Positions 1 through 60,513 of a DNA stretch of 60,513 nucleotides are shown in pieces. The DNA is from Bacteroidota bacterium. GTDB lineage: Bacteria; Bacteroidota; Bacteroidia; B-17B0; Aurantibacillaceae. The notes beneath the pieces are model-generated. The model was not told where the DNA came from. It searched no databases and saw nothing but the letters and a program-made list of their open reading frames with translations. The translations under genes and the position numbers were made by a program. How positions within the stretch are numbered: position 1 is the stretch's first letter; every line of letters starts with the position of its first letter. Location of the stretch: contig JANYGK010000032.1 in the NCBI GenBank assembly GCA_025362395.1, positions 1 to 60,513 on the forward strand, read 5' to 3'.

Positions 1-3000
1 CATCTGTCAAAAATATCCATACGGTAATTGTCTTCATTTATTCCCACGCCCGAAGGTTGGAAAAAATCATTCACATTATTCCCGTCGGGCGTAAAGCTGT
101 TTGGTATATACAATGCAAAATCAGGGGTTATGTCTATGGTGGCTAATGCTACATCAACACATTGATGAATAGAGGTGGCAACCAAATTTATATTATAAGG
201 GCCTACATAACTATATGAATGAGCGGTGTTAAACGTAGTGGCATTATTCATTCCGCCTGTTGCTGCAGGGTCGCCAAAATCCCACAAATACGTTGCAGCA
301 CCCTGCGAGTTGTTTGTGAAATTAATTAACGGATCCAAGATGCTTGTACTTTGCGGAGTAGGTATAAATGATGCAATTGGTTTTGCAAAAGTAACAAGGT
401 ACTTCGATTTTTTAATATCGATGCTACAGCCGGCCGCGTTTGTAATATGTAATATTACGGTAATACTATCTGCTTTAGGAACATCATAAGGTAAAGGATT
501 CGTTGTTCCTATAGGATTTTTATCGTTGTACCATATATAGGTATCCGTAGGTGAGCCCGTAAGTGCATTAAGTAAAAAGGTTGCCGGCGCGCATGCAGTA
601 AATGTACTTGCCGTAAAAGTACCGGTTGGCGGTGCATTAGCAATTACAGTAAATACAGCACTTGCCGCAGGTGTAGTGCAGCCGTCACTAATTGTTACCG
701 TGTAATTGTTAGGGCTTGTTGCGCTGTTGCCTGTTACGGTAACAGGAGTTCCTGTTGCATTATTACTCCATGTATAGGTAATATACTGCAGGCCTCTTCC
801 GGGGCTTGTTACCGTAGGGGTAAGAATCGCTGCATCGCCCCTGCATACTGTTGTAGCAGTTGCAATAACCGATAAAGGCGGTGTTACATATACGGTTACT
901 ACGTTAGGGATAGCGGTACAATTTTTTGCATCGCTCATGTTAACGTTATATAGAGTAGTAACAGCAGGACTGACTGTATAAGGACCACCGGTGTTGCCAA
1001 AACCGGCTCCGGGTGTCCATGTATAGCTGTAAGCAGGAGTTCCTCCTGTTCCGTTCACGCTTATCTGGGCGCTTTGCCCAAGACAGATAGTCGGAGAGGT
1101 AATTGCTGTCCACCCTAAAGGTGCCGGTGGTATTACTGTAACGGCTGAATTATCTGTACAGCCGTAAGCGTCTGTTACGGTAGCTGTATATGCTCCTCCT
1201 CCTATACCGGTAACGGTTTGAGACATGCCTGAAGTTATTTGCATAGCGGGGCTTATCGGGCTCGACCAGGTTACTGTGTAGTTTGGAGTTCCCTGAATGT
1301 AATTGATGATAATGGAACCGTCCGAAGTGTTACTGCAGGATGGCTTAATCGCTGTCAATCCACCGACAATTTGTGGGCTTAGCGCATTCCCTATAGTTAC
1401 AGCCTGCGTCTTAGTACATCCCTTGGAATCTGTGATCACACAATTCCAATTGCCCGGTGGTAAACTTGTCGCTATTGGGCCCTGCTGTGCACCCACGTTC
1501 CAGTTAAGGGTATAGGTCGGAGTTCCGGCAATAGCCGTTACCGTTGCGGTACCGTTTAAGAATCCGCATTTTGCAGGTGTGGACGTGTAAGAGGATGTTA
1601 ATACCGCAGGTTGAAGAACGGTAAAGTTTGCAAGCAACGGACAATTATTAGCGTCTGTCAAATTAAGACTGTAAGTCCCTGCCGATAACCCTCCCACTAC
1701 TCCACTGTTGGTTTGTGTCGGGGTCCAGCTGTAAGTATAAGGAAACGTTCCACCCTGTACGTTAGTGGAAATCTGCCCGTTGTTTCCCCCAAAGCACGAA
1801 ATATCGATAATACCGGAGGTTAGGGTTAATGGTGCAAACGGCCCGCCGATAGTGACAACCTGTGAGGTCGGGCAGTTATTGGCATCTTTAACGTTGCAAG
1901 TATAAGTACCCACTCCTACACTGGTCATTACTGAAGATGTTTGCCCGCCCGGGCTCCAAGTGTATGTGTAAGCTGTTACGCCGCCGTTTACAAGCATCGT
2001 GGCTTGCCCGTTGGTCGATCCAAAACAGGTGACATTAGAGAAGCTGCTGATGGCACTAACCAATTGAGGCGGTTGGGTAATATTTATGCTCGCTGTTCCT
2101 ACACAACCTGCGCCATCCGTTACGGTAATGTTATGAAGGCCTGCGGTAAAATTAATTACGTTTTGAGAGGTGGATGAATTATTATTCCAGCCTATAACAT
2201 AAGTGCCAACTCCACCCGTAATGGTAGAAGTTGCCGCCCCGTCATTCCCTCCAAAGCATTTAACGGCCGTAGTGCTTGTAATCACTACGGTGGGTCCTGC
2301 AATATCATTGACCAAAGCGCTTGCAGAAGCTTTACAGCCGTTTAAATCGGTTACAGTAAAGGTATAAGCTCCCGCTAATATAGTCAGGTTTGATAATGTA
2401 GTTGGTCCGTTACTCCATAAATAGCTATAAGGGCTTGTTCCTCCGCCTACAGTAGCGTTTGATGCCCCATTGTTTTGGCTACAGTTAGAGTTGGTGGCTG
2501 TTACCGCAGCGGTTAAGGCAAGAGGTTGGGTTAAAGTAAACGTTAATATACTTGTACAGGATCCGTTATAAGTAATGGTTACAGATTGACTGCCGGCTGA
2601 TAAATTATTTACGGTATTACCGTTTTGTAAGCCCGGGCCCCATAAGAAGGTTGTAGCGCCCGATCCGCCCGTGAAAGCAACATTGGCCGTGCCGGTTGCC
2701 GCACCAAAGCATTTTGGATTGCCCGTGGTTAAAGTTGTTGCCAATGGCGCGGGTTGTAAAATAGTAGCTTGCGTAGAAGCACTGCAGCTGTTCTGATCCG
2801 TCACACTTACAGTATAAATTCCTGCGGGCAAGCCGTTCGCATTGGCGTTGTTACCCGCTGATGCTGCTGCGCCTGTCCATACATAAGTATAAGTTCCTGT
2901 GCCTCCTCCGGGTGTTACCTGGGCTGAACCGTTGGTTCCGCCATTGCAGGTTACACTGCCTGTAGAAGAAATGGTTGCTGTTATTTGGGCCGGTTGACTA

Positions 3001-6000
3001 ATAATAACCTGTACACTTGCCGTACAGCTGTTTTGATCAGTGGCGGTTAAAGTATAATTGCGTGCGCATAGGCCGCTTATGGTTTGTGCCGTTACGGGGC
3101 TCGGCCCTCCTATCCAGTAATAGGTTACTATGCCCACATTATTAGTTGTAGTTCCTGTAGCTACTCCATTGCAAGCGTTAAAGCAACTTACATTGGTGGA
3201 TGTAATATTCGCCGTCATAGCCGGTGGATTAACCAAAGCCATTGTAGCTGTTGCCACGCAGCCCTTTGCATCTGTTACGTTTAAGGCATAGCTGCCTGAA
3301 CCTAATGGATTGCTCGTAGGGTTTGTGCCGCCGCCGCCGGTCCAAGCATAGGTATAAGCCGGTGTACCGCCAAAGGCAGTTCCCACACCGTTACCGTTAA
3401 GAGACCCGAAACATTTAGGGTTATTGGCCGTAATGCTTACCGTTAATACGGTAGGTTGACTAATGTTTACACTTGCCGAAGCTATACAGCCGGACTGATC
3501 CGTAACGGTTACTGTATGAATGCCCGCAAGAAAATTAGTCGCTGTAGGGGTAATCTGTCCTGTATTCCACTGGTAAGTTAAGGTTCCCGTACCGCCTGTG
3601 CCTAGTGATGTGGCTATTCCGTTAGTACCTCCAAAGCAGCTTACGTTGGTAAAACTTGTAATACTGATACTTGGCCCCGAAAGATTTGGTACCGTTGCTG
3701 CTACGGTGTAAGTGCAGTTATTGGCGTCTTTTACATTAATGGTATACGTTCCCGCAGCTATATTTGTTTGTATATTTGTTGTTGATCCTGATGTCCATGT
3801 ATAGCTGTAAGCAGGGGTTCCTCCGGCCGGCGTTATGGTTACTGACCCGTTAGCGAGGTTACAGTTTGCCGGTGTTACCGATGAGCTTAATGTAATAGAG
3901 CTTGGTTGGGTTACCGCAATCGTTGGGTTGATAACACAATTATTGGCATCCGTAATCTGGCAGGTGTAATTACTGATCGCTACGTTGTTTACCGTTGCTA
4001 AAGTACTTGCCAAAGTTGCCCATAGGTAAGTATAGGGGCCTGTGCCTCCTGTGCCCGCAGCCGATACCGTACCCGTTGCCGTGCCGAAGCATTTCACGTT
4101 ATTGGAGTTCATAATTGCCGTTAACGGCGCAGGTTGTGTTAAGCTGCCTACCGCCATAGCAATACATCCGTAAAAATCTGTGATCTTACAGGTATAAGTG
4201 CCCGGTGCAAGGCCCGTAGCTGTTGAAGAGGTTTGTCCCCCGGGGGTCCATGAATACGTAAAAGGCGATGTGCCCGCCGTTACCATGTTAGCTGTTAATA
4301 TCCCGTTATTGGCACCGTTACACGTAATGTTGGTTGAGCCTGTAATAGCTGCCGTACCACCCGGTGTGTTACCGATAGTAGCAGCGCTTACAATCGCACA
4401 CCCTTTGGAGTCTGTAACTGTTACACTATAGGTTCCTGATACAACATTATTTGTAATTGCTCCTGCTCCGCCGGCTCCTGTCCATGCATAAATATAAGGA
4501 GGTGTGCCGCCTGTTACCGTTGTAGATGCTACACCATTGGCTGATGTGCAGTTTGCATTTTGAGTAGAAAGTGTTAGTGCTAAAGCCGGTGGCTGGGTAA
4601 CCGTAACGGTTTGTGTGGCCGTACATCCGTTTGCATCTTTTATCTGGATGATGGGGGTACTTGCCGCTACGTTTGTAAAGCTGCCTGAGGCTTGGAAACC
4701 TGTACCGTTAATTTGATATTGGTAAGGGCCCGTGCCGCCTGAACCAATAACGTTTATAGTTCCCGTATTTGTGCCGTAGCAGGTAACGGGTATCGAAGTC
4801 AGGGTTAAGGCTACTGCCGGTGGTTGGGTAATTCCTACTGTCATGTTCGTAACACAGCCCGTCGCATCTCTGCCAATAACTGAATACGTTCCTGCTCCTA
4901 AGCCTGTGAATTGTCCGTTACCGTTTGTCTGGAAAGGACTTGTTAATGTATACGTATAGGGAGCGCCACTGCCGCCTGTCTCAGTTACCGTGAAGCTGCC
5001 CGTTGACATACCGTTACACAGCACGTTCGTAGCAGATGTTAAGCTGATAGTTGGGCTACCATTATTTAAAATATTATAAGAAACAGATAAGGTACATGTG
5101 CCCGCATCTTTAATAATAACGGTATGAGGGCCTGCTGACAGGCCCAAAGTTGTGGTTCCCGTTGCAAAAGGGCTTCCATCAAATGAATAATTATATACAG
5201 GGGCACCTCCGGTTACTCCCGTAACGGTTGATGTTCCGTTGGCCGTGCCGCAACTTGCGTTTGTGGTAACTACTGTTGCAGATGCAGGACCTGTAGTAGA
5301 AGCTATATTAAATGTAGTATTATAAGTACAGCCGTTCACATCTTTTACCAAAACAGCATGTGATCCTGCCGCTAATCCTAAAGTTAAACTTCCCGTAGAT
5401 ACCGCATCTACACTGTACGTGTAGGCAGGCGTGCCACCCGTTACGCCCGTTATATTATACGTACCGTTGGATAGGCCGCAACCCGCTAAAGTAGTTGTTC
5501 CGCTAATAGCTGTAGGGCCCGGGGTAACAGTAATCGCCACTGTTTTTGTAAATATACAACCGTTTGCATCTTTTACTGAAATAGAATACGTACCGGAAGC
5601 TAAGCCCGTAACAGGAGGGCTTGTGGAAAATGCACCGCCGTTAACGGCATATAAATACGTTGGCGTACCACCCGTTACCGCACCAATGGTAATGCTGCCC
5701 GTACCTGCCCCGCAAAAAATATTATTTGGTGTTAATGCTACGTTTGTAACAGGCGGTGAATTACTTAATGTGGCCGATACCGTAAAGGTACATCCGAAAT
5801 TATTTGTAAGGGTAACAACATCTGTACCCGCTGCTAATCCCGTAACCGTTTGCCCGCTTAAAGAGCCGCCACTGCTGGCAAAAGAAGAAATGGTTTGTCC
5901 GCCGGGCGATAAATCATTAATGACGATGATTCCGTTATTATTCCCGCATGAGGGGTTCGTAAATGTTAATGTTGCCAACGGCTTGGGACGGATGGTTGCT

Positions 6001-7751
6001 GAAACGACTGCTGTAGAAGCAGGACAGCCCCCGCTTGCCGGAACTGTATAGGTATAATTATAGGTACCAGCCGTGTAAGAAGACGGGTTAAACGTTCCTA
6101 AGTTACCGCCCGTTAATGCCGGTGCAGGCCCTGACCATGTACCCGTTGTGGAAACACCGCCTCCCAATAATGCAAATAAATTGGTGCTTGCCGCGGAGCT
6201 GCAAACCGCTAATGTGTTGCTGATCCCTGCAAAAGGGCCCGGGTTAACGGTAATACATTTTGTAGTAGTGTATGTACAGCCGAAATTATCAAGTGCGGTT
6301 AATGTGTAACACTGGCTGCCGGTAGTGGAAGGTTGTATGGTGGCGTTGTTACCGGACGTGCCTATAATACCGGCACCCGACCATGTTTGTGAAACAATAG
6401 TTGGCGTAAAAGATTGGGAAGCGGGAACAACGGCATTAAAATTAACATCCCAGTTAAAAATATATCCGTTATCACTTGCTAAATTATCCGTTACTTTAAT
6501 ACACCAGTTCCCGTTTAAAGGGCAACCAACCAAACTGCTAAAATTACCTGTTGGAGAATACGTACCAGCCGCTATAGAAGTGTATGGAGGTGTTCCCTGG
6601 TTTGGAATTGTTGGGCCGTTACACAACAAAGAGGTTCCGGACATGGCAAAACAATAATTTGCTCCTACTCCCGGCCCAACAGCAGGATCATCTAATGGCG
6701 CACCTAAATAATTATAACCTCCTCCCGGGTAATCTTTCAAATTACAAATCTGCCCGTTAGGACAAATAATCTGTATGGATAAATCTCCTTGGTAGGAATG
6801 CTCCATGTTTAAGCATACGTTACTAATATCAGCCGCCGAAGTAACGGTTTGCCCTGAGGCATAACAATCCACCGTAATACATGTATTATAAGATAAGCCG
6901 CTGCCATCCGGTAAAAAAGTAACTCCACTCACCGGCGGGGCACAGTTGGCAACAAATGGTGTAGGGGTTACAGAACCTATCAGCGTGGCTGTTTGTCCTA
7001 AACAAATGGTGGTGGTGTTGGTGGTGGTTCCCGCAAAGGATGGCGTTGTTGATACCTGAACGATTTGATTAAATTTGTTATTATTAATACAACCCGCTTT
7101 GTTAATGTTTAAATTAACAACATATACTCCCGGGGCTGTATAAGTGGTTGTCGCACTTGCTCCAGAACCCGTCAGGCCATTATCGAAAGCCCAGGTATAA
7201 GAAGCTCCCGCCCCGCTTCCCGAAGAAAACGTGCCGCTGCCGTTAAAGGTAACCGATTGCCCCTGGCAAACTTTTATAATGCCTCCTATTGGTGAGGGAG
7301 ATGAGCTGTTAAAAACGGAGTTAATGGTTTCACAGGGAGTAGTACAGGAAATTGACCCGACAAAACCAGCTGCAACATTTGACCCATCAGAGGTGAAACG
7401 AAGCGTGATACAACCCGACGCGTTACTTCCCGTTGCCTGCGTTGACCCGGGACCTATTGCGCCCGTGTAAACACCTAAAGAAGGCGCCGCAGTGCTGTTC
7501 CCGTCATACACATATAAAAAATCATAGCTGTTCTCTGTTGCAAAGGTTGTAAAGTTTATTTGAACTTTCGCGCCGGGTGTTGAAGGGCAAATCGTCATAG
7601 TAAAACTTTGGCTGTTGGAGTAGTTACCCGTTCCGCCCGGATCGTACACCGTACCCGAACATGTACTAATGGTAGTATTGCTCATGTTATAGGTTTGAGC
7701 AAATACAGAAAAAGTAAAAATTGAAAGTATAACTGTATATAGATGTTTCAT
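1..7751 (-). CDS. giant SprB-repeat adhesin, T9SS type B cargo (C-terminus cut by window edge)
   Basis: A very large secreted surface protein, at least 2,580 codons. The frame read at the ATG (7751) is the same frame read at base 1; I translated most of it and met no stop. Order of parts: signal peptide ending ...FSVFAQ (residues 1-19); CUB-like domain (about 26-133); PKD-like domain (about 164-220); a P-domain-like segment (about 287-437) with the typical DNGYIFNWDVNF ending; about 20 SprB repeats (about 640-2200) with CFGG..G starts, GG.P.YTY.W cores and D.NGC ends; a PKD near 2450-2525 (YLWDFGD); then the start of a gliding-motility C-terminal domain (NSFTPDGNNVNDFFQP). This last domain is the type B sorting signal of the type IX secretion system, so the protein is probably exported and carried or anchored on the cell surface. 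Related SprB proteins are gliding adhesins; that role here is inference. It starts 5 bases after the stop of the small gene upstream, so the two are probably co-transcribed. Confidence 0.93.
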   Translation of the reverse strand, partial: MKHLYTVILSIFTFSVFAQTYNMSNTTISTCSGTVYDPGGTGNYSNSQSFTMTICPSTPGAKVQINFTTFATENSYDFLYVYDGNSTAAPSLGVYTGAIGPGSTQATGSNASGCITLRFTSDGSNVAAGFVGSISCTTPCETINSVFNSSSPSPIGGIIKVCQGQSVTFNGSGTFSSGSGAGASYTWAFDNGLTGSGASATTTYTAPGVYVVNLNINKAGCINNNKFNQIVQVSTTPSFAGTTTNTTTICLGQTATLIGSVTPTPFVANCAPPVSGVTFLPDGSGLSYNTCITVDCYASGQTVTSAADISNVCLNMEHSYQGDLSIQIICPNGQICNLKDYPGGGYNYLGAPLDDPAVGPGVGANYCFAMSGTSLLCNGPTIPNQGTPPYTSIAAGTYSPTGNFSSLVGCPLNGNWCIKVTDNLASDNGYIFNWDVNFNAVVPASQSFTPTIVSQTWSGAGIIGTSGNNATIQPSTTGSQCYTLTALDNFGCTYTTTKCITVNPGPFAGISNTLAVCSSAASTNLFALLGGGVSTTGTWSGPAPALTGGNLGTFNPSSYTAGTYNYTYTVPASGGCPASTAVVSATIRPKPLATLTFTNPSCGNNNGIIVINDLSPGGQTISSFASSGGSLSGQTVTGLAAGTDVVTLTNNFGCTFTVSATLSNSPPVTNVALTPNNIFCGAGTGSITIGAVTGGTPTYLYAVNGGAFSTSPPVTGLASGTYSISVKDANGCIFTKTVAITVTPGPTAISGTTTLAGCGLSNGTYNITGVTGGTPAYTYSVDAVSTGSLTLGLAAGSHAVLVKDVNGCTYNTTFNIASTTGPASATVVTTNASCGTANGTSTVTGVTGGAPVYNYSFDGSPFATGTTTLGLSAGPHTVIIKDAGTCTLSVSYNILNNGSPTISLTSATNVLCNGMSTGSFTVTETGGSGAPYTYTLTSPFQTNGNGQFTGLGAGTYSVIGRDATGCVTNMTVGITQPPAVALTLTSIPVTCYGTNTGTINVIGSGGTGPYQYQINGTGFQASGSFTNVAASTPIIQIKDANGCTATQTVTVTQPPALALTLSTQNANCTSANGVASTTVTGGTPPYIYAWTGAGGAGAITNNVVSGTYSVTVTDSKGCAIVSAATIGNTPGGTAAITGSTNITCNGANNGILTANMVTAGTSPFTYSWTPGGQTSSTATGLAPGTYTCKITDFYGCIAMAVGSLTQPAPLTAIMNSNNVKCFGTATGTVSAAGTGGTGPYTYLWATLASTLATVNNVAISNYTCQITDANNCVINPTIAVTQPSSITLSSSVTPANCNLANGSVTITPAGGTPAYSYTWTSGSTTNIQTNIAAGTYTINVKDANNCTYTVAATVPNLSGPSISITSFTNVSCFGGTNGIATSLGTGGTGTLTYQWNTGQITPTATNFLAGIHTVTVTDQSGCIASASVNISQPTVLTVSITANNPKCFGSLNGNGVGTAFGGTPAYTYAWTGGGGTNPTSNPLGSGSYALNVTDAKGCVATATMALVNPPAMTANITSTNVSCFNACNGVATGTTTNNVGIVTYYWIGGPSPVTAQTISGLCARNYTLTATDQNSCTASVQVIISQPAQITATISSTGSVTCNGGTNGSAQVTPGGGTGTYTYVWTGAAASAGNNANANGLPAGIYTVSVTDQNSCSASTQATILQPAPLATTLTTGNPKCFGAATGTANVAFTGGSGATTFLWGPGLQNGNTVNNLSAGSQSVTITYNGSCTSILTFTLTQPLALTAAVTATNSNCSQNNGASNATVGGGTSPYSYLWSNGPTTLSNLTILAGAYTFTVTDLNGCKASASALVNDIAGPTVVITSTTAVKCFGGNDGAATSTITGGVGTYVIGWNNNSSTSQNVINFTAGLHNITVTDGAGCVGTASINITQPPQLVSAISSFSNVTCFGSTNGQATMLVNGGVTAYTYTWSPGGQTSSVMTSVGVGTYTCNVKDANNCPTSQVVTIGGPFAPLTLTSGIIDISCFGGNNGQISTNVQGGTFPYTYSWTPTQTNSGVVGGLSAGTYSLNLTDANNCPLLANFTVLQPAVLTSSYTSTPAKCGFLNGTATVTAIAGTPTYTLNWNVGAQQGPIATSLPPGNWNCVITDSKGCTKTQAVTIGNALSPQIVGGLTAIKPSCSNTSDGSIIINYIQGTPNYTVTWSSPISPAMQITSGMSQTVTGIGGGAYTATVTDAYGCTDNSAVTVIPPAPLGWTAITSPTICLGQSAQISVNGTGGTPAYSYTWTPGAGFGNTGGPYTVSPAVTTLYNVNMSDAKNCTAIPNVVTVYVTPPLSVIATATTVCRGDAAILTPTVTSPGRGLQYITYTWSNNATGTPVTVTGNSATSPNNYTVTISDGCTTPAASAVFTVIANAPPTGTFTASTFTACAPATFLLNALTGSPTDTYIWYNDKNPIGTTNPLPYDVPKADSITVILHITNAAGCSIDIKKSKYLVTFAKPIASFIPTPQSTSILDPLINFTNNSQGAATYLWDFGDPAATGGMNNATTFNTAHSYSYVGPYNINLVATSIHQCVDVALATIDITPDFALYIPNSFTPDGNNVNDFFQPSGVGINEDNYRMDIFDR
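1130..5815 (-). repeat. array of about 20 SprB repeats, period about 225-245 bp
   Basis: Within the adhesin gene the codons for the conserved D-x-[NKQS]-x-C end of each repeat recur near 1157, 1417, 1651, 1873, 2102, 2333, 2788, 3024, 3258, 3486, 3715, 3936, 4165, 4399, 4624, 4854, 5096, 5332, 5560 and 5792. The spacing is close to 230 bp (about 77 residues). The repeats are divergent at DNA level, so they are old or under selection and not a recent tandem expansion. Each repeat should fold as a small beta-sandwich in a long stalk. Confidence 0.85.
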
Positions 7752-7756
7752 AAGTA

Positions 7757-8182
7757 TTATTTAAAAGATTGGGGCGTTATAACAATAATATAATTTGTAT
7801 TATCAACTCTGTAAACTACAGTGGCATTTGATGAGAACTCAAAATTGTATTTCAAGGGATTAAATGTTTCAGAATTAAACACCGCGTCTCTTTGTAAGGC
7901 CGGGTTATACTTATTAAGTAATGCCACTTGTGATAATTTAGGGTATTTATCATTTGATCCGTCAAACGGGATTTGAGCAACTTTAAACCTCTTTTCAAGA
8001 ATATCCGTTAAAAACTTAAGCCTGTCCTGATCCTGAAAAACTATTTCTTCAGTTTTATCTGCATATACTTCACGAATTTTAACTTGTACATCTTGTGTAC
8101 TTAACAGGGTGTTTTGTTCCTGTGCATTACAATTTGCAAACACAAAAAGAAGAGCGGCAATAAAGAGGTAATTTTTTCTCAT
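7757..8182 (-). CDS. small secreted protein of unknown function, partner of the adhesin gene
   Basis: 141 residues. The N-terminus is a signal peptide (two basic residues, then a hydrophobic core LFIAALLFVFA), probably cut after NCNA before QEQN. A cysteine lies nearby but the FANC context is a poor lipobox, so a soluble periplasmic or secreted form is more likely than a lipoprotein. The mature part is about 120 residues without a motif I recognise. Its stop is 5 bases before the start of the giant adhesin gene, which implies one transcript and perhaps a role with the adhesin. The function is unknown. Confidence 0.75.
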   Translation of the reverse strand: MRKNYLFIAALLFVFANCNAQEQNTLLSTQDVQVKIREVYADKTEEIVFQDQDRLKFLTDILEKRFKVAQIPFDGSNDKYPKLSQVALLNKYNPALQRDAVFNSETFNPLKYNFEFSSNATVVYRVDNTNYIIVITPQSFK

Positions 8183-8360
8183 AAAAAATAGTTAGAATAT
8201 TGTAAAATTATAATAATATTCCATATTTCAAATCAAAACTTACTAATTTTATCAGGTAATTCACTCATTTAAATGCATAGGTAAAATGAGTCAAGCTCCA
8301 ATTTAAACTATGAAATGACGACTAAAAAGTTCAGTCAGACTAAAAAAAATTATGCATAAG

Positions 8361-9845
8361 TTAAATTTCCTTCCGCATTCTGGCAACAGGTATATCAAGT
8401 TGTTCCCTGTACTTAGCTACGGTTCTACGCGCTATGTTATAGCCTTTTTCTTTTAATATGATGCAAAGTGCGTCGTCTGTTAACGGTTTCTTTTTTAATT
8501 CAGTAGCAATACAATCCTGCAAAATCTTTTTTACCTCTCTTGTACTTACCTCTTCCCCGTTTTCGGTGCTGAGCGATTCTGAGAAAAATGTTTTCAATAA
8601 AAAGGTTCCGTAAGGTGTTTGTACATATTTGCTGTTGGCAACCCTGGAAACAGTAGAAATATCTAATCCGACTTTGTCGGCAATATCCTTTAATATCATT
8701 GGTTTCAGCCTCGATTCGTCGCCGCTTGAAAAGTACTCGTTTTGATATTGCATAATGGTGTGCATACAAATCAGCATCGTTTGATGTCGCTGTTGCAGAG
8801 CTTCAATAAACCATTGTGCCGATTCAATTTTACCTCTTACAAATGAGGAAGCTTCTTTGCCCGGTTTATCTTTTTTCCGGGAATATTCCTTAAGCATTTC
8901 AGCATAATCATCACTGATTTTTAATTCAGGTAAATTACGTTGATTAATACTTAATTCAGGTATACCATCATTTACGGCAATATTAAAATCAGGAACAACC
9001 TCTGAAATCTGCCCTTTGTTATCGCCTTCTGAATTGCCCGGACGCGGATTTAAATTTGTAATTTCAGCAATGATTTCCTTAAGGTCTTCGTCTTCAATGT
9101 TCAGTTTCCTGGTAATTTTATCGTAATGTTTTTTAGAAAACTCATCCATCATTGTTTTTACAACTTCTATGGCGAGATGGGTTTCGCGTGCTTTCACCGG
9201 TTTTTTTTCCAGCTGTATCAACAGGCATTCCTGCAGACTTCTTGCACCAACCCCTCCGGGATCAAACTCCTGTATTGTTTTTAAAACTATTTCAAGCTCT
9301 TCTTTTGTAGTTTGTATGTTTTGAGAAAATGCCAGGTCATCTGCAATCAATTCCAGATCGCGGCGAATATAGCCGTCTTCATCAATACACCCTATCAAGT
9401 ATAATCCTATGTTATATTGCTGATCACTTAAATCTCTTAAACCTAATTGTTCTTCAAGCTGCGAATGAAAATCGGGGCCTTCTACGACAACAGATTGAAA
9501 CAATTCATCATCGGCGCTCCTGTTTGAAATTTCATACTTATACGAATCAAGCTCCGCTACATCCATGTAGTCTTCAAACTCAAACCCGTCGTCAATTTTT
9601 TCAATTTCTTTTTCTTCGTAATCATTCGCTTCATCCGCCGATGAATTATCCACCTCCTCGTATTCATTTTCAACTTCGTTCTCAAAATCATTGTCTCCTT
9701 CTTCAAGGGCGGGGTTAATTTCAAGCTCTTCTTTTATTCTTTGTTCGAGAGCAACCGTAGGTAACTGCAACAATTTCATTAACTGAATTTGCTGTGGTGA
9801 AAGTTTTTGTAATAACTTTAAATGCTGCGTTTGTCTAAGTGCCAT
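8361..9845 (-). CDS. rpoN: RNA polymerase sigma-54 factor RpoN
   Basis: 494 residues, normal length for sigma-54. The glutamine- and leucine-rich region I is at 1-50 (LKLLQKLSPQQIQLMKLLQL), then an acidic linker (about 50-105, runs of D/E), the core-binding domain, the helix-turn-helix region and the RpoN box ARRTVAKYRE at about 472-481 near the C-terminus. It directs RNA polymerase to -24/-12 promoters and needs AAA+ activators to open DNA. It lies 80 bp after the DUF420 gene on the same strand and may be the last gene of that run. No sigma-54 activator is in the window: the response regulators here are LytTR or LuxR types. Confidence 0.97.
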   Translation of the reverse strand: MALRQTQHLKLLQKLSPQQIQLMKLLQLPTVALEQRIKEELEINPALEEGDNDFENEVENEYEEVDNSSADEANDYEEKEIEKIDDGFEFEDYMDVAELDSYKYEISNRSADDELFQSVVVEGPDFHSQLEEQLGLRDLSDQQYNIGLYLIGCIDEDGYIRRDLELIADDLAFSQNIQTTKEELEIVLKTIQEFDPGGVGARSLQECLLIQLEKKPVKARETHLAIEVVKTMMDEFSKKHYDKITRKLNIEDEDLKEIIAEITNLNPRPGNSEGDNKGQISEVVPDFNIAVNDGIPELSINQRNLPELKISDDYAEMLKEYSRKKDKPGKEASSFVRGKIESAQWFIEALQQRHQTMLICMHTIMQYQNEYFSSGDESRLKPMILKDIADKVGLDISTVSRVANSKYVQTPYGTFLLKTFFSESLSTENGEEVSTREVKKILQDCIATELKKKPLTDDALCIILKEKGYNIARRTVAKYREQLDIPVARMRKEI

Positions 9846-9925
9846 AATTGTAACGACAAATATACAAAACCGCCACGAATTTTAATACCGGCTTAGTTTT
9901 TGTGATAAGTGCGTCTTTTTTGCCC

Positions 9926-10525
9926 TTAATAATTGTAGTAAGGAGAAATCATGGTGTATACCACAACGCCTGTTATAGTAACATATAGCCAGATGGGATA
10001 GCTGAAACGCGTCAGCTTTTTGTGTTTTAATCTGTCGTCTTTTAATCCGTAATAAAACGATAATAAAACTAAAGGTAAAACAATTACCGCAAAAAAGATG
10101 TGGGTTAATAATATTACTAAATAAACCGAACGAATTCCGGAAACGTTTGCCCGCTCTATATCATCTAGGTTTTTTGAATGATCAACATCACCAAAAATAG
10201 TATCGGGAATAAAGTAATGCGCTGTAACATAACAAACAATAAATAAGGCAGATAATACAAACGCTGCAAGGTTTAAACGTTTGTGCAATTGTATATTTCT
10301 TTTTTTAATGGCCCATAACGATAGCATTAATAAAATACTACAGCTTCCGTTTAAAATAGCGTTAACCAAAGGTAATTTATAAATAAAGACAGGAAATTGA
10401 TCGGGCACGGGAATTAGTTTTTGATTTAAAATAACAACCACTAAACAAATTAAAATGCTTATTCCTAAAATAATTTTAAAAACTGTTTTGTCGTTTTGTC
10501 TATTAAGTAATGCCTGTGTTTCCAT
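9926..10525 (-). CDS. DUF420 (CtaM/YozB-like) integral membrane protein
   Basis: 199 residues with about five hydrophobic helices (near 17-37, 48-68, 85-105, 130-155, 175-195). Histidines sit in membrane context (LHKRLNLAAF, VTAHYFI, LLTHIFF), as in DUF420 proteins. CtaM, the best-known member, is needed to mature haem-copper oxidase in Firmicutes; whether this one does so is inference, because no oxidase genes are next to it. Its start overlaps the end of the dehydratase gene by 23 bases, which suggests translational coupling in the same transcript. Confidence 0.8.
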   Translation of the reverse strand: METQALLNRQNDKTVFKIILGISILICLVVVILNQKLIPVPDQFPVFIYKLPLVNAILNGSCSILLMLSLWAIKKRNIQLHKRLNLAAFVLSALFIVCYVTAHYFIPDTIFGDVDHSKNLDDIERANVSGIRSVYLVILLTHIFFAVIVLPLVLLSFYYGLKDDRLKHKKLTRFSYPIWLYVTITGVVVYTMISPYYNY

Positions 10526-10910
10526 AGTTACTGTTAATTATAAATGACCCTTTAAACTTTGTAAATGTAATGTTTTCTGAAAAGAGTTTAGCCTCTGCCG
10601 CGTATTTATTTTCAGTGTGTTTCCAGATAATTTCAAGTTGAACTTTTGGGTGTTTATCCGGCAAAATCATATTCAGAAATTTAATATTATCCCCTTTTGT
10701 AAAAAGAAGGTCTTTGTTGATGTGTTGCTGTAAAACTTCTTTTATTATTTGTGTTTGAAAAACCCCGGGTACAACGGGTATTTGCTCAAAATGCCCTTTA
10801 AATACCGGATGTTGGGCGTTTATGGAAATAGTTGCTAAATTGTTTTGATCATTTATGTTTTGAACAGAATCAATCGTATAAAAATCGTTTAATAAAAAAG
10901 TATCCGTCAT
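10503..10910 (-). CDS. FabZ/FabA-like hot-dog 3-hydroxyacyl-ACP dehydratase
   Basis: 135 residues, about the size of FabZ. The segment HPVFKGHFEQIPVVPGV (about 34-50) matches the FabZ active-site helix region HxxFxGHFPxxPxxPG, with the catalytic His. The second FabZ acidic residue on the hot-dog helix is not clear: QTQIIKEVLQQ follows. It is one base away from the lipoprotein gene upstream and overlaps the DUF420 gene downstream. Stand-alone dehydratases of this kind occur in flexirubin and aryl-polyene clusters beside a thioesterase and a LolA homologue, which is the context here. A role in modifying a special acyl chain is inference. Confidence 0.78.
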   Translation of the reverse strand: MTDTFLLNDFYTIDSVQNINDQNNLATISINAQHPVFKGHFEQIPVVPGVFQTQIIKEVLQQHINKDLLFTKGDNIKFLNMILPDKHPKVQLEIIWKHTENKYAAEAKLFSENITFTKFKGSFIINSNYGNTGIT

Positions 10911-10911
10911 C

Positions 10912-11556
10912 TTAATTTTTTAAAAGGTTTAGTTCTATTCTAATCTTTACAATTCCATATTGAACACATTTAATTTGGGTATATGTTTTTGTTTTCGGGT
11001 CAAACATATACTCAATTTTAGAAGCTTTTCTATGCCCGTTAAAGGTCTCCTGTTTTTTAATGCCTAATGAATCCAGGATTATAAATCGGGTCTGTTTTCC
11101 CGGAATTGAATAAAACTGTATTATCTTTCTGCTCCTGCATTGTTGGGCTTGTTTATTATATATATTGAACATTAACATACTATTGAAATTTCTTTTCAGT
11201 GAATTTATTAATGCCGGTTTATTTAGCGGTTCAAATACATACACAGCATTTATGCCGGTCGGTTTTACTTCAAAATCAAATAGCTTCATACCAAGTTCGG
11301 TTAAAAACACAAGATGTATTGTAACAGAATCGGTTTGTTTAACAACCATAATGCCGGTCAAGTGATTTTTTAAAACATCAATGCCGGTTTTGTATTTTGT
11401 TGCTGCTACCGGTTGTAAAATTGATTTAAACGAGGTTTGATCAATTATTACTTCATTGCACTTCTTAGAAGCGTTATACTTGTGTAGTTGGCACGAAATA
11501 AGGCCAAAGCATAAAACACTACTTAACCGTAAATATAGTTTCGTTGATCGGAGCAT
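10912..11556 (-). CDS. outer-membrane lipoprotein of unknown function in the lipid cassette
   Basis: 214 residues. The N-terminus has basic residues, a hydrophobic stretch and a good lipobox LISC (about 19-22), so it is probably a lipidated envelope protein. The mature part is rich in beta-type sequence, with a late segment on 'FDPKTKTYTQIKCVQYG'. The size and place next to LolA recall the LolB-like or DUF3261-type lipoproteins of aryl-polyene clusters, but I see no motif that proves this. The only ATG lies inside the end of the LolA gene, giving a 38-base overlap; no later start in frame keeps the signal peptide. Confidence 0.65.
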   Translation of the reverse strand: MLRSTKLYLRLSSVLCFGLISCQLHKYNASKKCNEVIIDQTSFKSILQPVAATKYKTGIDVLKNHLTGIMVVKQTDSVTIHLVFLTELGMKLFDFEVKPTGINAVYVFEPLNKPALINSLKRNFNSMLMFNIYNKQAQQCRSRKIIQFYSIPGKQTRFIILDSLGIKKQETFNGHRKASKIEYMFDPKTKTYTQIKCVQYGIVKIRIELNLLKN

Positions 11557-12139
11557 TCAATTTTTTATTGGAAAAGTCAAGAGATGTCAGATCATCATTT
11601 GATTCAACCATCTCCATTTTAGCCACCGAAGCTACGGTTTTATCAAAATACAAATTAATTTTTTTGAATGTGTCTTTCATGTTCTTTGTTTGCGGAAGCA
11701 ACTCTAACTTATAAAATGTTTCGTTTTCATAGTAAACGGTTTTAAACTTGTTGGATTTAAAAATAGTTCCCTGCACACACGCTATCATAATATCATTAAT
11801 TTCTTTAAATACTTTATTTCTGCTCATATCGTATTTGCCGGTTTTTTTTTCGTCCCTGATCATTATTTTTTCTTTATTAATAACGATCAGGTATTTTGTA
11901 GGGGCATTATATTCCCAACGAAGTAAATTGTCTTTTTTAAATGCAAAATGTCCTTTGCTTACAATTTTTTCTGATAACATGCTAAGGTTTTTTTCCTGTG
12001 TAAAGTCTGCCTCTATAGAGGTTGTAGCTTTACTCATGTTTTCAATCTTTAACTTTAAGGCGGTTGTGTCTTTTACATTTTTAAATGCTTGTGAAAAACA
12101 CACAACCGGAAATAACAGCAAAAAGAATAATTTACACAT
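11519..12139 (-). CDS. LolA-like outer-membrane lipoprotein carrier protein
   Basis: About 206 residues from the ATG at 12139; a TTG two codons upstream is possible but less likely. Signal peptide FFLLLFPVVCFSQ. The mature part follows LolA: TSIEADFTQEKNLSMLSEKIVSKGHFAFKK is the first beta-strand region, then LLRWEYNAPTKYLIVINKEK, then a C-terminal TSLDFSNKKLNAPINETIF. LolA homologues shuttle lipid-linked cargo across the periplasm. Because it sits with a thioesterase, a dehydratase and a lipoprotein, it may be the cassette-specific LolA of an aryl-polyene/flexirubin-like pathway and not the general LolA; this is inference. Confidence 0.85.
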   Translation of the reverse strand: MCKLFFLLLFPVVCFSQAFKNVKDTTALKLKIENMSKATTSIEADFTQEKNLSMLSEKIVSKGHFAFKKDNLLRWEYNAPTKYLIVINKEKIMIRDEKKTGKYDMSRNKVFKEINDIMIACVQGTIFKSNKFKTVYYENETFYKLELLPQTKNMKDTFKKINLYFDKTVASVAKMEMVESNDDLTSLDFSNKKLNAPINETIFTVK

Positions 12140-12170
12140 ACTCAAAAGTAAATAAATATTTGTTAAGGAA

Positions 12171-12593
12171 TTACACGCTTTTTATATTCAGACTCTGTTT
12201 CCATTGTTCCATAAACGCGGGCATGGTGATATGCAGTTCTTTTGTTTTAGGATCCATAAAAACCTGAATGCTCCGGCCTGTGCACACAACGTGACCGTGT
12301 TTTAAACTCCTGATAGTATAGTCAAAAATTAATTTGGCAGCCGGTGAATCTATGAATGTTGTTTCAATAACGGCGGTATCGCCATATTCTAAAATGCGTT
12401 TGTATTGTACCTGTAAATCAATTAGGGGTACAGCTAACCCATGTTTATAAATATCAAGATAGCCAAAATTATATTTCTGACCAAAGGCTTCTCTTCCATC
12501 TTCAAAATACCTGACATAATGGCCATGCCATACGACTCTTAATGAATCTACTTCACTAAATTTTATCAGTTGATTTACTGTTTCTTTTAACAT
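12171..12593 (-). CDS. YbgC/4-hydroxybenzoyl-CoA thioesterase-family acyl-CoA thioesterase
   Basis: 140 residues from the ATG at 12593; a TTG two codons earlier is also open. It is a hot-dog 4HBT protein: the N-terminal motif is SEVDSLRVVWHGHYVRYFED (about 14-33), where the Asp of EVD corresponds to the active-site acid and WHGHYVRYFE to the helix that follows. It hydrolyses acyl-thioesters. It is the first gene of the compact run thioesterase-LolA-lipoprotein-dehydratase-DUF420, with gaps or overlaps below 40 bases, consistent with one operon. Confidence 0.85.
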   Translation of the reverse strand: MLKETVNQLIKFSEVDSLRVVWHGHYVRYFEDGREAFGQKYNFGYLDIYKHGLAVPLIDLQVQYKRILEYGDTAVIETTFIDSPAAKLIFDYTIRSLKHGHVVCTGRSIQVFMDPKTKELHITMPAFMEQWKQSLNIKSV

Positions 12594-12670
12594 TTTCAAA
12601 ATTAATTTTTAATATTATTAATATATTGTTTTTAGAAGATTTCCTTATGATTAAAATATTGTTAAATAAG

Positions 12671-12701
12671 TTGTAATTTTTAGATAAAAGTATTAAATTT
12701 G
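12671..12701 (+). promoter_or_regulatory. Bacteroidota-type promoter for the T9SS cargo gene
   Basis: TTG at 12671-12673 and TAAATTTG at 12694-12701 are separated by 20 bases. This fits the Bacteroidota sigma consensus (TTG at -33, TAnnTTTG at -7, spacing 17-23). The start codon is 25 bases after the -7 box, so the leader would be about 20 bases. Confidence 0.6.
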
Positions 12702-12726
12702 TTATTCTAACTAAAAAACAATTTTT

Positions 12727-14058
12727 ATGAAAAAAATTTACACAATTATTTCAGTAGCCCTGTTTGGCGGGTTGACCGCTCAGGTTGTAACAATACCAAA
12801 CTCTAATAAAATACCGTTCATAAGTAAAAGCGGTGTTGTAACTCATCAAAAAAGTGCAACTTCACCTACAGGGGTTAAAAAGGGGCGTTATGATGTAGGG
12901 TACAGTTTACTTACTGCAAATGGTGTTCTGCCAACCGAAATTGGTGGTTCGTCGCCGAAAGTGCGTATTTTTGTCGACCCAACATTTTGCGATTCTACTG
13001 TAAGACAATCGTTCTCGGGTTCTGCAGCGAGCTATATTAACACGATTAAATTTGGTACTACTTTTGACCCTAAAAGCATTATATTTGATAATTTTAGTCC
13101 TTTATTTACTCCAACTGATTCATATTATTTGGATACTGTTTGGGTGGCTGGAGTTTATCAACGTAAAACATCGGCTATTGATACATTAATGGTTGAAATA
13201 GTTTGGGGTGACACTGCTAATACAAATGTTTTTGGACGTTGGTCCTATGCGAGTCCTTATACATATTATGGTACGTGGGCTACTCCTAAATTTACCACTT
13301 CTGCGGTTCAGCAAGGTAATAAAGCTTTCTTAAGTGCTCCTTCAACCAATAAAATGGTAATTAAACGAGTGCTAACCGATGCTGATACAGCTTTTTTTCG
13401 TATAAATGATTATGCTCCCTTTGTTTTAAATGGCGCCTTAGGACAATTGATTCCTGCTAATAATATTGTTTCGGCAAATGTTACTTACATTCCTGGGCAA
13501 GTTTCGTACCCTGTAGGGACTGTGTCTTATAATCCCGGAACAGGAACGGTTACTGCCACGATGAATGGCTTTGCTGCTGTATTATATCAACAATCAAGTC
13601 CAGCTCAACCTGTTGCCGGTACTGATTATTTTGATGATCTTCAAAAAGGAAAAAATTGCAGTCAAGTATTATTTCCTAGTCAACGTTATGGAACCGACGC
13701 GGGTATTTTTTTAAATTCAATACGCGGGTCTATTGCTAGTAGTTATTGGATTGATTTTTCTGTCCATGGTAACTCATCTGTTGGTATTAAAGAAACTGAA
13801 AACAAAGGTTTTGCATTAGGTCAAAACACTCCTAATCCTTTTAACGGTGAATCTAAAGTTGCTTATATGTTAGATAAAGAAGCTCATACTGCTACTTTTA
13901 CAATAACTGACGTTATGGGTCGTGTAGTTTCTACACAAGTTGTTGATGCAACCAAAGGAACTCATACAGTTACATTAAATGCTCAGGCAGCAGGTGTTTA
14001 CTATTACTCTTTAAGTGTTGACGGTGTTACTACAACTAAAAAAATGATTGCTCAATAA
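12727..14058 (+). CDS. secreted protein with T9SS type A C-terminal sorting domain
   Basis: 443 residues. It has a signal peptide (MKKIYTIISVALFGGLTAQ). The last 80 residues form a Por-type secretion tail: ALGQNTPNPFNGESKVAYML, then ITDVMGRVV, then GVYYYSLSVDG and a basic end KKMIAQ. This marks it for export by the type IX secretion system and probably for anchoring or release at the cell surface. The central 300 residues (rich in T, S, Y and V) carry no domain I recognise; they may be a structural beta-rich module. It is a single gene with its own promoter and a strong terminator, and it stands between opposite-strand genes. Confidence 0.9.
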   Translation: MKKIYTIISVALFGGLTAQVVTIPNSNKIPFISKSGVVTHQKSATSPTGVKKGRYDVGYSLLTANGVLPTEIGGSSPKVRIFVDPTFCDSTVRQSFSGSAASYINTIKFGTTFDPKSIIFDNFSPLFTPTDSYYLDTVWVAGVYQRKTSAIDTLMVEIVWGDTANTNVFGRWSYASPYTYYGTWATPKFTTSAVQQGNKAFLSAPSTNKMVIKRVLTDADTAFFRINDYAPFVLNGALGQLIPANNIVSANVTYIPGQVSYPVGTVSYNPGTGTVTATMNGFAAVLYQQSSPAQPVAGTDYFDDLQKGKNCSQVLFPSQRYGTDAGIFLNSIRGSIASSYWIDFSVHGNSSVGIKETENKGFALGQNTPNPFNGESKVAYMLDKEAHTATFTITDVMGRVVSTQVVDATKGTHTVTLNAQAAGVYYYSLSVDGVTTTKKMIAQ

Positions 14059-14074
14059 TTACTAATTTTCTATA

Positions 14075-14108
14075 AAAAAAGCCGCCTGTAAATTCAGGCG
14101 GCTTTTTT
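14075..14108. terminator. bidirectional intrinsic terminator
   Basis: GCCGCCTG (14081-14088) pairs with CAGGCGGC (14095-14102) across a 6-base loop, flanked by six A on the left and six T on the right. It serves the T9SS gene on the plus strand and mfd on the minus strand. Confidence 0.93.
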
Positions 14109-14126
14109 ATGCAGTCATTTTTTTAT

Positions 14127-17100
14127 TTATGCAGGAACCGCAATAAGCGAATTTATTTTTTCGAGTACATTAAAAGCTTCGTCAACACTCTTAATATTTT
14201 CAATAGTTAACCAAAGCTTGTTGTTTTGCTCTTTTAACGCAGTTTGTTTCGGCGTTTTCTGTGCGTACAACAATACTGCTTTAAACATGGGCGAATTATA
14301 ATAATCACTGTCTTGCTTACTCAAAAAGTAAGACAGCATTTTATTGTTTTTGAGTGTTATTTTTTCGAACCCCAACTTCATAGCAGCCCATCGCATCCTC
14401 ACCACATTAATAAGCTCTACGGCCTCTATCGGCAAAGGGCCGAACCTATCCCTTAACTTTGATTCAAAGAGTGTCAGATCCTCCGTTTTGGCTATATTAT
14501 CCAACTCCCTGTATAATAACAAGCGCTCGGTTAAATTGCTGACGTAGGTGTCAGGAATTAGAAGCTGAAGATCTGTATCAACGGTTGTTTCCTTTACAAA
14601 TTGCCGTGAAAACGCCGATTTATCAGTATTTGCAGACTCGCCGTTTTCAATAGTTTCCCTATACCAATCCTCTTGTTTTAATTCTTCAATAGCTTCGTTT
14701 AATATTTTCATATACGTATCAAAGCCCATATCATTAATAAAACCGCTTTGCTCTCCGCCTAATAAATTTCCGGCTCCTCGTATATCCAAATCACGCATGG
14801 CTATTTGGAAACCACTTCCCAAGTCACTGAATTCCACAATAGCCTTTAGGCGTTTCCTGGCTTCAGTACTAAGGCTTACAAAAGGTGGTGTCAATAAATA
14901 ACAAAACGCTTTTTTATTGCTCCGCCCTACCCTGCCCCGCATTTGATGCAGATCGCTTAAACCGAAGTTTTGAGAATCGTTAATAATAATCGTGTTCGCG
15001 TTACTAATATCTAACCCTGATTCTATTATCGTAGTGGCTACTAACACATCATATTCCCCTTCAATAAAACCCAACATAATATCCTCCAACTTATCTCCGT
15101 CCAATTGTCCATGGCCTATGGCAATTCTTGCCTCCGGGACAAGGCGTTGTAAAATACCGGCAACCTCCTGTATATTCTGCACTTTATTATGTACAAAATA
15201 AACTTGTCCGCCCCGGTTCAGCTCATAAGTTATAGCGTCCCTTATGGCTTCTTCACTAAACGAAATCAATTCGGTTTGAACAGGGTAACGGTTTGGTGGC
15301 GGCGTGCTGATCACCGACAGATCGCGGGCACCCATTAAGCTGAACTGCAAAGTTCGCGGTATCGGCGTTGCAGTAAGAGTCAATGTATCAACCGATGTTT
15401 TAAAGGTTTTAAGCTTATCTTTCATGCCAACGCCAAACTTTTGCTCTTCATCAATAATAAGCAGGCCGAGATTTTTAAATTTCATATCCTTCCCAACAAT
15501 TTTATGGGTGCCAATTAAAATATCAATTTTACCTTCTTCAATTCCCTTAATAACTTCTTTAGTTTCTTTACCGGACTTAAAACGATTAATAAAACTAACG
15601 TTACACGGTAGGTCTTTTAAACGCTCTTTAAATGTTTTATAATGCTGGTAAGCTAAAATAGTTGTAGGTACCAATATAGCAACCTGTTTACTATCGCAAA
15701 CCGCTTTAAACGCAGCACGTATGGCAATTTCAGTTTTACCGAATCCTACATCACCACACACTAACCTGTCCATAGGGTGCGGCCTTTCCATGTCGCGCTT
15801 TACGTCGGCTGTCACTTTTATTTGATCAGGCGTATCTTCATAAATAAAGGAAGCTTCCAATTCGTGTTGCAGGTAATTATCCTGCGGATAACGGTGGCCG
15901 GGCTGTGCCTTACGTTTAGCATATAATTTAATAAGATCGTATGCTACTTCTTTTACGTTTCGTTTCGTTTTTTGTTTTAACGTACTCCAGGTGGTTGAAC
16001 CAATTTTATCAATACGCGGAACATTACCTTCTTTCCCGGTATATTTACTAATGCGGTGTAAGCTGTGTATGCTTACATATAAAAAATCATTGTCTTTGTA
16101 AACCAATTTTACCGCTTCCTGTTCTTTACCGTTTACGTTCAGCTTTACCAAACCGCCAAAGCGACCGATCCCGTGATCAATATGGGTCACAAAATCACCG
16201 GGATTAAGCGATAGAATTTCTTTTAATGTAAGGGATTCTGCTGTTTTGTAACGGGTTTCTTTTAAATGAAACCGATGGTATCGCTCAAATATTTGGTGAT
16301 CTGTATAACATGCTACTTTAAGATCGTGATCAATAAACCCTTCGTGAATATTAAGGTTAATGTGTTCAATTAAACTATCATACGTACGATGTTCTTTAGA
16401 TAACATATCATTAAAAATGGATTGAAGCCTTTCAGCTTGTTTCGCATTATCAGTTGTTAAATAGTTTTTATACCCTTTAGCTTTATTGGCTTTCAAGTCA
16501 TTAATAAGCATTTCAAAATTTTTGTTGAACTGCGGTTGCATGCTTTGATTAAAGTTTACCTCTTGTGATGCAATATGGGCGCTTAAGCCATATTCTATAA
16601 GCTTAAAAGGCTTAATAAGCGATAAAAAATCTTCTCCCCGTAAATACAATTCGTCAGGCGAAATATGTTTCACCTCTCCGGTTAATGCCGAAAACGATTT
16701 TTCTGTTTTAGCAAAAAGCTTATCAATTAATTCTTTGGTGTATAATACATCGTCAAAACATAAAACAGTTTCATCTGTGATATAATCAAAAAGAGATTGA
16801 CGAATCTCAACAACGAGGTTAGATTGTATATCAGGAATAATCGTAATAAAATCATACGTGTGATTTGAAAGTTGCGAAGCAGGATCAAACGTTTTAATAG
16901 CATCTACATCATTTCCAAACAACTCTATACGATACGGTAACTCATTTGCAAAGGAATAAATATCAATGATCCCTCCACGAATGGCGTATTGCCCGGGCTC
17001 TACAACAAAGTCACACAGTTCAAAACTATAGCTTTCTAAAAACTCCCTTATAAAATCAGTGCTTAATTTTTCACCTTTTCTAATAATAAGTGTGTTTTTA

Positions 17101-17492
17101 CTTAAGCTTGTTTTCGATGCTACCTTCTCTGCTAAGGCTGCGGCATAGGTTACCACAATGCCTGAATAATTTTCTTTACTTAAACGGCTTAATGTTTCAG
17201 CCCTTTCTTGTACAGAAGCATTGCCGGTTTTTTCTTCCTTATATGGAACTTTGTAACTCTCCGGAAAATAAAGTATATCTTTTTCAGAAACCAACGCCTG
17301 TAAGTCATTTAAAACATAAGCCGCTTTTTCTTTGTCGTTACATACTATAAAAAAATTGGAAGAAGTGTTTTGAAACAGGTCATTTATCAAAAAGGCAAAA
17401 GACGAACCTCGTAAACCGGAAATAAATACATTTGTATTTAAGTTTACTTGCTTTTTCTGCAGCTCGTTCCAAAATTTACCGTTCCACCACAT
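14127..17492 (-). CDS. mfd: transcription-repair coupling factor Mfd
   Basis: About 1,121 residues from the ATG at 17492; a TTG four codons earlier is less likely. It removes RNA polymerase stalled at DNA lesions and recruits UvrA. Seen: UvrB-like N-terminal part (about 1-330, YAIRGGIIDIYS); CarD-like polymerase-interacting domain (about 420-530, GDFVTHIDHGIGRFGG); helicase domains with Walker A GDVGFGKTE (about 575), DEEQ box (LLIIDEEQKFGVG, about 680), ATPIPRTLQFSLMG, and motif VI QMRGRVGRS; C-terminal TRCF domain (about 990-1100). All key residues are present and the length is normal. Confidence 0.98.
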   Translation of the reverse strand: MWWNGKFWNELQKKQVNLNTNVFISGLRGSSFAFLINDLFQNTSSNFFIVCNDKEKAAYVLNDLQALVSEKDILYFPESYKVPYKEEKTGNASVQERAETLSRLSKENYSGIVVTYAAALAEKVASKTSLSKNTLIIRKGEKLSTDFIREFLESYSFELCDFVVEPGQYAIRGGIIDIYSFANELPYRIELFGNDVDAIKTFDPASQLSNHTYDFITIIPDIQSNLVVEIRQSLFDYITDETVLCFDDVLYTKELIDKLFAKTEKSFSALTGEVKHISPDELYLRGEDFLSLIKPFKLIEYGLSAHIASQEVNFNQSMQPQFNKNFEMLINDLKANKAKGYKNYLTTDNAKQAERLQSIFNDMLSKEHRTYDSLIEHINLNIHEGFIDHDLKVACYTDHQIFERYHRFHLKETRYKTAESLTLKEILSLNPGDFVTHIDHGIGRFGGLVKLNVNGKEQEAVKLVYKDNDFLYVSIHSLHRISKYTGKEGNVPRIDKIGSTTWSTLKQKTKRNVKEVAYDLIKLYAKRKAQPGHRYPQDNYLQHELEASFIYEDTPDQIKVTADVKRDMERPHPMDRLVCGDVGFGKTEIAIRAAFKAVCDSKQVAILVPTTILAYQHYKTFKERLKDLPCNVSFINRFKSGKETKEVIKGIEEGKIDILIGTHKIVGKDMKFKNLGLLIIDEEQKFGVGMKDKLKTFKTSVDTLTLTATPIPRTLQFSLMGARDLSVISTPPPNRYPVQTELISFSEEAIRDAITYELNRGGQVYFVHNKVQNIQEVAGILQRLVPEARIAIGHGQLDGDKLEDIMLGFIEGEYDVLVATTIIESGLDISNANTIIINDSQNFGLSDLHQMRGRVGRSNKKAFCYLLTPPFVSLSTEARKRLKAIVEFSDLGSGFQIAMRDLDIRGAGNLLGGEQSGFINDMGFDTYMKILNEAIEELKQEDWYRETIENGESANTDKSAFSRQFVKETTVDTDLQLLIPDTYVSNLTERLLLYRELDNIAKTEDLTLFESKLRDRFGPLPIEAVELINVVRMRWAAMKLGFEKITLKNNKMLSYFLSKQDSDYYNSPMFKAVLLYAQKTPKQTALKEQNNKLWLTIENIKSVDEAFNVLEKINSLIAVPA

Positions 17493-17547
17493 TGTAGATT
17501 GCAAAGATAGCTGATTTCACAAGCAATTGTCACTATTTAAAAAAATA

Positions 17548-17575
17548 ATCCCGAAGACAACAATTCCCTCGGGAT
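17548..17575 (-). terminator. terminator after fumC
   Basis: ATCCCGA (17548-17554) pairs with TCGGGAT (17569-17575). Read on the minus strand the hairpin is followed by TTATTTTTTT. It sits 24 bases after the fumC stop. Confidence 0.75.
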
Positions 17576-17598
17576 CATAAATTTATAAAATAAGGTTA

Positions 17599-18996
17599 TT
17601 ATTTTAAGCTACCAATCATGTCTTCCGGCTTCACCCATTCATCAAATTGTTCATTAGTAACGTATCCTAATTCTACGGCGGCTTCACGTAACGTTTTATT
17701 TCCTTTATGAGCTGTCTTAGCTATTTTAGCCGACTTCTCGTAACCAATGTGCGTGTTTAATGCCGTTACCAACATCAAAGAATTTTCTAAGTGTTTTTTT
17801 ATTTCCGGTAAATTAGCTTGTATGCCATCGCTGCATTTTTCAGTAAAAGAGACGCAAGCATCACCAATTAAACGAGCTGACTGTAATACATTAGAAGCTA
17901 TAACAGGTTTAAAAACATTTAATTCAAAATGGCCCATAGTGCCCCCAATAGTTGCTGCCACATCGTTTCCTATAACCTGTGCACAAACCATGGTTAATGC
18001 TTCGGGTTGTGTAGGGTTTACTTTGCCCGGCATAATAGAAGACCCCGGCTCATTATCAGGAATACTAATTTCTCCTATTCCGCAACGCGGCCCTGAAGAC
18101 AACATACGAATATCATTTGCTATTTTAAATAAAGATACTGCACTGCGTTTTAATGCCCCGCTCAATTCCACCATTGCATCATGGGCAGCAAGCGCTTCAA
18201 ACTTATTAGGAGCTGTTACAAACGGCAATCCGGTTAATTCTGCAATTTTTTTTGCAACTAATACGTCATATCCTTTTGGTGTGTTTAAACCTGTACCAAC
18301 AGCGGTTCCTCCTAATGCTAATTCTTTTACAGCTTCTAACGCATTTTTTAAAGCACGTATGCTCATATTTATCTGCTGTACATAGCCGCTAAACTCTTGG
18401 CCAAGAGATAATGGAGTTGCATCCATAAAGTGAGTACGACCTGTTTTAATGATCTTATCAAATTCCTTTACTTTTTTAGCCAATGAATCCCGCATTTTTT
18501 CCATTCCGGGTATCGTAATTTCAACCACTTGCTTATACGCTGCAATGTGCATGGCAGTTGGGTATGTATCGTTGCTGCTTTGAGATTTATTTACATCATC
18601 ATTAGGATGTAAAATTTTTGGTTCATCCGTTAATTTACCTCCATTTATAACGTGTGCGCGATATGCAATTACCTCATTCGCATTCATATTACTTTGAGTA
18701 CCCGAACCTGTTTGCCAAATAACCAAAGGAAATTGATCGTCTAATTTTTTCAATAAAATCTCATCGCACACTTTCCCAATCCAATCACATTTTTCTTTAG
18801 ATAAAACACCTAATTCGAAATTAGCCAACGCAGCGGCTTTTTTCAAATACGCGAATGCGTATATAATTTCCTTTGGCATACTTGCTTCAGGCCCTATTTT
18901 AAAATTGTTACGAGACCGCTCTGTTTGTGCGCCCCAATAAACGTTGGCAGGTACTTTAACCTCACCCATTGTGTCTGTTTCTATTCTGAATTCCAT
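17599..18996 (-). CDS. fumC: class II fumarate hydratase FumC
   Basis: 465 residues from the ATG at 18996 ([13 protein letters not shown]), the usual length. The frame stays open for 41 more codons upstream, but that part is not like fumarase. It converts fumarate and L-malate in the TCA cycle. Seen: [13 protein letters not shown] near 100-112, [12 protein letters not shown], and the family signature [11 protein letters not shown]. It is distinct from aspartase by the overall fumarase-like N-terminus ([19 protein letters not shown]). It is monocistronic, with a terminator between it and mfd. Confidence 0.96.
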
Positions 18997-19689
18997 GTGA
19001 TTTATATTATGGGTCGAATTTAGTAAAAATGCTGTTGGAATATATACTTGTGTAAAAAAATTTGTCAGGTAAATTTTGAGAATTCTATGTATTAAAACTT
19101 TCTCCTTAAACCGCTCCAAGAAACATTATATTATAATTAACACACTCCCGTTCATTTAATTATTCAACACATATTAAAAAGAATAGAGCAAAATTTATGA
19201 AAAAATTTGTACGTAGTGGCTTATCATGAGAATAAAACGCCACCACAAAACCATAACCAATAACTTAAGTTAGAAAACATCTACTTTGCACACACTTTAC
19301 AGAAGCCACCGGGATATTGAAAAATTTTTAAAATACTGAAACCAAACATAACGGTAAAAACAGTTGTTGGTATAAGACCTAGTGCAGTAAAATCACACCT
19401 ATTTATACCTCTAGAGCGTCTTACTTTTAGAATTATTAATAAGAGTAAAAACAAACAGCAAAGCTTCATTTTTCAATTTGTAGAAAAATATGCTTTTTCT
19501 TGTATTATTACTTAACACTCGATTACTTCATACAGTGTATACAACTAAAAGCTCTACTCATAAAACGAAAGCAAAAAGTAATTAACTTTTATAAAGAACC
19601 TCATTTTATCAAGGCTTTTAATTACTTGATTAATTTATAGCCAAAACATTTAATTTCTTAAGGACATAACCCTGCATACTTTTTCTTTT
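18997..19689. other. AT-rich intergenic region without a convincing gene
   Basis: I see no credible gene here. A 62-codon frame on the minus strand (19281-19469) has a hydrophobic start but no motif or relative that I know. I looked for clustered DnaA boxes (TTATNCACA), because parS-like sites lie 1-2 kb away, and found none. Confidence 0.5.
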
Positions 19690-19960
19690 TGAGACGATCA
19701 AGCCTGAGTTTTAACCGCATTGCTTTACTCAAAATTTAAACTTTTTACGCAACTTTTTTTTCGTGAATTTGTACAAAGTTTTAGAATATACTCGCTGTCT
19801 TGTGTGCCTTTACGAGTTCTAAAATGAACCGGATCTCTTGGATATTTGGTTCGATATCTCTAAATAGTGTTCTCTACAGAAATATTGCCAATAAGGGTTT
19901 GGCTTCACGAAGTAGCTAACTATTCCATCGGCCAGACTTACATAACTTTAAGGACGGCGA
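19690..19960 (-). pseudogene. decayed IS5-family transposase fragment
   Basis: On the minus strand 19941-19819 reads VSLADGIVSYFVKPNPYW followed by QYFCREHYLE, then a stop. This matches the DUF772 region of IS5-type transposases (usually ...L.D..VV..ENPYWQYFCGE..F). Later codons are interrupted by stops and frame changes, with a possible basic remnant (KAMRLKLRLDRLKKKK) near 19680-19725. No DDE catalytic core and no terminal inverted repeats were found. The element is a dead fragment. Confidence 0.55.
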
Positions 19961-20199
19961 CTAAAATCAATTTTATGTTTTCTATTGAATAAGGTTTACT
20001 TAAAATCTATTATTTTTTAATTACTATTAAAAAATTGCAATATTCTGTTTATAATTTTTAGTGCTTATTTTGTAATGTGCAATTTGGCGCATTGGTGCAC
20101 TTACCTATTTATGTTGGAACAAATATTCCCCGAAACCTCAGGGTATTATATGAGTCTTATACTATTAGGGACATTAGTAACAACTATTAAACACCGAAT
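19961..20199. other. intergenic region between IS remnant and methyltransferase
   Basis: Very AT-rich. I see no open frame of note and no clear terminator for the methyltransferase gene. Confidence 0.4.
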
Positions 20200-21084
20200 T
20201 TATTTATGTATAAAAACATAAATAGTACTGGAAAAATTATCGCTATTGTTTGCTTTCAAATTAGACTTTAATCCTATTAAAAAAGCTTTTATCAAATTTA
20301 CTGAGCCTGTTTTATATTTTTCGCTAAGCATAGATACATAAAAGCTGTCAAACTTCATTGGTAATGTTTCTTTGAGTTCAAAGCCATTATTTTCTAATAG
20401 ATGTTTGAGGCTTTTCTTTTCAAAATGGTGTAAGTGACGTGGGACATCGTACGCCGCCCAATGTTGTTTATAATATTGAGCATCGTACGATATATGATTC
20501 GGAACTGCAATAATTAAAACGCCTTCTTTGTTTAGTCGGGTTTTTAAAAATAGTAGGGTCTCCGTCATGTCTGTTACATGTTCTAAAACATGCCAAAGCG
20601 TTATAGCACTAAACCTTATATCAGGAATGTATTCGCTAACTTTTTTCTTATCTGAAAACAAATTGATATTGACCGCAGATGCGATTTTTCTAGCATCATC
20701 ATCCGGCTCCATTCCGTAAGTTTCCCATCCCTCCTTTTTACATTCCTTAAGAAACATTCCGGTTCCACATCCATAGTCTAATATTGTTCCACGTGAAACA
20801 TAAGACTGTACCAGTTTAATTTTCTTTTTAAGTGTGTGTATTCTTACCGCATGATAAAGCCTATTAACTATTCCTTTATTAGTATTAGTGTGCGATATAT
20901 ATTGTTCTGATTTATAATAGTCTCCAATAGTAGCGTCGTCGGGTCTTGGATTTGTAAATTTAAAGCCGCAGCTTTTGCAGAGCACGATGTTGAACTCTTC
21001 TTTACTGACAGTATAATCTTTACAAACTAAATACGGTTCAAATTGATTTGAGTCACAAACTAAGCACTTTTCTATGGTTAACAT
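20200..21084 (-). CDS. class I SAM-dependent methyltransferase with N-terminal zinc-binding region
   Basis: 294 residues. CLVC (8-11) and CKSCG (36-40) form a probable zinc site, as in methyltransferases that act on sugars or small molecules. The SAM motif I is ILDYGCGTGMFL (about 101-112), followed by an acidic residue in YGMEPD, and post-motif LWHVLEHV. The substrate cannot be told. It follows mnmG by 46 bases on the same strand and is likely co-transcribed. A parS-like 16-mer lies inside the gene where it encodes VSRGT just before motif I. Confidence 0.85.
   Translation of the reverse strand: MLTIEKCLVCDSNQFEPYLVCKDYTVSKEEFNIVLCKSCGFKFTNPRPDDATIGDYYKSEQYISHTNTNKGIVNRLYHAVRIHTLKKKIKLVQSYVSRGTILDYGCGTGMFLKECKKEGWETYGMEPDDDARKIASAVNINLFSDKKKVSEYIPDIRFSAITLWHVLEHVTDMTETLLFLKTRLNKEGVLIIAVPNHISYDAQYYKQHWAAYDVPRHLHHFEKKSLKHLLENNGFELKETLPMKFDSFYVSMLSEKYKTGSVNLIKAFLIGLKSNLKANNSDNFSSTIYVFIHK
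20785..20800. other. parS-like ParB/Spo0J-binding site
   Basis: TGTTCCACGTGAAACA. It differs from the near-universal parS consensus TGTTTCACGTGAAACA at one position and, as I recall, equals the parS inside B. subtilis spo0J. Such sites cluster near oriC and load ParB for chromosome segregation. It lies within the methyltransferase coding sequence, as many parS sites lie in genes. Confidence 0.8.
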
Positions 21085-21116
21085 TATAATTATTTTAACT
21101 ATTTCTGTACAGCAAA

Positions 21117-21132
21117 CGTTCCACGTGGAACT
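21117..21132. other. second parS-like site at the mnmG 3' end
   Basis: The core GTTCCACGTGGAAC (21118-21131) is a perfect 14-base palindrome and overlaps the mnmG stop codon. The 16-mer matches the parS consensus at 12 positions: two of the mismatches are the symmetric C/G change, the other two are the outermost bases. The first site is about 330 bp away. Confidence 0.65.
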
Positions 21133-23026
21133 ATCTTCCCAAATGCACTAAAAGCACCGAGATGTCTGCGGGGTTTATTCCCGAAATACGACTAGCTTGG
21201 CCGATTGTAGAGGGGCGCAATTTTGTTAATTTATCTCTTGCCTCCAAAGATAAACTATTCACTCCCATATAATCAAATTCGGGTTTTATTCTATAATCAT
21301 CCAGTTTGGCAACTTTATCCGCGTTTTCTTTTTCCCTTTCAATATATCCTTCATACTTCATCAGGATTTCTGCTTGCATGATGGTATCAGCATCCATTGT
21401 TAAAGTTACCGTACTGATATCATTACAATACTTACTTAAATCTTTAATGGTAACATCCGGGCGAGACAATACATTAAAATATCTTCCTTTCTGGGTTAAT
21501 GGCGAAGAGTTTATGTTTACCAGATACGGGTTTATTTCTTCCGGCTCTGCACTATTGTTTTTAAAGTATTTAATAAGGCTTTCGTAATTTTTAATCTTAT
21601 CATTAACTTTATTCAATCTTTCCTGGCTTGCTAAACCAATAGAATGGGAGAGGGGCGTCAAACGAACATCTGCGTTATCCTGCCTTAATAACAACCTGTA
21701 TTCAGACCGGGAAGTAAACATACGGTAAGGTTCATCGGTGCCCTTAGTAACTAAATCATCAATTAAAACCCCTATATATGCTTGATGACGTTTTAATACT
21801 AAGGGATCTTCTTCATTAATTTTTAAATGAGCGTTGATACCTGCCATTTGTCCCTGGCAAGCAGCCTCTTCATATCCTGTAGTACCATTAATTTGCCCGG
21901 CAAAATATAAGTTATCAACTAACTTGGTTTCAAGGGTAAGGTTTAATTGTGTAGGCGGAAAGTAATCGTACTCAATTGCGTAGCCGGGGCGAAACATTTT
22001 AGCTTTCTCAAAACCCGGGATTAATCGTAATGCCTTTTGCTGAATGTCTTCAGGTAAAGAAGTGGAAAAACCGTTAACATAAATTTCTACCGTACTCCAG
22101 CCCTCCGGTTCAACAAATAATTGATGCCTATCCCGCTCTGAAAACCGTGTAATTTTATCTTCTATGCTTGGACAATATCTGGGCCCTAAACCCTGAATAC
22201 GGCCGGAATACATTGGTGATTTTTCAAACCCCGTTCTAAGTATATCATGAACATCCTGATTTGTATATGTAATATGACAAGGGATTTGTTTTTTACCAGA
22301 CTGTACATCTTTTGAAATAAATGGCGAAGTATTATCAAGATAAGAGAATTTGTCAATCGCTACATCACCTTCCTGCTCTTCCATTTTAGAGTAATCAAGA
22401 GATCTTCCATCAATACGCGGAGGAGTACCGGTTTTCATTCTTCCGCTTTCAAAACCTAATTTAACTAATTGTTCGGTTATCCCGTAAGAAGCAGACTCGC
22501 CATTACGACCGCCGCCAATTTGCTTTTCTCCAATATGGATCAACCCATTTAAAAACGTACCATTTGTTAATACAATCGCTTTAGCCTTAAATTCAAGGCC
22601 CATTCCTGTAACAACCCCTTCAACTCTTTTACCGTCTTTTGAAATCAGTAAGTTCTTACACATGTCTTGCCAAAAATCGACATTGGGTGTTTGTTCCAGC
22701 ATTTCTCTCCATGTTGAGGCAAATAACATTCTATCATTCTGAGTACGAGGACTCCACATGGCAGGGCCTTTAGAACGGTTCAGCATACGAAATTGAATAG
22801 CAGATTTGTCGGACACGATTCCACTGTATCCTCCTAAGGCATCTATTTCACGAACTATTTGACCTTTAGCTATGCCGCCCATAGCCGGGTTACAGCTCAT
22901 TTGAGCAATCGTTTGCATATTCATGGTAAGCAACAAAACCTTGGAGCCCAAATTTGCTGCTGCTGCCGCTGCTTCACAACCTGCATGGCCGGCACCAACT
23001 ACTATAATATCGTATTGAGATTGCAT
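21131..23026 (-). CDS. mnmG: tRNA uridine-5-carboxymethylaminomethyl modification enzyme MnmG (GidA)
   Basis: 631 residues, normal length. With MnmE it installs the cmnm5 group on the wobble uridine of certain tRNAs, using FAD. The FAD-binding motif [12 protein letters not shown] is at 9-20; [17 protein letters not shown] and [15 protein letters not shown] follow; the C-terminal GidA-associated domain ends with [23 protein letters not shown]. The methyltransferase gene follows it closely. In many bacteria gidA lies close to oriC, which agrees with the parS-like sites here. Confidence 0.98.
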
Positions 23027-23121
23027 TTAAAGACCCGAAATTAATCCGCTATACTGCGAACAGATACATAACATCCTGAAGAAAAATTTTTCATAGTTAA
23101 ATTAAGGTGTTCGCAAAAAAA

Positions 23122-23883
23122 TTAAATCATATTTAATTTTGCCAAAAGATCATCTCGGTAAGAGCCGCCGATTGGAATTACTTTTTTGTTTTCCTCTAAC
23201 ACAACTGTTTGATTTTCAATTGTTTGTATCTTATCTATACGGGCAATAAAGGAACGGTGTACGCGGATAAAATCACCGTTGTCTAATTTTTTCTCTATGT
23301 CTTTCATTGTTGAATGAATGGTATAGCGGGTGTATTGAGTATTGAGTACAACATAATCTTTTAATGCCTCAACGTAAAAAATATCTTTCAGGTTTACTTT
23401 TACGAGACGGCTGTTTGATTTTACGAATAAAATATCTTTAGCGGCGTCATCTTTATTCTCCACTAAGGAATAAAGAAAATCCCTTTCTTTTTGAACTTCT
23501 GTATCTTTTTTATGCTTATAAATAGCCATTTCAATGGTTGAGTGTAAATCAATTTCTTTAAATGGTTTTAAAATATATCCGTAAGGTTCTGTAATTTTTG
23601 CTTTAGCTAAAGTACTTTCGTCGGCATAAGCCGTTAAAAATATAACAGGAATGTTATAGTCTTTTTTTATGGTTTCGGCTACTTCAATACCGGTCATATT
23701 CCCTTTAATCATAATATCCATTAACACAATATTGGGTTCCAGATCAACAATGTTCTTAATAGCATCCGCACCATTATTACTAATTCCAAGTACATTATAG
23801 CCCAATTTTTTCAAACTGTTTTGTATATCTTTTGCCACAATACTTTCGTCTTCTACAATGTAAACGTTTATGTTATTTTCCAT
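23122..23883 (-). CDS. LytTR-family response regulator
   Basis: 253 residues. The receiver domain (about 5-120) has the acidic pair ED (11-12), the phospho-acceptor Asp56 (VLMDIM), Thr in FLTAYAD and Lys in LKPF. A LytTR DNA-binding domain occupies about 148-250 (ILFVKSNSRLVKVNL, YFVEAL-type segment, FIRVHRSFIARIDKI). It lies 7 bases after the PAS kinase gene, which is very probably its partner. It likely controls envelope or surface genes by binding direct repeats; its targets are unknown. Confidence 0.93.
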   Translation of the reverse strand: MENNINVYIVEDESIVAKDIQNSLKKLGYNVLGISNNGADAIKNIVDLEPNIVLMDIMIKGNMTGIEVAETIKKDYNIPVIFLTAYADESTLAKAKITEPYGYILKPFKEIDLHSTIEMAIYKHKKDTEVQKERDFLYSLVENKDDAAKDILFVKSNSRLVKVNLKDIFYVEALKDYVVLNTQYTRYTIHSTMKDIEKKLDNGDFIRVHRSFIARIDKIQTIENQTVVLEENKKVIPIGGSYRDDLLAKLNMI

Positions 23884-23890
23884 ATTATTA

Positions 23891-26800
23891 TTAATTCTTA
23901 AATTCTATTATAAACTTAGTGCCTCTGCTTCTATCTAAAATTAATGTGCCGTTTATTTGTTCCACTAATGTATCAACGAGCTGTAAGCCCAGTGTTTCTG
24001 TATGTTTTATATCAATATGGCCGGGTATTCCTATACCATTATCACCGGCTTCGATTCTTACGTTGTTATTATCAACTTTCAAAGTTACGAAGATTATTCC
24101 ATCTCTATTATCCGGAAACGCATATTTTAATGAATTAGATATAATTTCGTTGATAATAAGCCCGCAAGGTATTGATGAATCAAGGTTTAGGAACAATTTA
24201 TCGAGCGTTAAAATAAGTTTAATTTTTTTCGCATTGATCGAGTAGGTATGTACAAGGTTTTTGGATAAGGTAGTAATGTATTCTGAAAAATTAACCGATT
24301 CAAAATTTTTGGTCTGGTACAAACTCTCATGAATAAACGCCATTGATTTAATCCTATTTTGGCACTCCTTTAATAAATTTAACGCGTATGCGTCTTTAAC
24401 ATAAGAAGACTGAAGATTTAATATACTGGAGATAACCTGCATATTATTTTTTACACGGTGATGCACTTCTTTTAATAAAACTTCTTTCTCTTTAAGTGAT
24501 TGGGTGATCCGTTCTTCATTTTTCTTATTTTCAGTAATATCAAAGCCGATTCCTGAAATTTCTATCACATTCCCGTCATTATCTTTAATAGGGTACAGAA
24601 TCATTTGCCTGATAATTTTAACGCCGTTCCTGTTTGTTCTTTCCGAAATAAATTCTACCTGTTTTCCGGCAAAGGCATCTTCATATCTTGAATCCCACGT
24701 ATTATGATATTCGGCACTTTTAGAACTCCGTATACTTTTCCCGATCTCAGGATAATAACCGTATAAATCGAAAATGGCTTTAGCGTAATTCTGATTAAAT
24801 GAAGTGAGTTTTTTATCCATGTTGATGGTCCACATTAATTGGTCACCACTTTCAAAAATAGCTTTTAGTTTAGCGGATTGTTCAACAATTTGTTTTTCGA
24901 ATTGCTTATTTTCGGTAATATCATGGGCAAGGCATGCTATTTCAATAATTTCGCCAAGCGAATTGCGAATTGGGTTAAGGTATATTTCCTTATAGTTTAC
25001 GTTACCTTTTTTATCGTTTTGTTTTCTTTCGAACTTTAAAGAGTTTCCCGCTAAAACCTTTCTGTATAAGGGATACCAATAGTTCTCATATTCCGTTCTG
25101 TATTCTACCGGAACTATTTTATCTAACTGTTTGTTTAAAACGGGTTCAACCTTATAATTAATATTAAATGTTTCTATAAAATTGTTGTTGCAGGATGTAA
25201 GGTTAAAGTCAGTATCAACGGTCCACACTAAGTGAGCAGAGCTTTCAAATATTGATTCGAGTTTAGCGGCCTGATCTAAAATTTTTTGTTCAACTATTTT
25301 TCTGTCTGTTACGTCGTGCCCGATTACCGCAATTTCAGTAATTTCTCCTTTCGTATCCCTTATAGGGTGCAGATAAATTTCGCGGTGATGAATTTTTCCG
25401 AAGGCATCGGTATTTTGGATCTCGAAAAACTCTACGCTATTATCTTTTTTGTCATTAAATACTTTATTGTATTTATTTATCCAAAAACCAAGGTTAATGT
25501 TTTGTTTGGATTTTGTTTTTACATCTCCAATATCATCTCCGACATGTAAATTAAAATCGAATATTTTCTTTATATAATTATAATAATTTTTATTAAAGGA
25601 AGTTATCTTTAAGTTAGTGTTTACTGACCATATTAAATGCGATGTGTTATTAAAAATAGCTTCATATTTTGTGGTTTGCGTAACCAACTCCTGCTGAATT
25701 TTTTTACGATAGTTAATTTCCTTTATTAATTCTTTGTTTAAATCTTCCGCTATTTCGGCCCTGAGCCTTTCTTTTTCCAGTTTTTTTACATCAGATATGT
25801 TTGAAATAATGGTTTGTATACACTTTTTACCATTATACACAAAAGGAACTGTTTTTAAATCAACATCGATCAGGTTGTTTTTAGCAGTTCGAATTTTATA
25901 GGCGTAATCCTCCAGTTCTTCACCATTCAAGGCCCTGGCCATTCGTTCCAAGGCTATATTTTTTTGGCCTTCGGAAAAATAATCGAATAAAGGTGTGCCT
26001 ATAATTTTGCTAATATCGTCTTCTTCTAAAATAGTTAAAGCTGTTTTATTACAATATAAACATACATGTTGATCGTGTATCAATATACCGATTGGTGAAG
26101 TTTCCAATAGATTCTGATAATTGATCCATTTTTGTTCCAGCTCTTTTCGATAGTTCTTTTCGATGGTTACATCCCGGCTGACACCCAGAATAAATTTTAT
26201 TTTTCCTTCATTGTCAAAAATAGGTGAATAGTTATCTTCCAGCCAAATGACTTTGCCTGCTTTTGTTTTATACTGAAAAACTCCTGTAGTAAATTCAAGG
26301 CTATTATTCTTTTGTTTTTCCGATATAGTATCTTCAAAAGCCAGGTAGGTTTTTTTATCAGGAACAATGGACTGTGCCAGGCTTGAATTTTTATAAAACT
26401 CGTTAGCGCTGTACCCTAGTATTTTTTTTATGGACGGGCTTACATAAATATATTTTGGTTCGGGGTGGTACGTAAAAAAATAAATGATGTCATTCGCGTT
26501 TTCCGCGATCAATTTAAACTTTTCTTCTGTTTCTTTTCTTAAAAGCTCTTCCTGCCTTTCTTTTGTTACATCCCTGCTTATACCTATTAATGTAACAATA
26601 TTGCCTTGTTTGTCTTTTAAATGCGAATAACGGGTTTCCAACCAGGCAATATTACCATCTTTTTTCAAATACCTGAAAACAGATTTATCAAGGGTCTTTT
26701 TTACATTTCTTTTTTCGGTAATAACAATGTTGGAATTTTTAATAATCTGCTTATCATCATTTAAAATAATCTTATTACCAAATAATGGATCATTATAAAA

Positions 26801-27784
26801 ATCTTCAGGAGTATAACCCAGTATCTTTTTTACTGAATCGCTTACATAGGTATAAGTGCCCTTAGGTTTAAAATCGTATAAATAAATAATGTCAGAGGCA
26901 TTTTGTGACAAATGCTTAAATGTTTTTTCGTTTTGTTGTAAATGCTGCTCTTTTATAACATCGGTTGTAATATCTCTGGTAATACCAAGGTTGCCTATGT
27001 AGTTTTTATGTTCATCAAATTGTGGAATTATGCGTTCCTGGAGCCACAAATAATTTCCTGTCTTAAAATTTTTAAACCTGTAAATAAATGTTTGAGGCTT
27101 TTTTTCTTTCTTTAGTTTTTCCGCACTCTTAATTACAAAATCAAGATCATCAGGGTGAATGTGCTTTAAAATACTTGAGCTGCCGGTAATGTATTTTTTG
27201 CTGAATATTTCGGGTTTTACACCAAATGTATCATGTACTTTATGCGATATAAATTTTAGTTTTCTCTCTTCTCTAAAATCTATATAGTAAACAACCTCAT
27301 CAATCCCTTTTAAAATGACTTGCAGGTCGTTTTCAATTTCTGTAAGTTGGTTACGAGACCGTACGCGCTCAGATACATCCGTAATAATAGCTTGTATCGC
27401 GTTTTTACCATTAAAAACTATCGCGTTTGATTTTACTTCAATATCCGTTATTTCCTGTTTGGCATTTTTAATTTGTAATTCGACAGAATTAAACTCTTCT
27501 CCGGCTAAAATTTTTTTATTATAGGCCCTTGTTCGTTTGTGGTATTGAGGTAATATAAAATCAAAGAGTGAATAATCATTAATATTTCTCTCTAAACTTT
27601 TATTGCCTTTAAAAATTTTAAGGGCTTTTTTGTTTATGAAAAGGATTTTATCGGTAGAAAAAATGATAACGCCAACCGGTAAATTTTGTAAAACGGAAAT
27701 TATTAAAGTGTCATTACTATGATTAGAATTAGGCTCAGAAGTAGCAGGAACCGAATATTTATTATTCTTTATCTTGCTTTTCAT
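23891..27784 (-). CDS. cytoplasmic histidine kinase with eight PAS domains (HisKA_2 type)
   Basis: 1,297 residues with no signal peptide or membrane helix, so a soluble sensor. I count eight PAS/PAC units of about 120-140 residues, which end in ITDVSERV, ITRDITTDV, ISRDVTKER, VSRDVTIEK, ISNISDVKK, IGHDVTDRK, LAHDITENK and IGFDITENK. A HisKA_2 phospho-acceptor region follows (KEVLLKEVHHRVKNNMQVIS, about residue 1100; His is the site), then an HATPase with GLIINEIISNSLKYAF, DNGIGIP and GLQLVDTLVEQ. Its start overlaps the MORN-repeat gene by 23 bases and the LytTR regulator follows at 7 bases. The last three PAS units resemble each other most, which suggests internal duplication. Confidence 0.93.
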   Translation of the reverse strand: MKSKIKNNKYSVPATSEPNSNHSNDTLIISVLQNLPVGVIIFSTDKILFINKKALKIFKGNKSLERNINDYSLFDFILPQYHKRTRAYNKKILAGEEFNSVELQIKNAKQEITDIEVKSNAIVFNGKNAIQAIITDVSERVRSRNQLTEIENDLQVILKGIDEVVYYIDFREERKLKFISHKVHDTFGVKPEIFSKKYITGSSSILKHIHPDDLDFVIKSAEKLKKEKKPQTFIYRFKNFKTGNYLWLQERIIPQFDEHKNYIGNLGITRDITTDVIKEQHLQQNEKTFKHLSQNASDIIYLYDFKPKGTYTYVSDSVKKILGYTPEDFYNDPLFGNKIILNDDKQIIKNSNIVITEKRNVKKTLDKSVFRYLKKDGNIAWLETRYSHLKDKQGNIVTLIGISRDVTKERQEELLRKETEEKFKLIAENANDIIYFFTYHPEPKYIYVSPSIKKILGYSANEFYKNSSLAQSIVPDKKTYLAFEDTISEKQKNNSLEFTTGVFQYKTKAGKVIWLEDNYSPIFDNEGKIKFILGVSRDVTIEKNYRKELEQKWINYQNLLETSPIGILIHDQHVCLYCNKTALTILEEDDISKIIGTPLFDYFSEGQKNIALERMARALNGEELEDYAYKIRTAKNNLIDVDLKTVPFVYNGKKCIQTIISNISDVKKLEKERLRAEIAEDLNKELIKEINYRKKIQQELVTQTTKYEAIFNNTSHLIWSVNTNLKITSFNKNYYNYIKKIFDFNLHVGDDIGDVKTKSKQNINLGFWINKYNKVFNDKKDNSVEFFEIQNTDAFGKIHHREIYLHPIRDTKGEITEIAVIGHDVTDRKIVEQKILDQAAKLESIFESSAHLVWTVDTDFNLTSCNNNFIETFNINYKVEPVLNKQLDKIVPVEYRTEYENYWYPLYRKVLAGNSLKFERKQNDKKGNVNYKEIYLNPIRNSLGEIIEIACLAHDITENKQFEKQIVEQSAKLKAIFESGDQLMWTINMDKKLTSFNQNYAKAIFDLYGYYPEIGKSIRSSKSAEYHNTWDSRYEDAFAGKQVEFISERTNRNGVKIIRQMILYPIKDNDGNVIEISGIGFDITENKKNEERITQSLKEKEVLLKEVHHRVKNNMQVISSILNLQSSYVKDAYALNLLKECQNRIKSMAFIHESLYQTKNFESVNFSEYITTLSKNLVHTYSINAKKIKLILTLDKLFLNLDSSIPCGLIINEIISNSLKYAFPDNRDGIIFVTLKVDNNNVRIEAGDNGIGIPGHIDIKHTETLGLQLVDTLVEQINGTLILDRSRGTKFIIEFKN

Positions 27785-29504
27785 TTTGTTTTTGCTCTTT
27801 GTCTAAAATCGTTTTGTCCGGTTTTTTTGAAGTGATAGATGAGTAATCCCTGATGCTTTCTTCATAAGTAGGTACTATTTTTGTTCCCTGAAACTTAACT
27901 TCTATATCATTTTCATAAAATATGGTCAGGTAATTATAGCCGCCTTCATCATAAAATCTCCAGTCATTTTGTTTCATTCCGCCGGTGTATGATCCTTGAA
28001 TCATTTTTTTCCCGTTAGGATAAAACCAGAGGTGAACGCCATCTTCATCACCATTTAAAAAACGACCCTCATACCTTAATTTTTCTTTAGGCATGTAGTA
28101 ACGTTTCCATAAACTATCCGGTTTATCATCTACATATTTTCCTATTTCTTTATATTCGGGTGTTTCATAAACCCATATACCTTCCTGCATATCTTCTACG
28201 TATTCACCTTTTGTTAATACTTTACCGTCTTCCGTATATTCCGTCATGGTACCATCGCGCAGATTATTTAAATAGGTTTCTTCCCGCATTAAAGTTCCGT
28301 TTTCATAATACCATTTCCAATCGCCCTGTGCCTTCCCTTTTTTATCATATTTTCCTTTTTGCTCTATTTGTCCGTTCGGATAATAAAATACCCAATCACC
28401 GATACGTTTGTCGTTCAGGTATAAGCCCTTGCCTCTAAATTCACCGGTATTGTGGTATTCATACCATAAACCGATACGATTCCTTAAACTGTCAACCGCG
28501 CCATAATCTGTTTTAACTCCTTCATTAAATACAATAGCCGAATCGGGAACAGGCCTGTTACGACATACTTGAATTTTAATCATTACATCACTTGTATCGT
28601 CGCGCGCAACAGGTAATGAATCGCATATATATTTTAATTTATAATGGTAATGTGTGCCTACAGGCATGCCGTTAATATAACCGCCTTCATATTTTAAAGT
28701 ACCGTCTTCATAGTACTCTTTATAAACATCAAGCTTTGCTAATTCAGGCGCATTTTTAATTTGTTTACCATTATTAAATTTTTCGGTATTGGTTAAATTT
28801 CCTTTTTTATCGTATGATTTTGTATACCCGTCAACTAAATCATCTTTATATTTTTTTTCATCTTTTAATATCCCCCCATCGTAATACGTTTTCCATACGC
28901 CCTGCTTTTTCCCGTTTTCATCTTTACGATTTATTCTTTCAACATTTGCGAGTATTCCTCCTTGGTATTTAATAATAGAAATGATCGTTGAATCTTCCGC
29001 GTACTCGTAGGCAATGCCATCCGGTTTACCTTTTACGTAAGGTATAAGCTGTTTGGTTTTACCTGAAGGGTAATAGGCATACATATTTCCCTGCTTAATA
29101 TCGTTTACAAAAGGCTCTTTGGTTATAACCCTTTGATTAGTATCATAATTAAGTGTGTAACCGTTCTTTTTTCCTTCCGCATAAGTAACTGATTTAGTAA
29201 TTTTACCTCTCTCAGAATAGAATTTCCATATACTGTCCAATTGAAAATTTTTACGGTTCCCTTCAATTTTTATTATCCCATTCTTATAATAATTTTTCCA
29301 GTATGCATCGGGTTTACCGTCATGCATAGTTCCTTCCGACGATTTAGCGCCATTATCATAATAAAATACATTATAACCGTTTTGATTCACCGTTTGTGAA
29401 AACAGCGAAAAAGATAAAACAGATAAAAAATAGAATAAAAAAAATCTAATTTTATTATAAGAAGGATTATGTTTTATTGAGACCACGAAACATTTATTAA
29501 ACAT
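27762..29504 (-). CDS. secreted MORN-type (YwqK-like) repeat protein
   Basis: 580 residues. A signal peptide follows a longer N-terminus (FFLFYFLSVLSFSLFSQ, about 22-38). After it come about fifteen repeats of the MORN_2 type: G.W..YY.NG.L..E..Y..G...G (for example GDWVFYYPNGQIEQKGKY, GVWKTYYDGGILKDEKKY). The C-terminus is highly charged (KEQKQNEKQDKE). Database names with 'YwqK antitoxin' for such repeats do not imply a toxin pair. It is probably periplasmic or on the outer surface. The 23-base overlap with the PAS kinase gene suggests a joint function. Confidence 0.85.
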   Translation of the reverse strand: MFNKCFVVSIKHNPSYNKIRFFLFYFLSVLSFSLFSQTVNQNGYNVFYYDNGAKSSEGTMHDGKPDAYWKNYYKNGIIKIEGNRKNFQLDSIWKFYSERGKITKSVTYAEGKKNGYTLNYDTNQRVITKEPFVNDIKQGNMYAYYPSGKTKQLIPYVKGKPDGIAYEYAEDSTIISIIKYQGGILANVERINRKDENGKKQGVWKTYYDGGILKDEKKYKDDLVDGYTKSYDKKGNLTNTEKFNNGKQIKNAPELAKLDVYKEYYEDGTLKYEGGYINGMPVGTHYHYKLKYICDSLPVARDDTSDVMIKIQVCRNRPVPDSAIVFNEGVKTDYGAVDSLRNRIGLWYEYHNTGEFRGKGLYLNDKRIGDWVFYYPNGQIEQKGKYDKKGKAQGDWKWYYENGTLMREETYLNNLRDGTMTEYTEDGKVLTKGEYVEDMQEGIWVYETPEYKEIGKYVDDKPDSLWKRYYMPKEKLRYEGRFLNGDEDGVHLWFYPNGKKMIQGSYTGGMKQNDWRFYDEGGYNYLTIFYENDIEVKFQGTKIVPTYEESIRDYSSITSKKPDKTILDKEQKQNEKQDKE

Positions 29505-29537
29505 CTAATTTAAAATTTATAATCCATACCATAAAAT

Positions 29538-30515
29538 TTATAGGCCAAATTGAGCCGATAATTCTAACATACGGATTATAGGTTTTTTAGCCTTTACAAT
29601 TAAGGCTTCAGTCATTAAAAGCTCCGGCTGTTCATATTTTAATGTATTATATATTTTTTCGAGGGTATTTAATTTCATGTAAGGGCAGTCGTTACATGCA
29701 CAACTGTTGTTTGGCGGGGCAGGTATAAATGTTTTGCCCGGACTTGATTTTTGCATTTGGTGTATGATCCCTGTTTCTGTTAATACAATAAATTCATGTG
29801 CCTCGGACTTTTTACTATAATTTAATAAAGCCGTTGTACTGCCTATAAAATGGGCATGTTCCAATATAGCAGCTTCACATTCGGGATGTGCCAAAACAAT
29901 AGCTTTAGGATGCTGCGCTTTTAGTTTAATTAATTTTTCTAAACTAAAAATTTCATGCACCATGCACGCCCCGTTCCATAATACCATATTACGGCCGGTC
30001 ACTTTATTAATGTAAGCTCCTAAATTTTTATCGGGCGCAAATATTATTTTTTGGTCTTTAGGGAACGACTCTACAATTTGAACTGCGTTTGTAGACGTTA
30101 CAATGACATCTGAGAGCGCTTTAATCTCTGCTGTACAGTTTACATAGGTTAGCACCACATGATCGGGGTGAGCGGCTTTAAAAGCAGAAAATTCATTTGG
30201 CGGACAGGAATCGGCTAAAGAGCAACCGGCTTTAAGATCAGGGATTAGTACTTTTGTTTTTGGGTTAAGTATTTTAGCGGTTTCTGCCATAAAATGAACC
30301 CCGGCAAATAAAATAATGTCGGCAGTTGATTTTTTTGCCTGTTGAGCGAGTCCTAAACTGTCCCCAATATAGTCTGCAATATCTTGAATATCAGCATCTT
30401 GATAGTAGTGAGCAAGTATGATGGCGTTCTTCTCTTTCTTAAGATGCGAAATCTCTTTGAACAAATCAAGCGACGGATCAATTTTCTTTTCGAGGTATCC
30501 TTTTTCTAAATACAT
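29538..30515 (-). CDS. nadA: quinolinate synthase NadA
   Basis: 325 residues. It condenses iminoaspartate with dihydroxyacetone phosphate to quinolinate in de novo NAD synthesis and carries one [4Fe-4S] cluster. Seen: [21 protein letters not shown]; a cysteine in [40 protein letters not shown]; and CNDCPYM near the end. Cys ligands are all present. It lies 33 bases upstream of the MORN gene on the same strand, so it may head that transcript, although a metabolic gene with a sensor operon is odd. Confidence 0.96.
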
Positions 30516-31017
30516 AATATATAATAATAAAATATTTTAAAAATTAAATTAATTGCTATTATTATAAGCTGTTAGTACTGTGTAAAAATAAGCTTTTGTT
30601 TACTAGGTTTTAATACTAATCACAGTCTATTAACAAATATTAAACGATAAGGTTGTTTATAATAATTTGGTTTTAAGAGGTATACGTAGTAATGAACAAT
30701 TTTCTTAAATAAGGGAATGTGTGTAAGTTTTATAGTGTTTAGTATAAGTAACGTGTGTGTAAAATTGTACAAAGCACCCGGTAGTTTTTGAAAGTTAATT
30801 TTGAATTACGTAATACTATGCTAAGTAAATTTGCTATTAACAACCGGGTAATTAATTACATAAACTTATTAACGGTAAATTAATTTGTACACACTATTTT
30901 TGTTAATTCACACCTGTTATAAAGTACTCAATATCAACTCTATTTTTTGTTAAGGTTAATTAACGTTCATTACTTTTAGTTAACAAAGCTTTGAATAATC
31001 AATAACGTAACAATTGC
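30516..31017. other. 502-bp divergent intergenic region
   Basis: It lies between nadA (minus) and the reductase gene (plus), so it holds both promoters. A TATTTTTG at 30896-30903 fits the -7 consensus for the plus strand but has no well-spaced TTG. There are short palindromes: ATTACGTAAT near 30815 and GTTAATTAAC near 30956, plus inverted ACCCGGT/ACCGGGT about 60 bases apart. I see no gene. Confidence 0.4.
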
Positions 31018-32061
31018 ATGATGTATCAGAATTCTATTATAAAACAGTTAAAGATTACACAAATAGTTGAGGAAACAAAGGAAGCCAAGACCTTTGTATT
31101 AAAGCCTTTACACGGTTGGAAGCCGGTTTATAAACCGGGCCAGTTTATTACTTTAGTATTTAATACCGAGTATGGCGAAAAAAGAAGGTCCTACTCCATA
31201 TCCTCAGTTCCGGGAATAGATAATAACTTAAGTATTACGGTTAAAAAATTGGATAATGGAGAGTTTTCACGACGCTTAACCGCTAATATTAAAAAAGGTG
31301 ATATTTTAGAAAGTACGGGGATCAGCGGACAATTTATTTTACCCGAAAATACCGAAGACATAAAACAGTATTTTTTTATTGCTGCGGGAAGCGGTATTAC
31401 ACCTTGTTTTGCACTCATAAAAACACTTTTAAAAAACACAACAACCCAAATAGTTTTAATATATAGTAATAAAAGTAAAGAAGATACTGTGTTTTATGAG
31501 CACCTGAACAAGTTTCAACAAATATATGCCGGGCGGTTTAAAATAAAATTTTTGTTCAGTAACGAAACAAGTGTGTATAATACCCGCTTAAGCAGTTGGT
31601 TACTCACTCATTTTATTGATGAGTACTTAACAGTTACTAAAATGGAAGTTATGTTTTATATATGCGGCCCTTTTGATTATATGTTAACTGTTGGTATTAC
31701 ATTGTTAAGCAATTTTCCGGCAAAACATATTATTAAAGAAAACTATAGTTCCATTCCAAGAAAGGTTATTCCGAAGCCGCCTGATACGGATGTGCACATG
31801 GCAACCATAACCATAGATAAAAAAGTATATACGCTGACTACCAAATATCCGAGCTCAATACTTGACTCGGCTATAGAAAACAAGATACAATTACCTTACA
31901 GCTGTAAAGCGGGCAGGTGTTCGAGTTGTGCGGCAACCTGTACTAAAGGAAAAGTATGGATGGCTTATAATGAAGTGCTTACTGACGATGAAATAAAGAA
32001 AGGAAGAATTTTAGTTTGTCAGAGTTTTGCTATAGAAGGCGACGTAGAAATTATATATTAA
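31018..32061 (+). CDS. PaaE-like oxidoreductase: FAD/NAD(P) reductase with C-terminal plant-type ferredoxin domain
   Basis: 347 residues. N-terminal FAD domain (about 8-105; YKPGQFITLVF, RRSYSISS is the FAD-binding RxYS motif); NAD(P)-binding domain (about 110-240; AAGSGITPCFALIKTLL, YICGPFDYM); C-terminal 2Fe-2S domain (about 262-347) with CKAGRCSSCAATC and a fourth Cys in LVCQSF. It passes electrons from NAD(P)H to an oxygenase or another acceptor, which is not in the window. Phenylacetyl-CoA epoxidase reductase (PaaE) has this layout, but the other paa genes are not here. Confidence 0.88.
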   Translation: MMYQNSIIKQLKITQIVEETKEAKTFVLKPLHGWKPVYKPGQFITLVFNTEYGEKRRSYSISSVPGIDNNLSITVKKLDNGEFSRRLTANIKKGDILESTGISGQFILPENTEDIKQYFFIAAGSGITPCFALIKTLLKNTTTQIVLIYSNKSKEDTVFYEHLNKFQQIYAGRFKIKFLFSNETSVYNTRLSSWLLTHFIDEYLTVTKMEVMFYICGPFDYMLTVGITLLSNFPAKHIIKENYSSIPRKVIPKPPDTDVHMATITIDKKVYTLTTKYPSSILDSAIENKIQLPYSCKAGRCSSCAATCTKGKVWMAYNEVLTDDEIKKGRILVCQSFAIEGDVEIIY

Positions 32062-32100
32062 AAGAAAGATATATATCTTTACAACCCTAAACCTAACAAC

Positions 32101-32529
32101 ATGAAATTAGCTATTGGCAGCGATCACGCAGGATTTGAATTAAAAGAAGAACTGATTGCGTATTTAAAAAGCAAGCAATCAGAGGTGATTGATAAAGGGT
32201 GTTATAGCTTAGAACGCGCCGATTATTCTGATTACGGCCATGCAGTTGCAAGCGCAGTGGTTAATAATGAAGCTACATTTGGTATTTTAATGTGCGGGAG
32301 CGGCAACGGCATTAATATGACGGCCAATAAACATAAAGGAATAAGGGCCGCCTTATGTTGGACCCCTGAAATTGCAACCCTTGCGCGCCAACACAACGAT
32401 GCTAATATATTAGTATTACCGGCAAGATATATTACAGTTACAGAAGCAAAGAAATGCGTAGATGTTTTTTTAACGCAGACTTTTGAAGGGGGCAGACATC
32501 TGGACAGAATAAAAAAAATAGATTGCTGA
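32101..32529 (+). CDS. rpiB: ribose-5-phosphate isomerase B
   Basis: 142 residues, normal length. It interconverts ribose 5-phosphate and ribulose 5-phosphate in the pentose phosphate pathway. Seen: IGSDHAGFELK (4-14), YSDYG, LMCGSGNGINM with the catalytic Cys, and ARQHNDANILVLPAR. It starts 39 bases after the reductase gene and may share its transcript. Confidence 0.96.
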   Translation: MKLAIGSDHAGFELKEELIAYLKSKQSEVIDKGCYSLERADYSDYGHAVASAVVNNEATFGILMCGSGNGINMTANKHKGIRAALCWTPEIATLARQHNDANILVLPARYITVTEAKKCVDVFLTQTFEGGRHLDRIKKIDC

Positions 32530-32742
32530 AAAACTATAGTCTTTATGGCTCTTCTTATTACTTACTATTTGGTAACATTGGGTTATAATAAGATTAACAC
32601 TGTAACTTTTAGCATTTAAATAATAAAATTTACTTAATAATAAAGTATAATATTCGTGTTCGTGATATAAGTACATAAATTTCAGTTTAACCGTTTGTTA
32701 GAAGAATAATAAGCGGCAGCCCTTGGGCGGTTTTAGTCTTAA

Positions 32743-32761
32743 CTTAACATTAGCTTAACAT
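32743..32761 (+). promoter_or_regulatory. Pho-box-like direct repeat upstream of the phosphate transporter
   Basis: CTTAACAT at 32743-32750 is repeated exactly at 32754-32761, a period of 11 bases; a further TTAAC precedes it at 32739. An 11-base direct repeat is the pattern bound by PhoB/PhoP regulators. It ends 47 bases before the start codon of the PiT gene. Control by phosphate is inference. Confidence 0.55.
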
Positions 32762-32808
32762 CAGAAAAAACAATAGAAGCTACTTTTACCGCAATTTAAT
32801 ATCGATAT

Positions 32809-34212
32809 ATGACAACATCCATTATAGTGTTACTAATTCTTTGCTTACTGCTTGCCTGCGCTTTCGAATTTGTAAACGGATTTCATGATACTGCAAATGC
32901 CGTTGCTACGGTAATCTATACAAATAGTTTAAAACCCACTACGGCTGTTGTATGGAGCGGCATCTGGAACTTTGTAGGCTTACTGTTCAGTGTTTATTTA
33001 TTAAGCTCGGGTTTGGGTGTGGCTATGGGAATACTGAACCTGCTGCCATCAGACGCGCTTACTGATTCAAGTATTTCGCATGGCGTAGCCATTATACTGG
33101 CTATTTTGCTAACGGCTATTATATGGAATTTAGGAACCTGGTGGTTTGGTTTACCGGCTTCAAGCTCGCATACATTAATCGGTTCTATTTTAGGAATAGG
33201 CTTGGCTTTTTATTTTATAAGCGGGCAAGATGCCGTAAACTGGAGTAAAGCCGAGGATATAGGATTATCTCTGCTGGTATCGCCAATAATAGGTTTTGCT
33301 TTATCTATTGTTGTCATGTTTTTATTTAAGCGATTTATCAAAAACGATATTATTTATAAAGAGCCTATTCCCGGAAAAACCCCGCCTGTTTGGATCCGTG
33401 TTATTTTAATATGCACCTGCACGTTGGTAAGCTTTTTTCACGGAAATAATGACGGGCAAAAAGGAATTGGTTTGGTGATGTTGATCCTGATTATTTTAGC
33501 ACCGGGTTACTTTGCCATAAAAGCAGATCAGTTTTTGCCTGATACAACACAGGACATTAAACACATAACTGAATTAGTTTACAAAATGGATACTTTAAAA
33601 TTAGGAGAAAAAGAGAGGTCGGATATTGGCAAAGCAAAATTAAAAAGCATTGCCTTATTGGAAGCATTAGGAACTAAAACAACCGTAGAGGAAATAGAAC
33701 AAAAACAACGATTTGAGGTTCGTAAAGATATATTACAAATAACTAAAACTGCCGAAAAGGTTGGGCTTGGAGAAAACTCATCCTTAAGTACAAAGGAAAA
33801 AACACACCTTAAATCCATCATTAAAAATTCAAAAAAAATAACGGACTACGCGCCGTTATGGGTAGTGTTGTTAATATCAATTTCATTAGGTTTAGGAACC
33901 ATGATAGGTTGGAAGCGTATTGTAAAAACAATAGGCGAAAAAATAGGGAAACAACACATGAGCTATGCGCAGGGGGCAAGCGCCGAATTAGTTGCGGCGG
34001 CAACGATCGGTATGGCTTCTGCATGGAGCCTGCCCGTAAGTACTACCCACGTATTATCATCGGGTATCGCGGGAAGCATGGTGGCTAAAAAGGGACTAAA
34101 AAACCTTCAGCCTCAAACCATTAAAAATATTGCCTTGGCATGGGTATTAACATTACCTGTTACTATAGCGTTATCCTGTGGGCTATTCTTATTGTTCAGG
34201 GCACTTTTTTAG
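32809..34212 (+). CDS. PiT-family inorganic phosphate transporter
   Basis: 467 residues with about ten membrane helices in two halves joined by a soluble loop (about 240-345). The two PiT signatures are seen: VNGFHDTANAVATVIYT (23-39) and FFHGNNDGQKGIG (about 205-217), plus GLPASSSHTLIGSILG and SLPVSTTHVLSSGIAG in each half. It is a cation-symport phosphate uptake system of low affinity in most bacteria. A Pho-box-like repeat lies upstream. Confidence 0.95.
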   Translation: MTTSIIVLLILCLLLACAFEFVNGFHDTANAVATVIYTNSLKPTTAVVWSGIWNFVGLLFSVYLLSSGLGVAMGILNLLPSDALTDSSISHGVAIILAILLTAIIWNLGTWWFGLPASSSHTLIGSILGIGLAFYFISGQDAVNWSKAEDIGLSLLVSPIIGFALSIVVMFLFKRFIKNDIIYKEPIPGKTPPVWIRVILICTCTLVSFFHGNNDGQKGIGLVMLILIILAPGYFAIKADQFLPDTTQDIKHITELVYKMDTLKLGEKERSDIGKAKLKSIALLEALGTKTTVEEIEQKQRFEVRKDILQITKTAEKVGLGENSSLSTKEKTHLKSIIKNSKKITDYAPLWVVLLISISLGLGTMIGWKRIVKTIGEKIGKQHMSYAQGASAELVAAATIGMASAWSLPVSTTHVLSSGIAGSMVAKKGLKNLQPQTIKNIALAWVLTLPVTIALSCGLFLLFRALF

Positions 34213-34229
34213 TAATATAAAATAGTATT

Positions 34230-34904
34230 TTAAAACTCGCTAATGTACGAAAGCAATTCTTTGTTTTCGTTTATCCAAATTACCAAGCTGTTGTTGCGCG
34301 GAGGTAAGTCAAGCTTTTGGCAAATACGCGACCTGTAATTTTCAATGGTCTTCTCTGAAAGGAAAAGCAGTTCAGAAATTTCTTTTGATGTTTTGTTTTG
34401 ACTTACCAGCTTTAAGGTTTTAAGCTCGGCATGGCTAAGTGTTTTTAATCCGTCAATTAATTTTTTCTTTTTCTTATCCTCAACGCTTAATTCTTTATGG
34501 TGTGGTTGCATGGCTATACCCATATACTTTTGCCCGGCAAATACAGTTTGTATACATTCCGTAATTTCATCAACAGCATTGTCTTTTAAAATATATCCTA
34601 AAGCGCCTGAGAGCATGGCATTTTTTATCATTTCTTTTTCGCTGTACATGGTTAAAATAATAATTTTAGCTTGTGGCCTTTGTTTTAATACCTGCTTGCA
34701 TACGTCTAAGCCATTAATTTCAGGCATATTAATATCTAATATAGAAACTTCGGGTTCATATTTTAAAATACCGTCAAATGCCTCTACGCCATTATGGCAC
34801 TCATAAATTTTAGCTTTGGGGAAGGCATTATGTAAAATATCTTTTAATCCCATTCTAAATATGGGATGATCATCGGCAATTAAAAGAGTACTTATACTTT
34901 TCAT
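34230..34904 (-). CDS. NarL/LuxR-type response regulator
   Basis: 224 residues. Receiver domain (about 5-122) with DD (11-12), phospho-acceptor Asp57 (ILDINMP), Thr in ILTMYS and Lys in LKDN. Helix-turn-helix of the GerE type at about 155-215 (LSHAELKTLKLVSQNKTSKEISELLFLSEKTIENYRSRI, split here only by reading). It follows the TPR kinase by 31 bases on the same strand, so the two form a two-component system. Confidence 0.93.
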   Translation of the reverse strand: MKSISTLLIADDHPIFRMGLKDILHNAFPKAKIYECHNGVEAFDGILKYEPEVSILDINMPEINGLDVCKQVLKQRPQAKIIILTMYSEKEMIKNAMLSGALGYILKDNAVDEITECIQTVFAGQKYMGIAMQPHHKELSVEDKKKKKLIDGLKTLSHAELKTLKLVSQNKTSKEISELLFLSEKTIENYRSRICQKLDLPPRNNSLVIWINENKELLSYISEF

Positions 34905-34935
34905 TTATATTTTAAATACGTTAATAGAATATTAT

Positions 34936-36894
34936 TTATGATTTAAATTTTAAAGTCAACATAAAGCTTTTTGACTGCTTGTCTTCAATATGCACGGTGC
35001 CGTTAATTATTTTTACACGCTCTTTCATAGAAAGAATTCCAAGGCCCTTATCCTGTTTATTGCCAATACCGCGCCCATTATCCCTGTAAACTAAAATAAA
35101 CTCATTGTTTTTTTCGGAGACAGAAATCTTTAAAGCCGTAGCTCCTGAATGCTTGATCGTATTATTGGTGCATTCCTGCAGAATACGGTATAGATGCGTC
35201 TTTATATTTAAGGGCAATTCTTCTACTTTATCTGTAATATCGTAGCTGCATTCAATACCGGTTGATGATTGTATACTTTCAGAAAGGCTGGCTACGGATC
35301 TCACTAATCCTATCTTTTCGAGATAAGAGGGGTAGAGGCTCCTGGAGATTTCACGGGTTTGTTCAATAACACGCGACAGTTCAGACTCTAAAATTTTTTC
35401 TTCCCGGTCATGCTCTATTTTACCCGATGTAATTTTTGATTTAAGCATAGATAGGGATTGCCCGATATCATCATGCAGGTCCATAGAAATCCTGGCCCTG
35501 TCCTCTTCAATTTTTTCAATTAATTGCCGGCTGAAAGATTCTTGTTTTTCCCGCAGTTTGGCAGAATATAAAAAGGTTACCAAGCCAATAATTAATATAA
35601 TAGCTATAGCCGAAATGCCTATGGTAAGCCATTTTATAAATTGTTCCTCCCGGTTCTTTTTTTCAAGAACAAGCGATTTTGATTTCTCTTTTTCAAGCTC
35701 TATCTCCTTTTTTTGTACATTATATTTTAACTGCAATCCCTGTACTATTTTACCGTTAAAAATTTTGGTCGTACTATCTTTCAGGTCCCTGTATTTTAAA
35801 TAATTTTCTAAAGCATTTTTATAATTTTTTCCTATTTTCTCAATCTCGTAAAGCATCATAAAGCACGATGATTTGTCATCAGGATTTTTGGTGATATCTG
35901 TCAATTTAAAGGCTTCTGACAGGGAAGCCCTTGCTTCAACGGATTTTTTTAAACGAAGCAATACATCTGTTTTTCCCAAATATGCTTTAGTTAACTCAGC
36001 ATACATTTTATGGTGTTGCAATACGTTAATGGCAGAATCCATGTAAGACAATGCCATTGTAGAACGGTTAGTGCCGTTAAAGGCAGAACCGATGTTTACA
36101 AAAGCGCTGGCCAATTCGCGAGGGTGGTTATTTATCCTTGCATAATTAATTACTTCATTAAAAGATTTAAGGGCGTCTTTAATGCTGTCTTTTAAAATAT
36201 AAACTACCGACATATTTATTTGTATGTGGTTTATAAGGCTTTTATCATTGACTTTTTTTGCAAACTGTAATCCTTTTTCAAAGTCAATAAGTGCATCGTC
36301 AATTTGATCCGTGTTGAGTTTAATAAGACCAAGATTATTCCTGAATACGGAAATATATCTGCCAAGGTCGTGCGATTCGGCAAACTCAAGCCCTTCAATA
36401 TAGAGCTTGGCGGCTTCCCGTGGTTGATTTTGCTGTTCCTTAAGTATTCCCAGCATATTAATAACCTCTACCGTGTTTTCATGATCGCGTTTCTTTTTCA
36501 CCTCCTTCAGCAATTGATTCAACTCTTCTTCGGCATCGTCGTTCATACCCGTTTCATAGTCCATAAAAATGAGCCTTACATTACTAAGAACCTGTATATG
36601 CGGATTATTTGAGGCTCGCGCTTGTTTATTGGCTCGATTAAAGTAAATTTTTGCCCTATCCATATTTCGGATATAATAAAAATAATTACCGTAATAAAGG
36701 TAAACATCGGCAATAGCCGCCTCTTGTTTTGTTTTTTTTGCAACATCCACGGCCTGTTGCCCGGCTTTAAACAAGCTTACTGAATCGGTATAAGAAACTT
36801 CTCTGACACGGTTAATTAATTGGTTGACCTCTTTGGTATACTGGGCTTTTGCACAGAGTGAGATAAAAAGGAAGAAAAGTAAAAAACGCCCCAT
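34936..36894 (-). CDS. TPR-containing sensor histidine kinase (HisKA_3 type)
   Basis: About 652 residues from the ATG at 36894; a TTG four codons upstream is less likely. Signal peptide FLLFFLFISLCAKAQ, then five to seven TPR-like helical repeats in the periplasm (about 30-400), one membrane helix (LTIGISAIAIILIIGLVTFL, about 415-434), the phospho-acceptor region MDLHDDIGQSLSM (about 470), and an HATPase with ILQECTNNTIKHS, DNGRGIG and GLGILSMKERV. Such kinases pair with NarL-type regulators, as here. The signal is unknown. Confidence 0.92.
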   Translation of the reverse strand: MGRFLLFFLFISLCAKAQYTKEVNQLINRVREVSYTDSVSLFKAGQQAVDVAKKTKQEAAIADVYLYYGNYFYYIRNMDRAKIYFNRANKQARASNNPHIQVLSNVRLIFMDYETGMNDDAEEELNQLLKEVKKKRDHENTVEVINMLGILKEQQNQPREAAKLYIEGLEFAESHDLGRYISVFRNNLGLIKLNTDQIDDALIDFEKGLQFAKKVNDKSLINHIQINMSVVYILKDSIKDALKSFNEVINYARINNHPRELASAFVNIGSAFNGTNRSTMALSYMDSAINVLQHHKMYAELTKAYLGKTDVLLRLKKSVEARASLSEAFKLTDITKNPDDKSSCFMMLYEIEKIGKNYKNALENYLKYRDLKDSTTKIFNGKIVQGLQLKYNVQKKEIELEKEKSKSLVLEKKNREEQFIKWLTIGISAIAIILIIGLVTFLYSAKLREKQESFSRQLIEKIEEDRARISMDLHDDIGQSLSMLKSKITSGKIEHDREEKILESELSRVIEQTREISRSLYPSYLEKIGLVRSVASLSESIQSSTGIECSYDITDKVEELPLNIKTHLYRILQECTNNTIKHSGATALKISVSEKNNEFILVYRDNGRGIGNKQDKGLGILSMKERVKIINGTVHIEDKQSKSFMLTLKFKS

Positions 36895-36946
36895 TTTTAA
36901 CACCAAGATATATTAAATAAACGTAAAAGCCAACATTTTTAAATTA

Positions 36947-36960
36947 GGGGGCCGGCCCCC
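36947..36960. repeat. GC-only 14-base palindrome
   Basis: GGGGGCCGGCCCCC, a perfect palindrome in very AT-rich DNA upstream of the TPR kinase and downstream of the rnr terminator. No known role. Confidence 0.5.
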
Positions 36961-37070
36961 TTACGGTTTATGTTTTATATAATGAAATTTACTATAAATA
37001 CTATTTACATGAATCAACCAATCATACAAAAAGGAATTATTATAAATATATAATATTCTTTAAAAACTTA

Positions 37071-37104
37071 AAAAGCCTTTATGTATTAATACATAAAGGC
37101 TTTT
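37071..37104 (-). terminator. terminator after rnr
   Basis: A perfect 34-base palindrome: AAAAGCCTTTATGTATT and its complement, 19 bases after the rnr stop. On the minus strand it ends in TTTT and a T-rich tail. Confidence 0.85.
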
Positions 37105-37123
37105 CTTATTAAAAATAAAAGGG

Positions 37124-39346
37124 TTATTTCCTTTTTTTGTACCGTTTAGGGTTTCTTATATCCTCCTGTTTAGTTTCAACTTGATTAATAAACTCAAAAT
37201 CAAGTTGTTTTTTTACCAGGTCGGCACGTTTAACTTTAATCATTACACTATCGCCTAAAGAATAAATACGACCTGTACGGCGGCCTACCATGCGGTAATT
37301 CTCTTCATCAAACACGTATTGATCGTCTTTCATATCCCGTGTCCGGATCATGCCCTCACATTTGTTTTCAACGATTTCCACAAAAATGCCCCATTCGGTT
37401 ACACCGCTTATAATGCCTTTAAAGATTTGCCCGATCTTATCTCCTAAAAACTCTACTTGTTTATACTTAACAGATGCGCGTTCCGCATCGGCCGCCAGCT
37501 TCTCCATTTCGGAAGAGTGTTTTGCCAAGTTTTCCAACTCATCTGCTTTTAAATAATGGGTATGATTTAATTTAGCTTCTAATAAACGGTGCACCATTAC
37601 ATCGGGGTAACGGCGAATAGGCGATGTAAAGTGCGTATAGTAATCAAACCCTAAACCATAGTGGCCGGTGTTTTTTGTGGTATAAACAGCTTTAGGCATG
37701 CTTCGAACCGTTAGCAGCTCAATCATACTTTGTTCTTTTTTATCTTTTACATCGTGCAATAATTTATTAATGGATTGCGCTGTTTTTTGCCTGTTACCAA
37801 TAGCCACAGAGTACCCAAAACGCGCTACAAAATTATTAAGGTCTAATAGCTTTTCATCCTTCGGTACATCATGCACGCGGTACACTACGGCATCTGCCTT
37901 GGCATCGTCATTATTTTTGCGTGATTGTTTTTCCTGATTCTCTTCATGTTTAGGCTTTCCTAAAAACTCAGCTACCTTACGGTTAGCCAGTAACATAAAA
38001 TCTTCAATGAGCTTATGAGCATCTTTTTGTGTTTTAAAGAAAACGCCGATAGGAGCGCCGTGTTCATCTAAATTAAACTTCACCTCCGCCTTATCAAAAA
38101 AGATAGATCCCTTAGCGGTACGTTCCGCGCGAAGTATTTTCGCTAAACGGTCCAGAGTTAAGATCTCGTCTTTATAAGGGCCGTCTTCTGTTTCAATAAT
38201 GGTTTGTACCTCCTCATAAGAAAAACGATGGTCGCTGTAAATAACCGTTTTACCAAACCATTGATTTTGAATTTGCGCGTTATCATCTAATTCGAACACC
38301 GCGCTGAAACAATATTTTTCTTCGTGCGGGCGAAGCGAACAAGCGTAATTACTTAGCACTTCCGGCAACATCGGCACACAACGGTCTACCAAGTATACTG
38401 ATGTAGCGCGGCTTACGGCCTCATCATCTAAAATAGTGTGCGGTTTTAAATAATGTGTTACGTCTGCAATATGCACCCCTACTTCCCAATTACCGTTTTC
38501 CAGTTTCTGTAAGGACAAGGCATCATCAAAATCTTTTGCATCCGCAGGATCAATGGTAAAGGTCGTAATCCCTCTAAAATCGCGGCGCTTGGCAATTTCC
38601 TCGGGTTTAATTTGTGTATCCAGTTTTTTGGCGGCCGCTTCTACTTCAGGAGCAAACTCCATAGGCAAGCCGTACTCAGCCATAATAGCGTGAATTTCAG
38701 TTTCATGCTCGCCCGGGTTCCCAAATACCTCTACTACTTTAGCGTTGGGATTATCAGAGCCTTTCCTCCATTCAGTCATTTCCACCAACACTTTTTGTCC
38801 GTTTTCTGCGCCATTAAGGTCGCTTAAAGGAACAAAAAAATCGACGTGCAATTTTCCGAAATCAGGAACTACAAAAGCAAATTTAGGGTTGATTTGTATG
38901 GTGCCTACAAATTTTGTTTTGTTTCGTTTAATCACCTCTATGACTTCACCTTCGGGCTTTCCTTTACCCCTGCTTGGAAATACATTTACCTTAACGAGGT
39001 CGCCATGCATGGCGTCCCTGCTTTTACGAAACGGGATAAACACATCGGGTTCTTCGGCAGATATCACGACGTAGGCAGTTCCCTGTGTTGTAAAATCAAT
39101 AGTGCCGGTTTGGTATGCTTTTGTTTCTTTTGCTCTGTATTTTCCTACTTCGGTTTCGGTTACAAAACCTTGGTGTTTGAGCTCTTCGAGGGTTTCGAGT
39201 AATGAAAAGCGGTCGCCTTCACTCTCAATTTCCATGGCTGAGCCCAATTGTTTGTAATTGAAAGATTTTTCGGAGTTATGTTTTAAAAACGATAATACTT
39301 CTTCAAATAAGTAGCGTTTTGGTTGTTTTTTTTTGGATTTTGCCAT
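37124..39346 (-). CDS. rnr: ribonuclease R
   Basis: 740 residues. A processive 3'-5' exoribonuclease of the RNB family that degrades structured RNA. Seen: N-terminal winged-helix/cold-shock part (about 1-140; GTIDFTTQGTAYV), the catalytic motif TIDPADAKDFDDALSL (about 262-277) with the four aspartates, THFTSPIRRYPDVMVHRLLEA (about 570), an S1 domain (about 645-725; FKGIISGVTEWGIFVEI) and a basic end (KRYKKRK). An insert of charged residues around 470-490 is a little unusual. It has its own terminator. Confidence 0.97.
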   Translation of the reverse strand: MAKSKKKQPKRYLFEEVLSFLKHNSEKSFNYKQLGSAMEIESEGDRFSLLETLEELKHQGFVTETEVGKYRAKETKAYQTGTIDFTTQGTAYVVISAEEPDVFIPFRKSRDAMHGDLVKVNVFPSRGKGKPEGEVIEVIKRNKTKFVGTIQINPKFAFVVPDFGKLHVDFFVPLSDLNGAENGQKVLVEMTEWRKGSDNPNAKVVEVFGNPGEHETEIHAIMAEYGLPMEFAPEVEAAAKKLDTQIKPEEIAKRRDFRGITTFTIDPADAKDFDDALSLQKLENGNWEVGVHIADVTHYLKPHTILDDEAVSRATSVYLVDRCVPMLPEVLSNYACSLRPHEEKYCFSAVFELDDNAQIQNQWFGKTVIYSDHRFSYEEVQTIIETEDGPYKDEILTLDRLAKILRAERTAKGSIFFDKAEVKFNLDEHGAPIGVFFKTQKDAHKLIEDFMLLANRKVAEFLGKPKHEENQEKQSRKNNDDAKADAVVYRVHDVPKDEKLLDLNNFVARFGYSVAIGNRQKTAQSINKLLHDVKDKKEQSMIELLTVRSMPKAVYTTKNTGHYGLGFDYYTHFTSPIRRYPDVMVHRLLEAKLNHTHYLKADELENLAKHSSEMEKLAADAERASVKYKQVEFLGDKIGQIFKGIISGVTEWGIFVEIVENKCEGMIRTRDMKDDQYVFDEENYRMVGRRTGRIYSLGDSVMIKVKRADLVKKQLDFEFINQVETKQEDIRNPKRYKKRK

Positions 39347-39575
39347 AATGGTATGTTAGCACCTATGTGCTATATGTAAATATAATTAATTAAAAGGTGT
39401 TGACTTGTGAATTAGTTTTAAACTAACATGGAGTTTTAAACAAGGAATAGTGTGAGTTTAATTGTACCGAATTAGTGAGAAGATTTTATTCGGAAGATGT
39501 AATTGATTTAATGCAATACAAATATACACAGATTTTTTTACATCTGTAATACTAATAAAAATAGAAGAACGAAAC

Positions 39576-39785
39576 TTAAACGCCGAACTGCGTAAAGTAA
39601 TGGTTAAGGTGCTTGTAGAACTGAATGCTCCATTCCTTTGCAATTAACGGGCCAAAGGCGTCACTGTCTTTTCCTTCAAAATAAGAACCTCCTTTTGCTT
39701 CGGTTTCTTTAATGTTAGTGATCAGGCGCGCTTTTTCCTTTTCAAAATCGCGTTCGTCCGCTATTATAAAATCGGGTGATGTGCA
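39576..39785 (-). pseudogene. truncated duplicate of the DUF1569 gene (C-terminal 68 codons)
   Basis: The minus strand reads SPDFIIADERDFEKEKARLI onward to QFGV and a stop, without frameshifts. It aligns over about 210 bases with the intact DUF1569 gene at 44844-45302; I count about 23 mismatches (about 89% identity). The 5' half is missing: similarity ends near 39785. The copy has the same direction as the intact gene. It marks the left edge of the accessory stretch. Confidence 0.85.
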
Positions 39786-39905
39786 GCAGTTGATCCATAG
39801 GATATTGCCGGTGTTTTAATGTGGATAAGGATAGCTGTTAGTTTGCATTATTTTAAAATCAGACTAGGCTTGTAAGCCTTCCCTTTTTTTCATACATTTA
39901 ATTAT

Positions 39906-39947
39906 TCTTAGGGACTATTCTCCTCCTTAGTCCTTTTTTCCCTAAGA
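39906..39947 (+). promoter_or_regulatory. leader with two mutually exclusive hairpins before the orphan response regulator
   Basis: TCTTAGGGA (39906-39914) can pair with TCCCTAAGA (39939-39947). Alternatively AGGGACTA (39910-39917) can pair with TAGTCCTT (39928-39935), a stem followed by T-rich sequence as in an intrinsic terminator. The two stems share GGGA, so only one can form. The loop contains TCTCCTCCTT. The start codon follows 9 bases after the outer arm. Confidence 0.45.
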
Positions 39948-39955
39948 CAAAACTT

Positions 39956-40582
39956 ATGGAAAATAACATTAAGCTGATTTTAGCGGATGATAAAGCAATG
40001 TATAGAACAGCGCTGAAAGAAGCGTTAGAATGTTTTTCTGTATCCATCATCGGTGAAGCCGGTAACGGGAAAGAGCTTCTCACTCTTCTATCAAAAACAC
40101 AACCCGATGTCGTACTGCTTGATTTGGAAATGCCGGTCATGAATGGTAACATAACCTTTGACGCAATTAATAAAAACTTCCCGGATGTAAAGGTGATCAT
40201 CCTTAGTTTTTATTTTGAAAGCCTGTTAGTGGAAGATTATATTCAGCGCGGTGCCAAAGGCTACATCCCTAAAGAAGCCGTTGAGCCCGAACTGTTAGTT
40301 GATGCCATCACGCGCGTACATAACGGTGAAACTTTTATTTATGAAAAGCCTCCTAACAAAGAAAGGTTTACGGCAAGGCAAAAAGAAATTATGCAGTTGG
40401 TGTTTGAAGGTTTAACGAATGACGACATTGCCGAAGAAGTTCACATAACCAAACGTGCCGTAGAAAAACAACGGCAAAAAATTTACATGAATAGCGGCGC
40501 CGAAAAAGCCATTGACTTTTATAAGTATGCTTTTTCAAGAGGCTTGCAGTTTTTGGGAAGGTTTAGTAAGCAACTAGATTGA
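39956..40582 (+). CDS. orphan NarL/LuxR-type response regulator
   Basis: 208 residues. Receiver domain (about 5-122) with DD (11-12), Asp56 (LLDLEMP), Ser/Phe in place of the usual Thr-Ala at the switch position (ILSFYFES), and Lys in IPKEA. Helix-turn-helix at about 138-195 (LVFEGLTNDDIAEEVHITKR). No kinase gene is adjacent. It has a structured leader. It stands at the left edge of the accessory stretch and reads away from rnr. Confidence 0.88.
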   Translation: MENNIKLILADDKAMYRTALKEALECFSVSIIGEAGNGKELLTLLSKTQPDVVLLDLEMPVMNGNITFDAINKNFPDVKVIILSFYFESLLVEDYIQRGAKGYIPKEAVEPELLVDAITRVHNGETFIYEKPPNKERFTARQKEIMQLVFEGLTNDDIAEEVHITKRAVEKQRQKIYMNSGAEKAIDFYKYAFSRGLQFLGRFSKQLD

Positions 40583-40588
40583 AATCTT

Positions 40589-40798
40589 TTAATTCAAGCT
40601 CTCAACTAGAGCATTGAACTGAAGTGTCTTTGTTTCTATACATTTCATTATTCTTGAAAGTGTTGTCTTTCCAGAATAGTTTCTACCATAAACAATATTT
40701 ACCCTTTTAAAGATATCCTCAGGATTATTTCCGATGCTATTTCGCCACTTATAATCTTTAAAAATGCCAAACTTATCTATATCAATTTTTTGAATCAT
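40589..40798 (-). pseudogene. N-terminal stump of an RloC/PrrC-like AAA ATPase
   Basis: 69 codons only. It begins MIQKIDIDKFGIFKDYKWRN and contains a Walker A motif GRNYSGKTTLSRI (about 38-50), then stops. Full ATPases of this kind (AAA_13, including the anticodon-nuclease RloC) have several hundred residues with a coiled coil and Walker B, all absent here. The gene was probably cut off by a deletion or rearrangement. It lies 100 bp downstream of the PD-(D/E)XK membrane protein. The family name is a judgement from the start and the P-loop context. Confidence 0.6.
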
Positions 40799-40898
40799 TT
40801 TCTACATATTAATTTTTAGGTATTTTAATAAGTCGCTTTATTCCTGTATAATCTCTTAATTATACATTGGCATTATAATAAGGTTATCATGATTTTAA

Positions 40899-42074
40899 TT
40901 AATTAGCCACAAGCGTTAAGGCTGATCTTTCCAATTTCATCAAATCTTGCATTGTTGGCGTATAGCTTAATTTAGCATGACTATACTCATAGTTACAAAG
41001 CAAAAGTATCACAGGGCCTTTATCCTTCCATATGTGTGAATACTGCATAATTTGTCCTTTAGCTCGTTGTATGGCACTCGCACTTGTATCACGCTTCATT
41101 TCAATAAGTATAGTATCATTAATAACAATATCTGCACGACCTCTATTCCCGAGTGATTTCTCACCAATTGGCTTTTCCATTTCTATGACTGCTTCGGGCA
41201 TTGACTTTCTGAGATGAGCGAAAAGCTTATCCTGAAACTCATACTCATAATGACAGTTTACAGGTTTCCACCTTTCCATAGCAACTATAAAATCATTAAA
41301 TAAAAGTGATTTGTTCTGCGTGACTATTAATTGTACATGGTCTTTTTGTTGTGTATTTAAAACTAAATCAATATGACTTGAATTATCTATTCTGGCAACT
41401 TCGTTGTGGTATTTTTCACCTATACCTGATTGATTGCCGAACAATTGACGCAACTCATTTTTAATGCGATTTAGAATTTGCGGATTCTTTTTGTATAAAT
41501 ATATAATTATACCTATCCCTATTAAAAGTATTACCCAATAATATGTGTTTGCTGTACGCTCGAAATGACGCATTCCATGACGATCATGACCCGTAAAGTG
41601 TTCAAGAGGTTTTCTTAAAAACACAGAAAGGTTTTGAAATGCCTTCCAAACAAGGGCGATCATCATTGCAAATTTTCCGATTCTGTAAAGCAATTCATCA
41701 GATGAGTTTGTTCTTGTCTCTATCGCTGTATCCTTAATAGTTGCATAATACGTAGCGAGACGAGATTTCGCACGCTTCCATGTCCAGTTGCCTTCGTCAT
41801 CACGCCACGCGCTTATCCATGCGAGACTAACGGTAATTACAAAAGCTAAAAATAATAGAGTAGAAAGATAGGTTAATCTATCATGCGGTACTTCCAAAAA
41901 CCAATCAAGTATCGGCGCTAAGATTAATACAGAAACAATACCCCAACTAAAGTATTGCATTTTACTTCCGTATAAATATCTATCAACTTTATCTATACTG
42001 TCAAAAAAGTTTGTAATTGCTGTACCTGTATATTTTACAGCAGCATCCAACTGATTTGAATGATTTGGTTCCAT
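40899..42074 (-). CDS. membrane protein with C-terminal PD-(D/E)XK nuclease-like domain
   Basis: 391 residues. Four hydrophobic segments lie in the first half (about 42-62, 68-92, 133-153, 177-197). The C-terminal half (about 270-391) is cytoplasmic and has the nuclease-fold signature: GNRGRADIVINDTILIEMKR, with Asp in RADI and Glu-x-Lys in IEMK, then RAKGQIMQYSHIW, and a final strand-like ILLLCNYEY. This is the restriction-endonuclease-like core; membrane-bound forms occur in several defence loci. No methylase is near, so it is not a classical restriction system. Together with the ATPase stump it looks like a damaged or novel defence pair. Not in any named system that I know. Confidence 0.75.
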   Translation of the reverse strand: MEPNHSNQLDAAVKYTGTAITNFFDSIDKVDRYLYGSKMQYFSWGIVSVLILAPILDWFLEVPHDRLTYLSTLLFLAFVITVSLAWISAWRDDEGNWTWKRAKSRLATYYATIKDTAIETRTNSSDELLYRIGKFAMMIALVWKAFQNLSVFLRKPLEHFTGHDRHGMRHFERTANTYYWVILLIGIGIIIYLYKKNPQILNRIKNELRQLFGNQSGIGEKYHNEVARIDNSSHIDLVLNTQQKDHVQLIVTQNKSLLFNDFIVAMERWKPVNCHYEYEFQDKLFAHLRKSMPEAVIEMEKPIGEKSLGNRGRADIVINDTILIEMKRDTSASAIQRAKGQIMQYSHIWKDKGPVILLLCNYEYSHAKLSYTPTMQDLMKLERSALTLVAN

Positions 42075-42133
42075 GTTTTCTTAATTAATAATTCTAGGGG
42101 CGTAGAAAGCGATAAATCTACTTAATACATTTC

Positions 42134-42167
42134 ACAAAAGAAGGGCGGTATACCGCCCTTCTTTTGT
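42134..42167. terminator. perfect 34-base palindrome of terminator type between divergent genes
   Basis: ACAAAAGAAGGGCGGTA and its exact complement, with T-rich tails on both strands. It lies between the starts of two divergent genes (42074 minus and 42219 plus), where no gene should end. A TATATTTG -7-like box for the plus gene follows at 42181-42188. Confidence 0.7.
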
Positions 42168-42218
42168 TATTCTAATAATTTATATTTGAAGTAAATAAAT
42201 TAAAACTAAATTAATATT

Positions 42219-42431
42219 ATGGCAAGAGACAAAGCAAAAGATGATAAACTATTTAGTTGTTCGCAATCATCGGAACAGGATTACGTTGCAGGTCTATATG
42301 ATATAACCCAAAGACCTAATGTAAGAACATTATTGAATACAGGATGTGCTAATAACACAATCTTTCATTCAACTCATATGCAAATATATAATCTAATTAA
42401 AACTAAATTAGGATATGCAATTCCTATCTAA
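42219..42431 (+). CDS. small conserved-looking protein of unknown function
   Basis: 70 residues, acidic/basic balanced, with Cys14 and Cys43. The start ARDKAKDDKLFSCSQSSEQD and the end THMQIYNLIKTKLGYAIP look like the small cytoplasmic proteins found in many Bacteroidota genomes, which have no known role. A -7-like TATATTTG lies 30 bases upstream of the ATG and a bidirectional hairpin follows the stop by 29 bases. I have no function to offer. Confidence 0.65.
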   Translation: MARDKAKDDKLFSCSQSSEQDYVAGLYDITQRPNVRTLLNTGCANNTIFHSTHMQIYNLIKTKLGYAIPI

Positions 42432-42460
42432 AGAATTAGATTCATTAAAAGGAAAAAACA

Positions 42461-42491
42461 AAAATGACCACTCAATTTGAATGATCATTTT
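42461..42491. terminator. hairpin between convergent genes
   Basis: AAAATGACCACTCA pairs with TGAATGATCATTTT (12 of 14 positions) across a 3-base loop. It lies between the 70-residue gene (plus) and the FN3-like gene (minus) and can end both. Confidence 0.6.
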
Positions 42492-42555
42492 AGGTTTCAG
42501 TGCCTTAGTAATTAATTCAGCCACCGATCTCCCGTTAAACTCCCGGCAAACTATT

Positions 42556-43143
42556 TTAGTTTACTGCAAAGCTGATCACATTACTTTCGTGGCCGCCTTT
42601 GCCGTCTATAAACAGTACTTTGAACCAATACGCACCTGCTGTTAAGTTAGCAATGCTTGTTTTGCTGACGTCGCTGGTACCGCCGTCTTGCCATGTAGCG
42701 TTATCGGTGCTGTACAACCATTTGTAAAGGGTTTTGGCAACTGCCTTTACCTTAAGCATTACGGTCCCCTGTTCGCCTTGGCTTGCCGCAAAACTTGGGA
42801 AGTTTCTTATTCCCACATGTTTAACATCCATACCGGCCAAATGCACAATGGCTTCATCACCGTCGGCTGCTACTTCTACTAAGTGGCCCAACTCCAAAAG
42901 TTGTTGTACGAGGTATTTTTTCTTATCCCGCACGGTATCTTTCTTTTTTAACCCGGCGGCCGCTACTGTATTAGCAGTGGTGTGTAGGTCGGTGGTGGCG
43001 GCCGACACTATAGCCAACTGTGCTACACAGTTGGCGAAGGTTGTTATATTATTATTCATGTTCAACTGATACATGTTTGATCTGTCCAACAGATTCGGCA
43101 CGTTGAGAGTACTCACGTTTACCGCTACTTTTAAAGTTTTCAT
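42556..43143 (-). CDS. hypothetical protein with C-terminal fibronectin type III-like domain
   Basis: 195 residues, no signal peptide. The first 110 residues are mostly helical (alanine-rich, NTVAAAGLKKKDTVRDKKKYLVQQLLELG split by reading). The last 80 look like an FN3 domain: VKAVAKTLYKWLYSTDNATW, then SKTSIANLTAGAYWFKVLFI. Similar proteins are common in Bacteroidota with no assigned role; some are near phage-like or export genes. Function unknown. Confidence 0.75.
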   Translation of the reverse strand: MKTLKVAVNVSTLNVPNLLDRSNMYQLNMNNNITTFANCVAQLAIVSAATTDLHTTANTVAAAGLKKKDTVRDKKKYLVQQLLELGHLVEVAADGDEAIVHLAGMDVKHVGIRNFPSFAASQGEQGTVMLKVKAVAKTLYKWLYSTDNATWQDGGTSDVSKTSIANLTAGAYWFKVLFIDGKGGHESNVISFAVN

Positions 43144-43445
43144 AACCGAAAAATTTAATTGAAATTAAAGTGTTGAAAGCGCTTACTGTTTTTTCTTCTT
43201 ATTTGACCGACTGCGCAATACCGGGAAGGTGTTACCAAAGAAAAGCGATTCAACAGAACCAAATTTGGCACTACTTTTTGGTGTTTACGGATGCAATAGC
43301 ATACTACGGATGTAAGTAGATGTATAAGTATAGGCTGCGTTTTTTGAAGGTGAATTAATATATAGGGCTAAACGTAGGATTTCGCAAATAGTTACATAAA
43401 TCTTTAGTTTAACATGACTTTAACAAACAACACGCATAGCCTGCA

Positions 43446-43823
43446 GTTAAGGTACTATGCGGATATGATATGCTACTATAAGAGTATTGCATGCTACTAT
43501 GTAGGTATGATACATTACTATGCAAGTAGTGTATGTTATTATACGAGCATGGTAAGCTATGATAAGCGTATGATACATTACTATATGAGTGGTGTATACT
43601 TCTATACGAATGTTGTATGCTACAATAAGAGTATCATACGTAACTATAAAAGTAGGGTATGTTAGGATAAGCGTATGGTAAGTTAGGTTGAGAGTATTAC
43701 ATGCTACAATAGGAGTATCATATACTACTTTGCGAGTAAGGTATGCTACAATACGGGTATGATAAGCCGGTATAAAAGTATCGTATGCTACCATACCGGT
43801 ATGGCATACTACTGCAAGAGTAA
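43446..43823. repeat. 21-bp tandem repeat, 17 copies plus a partial one
   Basis: Starting at 43467 the sequence divides into 17 units of exactly 21 bases with no insertion or deletion; a partial copy precedes them. Consensus TATGCTACTATAAGAGTA plus three variable junction bases. Copies differ at many positions but never in length. 21 bases equals seven codons and also two helical turns. A frame on each strand stays open through most of the array. Confidence 0.9.
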
Positions 43824-43863
43824 GCCGGCATAGAGACTGTCCGCTAAAGTGTGTAAGGGTCAT
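43447..43863 (-). CDS. possible heptad-repeat protein encoded by the 21-bp array (doubtful)
   Basis: 138 codons. It repeats a seven-residue unit close to I-V-A-Y-x-T-x, for example VAYDTFI, PAYHTRI, VTYDTLI, IAYHARI. The alternation of beta-branched and aromatic residues could form stacked strands. There is no signal peptide and the start MTLTHFSGQSLCRLTL is not typical. No promoter is clear. A plus-strand frame (43414-43665) is also open, so openness alone is weak proof. The array may instead be non-coding. Confidence 0.3.
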   Translation of the reverse strand: MTLTHFSGQSLCRLTLAVVCHTGMVAYDTFIPAYHTRIVAYLTRKVVYDTPIVACNTLNLTYHTLILTYPTFIVTYDTLIVAYNIRIEVYTTHIVMYHTLIIAYHARIITYTTCIVMYHTYIVACNTLIVAYHIRIVP

Positions 43864-44076
43864 GTCCGCTTATTCTGAGGCTGTAAAGAAGATTGTGTGG
43901 GTGTAAAGGGAGTATACACCAGATTGTATAAACAGTAGTCAGAACCATACGGTATTAAAGCCGAAACATCAGCTCCCCCGGTTTCTTGCGCTTCAGTAAA
44001 TAATAAGGCAAACGGAATACACAAAATAATGTGTTATTTTGTATAAGTTTAAACGTAAAAATTAAAAGAGAACGGT

Positions 44077-44406
44077 ATGCGCACGACAAAAGTAACTAAA
44101 CGAACCCTTCCTAAACGCAAACCGGCAAAAGCTGCTAAGCCCGGTGGCAAAGCTGTAACAAAAAAGGCAAAGGTTAAGCCTCTGTTCACTCTGAAAGGAA
44201 TTCCCGCAAAATATAAAGTGGTATGTAACGTGGTATTAGCGCATGCTACTTCACAAGATGAATGCAACGAGTTATTATTAGCCGGCGTGAATGCTTTTGA
44301 AGCCTTACACGAAACAGAAACTCCTGAAACAGCCGCCAAATTGGAGCTGCAACTCGTTACCAAAGCTATTCTACTTAAAAAAGAAACGTTCAAACCGGCA
44401 ATTTAG
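44077..44406 (+). CDS. small basic-tailed protein of unknown function
   Basis: 109 residues. The first 36 are rich in Lys, Arg, Pro and Ala (VTKRTLPKRKPAKAAKPGGK), like histone-H1- or AlgP-type DNA-binding tails. The rest is a compact helical domain (LAHATSQDECNELLLAGVNA, then AAKLELQLVTKAILLKKETF). DNA or RNA binding is inference from charge. Located between the 21-bp array and a REP-like element. Confidence 0.6.
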   Translation: MRTTKVTKRTLPKRKPAKAAKPGGKAVTKKAKVKPLFTLKGIPAKYKVVCNVVLAHATSQDECNELLLAGVNAFEALHETETPETAAKLELQLVTKAILLKKETFKPAI

Positions 44407-44463
44407 ATAAGAATGGTAATAAAAGAAATTAAGACCAAACATCAACTTCAACGTTACACGTGT

Positions 44464-44550
44464 GAGGGATGCAAACGGAAATCTCCCGCATGTTTCATGC
44501 GGGAATTGAAGTGACAGCCCGACCCTGCTTTTTTGCAGGGACACACCCTC
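44464..44550. repeat. REP-like cloverleaf element
   Basis: Two hairpins, TCCCGCATG/CATGCGGGA (44484-44492 and 44496-44504) and CCCTGC/GCAGGG (44523-44528 and 44535-44540), are enclosed by GAGGG (44464-44468) and CCCTC (44546-44550). This gives a three-way junction. The linker contains TGACAGCCCGACC. It resembles dispersed palindromic elements of Bacteroidota intergenic regions; a second copy in the window was not found. Confidence 0.55.
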
Positions 44551-44843
44551 CTTTCCTATCACGTCTTAAAAATTTGGAAGATATTTAACCGCGTGTTTCC
44601 GCTTCATTGAATTAACGTATACGATAACCGGCTAAATAGTTACAGCCACTCCGGCGGCAACCACCTCTTATGCTTTAACAGGCTTAGGTGTAAACGGATG
44701 TATTATAGTGTGACAGTGCTGCAAAACAAAAAGCAACATACCCTAAACCGGTGAAGCAATAAAAATAAAAACCGGTTGGTAAAAAGGTCCAAACAATTTA
44801 TCGTTCATGCCTTTTTGGTTGATACAGAAAAACGAAAATTATG
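44551..44843. other. intergenic region after the REP-like element
   Basis: No gene seen. AAACCGGT occurs twice near 44740-44780. AT-rich elsewhere. Confidence 0.4.
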
Positions 44844-45302
44844 CTAAACGCCGAACTGCGAAAAGTGATGGTCAAGGTGCTTGTAAAACTGAATGCTCCA
44901 TTCCTTAGTGGTTAAAGGCCCAAAGGCACCACTGTCTTTACCTTCAAAATAAGAACCTCCTTTTGCTTCGGTTTCTTTAATATTAGTTATCAGGCGCGCT
45001 TTTTCTTTTTCGAAATCCCGTTCGTCGGCTACTATAAAATCGGGAGAAGTGCGTGAGTTTTTAGCGTATGGTTTTTCTCCTACAACAATCTTTTTTACAA
45101 ACATTTTTAGCATCAGTTTCGTAAAAAAAGAAGGGTTTGATTCTTTTTTACCGTACACAATATCATAAGGTACGCTTAGGTGAGCAAGCATCTGTGCCGA
45201 ATTCATTTTGCCCCAAACGGGTTTTGTCGTATTAGATAATTTATCTAAACGGCTAAGCGTTTGTGTAGTTGTTAAGGGATCAAATGTATTGAGTAAGTTC
45301 AT
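44844..45302 (-). CDS. DUF1569 (DinB-superfamily) protein
   Basis: 152 residues. The four-helix bundle has the conserved His in QMLAHLSVPYD (about 38-48) and the C-terminal SIQFYKHLDHHFSQFGV with two or three His. DinB-type proteins bind a metal with three His and include thiol transferases, but the role of DUF1569 members is not known. It ends 3 bases from the lgt gene, so it is probably co-transcribed with lgt. The C-terminal part is duplicated at 39576-39785. Confidence 0.88.
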   Translation of the reverse strand: MNLLNTFDPLTTTQTLSRLDKLSNTTKPVWGKMNSAQMLAHLSVPYDIVYGKKESNPSFFTKLMLKMFVKKIVVGEKPYAKNSRTSPDFIVADERDFEKEKARLITNIKETEAKGGSYFEGKDSGAFGPLTTKEWSIQFYKHLDHHFSQFGV

Positions 45303-45305
45303 CGT

Positions 45306-46154
45306 TTAATGGTGTTGAGGTTTATAATCATTTTTTAATTTAAAAGATCTTACGACCATAATAATGCCAACTATAATAAAAGGGATGCTTAATATCTGTC
45401 CCATATTAATTGGTAAGGCATTTTCAAAAGCTTCCTGGTTCTCTTTCATAAACTCCATTAAAAAACGAAAACTGAACATCAGGATACAAAATAAGCCGAA
45501 CATAAAGCCTTTACCAAAATCGTTACGCTTGTTTTTCCATAACCAATAAAATAATATAAACAGGAAAAGATAAAACAGGGCTTCGTATAATTGTGTTGGA
45601 TGCCTTACGGGGATAGGTATTCCTTTTTGCAAAAAGTTATATTGGTCTTCATCGTTAAGTGGAAACTTAAAACCCCAGGGAACATCCGTTATTTTACCTA
45701 CAATTTCAGAATTCATTAAGTTGCCGAAACGAATGCACATACTCGCTAAAGGAACCACAATCACTAAACGATCAAACAACCAGAGCCAGCTTTCTTTTGT
45801 TTTCCGGCAATATAACCACATGCCGGTTAATATACCGATAGCGCCTCCATGGCTTGCCAAGCCGCCTTCCCAAATCTTTAGTATTTCTAAAGGATGTACC
45901 GAATAATAATCCCAACCATAAAATAAACAATGCCCTAACCTTGCGCCGAGTATAGTACCCAGCACAATGTAAAGTGTTAATGTATCAAGTTCTTTATCTG
46001 TTCTGCCCTCTGTTCTGTAAACGCGGTTCATAAAAAAATGAGAACCGATAAAAGCAACAGCCCAGCTTAAGCCGTACCAACGCACGGGCCAGTCAATACC
46101 GGGTATGGTAAAAATTTCAGGACTCGTACTCCAATTAATAAAAAGTGATAGCAT
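45306..46154 (-). CDS. lgt: prolipoprotein diacylglyceryl transferase
   Basis: 282 residues with about seven membrane helices. It transfers diacylglycerol from phosphatidylglycerol to the lipobox Cys of prolipoproteins, the first step of lipoprotein maturation in the inner membrane. Seen: GGLASHGGAIG (catalytic His region), RFGNLMNSEIVGK (family signature) and VRHPTQLYEA. Together with LolA homologues and lipoproteins in the window it shows standard lipoprotein processing. It sits between trmB (12 bases upstream) and the DUF1569 gene (3 bases). Confidence 0.96.
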   Translation of the reverse strand: MLSLFINWSTSPEIFTIPGIDWPVRWYGLSWAVAFIGSHFFMNRVYRTEGRTDKELDTLTLYIVLGTILGARLGHCLFYGWDYYSVHPLEILKIWEGGLASHGGAIGILTGMWLYCRKTKESWLWLFDRLVIVVPLASMCIRFGNLMNSEIVGKITDVPWGFKFPLNDEDQYNFLQKGIPIPVRHPTQLYEALFYLFLFILFYWLWKNKRNDFGKGFMFGLFCILMFSFRFLMEFMKENQEAFENALPINMGQILSIPFIIVGIIMVVRSFKLKNDYKPQHH

Positions 46155-46166
46155 GATGTAAAGGTA

Positions 46167-46838
46167 TTAATCTAATTTAAAACAACAGTATTTTATGCGC
46201 TCTCCTTTATCTGTAAACAGCTTTTCATAATAGGTTTTAATGCGTGTTAGCTCTTCCCTGCCTTCAGGGCAATTGTTATACAAATCGTCTGTGGCAAATA
46301 TCAAATGTAAATTTTTTTCTTTGATCACTTCCATGGTATATTCATAAAAGCCTGTGTTATCAGTCTTTAAATGAACCAAGCCGCCCGGTTTCAAAATAGT
46401 TCTATAACGGTTTAAAAAGAAATCAGGGTTGGTTAAGCGTTTACGTTCTCTTGTTTTTTGAGGCTGGGGATCAGGAAAAGTGATCCATATTTCTGACACT
46501 TCATTTGGGCTGAAACAGTATTCTATAAAATCAATACGGGTGCGTAAAAAAGCAACGTTATTCAGGTTATGATCTAAAGCATGCTTAGCGCCTGTCCAAA
46601 TACGATTGCCTTTAATATCAACCCCTATAAAATTTTTAGCCGCATTGTTTTCGGCCAGGCCGATAGTATATTCACCGCGCCCGCAGCCCAATTCAACCAC
46701 AATAGGGTTTTCGTTTTTAAATACTTCCTCGTGCCATTTTCCTTTTAGTAATAAGCCTTGGGGAAGCTGGTCAAAGAAGAGATCAAAGCTGTTGGAAAAT
46801 GTATTCAGGTCGGCAAATTTTTCGAGTTTACTTGGCAT
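46167..46838 (-). CDS. trmB: tRNA (guanine-N7-)-methyltransferase
   Basis: About 223 residues from the ATG at 46838 (MPSKLEKFADLN); a TTG seven codons earlier is also open. It methylates G46 in the variable loop of tRNAs with SAM. Seen: VELGCGRGEYTIGLA (SAM motif), IGVDIKGNRIWTGAKHA, IWITFPDPQPQKTRERKRLT (the TFPDP...K.RH-like motif with the catalytic Asp region) and a C-terminal ELTRIKTYYEKLF. It leads the trmB-lgt-DUF1569 run. Confidence 0.95.
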   Translation of the reverse strand: MPSKLEKFADLNTFSNSFDLFFDQLPQGLLLKGKWHEEVFKNENPIVVELGCGRGEYTIGLAENNAAKNFIGVDIKGNRIWTGAKHALDHNLNNVAFLRTRIDFIEYCFSPNEVSEIWITFPDPQPQKTRERKRLTNPDFFLNRYRTILKPGGLVHLKTDNTGFYEYTMEVIKEKNLHLIFATDDLYNNCPEGREELTRIKTYYEKLFTDKGERIKYCCFKLD

Positions 46839-46939
46839 AGGCGTTACAATAGTGCGCAAAAATACTAAAATTTGATAATGTATTAATAATGCCGCTTTTT
46901 GGCCTTAAATTGCTACATTCGTGCTACTAAATTTTAGAT

Positions 46940-48370
46940 ATGGACTTTAATTATAACAAAACAAAAATTGTTGCCACAATGGGCCCGTCTACCGAAAACA
47001 TTGCTGTTTTAGAAGAAATGTTTTTAACGGGACTGGATATTTGTCGCATCAATTTTTCTCATGGCGACTATGAGCCCATTAAACATGTTATTGACAATAT
47101 AAGGACCCTTAATAAAAAATTAAACCGCCACGTTGGTATTTTGGGGGACTTACAAGGGCCTAAATTACGTATCGGTAAAGTAAAAGATAACTCCGTTGAT
47201 TTAATTAACGGCAACGAAATTACAATTACTACTAAGGAGTGCGAAGGCACGGCCGAAAAAATATACATTACCTATCCTCAATTCCCGCAAGATGTAAAGG
47301 TTGGGGAGTTAGTGTTAATTGACGATGGAAAAATTACCTTAAAAGTATTAACAACCAATAAAAAGGATGAAGTGGTGGCAAGCATTATTGCCGGCGGTAT
47401 CTTATCTTCTAAAAAAGGTGTGAACTTACCTAATACAAAAATTTCCTTACCGTGCTTAACGCTAAAAGATTTGCGTGATTTGGATTTTGCTTTGGAAAAT
47501 AATTTTGAATGGATCGGCCTGTCTTTCGTGCGCAGTGTGACGGACATTGTTGAGCTGAAAGAAATTATCCGTTCTAAAAAGAAAAAAGCACGTGTTATTG
47601 CAAAAATTGAAAAGCCTGAAGCCATTAAAGAAATTGATAAGATTATTGAAGTAACGGATGGTGTAATGGTGGCGCGAGGCGACTTAGGCGTTGAAATGCC
47701 GATGGAAGAAGTGCCGTTATTACAAAAAATGATCGTTAACAAATGTATTTTAGCGTCAAAACCCGTTATTATTGCAACGCAAATGATGGAAAGTATGATT
47801 ACGGCGTATACTCCCACACGTGCTGAGGTTAATGATGTTGCCAACGCTGTATTGGATGGCGCGGATGCGGTTATGTTAAGTGCAGAAACATCGGTAGGGC
47901 GCTACCCTGTAAAGGTAATTGAATATATGCGCCGTATCATTACACAAATAGAAAATAACGGTTCCATTTATTATAAGGAGCATGAGCCGGAATTAAAAAC
48001 GGTAACCTATGTTACAGACAGTATCTGCTACAACGCCAGCGTTATGAGCAAGCAAGCCAACGTAAAAGCAATTATATCTATTACTAATTCAGGCTACACG
48101 GCGTTTAAATTAAGCAGCCACAGGCCTAAGGCTAATATATTTATTTTTACGGATAATGAGTCTTTATTAAACGCATTAAGCCTTGTTTGGGGGGTACGCG
48201 GTTTTTATTATGATAAATACGAAAGCACCGATCAAACGATCACGGATTTAAAAGATTTTGTAAAAGCGGGGGGTTTTGTAAAAGCAGATGACCTTGTAAT
48301 TAATTTGGCAAGTATGCCGATGAAGGAAAAAGGCAGAACCAATATGTTAAAGCTGAGTTATATTCAGTAG
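46940..48370 (+). CDS. pyk: pyruvate kinase
   Basis: 476 residues. It makes pyruvate and ATP from phosphoenolpyruvate and ADP. Seen: TKIVATMGPSTEN (8-20), INFSHGDY, GPKLRIGK, the active-site Lys in RVIAKIEKPEAI, the metal/phosphate region VARGDLGVEMP, and MLSAETSVGRYPV. The C-terminal allosteric domain is present but lacks an obvious extra C-terminal PEP-like domain. Its stop is directly next to the stop of the Fic gene on the other strand, with no base between. Confidence 0.97.
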   Translation: MDFNYNKTKIVATMGPSTENIAVLEEMFLTGLDICRINFSHGDYEPIKHVIDNIRTLNKKLNRHVGILGDLQGPKLRIGKVKDNSVDLINGNEITITTKECEGTAEKIYITYPQFPQDVKVGELVLIDDGKITLKVLTTNKKDEVVASIIAGGILSSKKGVNLPNTKISLPCLTLKDLRDLDFALENNFEWIGLSFVRSVTDIVELKEIIRSKKKKARVIAKIEKPEAIKEIDKIIEVTDGVMVARGDLGVEMPMEEVPLLQKMIVNKCILASKPVIIATQMMESMITAYTPTRAEVNDVANAVLDGADAVMLSAETSVGRYPVKVIEYMRRIITQIENNGSIYYKEHEPELKTVTYVTDSICYNASVMSKQANVKAIISITNSGYTAFKLSSHRPKANIFIFTDNESLLNALSLVWGVRGFYYDKYESTDQTITDLKDFVKAGGFVKADDLVINLASMPMKEKGRTNMLKLSYIQ

Positions 48371-49330
48371 TTATATAAAGCCGTATAGTGTGGTATTTTT
48401 GTCACCTGTTTTGTTTATGAATCCTGCATTATAGGCTTGTTTAAGATCTCTGCTTGCTGTAGCGGAAGCAATTTCCTTAAAGGCTCTTAAATAATCTTGC
48501 CTAGAAAAAAACGTACTTTTCGGTTTTGTTTCTTTAAATAAAATTATTCTGTCTTCCCAAGTTAATGTTTTGTTTTGTGTTTTTAATACAACTTCTAAAG
48601 ATTGATTAATAACACCCAACATAAATTCTATAAAAACGGTTGATTTGCCGTTTTTATCGGATTCTCCAAGGGCCCTGTAATACTTATCCTGTTTTTGTTT
48701 TATAATTAATTCGATAGGTAAAAACTCAAATATGTGAGAAAATTCTTTTAAAATAAGGGTTTGCCATAATCTACCCATTCGTCCGTTGCCATCCATAAAA
48801 GGATGAATAAATTCAAACTCATAATGAAACACACAACTTTTAATCAAAAGCAATTCAGGATCTTTTTTTAAATAATGAAATAATTCATTTAGTAAAGATT
48901 TGACCATCGATCCCTGGGGAGCTATATGCGCAAGCTTTGAGCCCTTTGCAATTCCTAGAGATTTTGTTCTTAGTTTTCCGGGATTTTCAATTAAGCCCGA
49001 CATCAATAATTTATGAGCCTTGCACAAAGAGGAAAAGCTTTTAAAATTTAGGTCATTTAGTTTATCATAAGCAGCAATTGCGTTTTTAACTTCAATAATG
49101 TCTTTTTTTGGAGCAACAATTCTTTTGTTTTCTAAAAGCGCTGTAACTTGTTCAACAGACAGTGTGTTGCCTTCAATTTCTAAAGAAGATTGAATAGTTT
49201 TGATTCTATTCTTCTTTCTTAGCTCGGTAGGCGGTTTTTGCAAATGTGTTGCATTAATCTCCCCTATTTTTTCAGAGATAGAAACTAATTGTTTTAATAT
49301 AGTATGTGTTATTTCGTAAGGTGGTTTCAT
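48371..49330 (-). CDS. Fic-family protein (class II) with C-terminal winged-helix segment
   Basis: 319 residues. Fic proteins transfer AMP or a similar group from a nucleotide to target side chains. Seen: inhibitory helix SSLEIEGN near 48-55, fitting the (S/T)xxxE(G/N) motif with Glu that blocks ATP; the Fic motif HPFMDGNGRMGRLW near 176-189 with the catalytic His and both Arg. The last 55 residues (SRQDYLRAFKEIASATASRD and AYNAGFINKTGDKNTTLYG) look like a winged helix-turn-helix. A 24-bp palindrome lies 6 bases before the start codon. No adjacent antitoxin gene is needed for class II. Target unknown. Confidence 0.92.
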   Translation of the reverse strand: MKPPYEITHTILKQLVSISEKIGEINATHLQKPPTELRKKNRIKTIQSSLEIEGNTLSVEQVTALLENKRIVAPKKDIIEVKNAIAAYDKLNDLNFKSFSSLCKAHKLLMSGLIENPGKLRTKSLGIAKGSKLAHIAPQGSMVKSLLNELFHYLKKDPELLLIKSCVFHYEFEFIHPFMDGNGRMGRLWQTLILKEFSHIFEFLPIELIIKQKQDKYYRALGESDKNGKSTVFIEFMLGVINQSLEVVLKTQNKTLTWEDRIILFKETKPKSTFFSRQDYLRAFKEIASATASRDLKQAYNAGFINKTGDKNTTLYGFI

Positions 49331-49335
49331 TTAAA

Positions 49336-49359
49336 TGATAGTATCATATGATACTATCA
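49336..49359. promoter_or_regulatory. 24-base perfect palindrome upstream of fic: possible autoregulatory operator
   Basis: TGATAGTATCAT followed by its exact complement. It occupies most of the 36 bases between the S4-protein stop (49367) and the Fic start (49330). The stem is AT-rich and has no T-run, so it is a poor terminator. Its symmetry fits binding by a dimeric DNA-binding protein; the Fic protein itself has a winged-helix-like C-terminus. Confidence 0.6.
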
Positions 49360-49366
49360 AAAGTAA

Positions 49367-49759
49367 TCATTTTTCATCACTTCTAAAATCAGTCATATCG
49401 CGCCTGTCTTTTTTGGTAGGCCTGCCGGCTCCCTTATCACGTAACATATTAGGCATAAAAAATACGGAACCAACTTTTTCGGTTTTATCTATAGGAGGCG
49501 TGTGATCAATATAATGCTCCTTCGCAATTTCAAAGCTTTGGCGTTTATCAATTATACCCGTTACTTCAATTATTTTTTTTATGTTTTGAGGGTATGAAAG
49601 CGTATAGCGTTCACCAATCTTTACAGTGTGTGCCGCCTTAACCAATACATCATTCAGTTTTACTTTATTGCTTTTAATAGCATCGCTTGCCAATGAGCGA
49701 GACTTATACATCCGTATAGCCCATAAGTAACTGTCGAGCCTGACCTCTTTTTTATCCAT
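49367..49759 (-). CDS. S4-domain RNA-binding protein (Hsp15/HslR-like)
   Basis: 130 residues. S4 domain at about 5-65: RLDSYLWAIRMYKSRSLASD, then NKVKLNDVLVKAAHTVKIGE. The C-terminus is basic (GAGRPTKKDRRDMTDFR), as in Hsp15, which binds stalled 50S subunits with nascent tRNA in E. coli. Same role here is inference from the fold and length. It may be transcribed with the Fic gene downstream. Confidence 0.9.
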   Translation of the reverse strand: MDKKEVRLDSYLWAIRMYKSRSLASDAIKSNKVKLNDVLVKAAHTVKIGERYTLSYPQNIKKIIEVTGIIDKRQSFEIAKEHYIDHTPPIDKTEKVGSVFFMPNMLRDKGAGRPTKKDRRDMTDFRSDEK

Positions 49760-49804
49760 GATAATTCTGAAACAAAAATAAGAAAATGCCGGGTTTTTAA
49801 AACA

Positions 49805-50857
49805 CTATTTTTGTTTACTTAAAACCTCCTGTGCCCTTTGGCTGTAAAAGCCTTTCCCGGTTACAATAGACTGTAACTGATTTATGGCTTTGTCGGTTTC
49901 CTTTGTATTTAATAAACACAGTGCTAAATAAAAATCCGATTCCTGGTGAAAAATATTGTTATCGTTATCTAAATTTTTTTGAAAATACGTTTGAGCCAAA
50001 GTATACTTACCGGTAAGGTAATAGCACATTCCCAGGTAGAACTGCGCGTTTGCATCCCCTTTATTAAATTCATATAATAAATTTAATTCTTCCATGCAGT
50101 TTACATACTGTTTTGAATTAAAAAGCTTCATGGCGCGTTGAATGATCTTATGCGCTAAGTAATTATCCGAATAATTGAGGCGGGTTTTTTCTACGCTGCC
50201 TTTATTTTCATATTGGGCTGAAAGACCTGAATTTATTGACAAATCGATAGACTGACTTTGTTCAAAATAATACAAACGGTAATTGGTAACTTTTAAAGTA
50301 TTAATAAAGACAACCGGTGCGTTTGGCGAAAAGCTCAAAATAATGTCTTCATTGTCTCCCGGTTTTGGTTCCGGGAACTCAACCGTTTTACCGATCATAA
50401 GCTCCGGAATGTCCATTGCAACAGGGAGTTCTTCTGCCTGGTTCAAAACAGAGTTATAGTGCTCTATCTTTTTTGCAATTACAGGTTTAGGTTCCGGAAA
50501 AAGGGTATCGGATGGGTTGACCCTGTTTAATGCTTGTTGAGGTTTATCGGGCTCTATTAATTGATAAACAGAAAGATGCGTTTTACTTTTTTGAAAAATA
50601 ACAAAGAATATAGAGACGCCGATAAACAGTCCGCATAATAAGCTTACAAGTATGGTATTATAATTACCCGGATTTTTTCCGGATTTTTTGTCTATGAGCA
50701 TATTAAGTTTATTAATATCGTTATTGCTGATATTAAATTGCTCAAATGCCACGGAAGACAAGTAACTCAGGTCATCCTGCTGCACGCTTTTTTCTAAAGC
50801 CGATCGCTGATCTTGAGATAAATTTACATTTTTATGTATGTCGTCGGGCTTAATCAT
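49805..50857 (-). CDS. membrane TPR protein, probable partner of the ECF sigma factor
   Basis: 350 residues. The first 85 are cytoplasmic, one membrane helix lies at about 68-88 (ILVSLLCGLFIGVSIFFVIF), and the C-terminal third (about 245-345) has TPR units (YVNCMEELNLLYEFNKGDAN, AQFYLGMCYYLTGKYTLAQT). Its start overlaps the sigma gene stop as ATGA. Position, the single helix and the small cytoplasmic part suggest an anti-sigma-like regulator, but the zinc-binding HxxxCxxC motif is absent. Confidence 0.7.
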   Translation of the reverse strand: MIKPDDIHKNVNLSQDQRSALEKSVQQDDLSYLSSVAFEQFNISNNDINKLNMLIDKKSGKNPGNYNTILVSLLCGLFIGVSIFFVIFQKSKTHLSVYQLIEPDKPQQALNRVNPSDTLFPEPKPVIAKKIEHYNSVLNQAEELPVAMDIPELMIGKTVEFPEPKPGDNEDIILSFSPNAPVVFINTLKVTNYRLYYFEQSQSIDLSINSGLSAQYENKGSVEKTRLNYSDNYLAHKIIQRAMKLFNSKQYVNCMEELNLLYEFNKGDANAQFYLGMCYYLTGKYTLAQTYFQKNLDNDNNIFHQESDFYLALCLLNTKETDKAINQLQSIVTGKGFYSQRAQEVLSKQK

Positions 50858-51447
50858 TTAGGGTTGTTTATACGGGTTTGTTCTTCAATCAATAATTTTA
50901 AATTTCTTTTTCCGTTTTGTATGTGGCTTTTAATTTCGTTTAAACTCAGGCTTGTTTCATTTGCAATATCCTGATAGCTTTTGTTTTGCAGATAAAATAA
51001 CTCTACGCATATCTTCTGTTTCTCTTTAAGCATAGGAAGGCAGTTTTTCATTTCTTCCAACAATACATCATCACTTACACTTGCAATTTTTTCTTCCGCT
51101 TCATAGGTTGAATCTTCATATTCAAACTCGTAATAGGATTTAATGTTTTTATAAGTTGTTTTATTTTTCCGGATCAAAGAAATGCAATGGTTACGGACCA
51201 CAAAGCTTAACCAGCCTTTAAAATTAGTAATCTCACGGCTATTAAGGTCCAACATCATTTTTTCAAATAATTGCATCGTGGCGTCCTGTGCTTCATCCTT
51301 GTCCTGCAGGTAAAACAAACACGTACCGTATACAGCGGTTACATGCTTCTTAAACAAATCGGCAAACAATTCCTTATCACCGCTTTGTTTATAGTGCTTC
51401 AACAATGCTTCGTCGCTTGTATATTCTTTTTTCTTAAAAAGCCACAT
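50854..51447 (-). CDS. ECF-type RNA polymerase sigma factor
   Basis: 197 residues. Region 2 at about 25-95 (FADLFKKHVTAVYGTCLFYL, DEAQDATMQLFEKM) and region 4 at about 135-190 (LPMLKEKQKICVELFYLQNK, SYQDIANETSLSLNEIKSHI). The 4-base overlap with the TPR membrane gene shows coupling. It probably controls a small envelope regulon; the divergent TonB-plug gene (148 bases from its start) is a candidate target. Confidence 0.92.
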   Translation of the reverse strand: MWLFKKKEYTSDEALLKHYKQSGDKELFADLFKKHVTAVYGTCLFYLQDKDEAQDATMQLFEKMMLDLNSREITNFKGWLSFVVRNHCISLIRKNKTTYKNIKSYYEFEYEDSTYEAEEKIASVSDDVLLEEMKNCLPMLKEKQKICVELFYLQNKSYQDIANETSLSLNEIKSHIQNGKRNLKLLIEEQTRINNPK

Positions 51448-51594
51448 ATATCTATCAGACGCACACCGATTAGTATTCCATAAAAATAAATTAAACTATT
51501 TTTCAAGGTGATTTTATGGAATGACCAATGAACCACGTCTTAAAGTTAAAGAATGCATTTTACATACATAATTTAATTTTAAAACTCAAACATT

Positions 51595-52431
51595 ATGAAA
51601 CAGTTAAAACTATTCGGCTTATTACTGCTTAGCAGCGCAGCCACATTAGCACAAAACGGCTCAGGAGCCATTAAAGGTCAAATTTTAAACGATGATAACT
51701 TGCCCGTAATAGGAGCAACAATTAAAATTCTGCAAGGTGATGCCTTAGTAGGCGGGGCAATGACGGATGAAACAGGAAAGTATACTTACAAGCCTTTAAA
51801 TGCGGGCGGTTATGATATAATCGTGTCAAGCGCTGAAACGCAAACAAAAAGAATAACAGATATTCACATAAGCCCTGAAAAAACAACTTATGTAGACGTA
51901 GCTGTTTCAACAAATTCTTTAGAAACGATTGAGGTAGTTGCTTTTATAAAACCGGCTATTGATAAGAGCTTTATTAATATGAAGGAAATAAACGCTGACG
52001 ATTTTTTACACATGGCTGTAGACAGAGGGAATGTAATTGACGCGATAGTTAATATTTCATCGGAAGCGAGTAAAGATTCAAATGGTGATTTACACGTAAG
52101 AGGCAGCAGGGGCGACGCTACCGCTTATTATATTGATGGCGTAAGAACTCCAGGTATTACAGGTGTAGCAGCACTTTCAGTTGAGAATGTGGCTATTATA
52201 ACCGGTGGCATCCCTGCGCAGTACGGCGACATAACAAGCGGAGTAATTATTGTAACCACTAAGGATTATTTTAGCGGCATACAAAGTAAACGCATGCAAA
52301 GCAGCTATATCAGGGAAAATAAAGAACGCGTACAACGTGAAAAAAATGCTGCCGCTGAAGAGAAAAAACGTAAAAAAGAAATTGAAGAAGAGTTGAAATT
52401 GGAAGATGAAGCCAAAACAAAACAGAACTAA
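51595..52431 (+). CDS. CarboxypepD_reg-like plus TonB-receptor plug domain without a barrel
   Basis: 278 residues. Signal peptide LFGLLLLSSAATLAQ; a carboxypeptidase-regulatory-like beta domain (about 22-105, GAIKGQILNDDNLPVIGATI); a plug-like domain (about 125-225) with LHVRGSRGDATAYYIDGVRT and IPAQYGDITSGVIIVTTKD, the usual plug end. It should then enter a beta-barrel of 500 residues or more, but instead ends after a charged coiled-coil tail (about 240-278, KEIEEELKLEDEAKTKQN). No barrel sequence follows: a terminator lies 16 bases on. So it is a plug-only protein or an early-truncated receptor. Confidence 0.85.
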   Translation: MKQLKLFGLLLLSSAATLAQNGSGAIKGQILNDDNLPVIGATIKILQGDALVGGAMTDETGKYTYKPLNAGGYDIIVSSAETQTKRITDIHISPEKTTYVDVAVSTNSLETIEVVAFIKPAIDKSFINMKEINADDFLHMAVDRGNVIDAIVNISSEASKDSNGDLHVRGSRGDATAYYIDGVRTPGITGVAALSVENVAIITGGIPAQYGDITSGVIIVTTKDYFSGIQSKRMQSSYIRENKERVQREKNAAAEEKKRKKEIEEELKLEDEAKTKQN

Positions 52432-52446
52432 TCTTTTAAGCTTAAT

Positions 52447-52484
52447 AAAAAACCCTCTGTATCGCTTGGTACAGAGGGTTTTTT
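52447..52484. terminator. bidirectional terminator
   Basis: AAAAAACCCTCTGTA (52447-52461) pairs with TACAGAGGGTTTTTT (52470-52484) across an 8-base loop. It serves the plug gene (plus) and the protease gene (minus). Confidence 0.93.
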
Positions 52485-52498
52485 ATTTTAAATAAATT

Positions 52499-53590
52499 TT
52501 ATTTTTTGTAAACCATCACGTTAAATACGAAAGGTTCCATTTTTTTAATTTGTTCGCTGCGTTTTAAACCCTTTAAGCTTGATTTTTTACCGGAAAGCGC
52601 TAAGTCCTTTTTAAGGGAATCGTTTTCCAGGTTATTAATCGTTTGCTTAATAAAGTTTGATTTTATGGCAAATCCGGTTCCTTCTGCAGAGCTTTGTTTA
52701 CCGCGAATCACACCAACAATATTTCCTTGTTCGTCCATTAACGGACCGCCGCTGTTACCCGGATTTACAGGAATAGAGATCTGATACATAGTCGTATCAT
52801 TATTAAACCCGCTTAATGCGCTTACGGAACCTTCTCCATAAACAACATCCCTGCGTGGATAACCCAGCGTAAAAATTTTATCGCCTATTTCCGAGCCTGT
52901 ATTTTTAAAGGAGAACGGGAACGAGATATTTTTGATAGACTCAATGTTGTCAATTTTATAAATGGCAATATCTAAAGCGGCATTGCTTGCTACTAATTTA
53001 GCGGAAGCCCTGTCTAATATGGTGTTAGTAACAAACACTGAATCGGCGTTGTTTACCATGTGCCAGCTTGTAATAAAATACCCTTTGTTGTTAAGTGCAA
53101 AGCCTGTTCCTTCTATATTCGCGGGTGCATATTTTTTTAAGGGCTTCCGTGTCGCATCTTTAATACCTTCAATAATGGCATCCTGCGAATATTTTAATTC
53201 GGTAACATCACGCTTTAAATCGGTAATGGCGTTGCTTTGTTGTTTTAATAAATACCCGCCGGTGCTTAAAACAGTAACGGTTCCCAAAACCGCAAATACA
53301 GCTACAGAAGCGGCCACAGCAAATGTTTTACCGTGTTTCTTTATAAATGTTTCTTCTTTTAACGAACGTATTTTAGCGTCTTTACCAAACTCCTGTTGGT
53401 GAATGGTAGCAAGGATCTGTTTTAAATGTGTACGCTGTTCGTGTTGGTTAATGCCTTCTAATATTGTTTTATGTTTATCAAAAGCTAACGCAAATTCCGG
53501 GTCCGATTTTAAGCGGTTTTCGAACTCTGTTTTTTCTCCGTCACTTGTCGTTCCAAAAATGTAATTGTCAAATAAGTCTGTTGCTCTCAT
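52499..53590 (-). CDS. membrane-anchored trypsin-like serine protease with anti-sigma-like N-terminus
   Basis: 363 residues. The first 80 (LFDNYIFGTTSDGEKTEFEN, then SDPEFALAFDKHKTILEGI) resemble the cytoplasmic anti-sigma part of Bacteroidota ECF regulators. One membrane helix at about 90-112 (FAVAASVAVFAVLGTVTVLS). The periplasmic part is an S1C/HtrA-like protease: His in FITSWHMVNNAD, Asp in NAALDIAIYKI, Ser in VNPGNSGGPLMD, all three catalytic residues present. No PDZ domain follows. It starts 14 bases after the sigma gene. Confidence 0.88.
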   Translation of the reverse strand: MRATDLFDNYIFGTTSDGEKTEFENRLKSDPEFALAFDKHKTILEGINQHEQRTHLKQILATIHQQEFGKDAKIRSLKEETFIKKHGKTFAVAASVAVFAVLGTVTVLSTGGYLLKQQSNAITDLKRDVTELKYSQDAIIEGIKDATRKPLKKYAPANIEGTGFALNNKGYFITSWHMVNNADSVFVTNTILDRASAKLVASNAALDIAIYKIDNIESIKNISFPFSFKNTGSEIGDKIFTLGYPRRDVVYGEGSVSALSGFNNDTTMYQISIPVNPGNSGGPLMDEQGNIVGVIRGKQSSAEGTGFAIKSNFIKQTINNLENDSLKKDLALSGKKSSLKGLKRSEQIKKMEPFVFNVMVYKK

Positions 53591-53604
53591 CTCTTTTTCC
53601 TTTT

Positions 53605-54162
53605 TTAATCTTCAAAAAAATACCGTTTTAAACGTTGTAAACATTTATATTTTTGTGTTTTTGCATTATCAGCATTGGTGTATCCGAACTTTTCAGATAT
53701 TTCCTCCATGCTTAATTTATATACATAAAAATCTTTTAACAGCGTTTTGCAGGGTTCCCCGAGGCTTTCCATACAGGCGTTCATTTTTTCAATATCCGAT
53801 TCTTTTTTTAAGTGCTCGGTTATCTCTTCGCTTACATCTACCACCTCAGCCTCTTCATCTTCTTTAAAACGCAGTGTGTGTCCGCTCTTGCGAAGTTGCT
53901 TTAACCACAACCGTTTTGCTATAGAAAAAATAAAGGTTTGCAGCTGACAATTTAATTCAAAACCCGGTTTTTGTACATTTTCATAGAGTACAATAATCGT
54001 TTCTTGGTAAATGTCGGCCGCAGCTTCACTGCTTCCGCTATTGTTTACAACATATTTAAGAACGAGGTTATAATACTTTTTGTACAAAGCCCGTAATACC
54101 GCATCTTGGTTATGCCTGAGCCCTTCAATAAATTCAGGGTCTGTGTACGTTACTTTCGACAT
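53605..54162 (-). CDS. ECF-type RNA polymerase sigma factor
   Basis: 185 residues. Region 2 at about 20-90 (ALYKKYYNLVLKYVVNNSGS, AADIYQETIIVLYENV) and region 4 at about 130-180 (LKDFYVYKLSMEEISEKFGY, KYKCLQRLKRYFFED). Its partner is the protease-fused protein 14 bases downstream. This is the second ECF module within 5 kb. Confidence 0.9.
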   Translation of the reverse strand: MSKVTYTDPEFIEGLRHNQDAVLRALYKKYYNLVLKYVVNNSGSSEAAADIYQETIIVLYENVQKPGFELNCQLQTFIFSIAKRLWLKQLRKSGHTLRFKEDEEAEVVDVSEEITEHLKKESDIEKMNACMESLGEPCKTLLKDFYVYKLSMEEISEKFGYTNADNAKTQKYKCLQRLKRYFFED

Positions 54163-54333
54163 AAAGTCTTTGTTTGAATTAATACCCGGATGAATTAAAA
54201 GTAACCCAAAAAGGTAGGTTTATTGTATTAAATGGTTGAATATCAGGGTATAAATGACTCTAAATTTTAATAATAATCTCTAATACCACTAAGTGTAATA
54301 TTATTTCGTCGTATGCCCTAAAAATGCCGATAG

Positions 54334-55623
54334 CTAAGCGTTCATTAAAGATTCTATCTCATCGGCCTCTAGCGGAATATGTTTCATCAAATCGTTATTT
54401 CCTGTTTCGGTAATTAAAATATTATTCTCTAAACGAATACCTAAGCCTTCTTCAGGAATATAAATCCCGGGCTCGCAGGTAAATACCATTCCGGCTTGCA
54501 TAGGCTCATAAAAAAAGCCTACATCATGCACATCTAATCCTAAATAGTGAGAGGTGCCATGCATAAAATATTTTTTATAGGCAGGCCATGCGGAATTCTG
54601 ATTTTTTACATCATCCGTTTTCAATAAGCCTAATTGTAAGAGCTCTTCGGTGATGAGCTCACCAACCGCTTTATTATATTTCTCAAAGGTATTGCCAACC
54701 TTCAACATGCCGGTTGCGCCTTTCATAACGCGTAATACAGCGTTATACACTTCTTTTTGGCGCTTTGTATATTTTCCATTAACAGGAATAGAGCGCGTCA
54801 TATCACTGGCATAGTTAGCGTATTCTGCAGCCACGTCCAATAAAATCACATCACCGTCTTTACAAGCTTTATTATTTTCTACATAATGGAGCACACAGGC
54901 GTTAGGGCCGCTTGCTACAATTGGGCCATAAGCAAAGCCGCGACTTCTGTTACGGACAAATTCATGAATCAGTTCCGCTTCAATTTCGTATTCCATTACG
55001 CCCGGTTTTACAAATTTTAATAAACGGCGAAATCCTTTTTCGGTAATGTTGCATGCTTGTTGAATCAGCTCAACTTCCAACGGATGCTTGATGGCGCGAA
55101 TGCTGTGCATGACAGGTGCAGAGCGTTCGATATGATGTAAAGGAAATTGCGCCGTGATCTTTTTATTGAAACGCATTTCAGCGGTCTCCATATCTATATA
55201 ACGACGCGTATGTTCGTTGCTGTTCAAATAAAAGTTCTCAGCCTGAAAAGCAAAACCTTTAAATACTTTTTCAAATTCATGATGCCAGTATATATTTTCG
55301 ATACCGCTCACTTCTTTTGCCTGCTCTTTAGTAAGCTTGGCACCTTCCCAAACGGCAATTAATTCGCTGGTTTCTTTTATAAATAACACCTCCTTATGCT
55401 TTCCGTCTTTTACATCAGGAAAAATCATCAGGATCGTATCCTCTTGATCAATGCCGCTTAAATAAAACAAATCACTGTTTTGTACAAAACCAAGAGACCC
55501 GTCTGCATTAGTGGGTAACATGTCGTTACTAACAAACAGCGCCAAAGAATTTGGTTTTAAACGGGTTACAAATTTTTTTCTGTTGTCGACGAATAAGTCT
55601 TTTTTTAGGATTGAATATTTCAT
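54334..55623 (-). CDS. pepP: Xaa-Pro aminopeptidase (PepP-like, M24B)
   Basis: 429 residues. It removes N-terminal residues before proline; two metal ions. N-terminal AMP_N domain (about 1-130; YLSGIDQEDTILMIF). The catalytic pita-bread domain has metal ligands: Asp in ILLDVAAEYANYASDMTRSI (two Asp), His in HGTSHYLGLDVHDVG, Glu in FTCEPGIYIP and Glu in GIRLENNILIT. Length and motifs are those of proteobacterial PepP. It starts 51 bases from the divergent DUF7793-like gene. Confidence 0.93.
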   Translation of the reverse strand: MKYSILKKDLFVDNRKKFVTRLKPNSLALFVSNDMLPTNADGSLGFVQNSDLFYLSGIDQEDTILMIFPDVKDGKHKEVLFIKETSELIAVWEGAKLTKEQAKEVSGIENIYWHHEFEKVFKGFAFQAENFYLNSNEHTRRYIDMETAEMRFNKKITAQFPLHHIERSAPVMHSIRAIKHPLEVELIQQACNITEKGFRRLLKFVKPGVMEYEIEAELIHEFVRNRSRGFAYGPIVASGPNACVLHYVENNKACKDGDVILLDVAAEYANYASDMTRSIPVNGKYTKRQKEVYNAVLRVMKGATGMLKVGNTFEKYNKAVGELITEELLQLGLLKTDDVKNQNSAWPAYKKYFMHGTSHYLGLDVHDVGFFYEPMQAGMVFTCEPGIYIPEEGLGIRLENNILITETGNNDLMKHIPLEADEIESLMNA

Positions 55624-55673
55624 TTTGTCGATTGAATTATTATATTTGTTTTTACTAATATATGTATTTTTGT

Positions 55674-56087
55674 ATGCCCGATCATCATATTATTACAAAA
55701 AAAACCGAAACAGATGCTGCTTGTGTAAACTTGGGCAATGATGGCATTATTAGGGTTATGGTTAAACGAAAAACGGAGGTTAACGCAGCCGTTTTAAAAA
55801 AACTTTATACAGTATTTAATGAAATCGAAAATGGGGAGCCGTATGCTTTTATTTACTATACGGAAGACAGTTCTGTAACGGTGACCGAAGAAGGCCGTAC
55901 ATTTGCTAAAGAAGAAGAAAATTCGTTTCCTAAAATTTGCGACGCGGTTGTTGTAACTAATTTAGCGCATAAATTATTGGCCAATTTTTACCTTCGGTTT
56001 AATAAACCCAACTATCCATTTAAAGTATTCAGTAAAATGGAAGACGCTGAAAAATGGTGCCTGCTCCAAATGAAAAAGGTAAGTTAA
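55674..56087 (+). CDS. small DUF7793/STAS-like protein
   Basis: 137 residues from the ATG at 55674; an ATG four codons earlier is also in frame. A TATATTTG at 55641-55648 fits the -7 box and favours the later start. The fold pattern (strand VNLGNDGIIRVMVK, helix NAAVLKKLYTVFNEI, strand YAFIYYTED, then DAVVVTNLAHKLLANFYLRF) is like STAS/SpoIIAA-type domains seen in DUF7793. No phosphorylatable Ser motif is clear. Function unknown. The end overlaps the stop of the next gene on the other strand by 4 bases. Confidence 0.75.
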   Translation: MPDHHIITKKTETDAACVNLGNDGIIRVMVKRKTEVNAAVLKKLYTVFNEIENGEPYAFIYYTEDSSVTVTEEGRTFAKEEENSFPKICDAVVVTNLAHKLLANFYLRFNKPNYPFKVFSKMEDAEKWCLLQMKKVS

Positions 56088-57100
56088 TTTAACTCTACGT
56101 ACACGGCTAAATGATCGCTGTACCCGTTGTAGTATTTGTTTTCAGGCCCATAGGTTCGGCTGGGCTTCTCTTCTCCGGTTTTAGCATTTTTATATAACAC
56201 AAAATCTTTTCTTAAAATGTGTGCATTTTTAGGATCGAATGAATATCCTTTTTTAGCGTTCAGTAAACCCTGTGAAACGATGATCTGATCAAGAACACGC
56301 CATTCTTTATCATAATAATGGGTGCCTTGCTTTGCTTTATCTAAAGTATAGTAAGCATTATATAAATCGCCTTTATCTTTAGGGGCATCATTTGCTTTTA
56401 ACGTTGTTAAAATACTTGTATTATCCGGGTGATCGTTAAAGTCGCCCATGACAATGATTTTTGCTTTTGCATCTTTTTTTTGCAGCTCATCAATTTTGTT
56501 TCTTACTTGTTGTGCCGCGTAAATACGGCGAGGCTCGCTTTCTTTTTCACCTTCACGGCGACTCGGCCAATGATCTACAAACACATAAAATACATCGCCG
56601 TTAATTGCTTTAAGCGTCGCAAATAAAATGTTGCGTGTTTTGTAATCCCCTAAGGCCGGATTAGTGGCATTTAATTCTTTAAAGTCCACTAATGTAAAAA
56701 CAGATTTATCGTATAATAATCCGCAATCGATGCTGCGTTCATCAGGACTGTCTGTTGACAGGCTGCCATAATTTTTTGAAGCGAACTGTGATTTACTGAT
56801 CAGGTCTTGCAAAACATTGTTGTTTTCTATTTCGACCAAGCCTACCAAATTAGGAAGTGCAGGGCCGGCAACCGTTGAATCCAACACCTGAGCTACTTTT
56901 TGAATTTTATTATTATAACGTGTATCATCCCACTTTGCGGCCCCTTCCGGTAAAAACTCATCATCTTTTTTATTGGGATCATCTTTGGTATCAAAAAAGT
57001 TTTCGCAGTTATAAAACGCTATAGTGACAGGAGTTTTTGTTTGTGCAAAATTTAATAATGTGCACAACATACATGAGGGTAATAATAATGATTTAAGCAT
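56084..57100 (-). CDS. secreted endonuclease/exonuclease/phosphatase-family protein
   Basis: About 338 residues from the ATG at 57100; a TTG two codons upstream also keeps the frame. Signal peptide LLLPSCMLCTLLNFAQ. Family motifs: FYNCENFFDTKDD (metal Asn and Glu/Asp), LVGLVEIENNN (Glu), VDHWPSRR, IVMGDFNDHPDNTS (Asp, Asn) and GYSDHLAVYVELN (Asp, His at the end). Metal-dependent phosphodiester hydrolysis in the periplasm or outside the cell; substrate (nucleic acid or other) not known. Confidence 0.93.
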   Translation of the reverse strand: MLKSLLLPSCMLCTLLNFAQTKTPVTIAFYNCENFFDTKDDPNKKDDEFLPEGAAKWDDTRYNNKIQKVAQVLDSTVAGPALPNLVGLVEIENNNVLQDLISKSQFASKNYGSLSTDSPDERSIDCGLLYDKSVFTLVDFKELNATNPALGDYKTRNILFATLKAINGDVFYVFVDHWPSRREGEKESEPRRIYAAQQVRNKIDELQKKDAKAKIIVMGDFNDHPDNTSILTTLKANDAPKDKGDLYNAYYTLDKAKQGTHYYDKEWRVLDQIIVSQGLLNAKKGYSFDPKNAHILRKDFVLYKNAKTGEEKPSRTYGPENKYYNGYSDHLAVYVELN

Positions 57101-57260
57101 GGCCAAATGTAATTAAAAAAGGCGGCGTCATTATTAGGGAATTGTTATTTATTTATTTTTGGCTTTTGCCAAAAAATACATTTAAGTTACAATTATTACT
57201 TAAGCCTCGGCAAAATTGCTCATAGGTTTTTAATGATAAGTACAGATTCCCATGCCGGGG

Positions 57261-58289
57261 TTACTTTGTTTTTTTCGAAAATGGAATATTACATCCTACG
57301 GCAAGCAACGCATTTACATTGTTATCTAAAAACCCTGCCTTTTCTCCAAAATATAATCCCGGTCTTTGTCCAATTTCAAATTTATAATGAAAACCAAAAT
57401 TATTAACCGAGCGGTAACTCACTCCAAATCGCCATCCCGAAGCCTTAAAACCATCTTTAGTATGCGATACGTCCCATCGTGTGCCGCCATGAGTATATAC
57501 ATCTTTAATATTCACATAAGGGCAAATTAAATAATCTACATAAATATCATATACGCCTGTATGTTTTTTACGACCATATCCATCTGCATATATAATTAAA
57601 TTCGTAATAGATTTTAGGCTTATACCACCGTAAAACACCATGGAATTTACCATAGTATTAATATAGCTGACATCACTTCCATCAATGGTATTACCCGGCG
57701 AACCAATAGACGGCATCGTATCGTTTCCATTGGTAATACGGTAGGCGTAATTACTAAATTTATTTTCGCCTATACGGGTACCTGTATTGTAAATAAATAA
57801 GCCGCTGCGTGGACCAAACATCCGGCGTCTTTCTCCCGGCACATTTAAGTATTGCCGATAGGTTTTTCCTCCTCCCGAACTGGAACTAAGCGTAACCTGA
57901 AGATTTTTACTTTTTGTCCAATTGAAAAAGTAAAAAGAGGCTCCCGATTCAAAATAATTAGATCGCTTGGTGCCGCCCTTACATGTAGGCTGCAATAACC
58001 CGGTTAAGCTATTCTTTTCTTGCCTGCCGCTGTTGCCATCCAGGTAAGCCATCCTAAACTCTCCTTTTAACTCAATTCGTTTTAATATAGAAACTTCGGC
58101 GGAAACTCCGGCACCAATGGTAGCGAAATTCACACCCGAATAGAGGTCGGTATAAAATGGATTGATTTGAATATTAATTCGCTTAATGTCTTTCACGTTA
58201 TCATCAATAATTTTATAGGATACATTTTGTGAAAAGCTTCGATAAACAAATAGTGTAGTAAAAACCGTGAATAAGTAATATAGTTTCAT
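57261..58289 (-). CDS. outer-membrane beta-barrel-like protein of unknown function
   Basis: 342 residues from the ATG at 58289, which gives a signal peptide KLYYLFTVFTTLFVYRSFSQ; a TTG-like start 10 codons upstream is open but spoils the signal. The mature part has many alternating strands with aromatic ends (GVNFATIGAGVSAEVSILKR, ELKGEFRMAYLDG, YYFFNWTKS, NNFGFHYKFEIGQRPGLYFG), as in small outer-membrane barrels. No named family recognised. Confidence 0.7.
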   Translation of the reverse strand: MKLYYLFTVFTTLFVYRSFSQNVSYKIIDDNVKDIKRINIQINPFYTDLYSGVNFATIGAGVSAEVSILKRIELKGEFRMAYLDGNSGRQEKNSLTGLLQPTCKGGTKRSNYFESGASFYFFNWTKSKNLQVTLSSSSGGGKTYRQYLNVPGERRRMFGPRSGLFIYNTGTRIGENKFSNYAYRITNGNDTMPSIGSPGNTIDGSDVSYINTMVNSMVFYGGISLKSITNLIIYADGYGRKKHTGVYDIYVDYLICPYVNIKDVYTHGGTRWDVSHTKDGFKASGWRFGVSYRSVNNFGFHYKFEIGQRPGLYFGEKAGFLDNNVNALLAVGCNIPFSKKTK

Positions 58290-58319
58290 TATGTTTGATT
58301 CAAATGGATTACGCCACAA

Positions 58320-58664
58320 AACTCTTGTTTAAAAAAGACAAATTCATACCCTGCTTTGGGTATTTTAGCCTCATAGAGCAAAAATTTGCACAAGCACGGT
58401 TTTGTACTTATTTGTAATAAAAAAATTGTTTTATGAATTTAACATCACTTTCGTTGTTTCACAAGCAAATACCTCGAACCGATATAGAGATAAAACCAAT
58501 CATTAAAAACAGGCTAAGTATTTATGGGCCCCTGTCGCTTAAATAGGGGCAAGCTTAGTAATGCTTAGCGAAACACGAATATGAAATTTAAAATATCTAC
58601 ACCTGTTTAAATTAAGATGAAGTGTTATCAAATAAAACCACATTAATAACCTAACAAACCACAC
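58320..58664. other. 345-bp intergenic region with possible RNA hairpins
   Basis: No gene seen. A hairpin ATACCC/GGGTAT (58346-58351 and 58358-58363) is followed by TTTT. A second, GCCCCT/AGGGGC (58528-58533 and 58545-58550), is flanked by CTAAG (58514) and CTTAG (58554), giving a longer imperfect stem upstream of the haem-binding gene. Confidence 0.4.
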
Positions 58665-59135
58665 ATGAAAAAGCGATTCACCAAAAAAAACATTTTTTTA
58701 TACCTTGTAGTTCTGTTTATTCTGATTCAGGTATTTAGAATTGATAAAAGCACAAAGCCTATCCATGTGGAAACGGATTTTATTGCTATGACCTTACCAA
58801 ACCCGGAAATTACAAACATACTCAAGGTCGCTTGCTACGACTGCCATTCCAACCAACCTACTTACCCTTGCTATACTAATATTGCCCCGTTTTCATGGTG
58901 GATAAAACACCATATTGATGAAGGGAGCTGGCATTTAAATTTTTCGGAATGGGGAACCTATAGCGAAAAAAGGAAAAACCATAAACTGGAAGAGAGTATA
59001 GAAATGATAGAGGAGGGTGAAATGCCAATGTACTCTTATACATGGATGCACACGGAAGCTAAATTGACGGACACACAAAAATTACAACTTGTGGAATGGT
59101 TTAAAGTAGTAAAGGGCGCCAATAAACCGCAGTAA
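58665..59135 (+). CDS. haem-binding domain protein (c-type CxxCH)
   Basis: 156 residues. N-terminal membrane anchor (IFLYLVVLFILIQVFRID, about 10-27). A c-type haem site CYDCHSNQP is near 53-61, followed by YPCYTNIAPFSWWIKHHIDE and GSWHLNFSEW, as in the Haem_bd (PF14376) family; further His and Met near the end (EMPMYSYTWMHTEAKLT) may give the second ligand. Periplasmic, electron transfer or sensing. It is a single gene with its own leader. Confidence 0.88.
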   Translation: MKKRFTKKNIFLYLVVLFILIQVFRIDKSTKPIHVETDFIAMTLPNPEITNILKVACYDCHSNQPTYPCYTNIAPFSWWIKHHIDEGSWHLNFSEWGTYSEKRKNHKLEESIEMIEEGEMPMYSYTWMHTEAKLTDTQKLQLVEWFKVVKGANKPQ

Positions 59136-59142
59136 TAATGCC

Positions 59143-60338
59143 TTAATAATCTAAAACCAAAACCTCTACACGTCGGTTCTCCTCCTGCTGTTCAGCGGTT
59201 GCCTTAGGTAATTTAAATAACATTTCATGATCGCCTTTACCGTCAATCTCTATACGTTTTTCATCGATACCCTGTATCCCTAAATAATCTTTAATAGAAG
59301 TAGCGCGACCTTTTGTAAAAGCAATAATTCCTTTCTCATCCATCATATCATGCCCGTTAGAATGACCGATGATCAAGATCTTTAATTTTGGATTTTTCTT
59401 TAACAGCCTGTATAAATTATACATGGCAGGTACCGCCCTTGGCAAATATTGAACGGAACCGCCGACAAAATTAATGGAACCGACAGAGTATTTGCTTCCT
59501 TTTTTAAGTTTTGGTAAAATGGTCTTTAAAGCCTTAAGCACTGCGGTATCCGCGAGGGTAAAGGTTTTTGTAAAATTAAAACTGCTGTCGTTGTAAAAAT
59601 TTAAATTATAGGTTTGATTTCTTGCAATGGGCGCTATAAAATTATAGGAGCCGTCAACTTTAGTTTGTTGAAGCGATACTGTATCTCCATCCCGGTTGGT
59701 TAATGCTATTTCTGCCTGCACAGGTTTATTAAGCTCATCCATCACAACGCCTTTTAAAGTAATGGTTTGAGCTATTTCAAATTCTATGATATGGCCTTCG
59801 CCTTTTTCGTACACGTTGTCTAACACTAAATAATAGATCTCTCCTCTTTTAACTTCTATGGGTTTGCCGTAAGCCGCAGCAATTCCCTGTTTAATAAACT
59901 CTTCTTTTGATTGATAGTTGAGGCCTGTTTTTCCGCTGATCTCCTCTTTATTGCGCGATATACATGCTCTTACAGGAGATATTTTATGATTTAATAAACT
60001 GTCGCAGAAATTATTTTTGGCCGCTTTAAAAAGCATAAAATCATAATCATCGTCAGGCTTGGAAGGTGTAATATCAAATGTTAGTGTACCCGAAACATTA
60101 ATAACCAACTTATACCAAGCCGTATTATGTTCTTTTCAAAGGCAAATTTAGTGTTTTGTTTAGTGTTGCTTATTTCTTTAATGCTGCCGAAGCCTTTGGG
60201 AGCAATGGTTTTATTAATGGTAGTTTTACTGTTTACGGTTATAAGACGTGCTATGTTGCAATCGCAAAAAACGGTATCCTGTTTTTTGGTTTGAGATAGA
60301 AGCTGAAAAGAGATTAAACAGAGTAATAGTATTCGCAT
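59143..60338 (-). pseudogene. OmpA-family envelope protein with a one-base frameshift
   Basis: Two frames together make one protein of about 398 residues: a first part from the ATG at 60338 with signal peptide ILLLCLISFQLLSQ, and a second part to the stop at 59143. The switch is at the T4 run 60133-60136 (A4 in the gene); one more base would give KFAFEKEHNTAWYKL and join the parts. The second part holds a PPC-like N-domain (GTLTFDITPSKPDDDYDFML), a carboxypeptidase-regulatory-like domain and an OmpA C-terminal domain (ILIIGHSNGHD, FTKGRATSIKDYL, RRVEVLVLDY). The second part has no ATG at its head. Either a true pseudogene, a phase-variable gene or a sequencing error. Confidence 0.8.
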
Positions 60339-60374
60339 ATACGTTTTATAACGGCAGACGAATATAAAGTAACA

Positions 60375-60405
60375 AAAAATCCCCTGAAATATTCAAGGGA
60401 TTTTT
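60375..60405 (-). terminator. terminator
   Basis: AAAAATCCCCTGAA pairs with TTCAAGGGATTTTT with one mismatch. It lies 30 bases after the stop of the gene entering from the right and is T-rich on its far side. Confidence 0.8.
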
Positions 60406-60434
60406 AATTGTTTAGTTGATTGATGAAAAGCAGA

Positions 60435-60513
60435 TTATAAACCTAACAGTATTTCTTCAGCGTTTTTGCCGCCAAATAACATTCGGGTAGGGTTTTCCAA
60501 CATTTCTTTTACT
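60435..60513 (-). CDS. C-terminal end of an unidentified gene
   Basis: The last 25 residues read VKEMLENPTRMLFGGKNAEE then ILLGL and a stop. The rest is outside the window. I do not recognise the family from this part. Confidence 0.6.
   Translation of the reverse strand, partial: VKEMLENPTRMLFGGKNAEEILLGL

What the first reader, a model, noticed from the sequence alone, without database searches (positions are those of the whole stretch)
43446..43823. Seventeen exact-length 21-bp repeats with open frames on both strands
The units diverge strongly in sequence yet never change length. This is unusual for a plain minisatellite, where slippage would give mixed lengths. 21 bases is seven codons and also two turns of B-DNA. 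So either a heptad-repeat peptide is kept in frame (IVAYxTx on the minus strand), or the array displays one binding site or bend on the same DNA face every two turns. Units are too short and there are no spacers, so it is not CRISPR. I do not know a described element like this.
Basis: partly seen in the sequence, partly recalled or inferred. Interest (0 to 1): 0.68.

Follow-up and report, generated by a model that had tools for sequence, protein, structure and literature searches.

The report
Two-helical-turn repeat arrays before orphan genes
The 21-base repeats are real but do not code for a peptide: they are one example of a widespread, apparently undescribed bacterial arrangement in which a small uncharacterised protein gene is preceded by an array of near-palindromic DNA sites spaced two turns of the double helix apart, with a different sequence at each locus but nearly the same spacing.

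Summary
The array is real: 18 contiguous 21-bp units without indels at 43446-43823. Its open frames on both strands are unremarkable (12% chance for this array), and it is not a heptad peptide. Following the flanking gene changed the picture. The 195-aa protein gene downstream of the array (42556-43143, minus; helical bundle plus fibronectin-III domain, no Pfam family) has paralogs in this genome and relatives across Bacteroidia, plus Methylococcaceae and Verrucomicrobia MAGs. These were found by protein similarity alone, yet 111 of 128 have a 20-22 bp array upstream, as do 19 of 19 members of a second protein family. In an unbiased 800-kb scan of another genome, 20 of 25 non-coding tandem repeats had this period. 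Each locus has its own unit sequence and period (20, 20.33, 20.5, 21, 22), which excludes codons. Shared features are the spacing, dyad-symmetric units (p ~1e-12 against controls) and a 10.5-bp rhythm in conservation. Arrays diverge while both flanks stay conserved. I found no excess bending and no hairpin covariation. Best reading: tandem sites for a homodimeric DNA-binding protein that coats one DNA face upstream of a promoter. The binder is unknown and nothing was tested at the bench.

The parts
43446..43823 (.). tandem array of 18 x 21-bp units, locus-specific consensus (plus strand about KRTATGCTACTATAMGAGTAT), non-coding
   Evidence: period rule and dyad symmetry from relatives
42556..43143 (-). 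family A gene: 195-aa protein, N-terminal helical bundle (res 1-110) and C-terminal fibronectin type III domain (res 116-195); the array lies 302 bp upstream of its ATG
   Evidence: homologs; AF2 pLDDT 94.6; Fn3, Z 11.9; profile match to PDB Fn3 domains
43144..43445 (-). leader between array and gene; in sister loci alignable between paralogs where the arrays are not
43369..43395 (-). predicted promoter GTAAC-N16-CGTTTA (-35 at 43391-43395, -10 at 43369-43374), resembling ECF-sigma promoters; preceded by a conserved AAAGTC at 43416-43421. Inferred from alignment, not tested
   Evidence: (aligned with GTAAC-N16/17-CGTTA in sister loci)
43447..43863 (-). open frame across the array (138 aa); judged not to be a gene

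Best explanation
The finding is the array half of a two-part chromosomal module: a 200-500 bp array of imperfectly palindromic sites, one every two turns of B-DNA, placed 5' of a promoter and a gene for a small protein of unknown function. Shown: the pairing of array and gene, the 20-22 bp period rule, the locus-specific and fast-changing unit sequence, the dyad symmetry, the absence of codon, bend and hairpin signatures, and purifying selection on the protein. Inferred: a homodimeric DNA-binding protein sits on each unit, neighbouring dimers lie on the same face of the helix and bind cooperatively, and the resulting filament switches or tunes the promoter of the adjacent gene, seeded in part of the family by the conserved ACC(A/G)NTTAT boxes at exactly 21-bp spacing next to the promoter.
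For: Genes found by protein similarity alone have an array in the 1.2 kb upstream in 111/128 (family A) and 19/19 (family B) cases, against 0 of the shuffles at the same threshold and 0/96 tiles of this window or 9/207 tiles elsewhere. Periods of 18-24 bp were allowed; all 130 arrays fall between 20.0 and 22.0, 103 of them at exactly 21.0. An unbiased 800-kb scan gave 20 of 25 non-coding repeats with period 20-22, 17 of them 5' of an ORF. Units are dyad-symmetric: mean z 1.85 against 0.1 and 0.0 for mirror and pseudo-complement controls, p about 1e-12. Column conservation has excess power at 10.5 bp (z 4.1) and 5.25 bp (z 2.7). Arms do not covary (paired 0.513 vs 0.518 shuffled), as expected for half-sites of a dimer rather than stems. 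Box pairs near the promoter-side edge are spaced 21 bp in 16 of 17 loci although 15-27 was allowed; control 3 hits, none at 21. Arrays change while both flanks persist (L225/L228, L066/L222). Proteins are under purifying selection (dN/dS 0.06-0.32 where dS could be estimated). Arrays within a genome share almost no consensus (z 0.45 vs 0.12 between genomes) but close homologs do.
Against: No protein is shown to bind. Family A is basic (median pI 9.2) but family B is not (6.7), and family A has no recognisable DNA-binding fold, so autoregulation by the neighbour is uncertain. Symmetry is clear in about half of the arrays only (z>2 in 47%); the window's own array is modest (z 2.3, with mirror symmetry at 1.6). 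The ACC boxes are seen in 17 of 130 loci, mainly Chitinophagaceae, and are not recognisable in the window itself. 17 of 128 family A genes have no detectable array. Loci from one genome are not independent.
Confidence: 0.45

Rival explanations
1. Satellite-like by-product: the arrays are made and homogenised by slippage or unequal exchange at these promoters, and the two-turn period reflects the geometry of that process (for example a DNA-wrapping protein or polymerase pausing), with no regulatory role.
For: Unit sequence turns over fast with the period kept; within-genome arrays share little consensus; some arrays are nearly perfect and therefore recent (L035, 97-98%).
Against: It does not predict dyad symmetry, helical rhythm in conservation, or fixed location 5' of a few protein families in several lineages.
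Confidence: 0.25
2. Hairpin array: each palindromic unit forms a stem-loop in RNA or extruded single-stranded DNA that is recognised by the paired protein.
For: Palindromic units in many arrays, some with perfect stems such as AAGTTCCGCGAACTT (L088).
Against: Arms do not covary between units (observed 0.513 vs 0.518; mean z 0.24); the array lies upstream of the inferred promoter in the Chitinophagaceae set; no Rfam match.
Confidence: 0.12
3. A heptad-repeat peptide encoded by the array.
For: Open frames on both strands here and a 21-bp period.
Against: Periods of 20, 20.33, 20.5, 20.67 and 22 bp at sister loci; no 3-bp rhythm (z -1.8); open frames at the rate of column-permuted arrays.
Confidence: 0.02
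4. Phased intrinsic DNA bend acting as an upstream activating element.
For: Period of two helical turns; position upstream of a promoter-like element.
Against: Predicted curvature equals that of column-permuted arrays with the same period (z 0.14 +/- 0.13, n 92); the window's array is below its controls; GC-rich arrays exist (L079, L088).
Confidence: 0.06

Closest known systems
Iteron arrays of plasmid replication origins (RepA/pi/RepE type)
   Same: direct repeats of about 20-22 bp, helically phased, bound by a protein encoded beside them
   Different: here chromosomal, many per genome, no replication initiator gene, each with its own sequence, array 5' of a promoter-like element; description of iterons from own knowledge
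Direct-repeat sites of LytTR response regulators (9-bp boxes, 21-22 bp apart)
   Same: the conserved ACC(A/G)NTTAT boxes have the same 21-bp direct spacing
   Different: two or three boxes only; the array itself has no common box; regulator not identified; LytTR sites recalled from own knowledge
omega2-parS heptad arrays of pSM19035
   Same: contiguous sites upstream of promoters, cooperative filament, partition and regulation
   Different: 7-bp units of one conserved sequence, plasmid-borne, ribbon-helix-helix protein; recalled from own knowledge
Bacterial minisatellites/VNTRs and cyanobacterial STRR repeats
   Same: intergenic tandem repeats with copy-number change
   Different: here the period is confined to 20-22 bp, the units are dyad-symmetric and the location is tied to specific protein families
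STAT/p53-like transcription factors (Ig-fold DNA-binding domain; in STAT after a helical bundle)
   Same: helical bundle followed by an Ig-like beta sandwich; palindromic sites; tandem sites about two turns apart
   Different: no homology shown; the bacterial domain is an ordinary Fn3; an analogy only

Membership tests
Iteron replication origin | replication initiator gene next to the iterons | tested here: not met
   Pfam scan of eight ORFs around the array shows no Rep; no neighbour other than family A is shared between loci
Iteron replication origin | one conserved iteron sequence per replicon | tested here: not met
   arrays within a genome share almost no consensus
CRISPR array | identical repeats separated by unique spacers | tested here: not met
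   contiguous 21-bp units, no spacers, units diverge
REP/BIME elements with RAYT transposase | same palindrome dispersed over the genome, RAYT gene | tested here: not met
   array sequence occurs at one place in the genome; no transposase among the flanking proteins scanned
Coding minisatellite (heptad repeat protein) | frame and third-position pattern conserved | tested here: not met
LytTR-type operator (ACC boxes only) | 9-bp direct repeats with 12-bp spacer | tested here: met
   spacing 21 in 16/17 loci; not in the window itself
LytTR-type operator (ACC boxes only) | bound by a LytTR-domain regulator | not testable with these tools
   needs a binding assay
Fibronectin type III domain superfamily (C-terminal half of the family A protein) | Fn3 beta-sandwich and sequence profile | tested here: met
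   Z 11.9 over 79 residues; profile E down to 1e-26
Known DNA-binding fold (N-terminal half) | match to a DNA-binding domain in PDB | tested here: inconclusive
   N-domain alone: generic helical-bundle matches, best Z 9.7, best Foldseek E 1.0

The most novel reading that the evidence does not exclude
A widespread class of orthogonal gene-array modules: each of the many small helical-bundle/beta-sandwich proteins of a genome recognises its own private array of two-turn-spaced palindromes and forms a locus-specific nucleoprotein filament, with protein and array co-evolving so fast that paralogs do not cross-react.
Probability: 0.25. Interest if true: 0.9.

Novelty: categorically new. Interest (0 to 1): 0.78.

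Why it matters
Several protein families without any database name, present in up to 17 copies per genome and in at least three phyla if the MAG bins are right, are tied to a non-coding DNA feature that is defined by helical geometry and not by sequence. That gives these orphan proteins a first functional lead, offers a DNA element that ordinary sequence-similarity searches cannot find, and makes a direct question testable: what reads DNA by a two-turn period with a private sequence at each locus.

Tried and rejected
Heptad peptide: rejected. Intrinsic bend: no support. RNA/ssDNA hairpin array: no unit-wise covariation; a full folding test timed out. Rfam: no match in the window. Phage, plasmid or viral origin: no hit for family A. 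Conserved third gene in the module: none found. Pfam, NCBIfam and PHROGs gave no convincing family for proteins A and B; of the other array-adjacent proteins only CarboxypepD_reg in the C-terminal half of the 404-aa family and DUF4856 reached their cut-offs. Foldseek/VIA searches: only Fn3 and generic helical bundles; STAT appeared low in the N-domain Foldseek list and is not taken as evidence. A common motif shared by all arrays: not found. A palindrome test with column permutation alone could be biased by base runs and was replaced by one with mirror and pseudo-complement controls. Relation of families A and B: hhalign probability 19%, not claimed. Eight literature searches found no description; subscription journals and preprints are not covered.

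Full report
Observation. The array at 43446-43823 is exact: 18 units of 21 bp without an indel, self-identity 0.60-0.64 at multiples of 21 and 0.15 one base off. It is the only array of this sequence in the 4.08-Mb genome. The window is one contig of a draft genome of the class-level group searched here; relatives with names are Bacteroidetes MAGs such as Sediminibacterium, so 'Chitinophagaceae' below is an inference for the window's family.

The open frames. A 21-bp period preserves frame by arithmetic, so a unit without stops gives a long open frame. Permuting the columns of the unit keeps both strands open in 11.7% of cases for this array and in 28% over all arrays, against 33% observed in 92 arrays. 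Conservation within units shows no 3-bp rhythm (z -1.8).

The step that changed the reading. The gene next to the array (42556-43143, minus) was searched by protein similarity. It has six further copies in its own genome, and matches were found in 12 of 60 related genomes; a profile finds it in 54 of 295 genomes of the class, up to 12 copies each. Nearly every one of these loci has a period of 20-22 bp upstream of the gene. Counted formally over 128 loci with at least 250 bp of upstream sequence, 111 pass a threshold that no shuffle reaches, while a control set of periods (26-36 bp) passes in 8. Of 96 tiles of this window none passes, and of 207 tiles away from the genes in other loci 9 do. 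The arrays end a median 242 bp before the ATG and are a median 345 bp long.

A second family and an unbiased scan. The box pair described below led to a locus with array and boxes but a different protein (G000:C9, 232 aa, no Pfam match). All 19 loci of this family that could be tested have arrays. To escape the bias of starting from these families, 800 kb of contig C1 of genome G121 was scanned for any period from 12 to 89 bp. Of 33 repeat loci 24 have a period of 20-22 bp; 4 lie inside long ORFs, including collagen-like ones, and 20 do not, against 5 non-coding repeats of any other period. 17 of the 20 lie within 420 bp 5' of an ORF of at least 75 aa. These ORFs include families A and B, a 404-aa family with a CarboxypepD_reg domain and a related 336-aa protein, further unnamed proteins, and a few others (a gyrB-like gene, a DUF4856 lipoprotein) that may be bystanders.

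What is constant and what is not. The period is locus-specific but narrow: 20.0 (8), 20.33 (3), 20.5 (7), 20.67 (3), 20.75 (1), 21.0 (85), 21.5 (1), 22.0 (3) in family A, although 18-24 was allowed. The sequence is locus-specific: arrays within a genome are hardly more alike than between genomes (z 0.45 and 0.12), and pairs whose proteins exceed about 60% identity tend to share a consensus. Paralogs with matching flanks on both sides can have non-alignable arrays (L225/L228: 165 bp of distal flank 86% identical, gene side 77%, array not; L066/L222 likewise). In L245/L247 the last 180 bp of the leader are 99% identical, synonymous sites 62% and arrays 73%. The protein is under purifying selection (dN/dS 0.06-0.32 where dS could be estimated).

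Anatomy of a unit. The consensus units are dyad-symmetric. With column permutation as the null, reverse-complement symmetry has mean z 1.85 +/- 0.15, whereas mirror symmetry and two false complements have means of 0.12, 0.02 and -0.01 (Wilcoxon p about 1e-12). Column conservation has excess power at 10.5 and 5.25 bp, and also at 21 bp. Arms of the palindromes do not covary between units, which speaks for two half-sites contacted by a dimer and against stems. Predicted intrinsic curvature is no higher than in column-permuted arrays (wedge parameters entered from own knowledge of the Bolshoy model).

Between array and gene. In the window's family the order is array, two or three ACC(A/G)NTTAT boxes, AAAGTC, a GTAAC-N16/17-CGTTATA element that resembles an ECF-sigma promoter, a leader with short conserved stretches, ATG. 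The boxes are 21 bp apart in 16 of 17 loci even where the array's own period is 20 or 20.33. In the window the promoter-like element is present at 43369-43395 but the boxes are not recognisable.

The protein. AlphaFold2 gives a confident model (pLDDT 94.6): a helical bundle and an Fn3 domain. The bundle alone matches nothing beyond generic bundles. No signal peptide is evident by eye; this was not tested with a predictor. Family A is basic (median pI 9.2), family B near neutral (6.7).

Mechanism. The data fit tandem sites for a dimeric protein on one DNA face upstream of a promoter. The identity of the binder, cooperativity and the regulatory effect are inferences. The main rival is that the arrays are satellite-like products of local DNA turnover; it explains fast change but not symmetry, helical rhythm and location.

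Range. Family members with arrays occur in MAGs labelled Methylococcaceae (G326, 17 matches) and Verrucomicrobia (G327); binning errors cannot be excluded. None was found in the phage, plasmid or viral collections.

Novelty. No description was found in eight full-text searches of open-access papers. Membership in iterons, CRISPR, REP/BIME and coding minisatellites fails on tested features.

Noticed in passing
G000:C35, L156 around 900-1700: Array, boxes and promoter region about 80% identical to those of the C25 paralog, but most of the family A gene is missing: homology jumps to its 3' end, as if the gene body had been deleted while the array stayed.
   Followed up: partly
G000, box pattern ACCRNTTAY-N12-ACCRNTTAY: Ten exact box pairs in the genome; besides array genes they precede an ExbB/TolQ-like gene (L159) and a TonB-receptor-like gene (L163), suggesting a wider regulon.
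   Followed up: partly
L276:5818-7029, L285:17698-18909, L283:10903-11910, L284:11747-12418, L279:16898-17605: Further unnamed protein families (404 aa with CarboxypepD_reg, 336 aa, 224-236 aa) that also sit directly downstream of 21-bp arrays in genome G121.
   Followed up: partly
L087, L089 (G186:C1): Arrays with a 22-bp period, two of them in one genome that also has 21-bp arrays; a locus keeps its own period.
   Followed up: no
G166:C38/C49, G318:C20/C33, G134:C5/C55/C63: Contigs of draft genomes often begin or end within or beside these genes, so near-identical copies seem to break assemblies and copy numbers are probably underestimated.
   Followed up: no
window 40589-40798, minus: Short ORF matching only the first about 40 positions of the AAA_13 (713-position) model; looks like a truncated ATPase gene.
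   Followed up: no
window 40899-42074, minus: 391-aa ORF with hydrophobic stretches and weak, sub-threshold matches to PD-(D/E)XK nuclease and MmeI N-terminal models.
   Followed up: no
window 44077-44406, plus: 109-aa protein with a strongly basic N-terminus on the distal side of the array; no family, and not shared with sister loci.
   Followed up: partly
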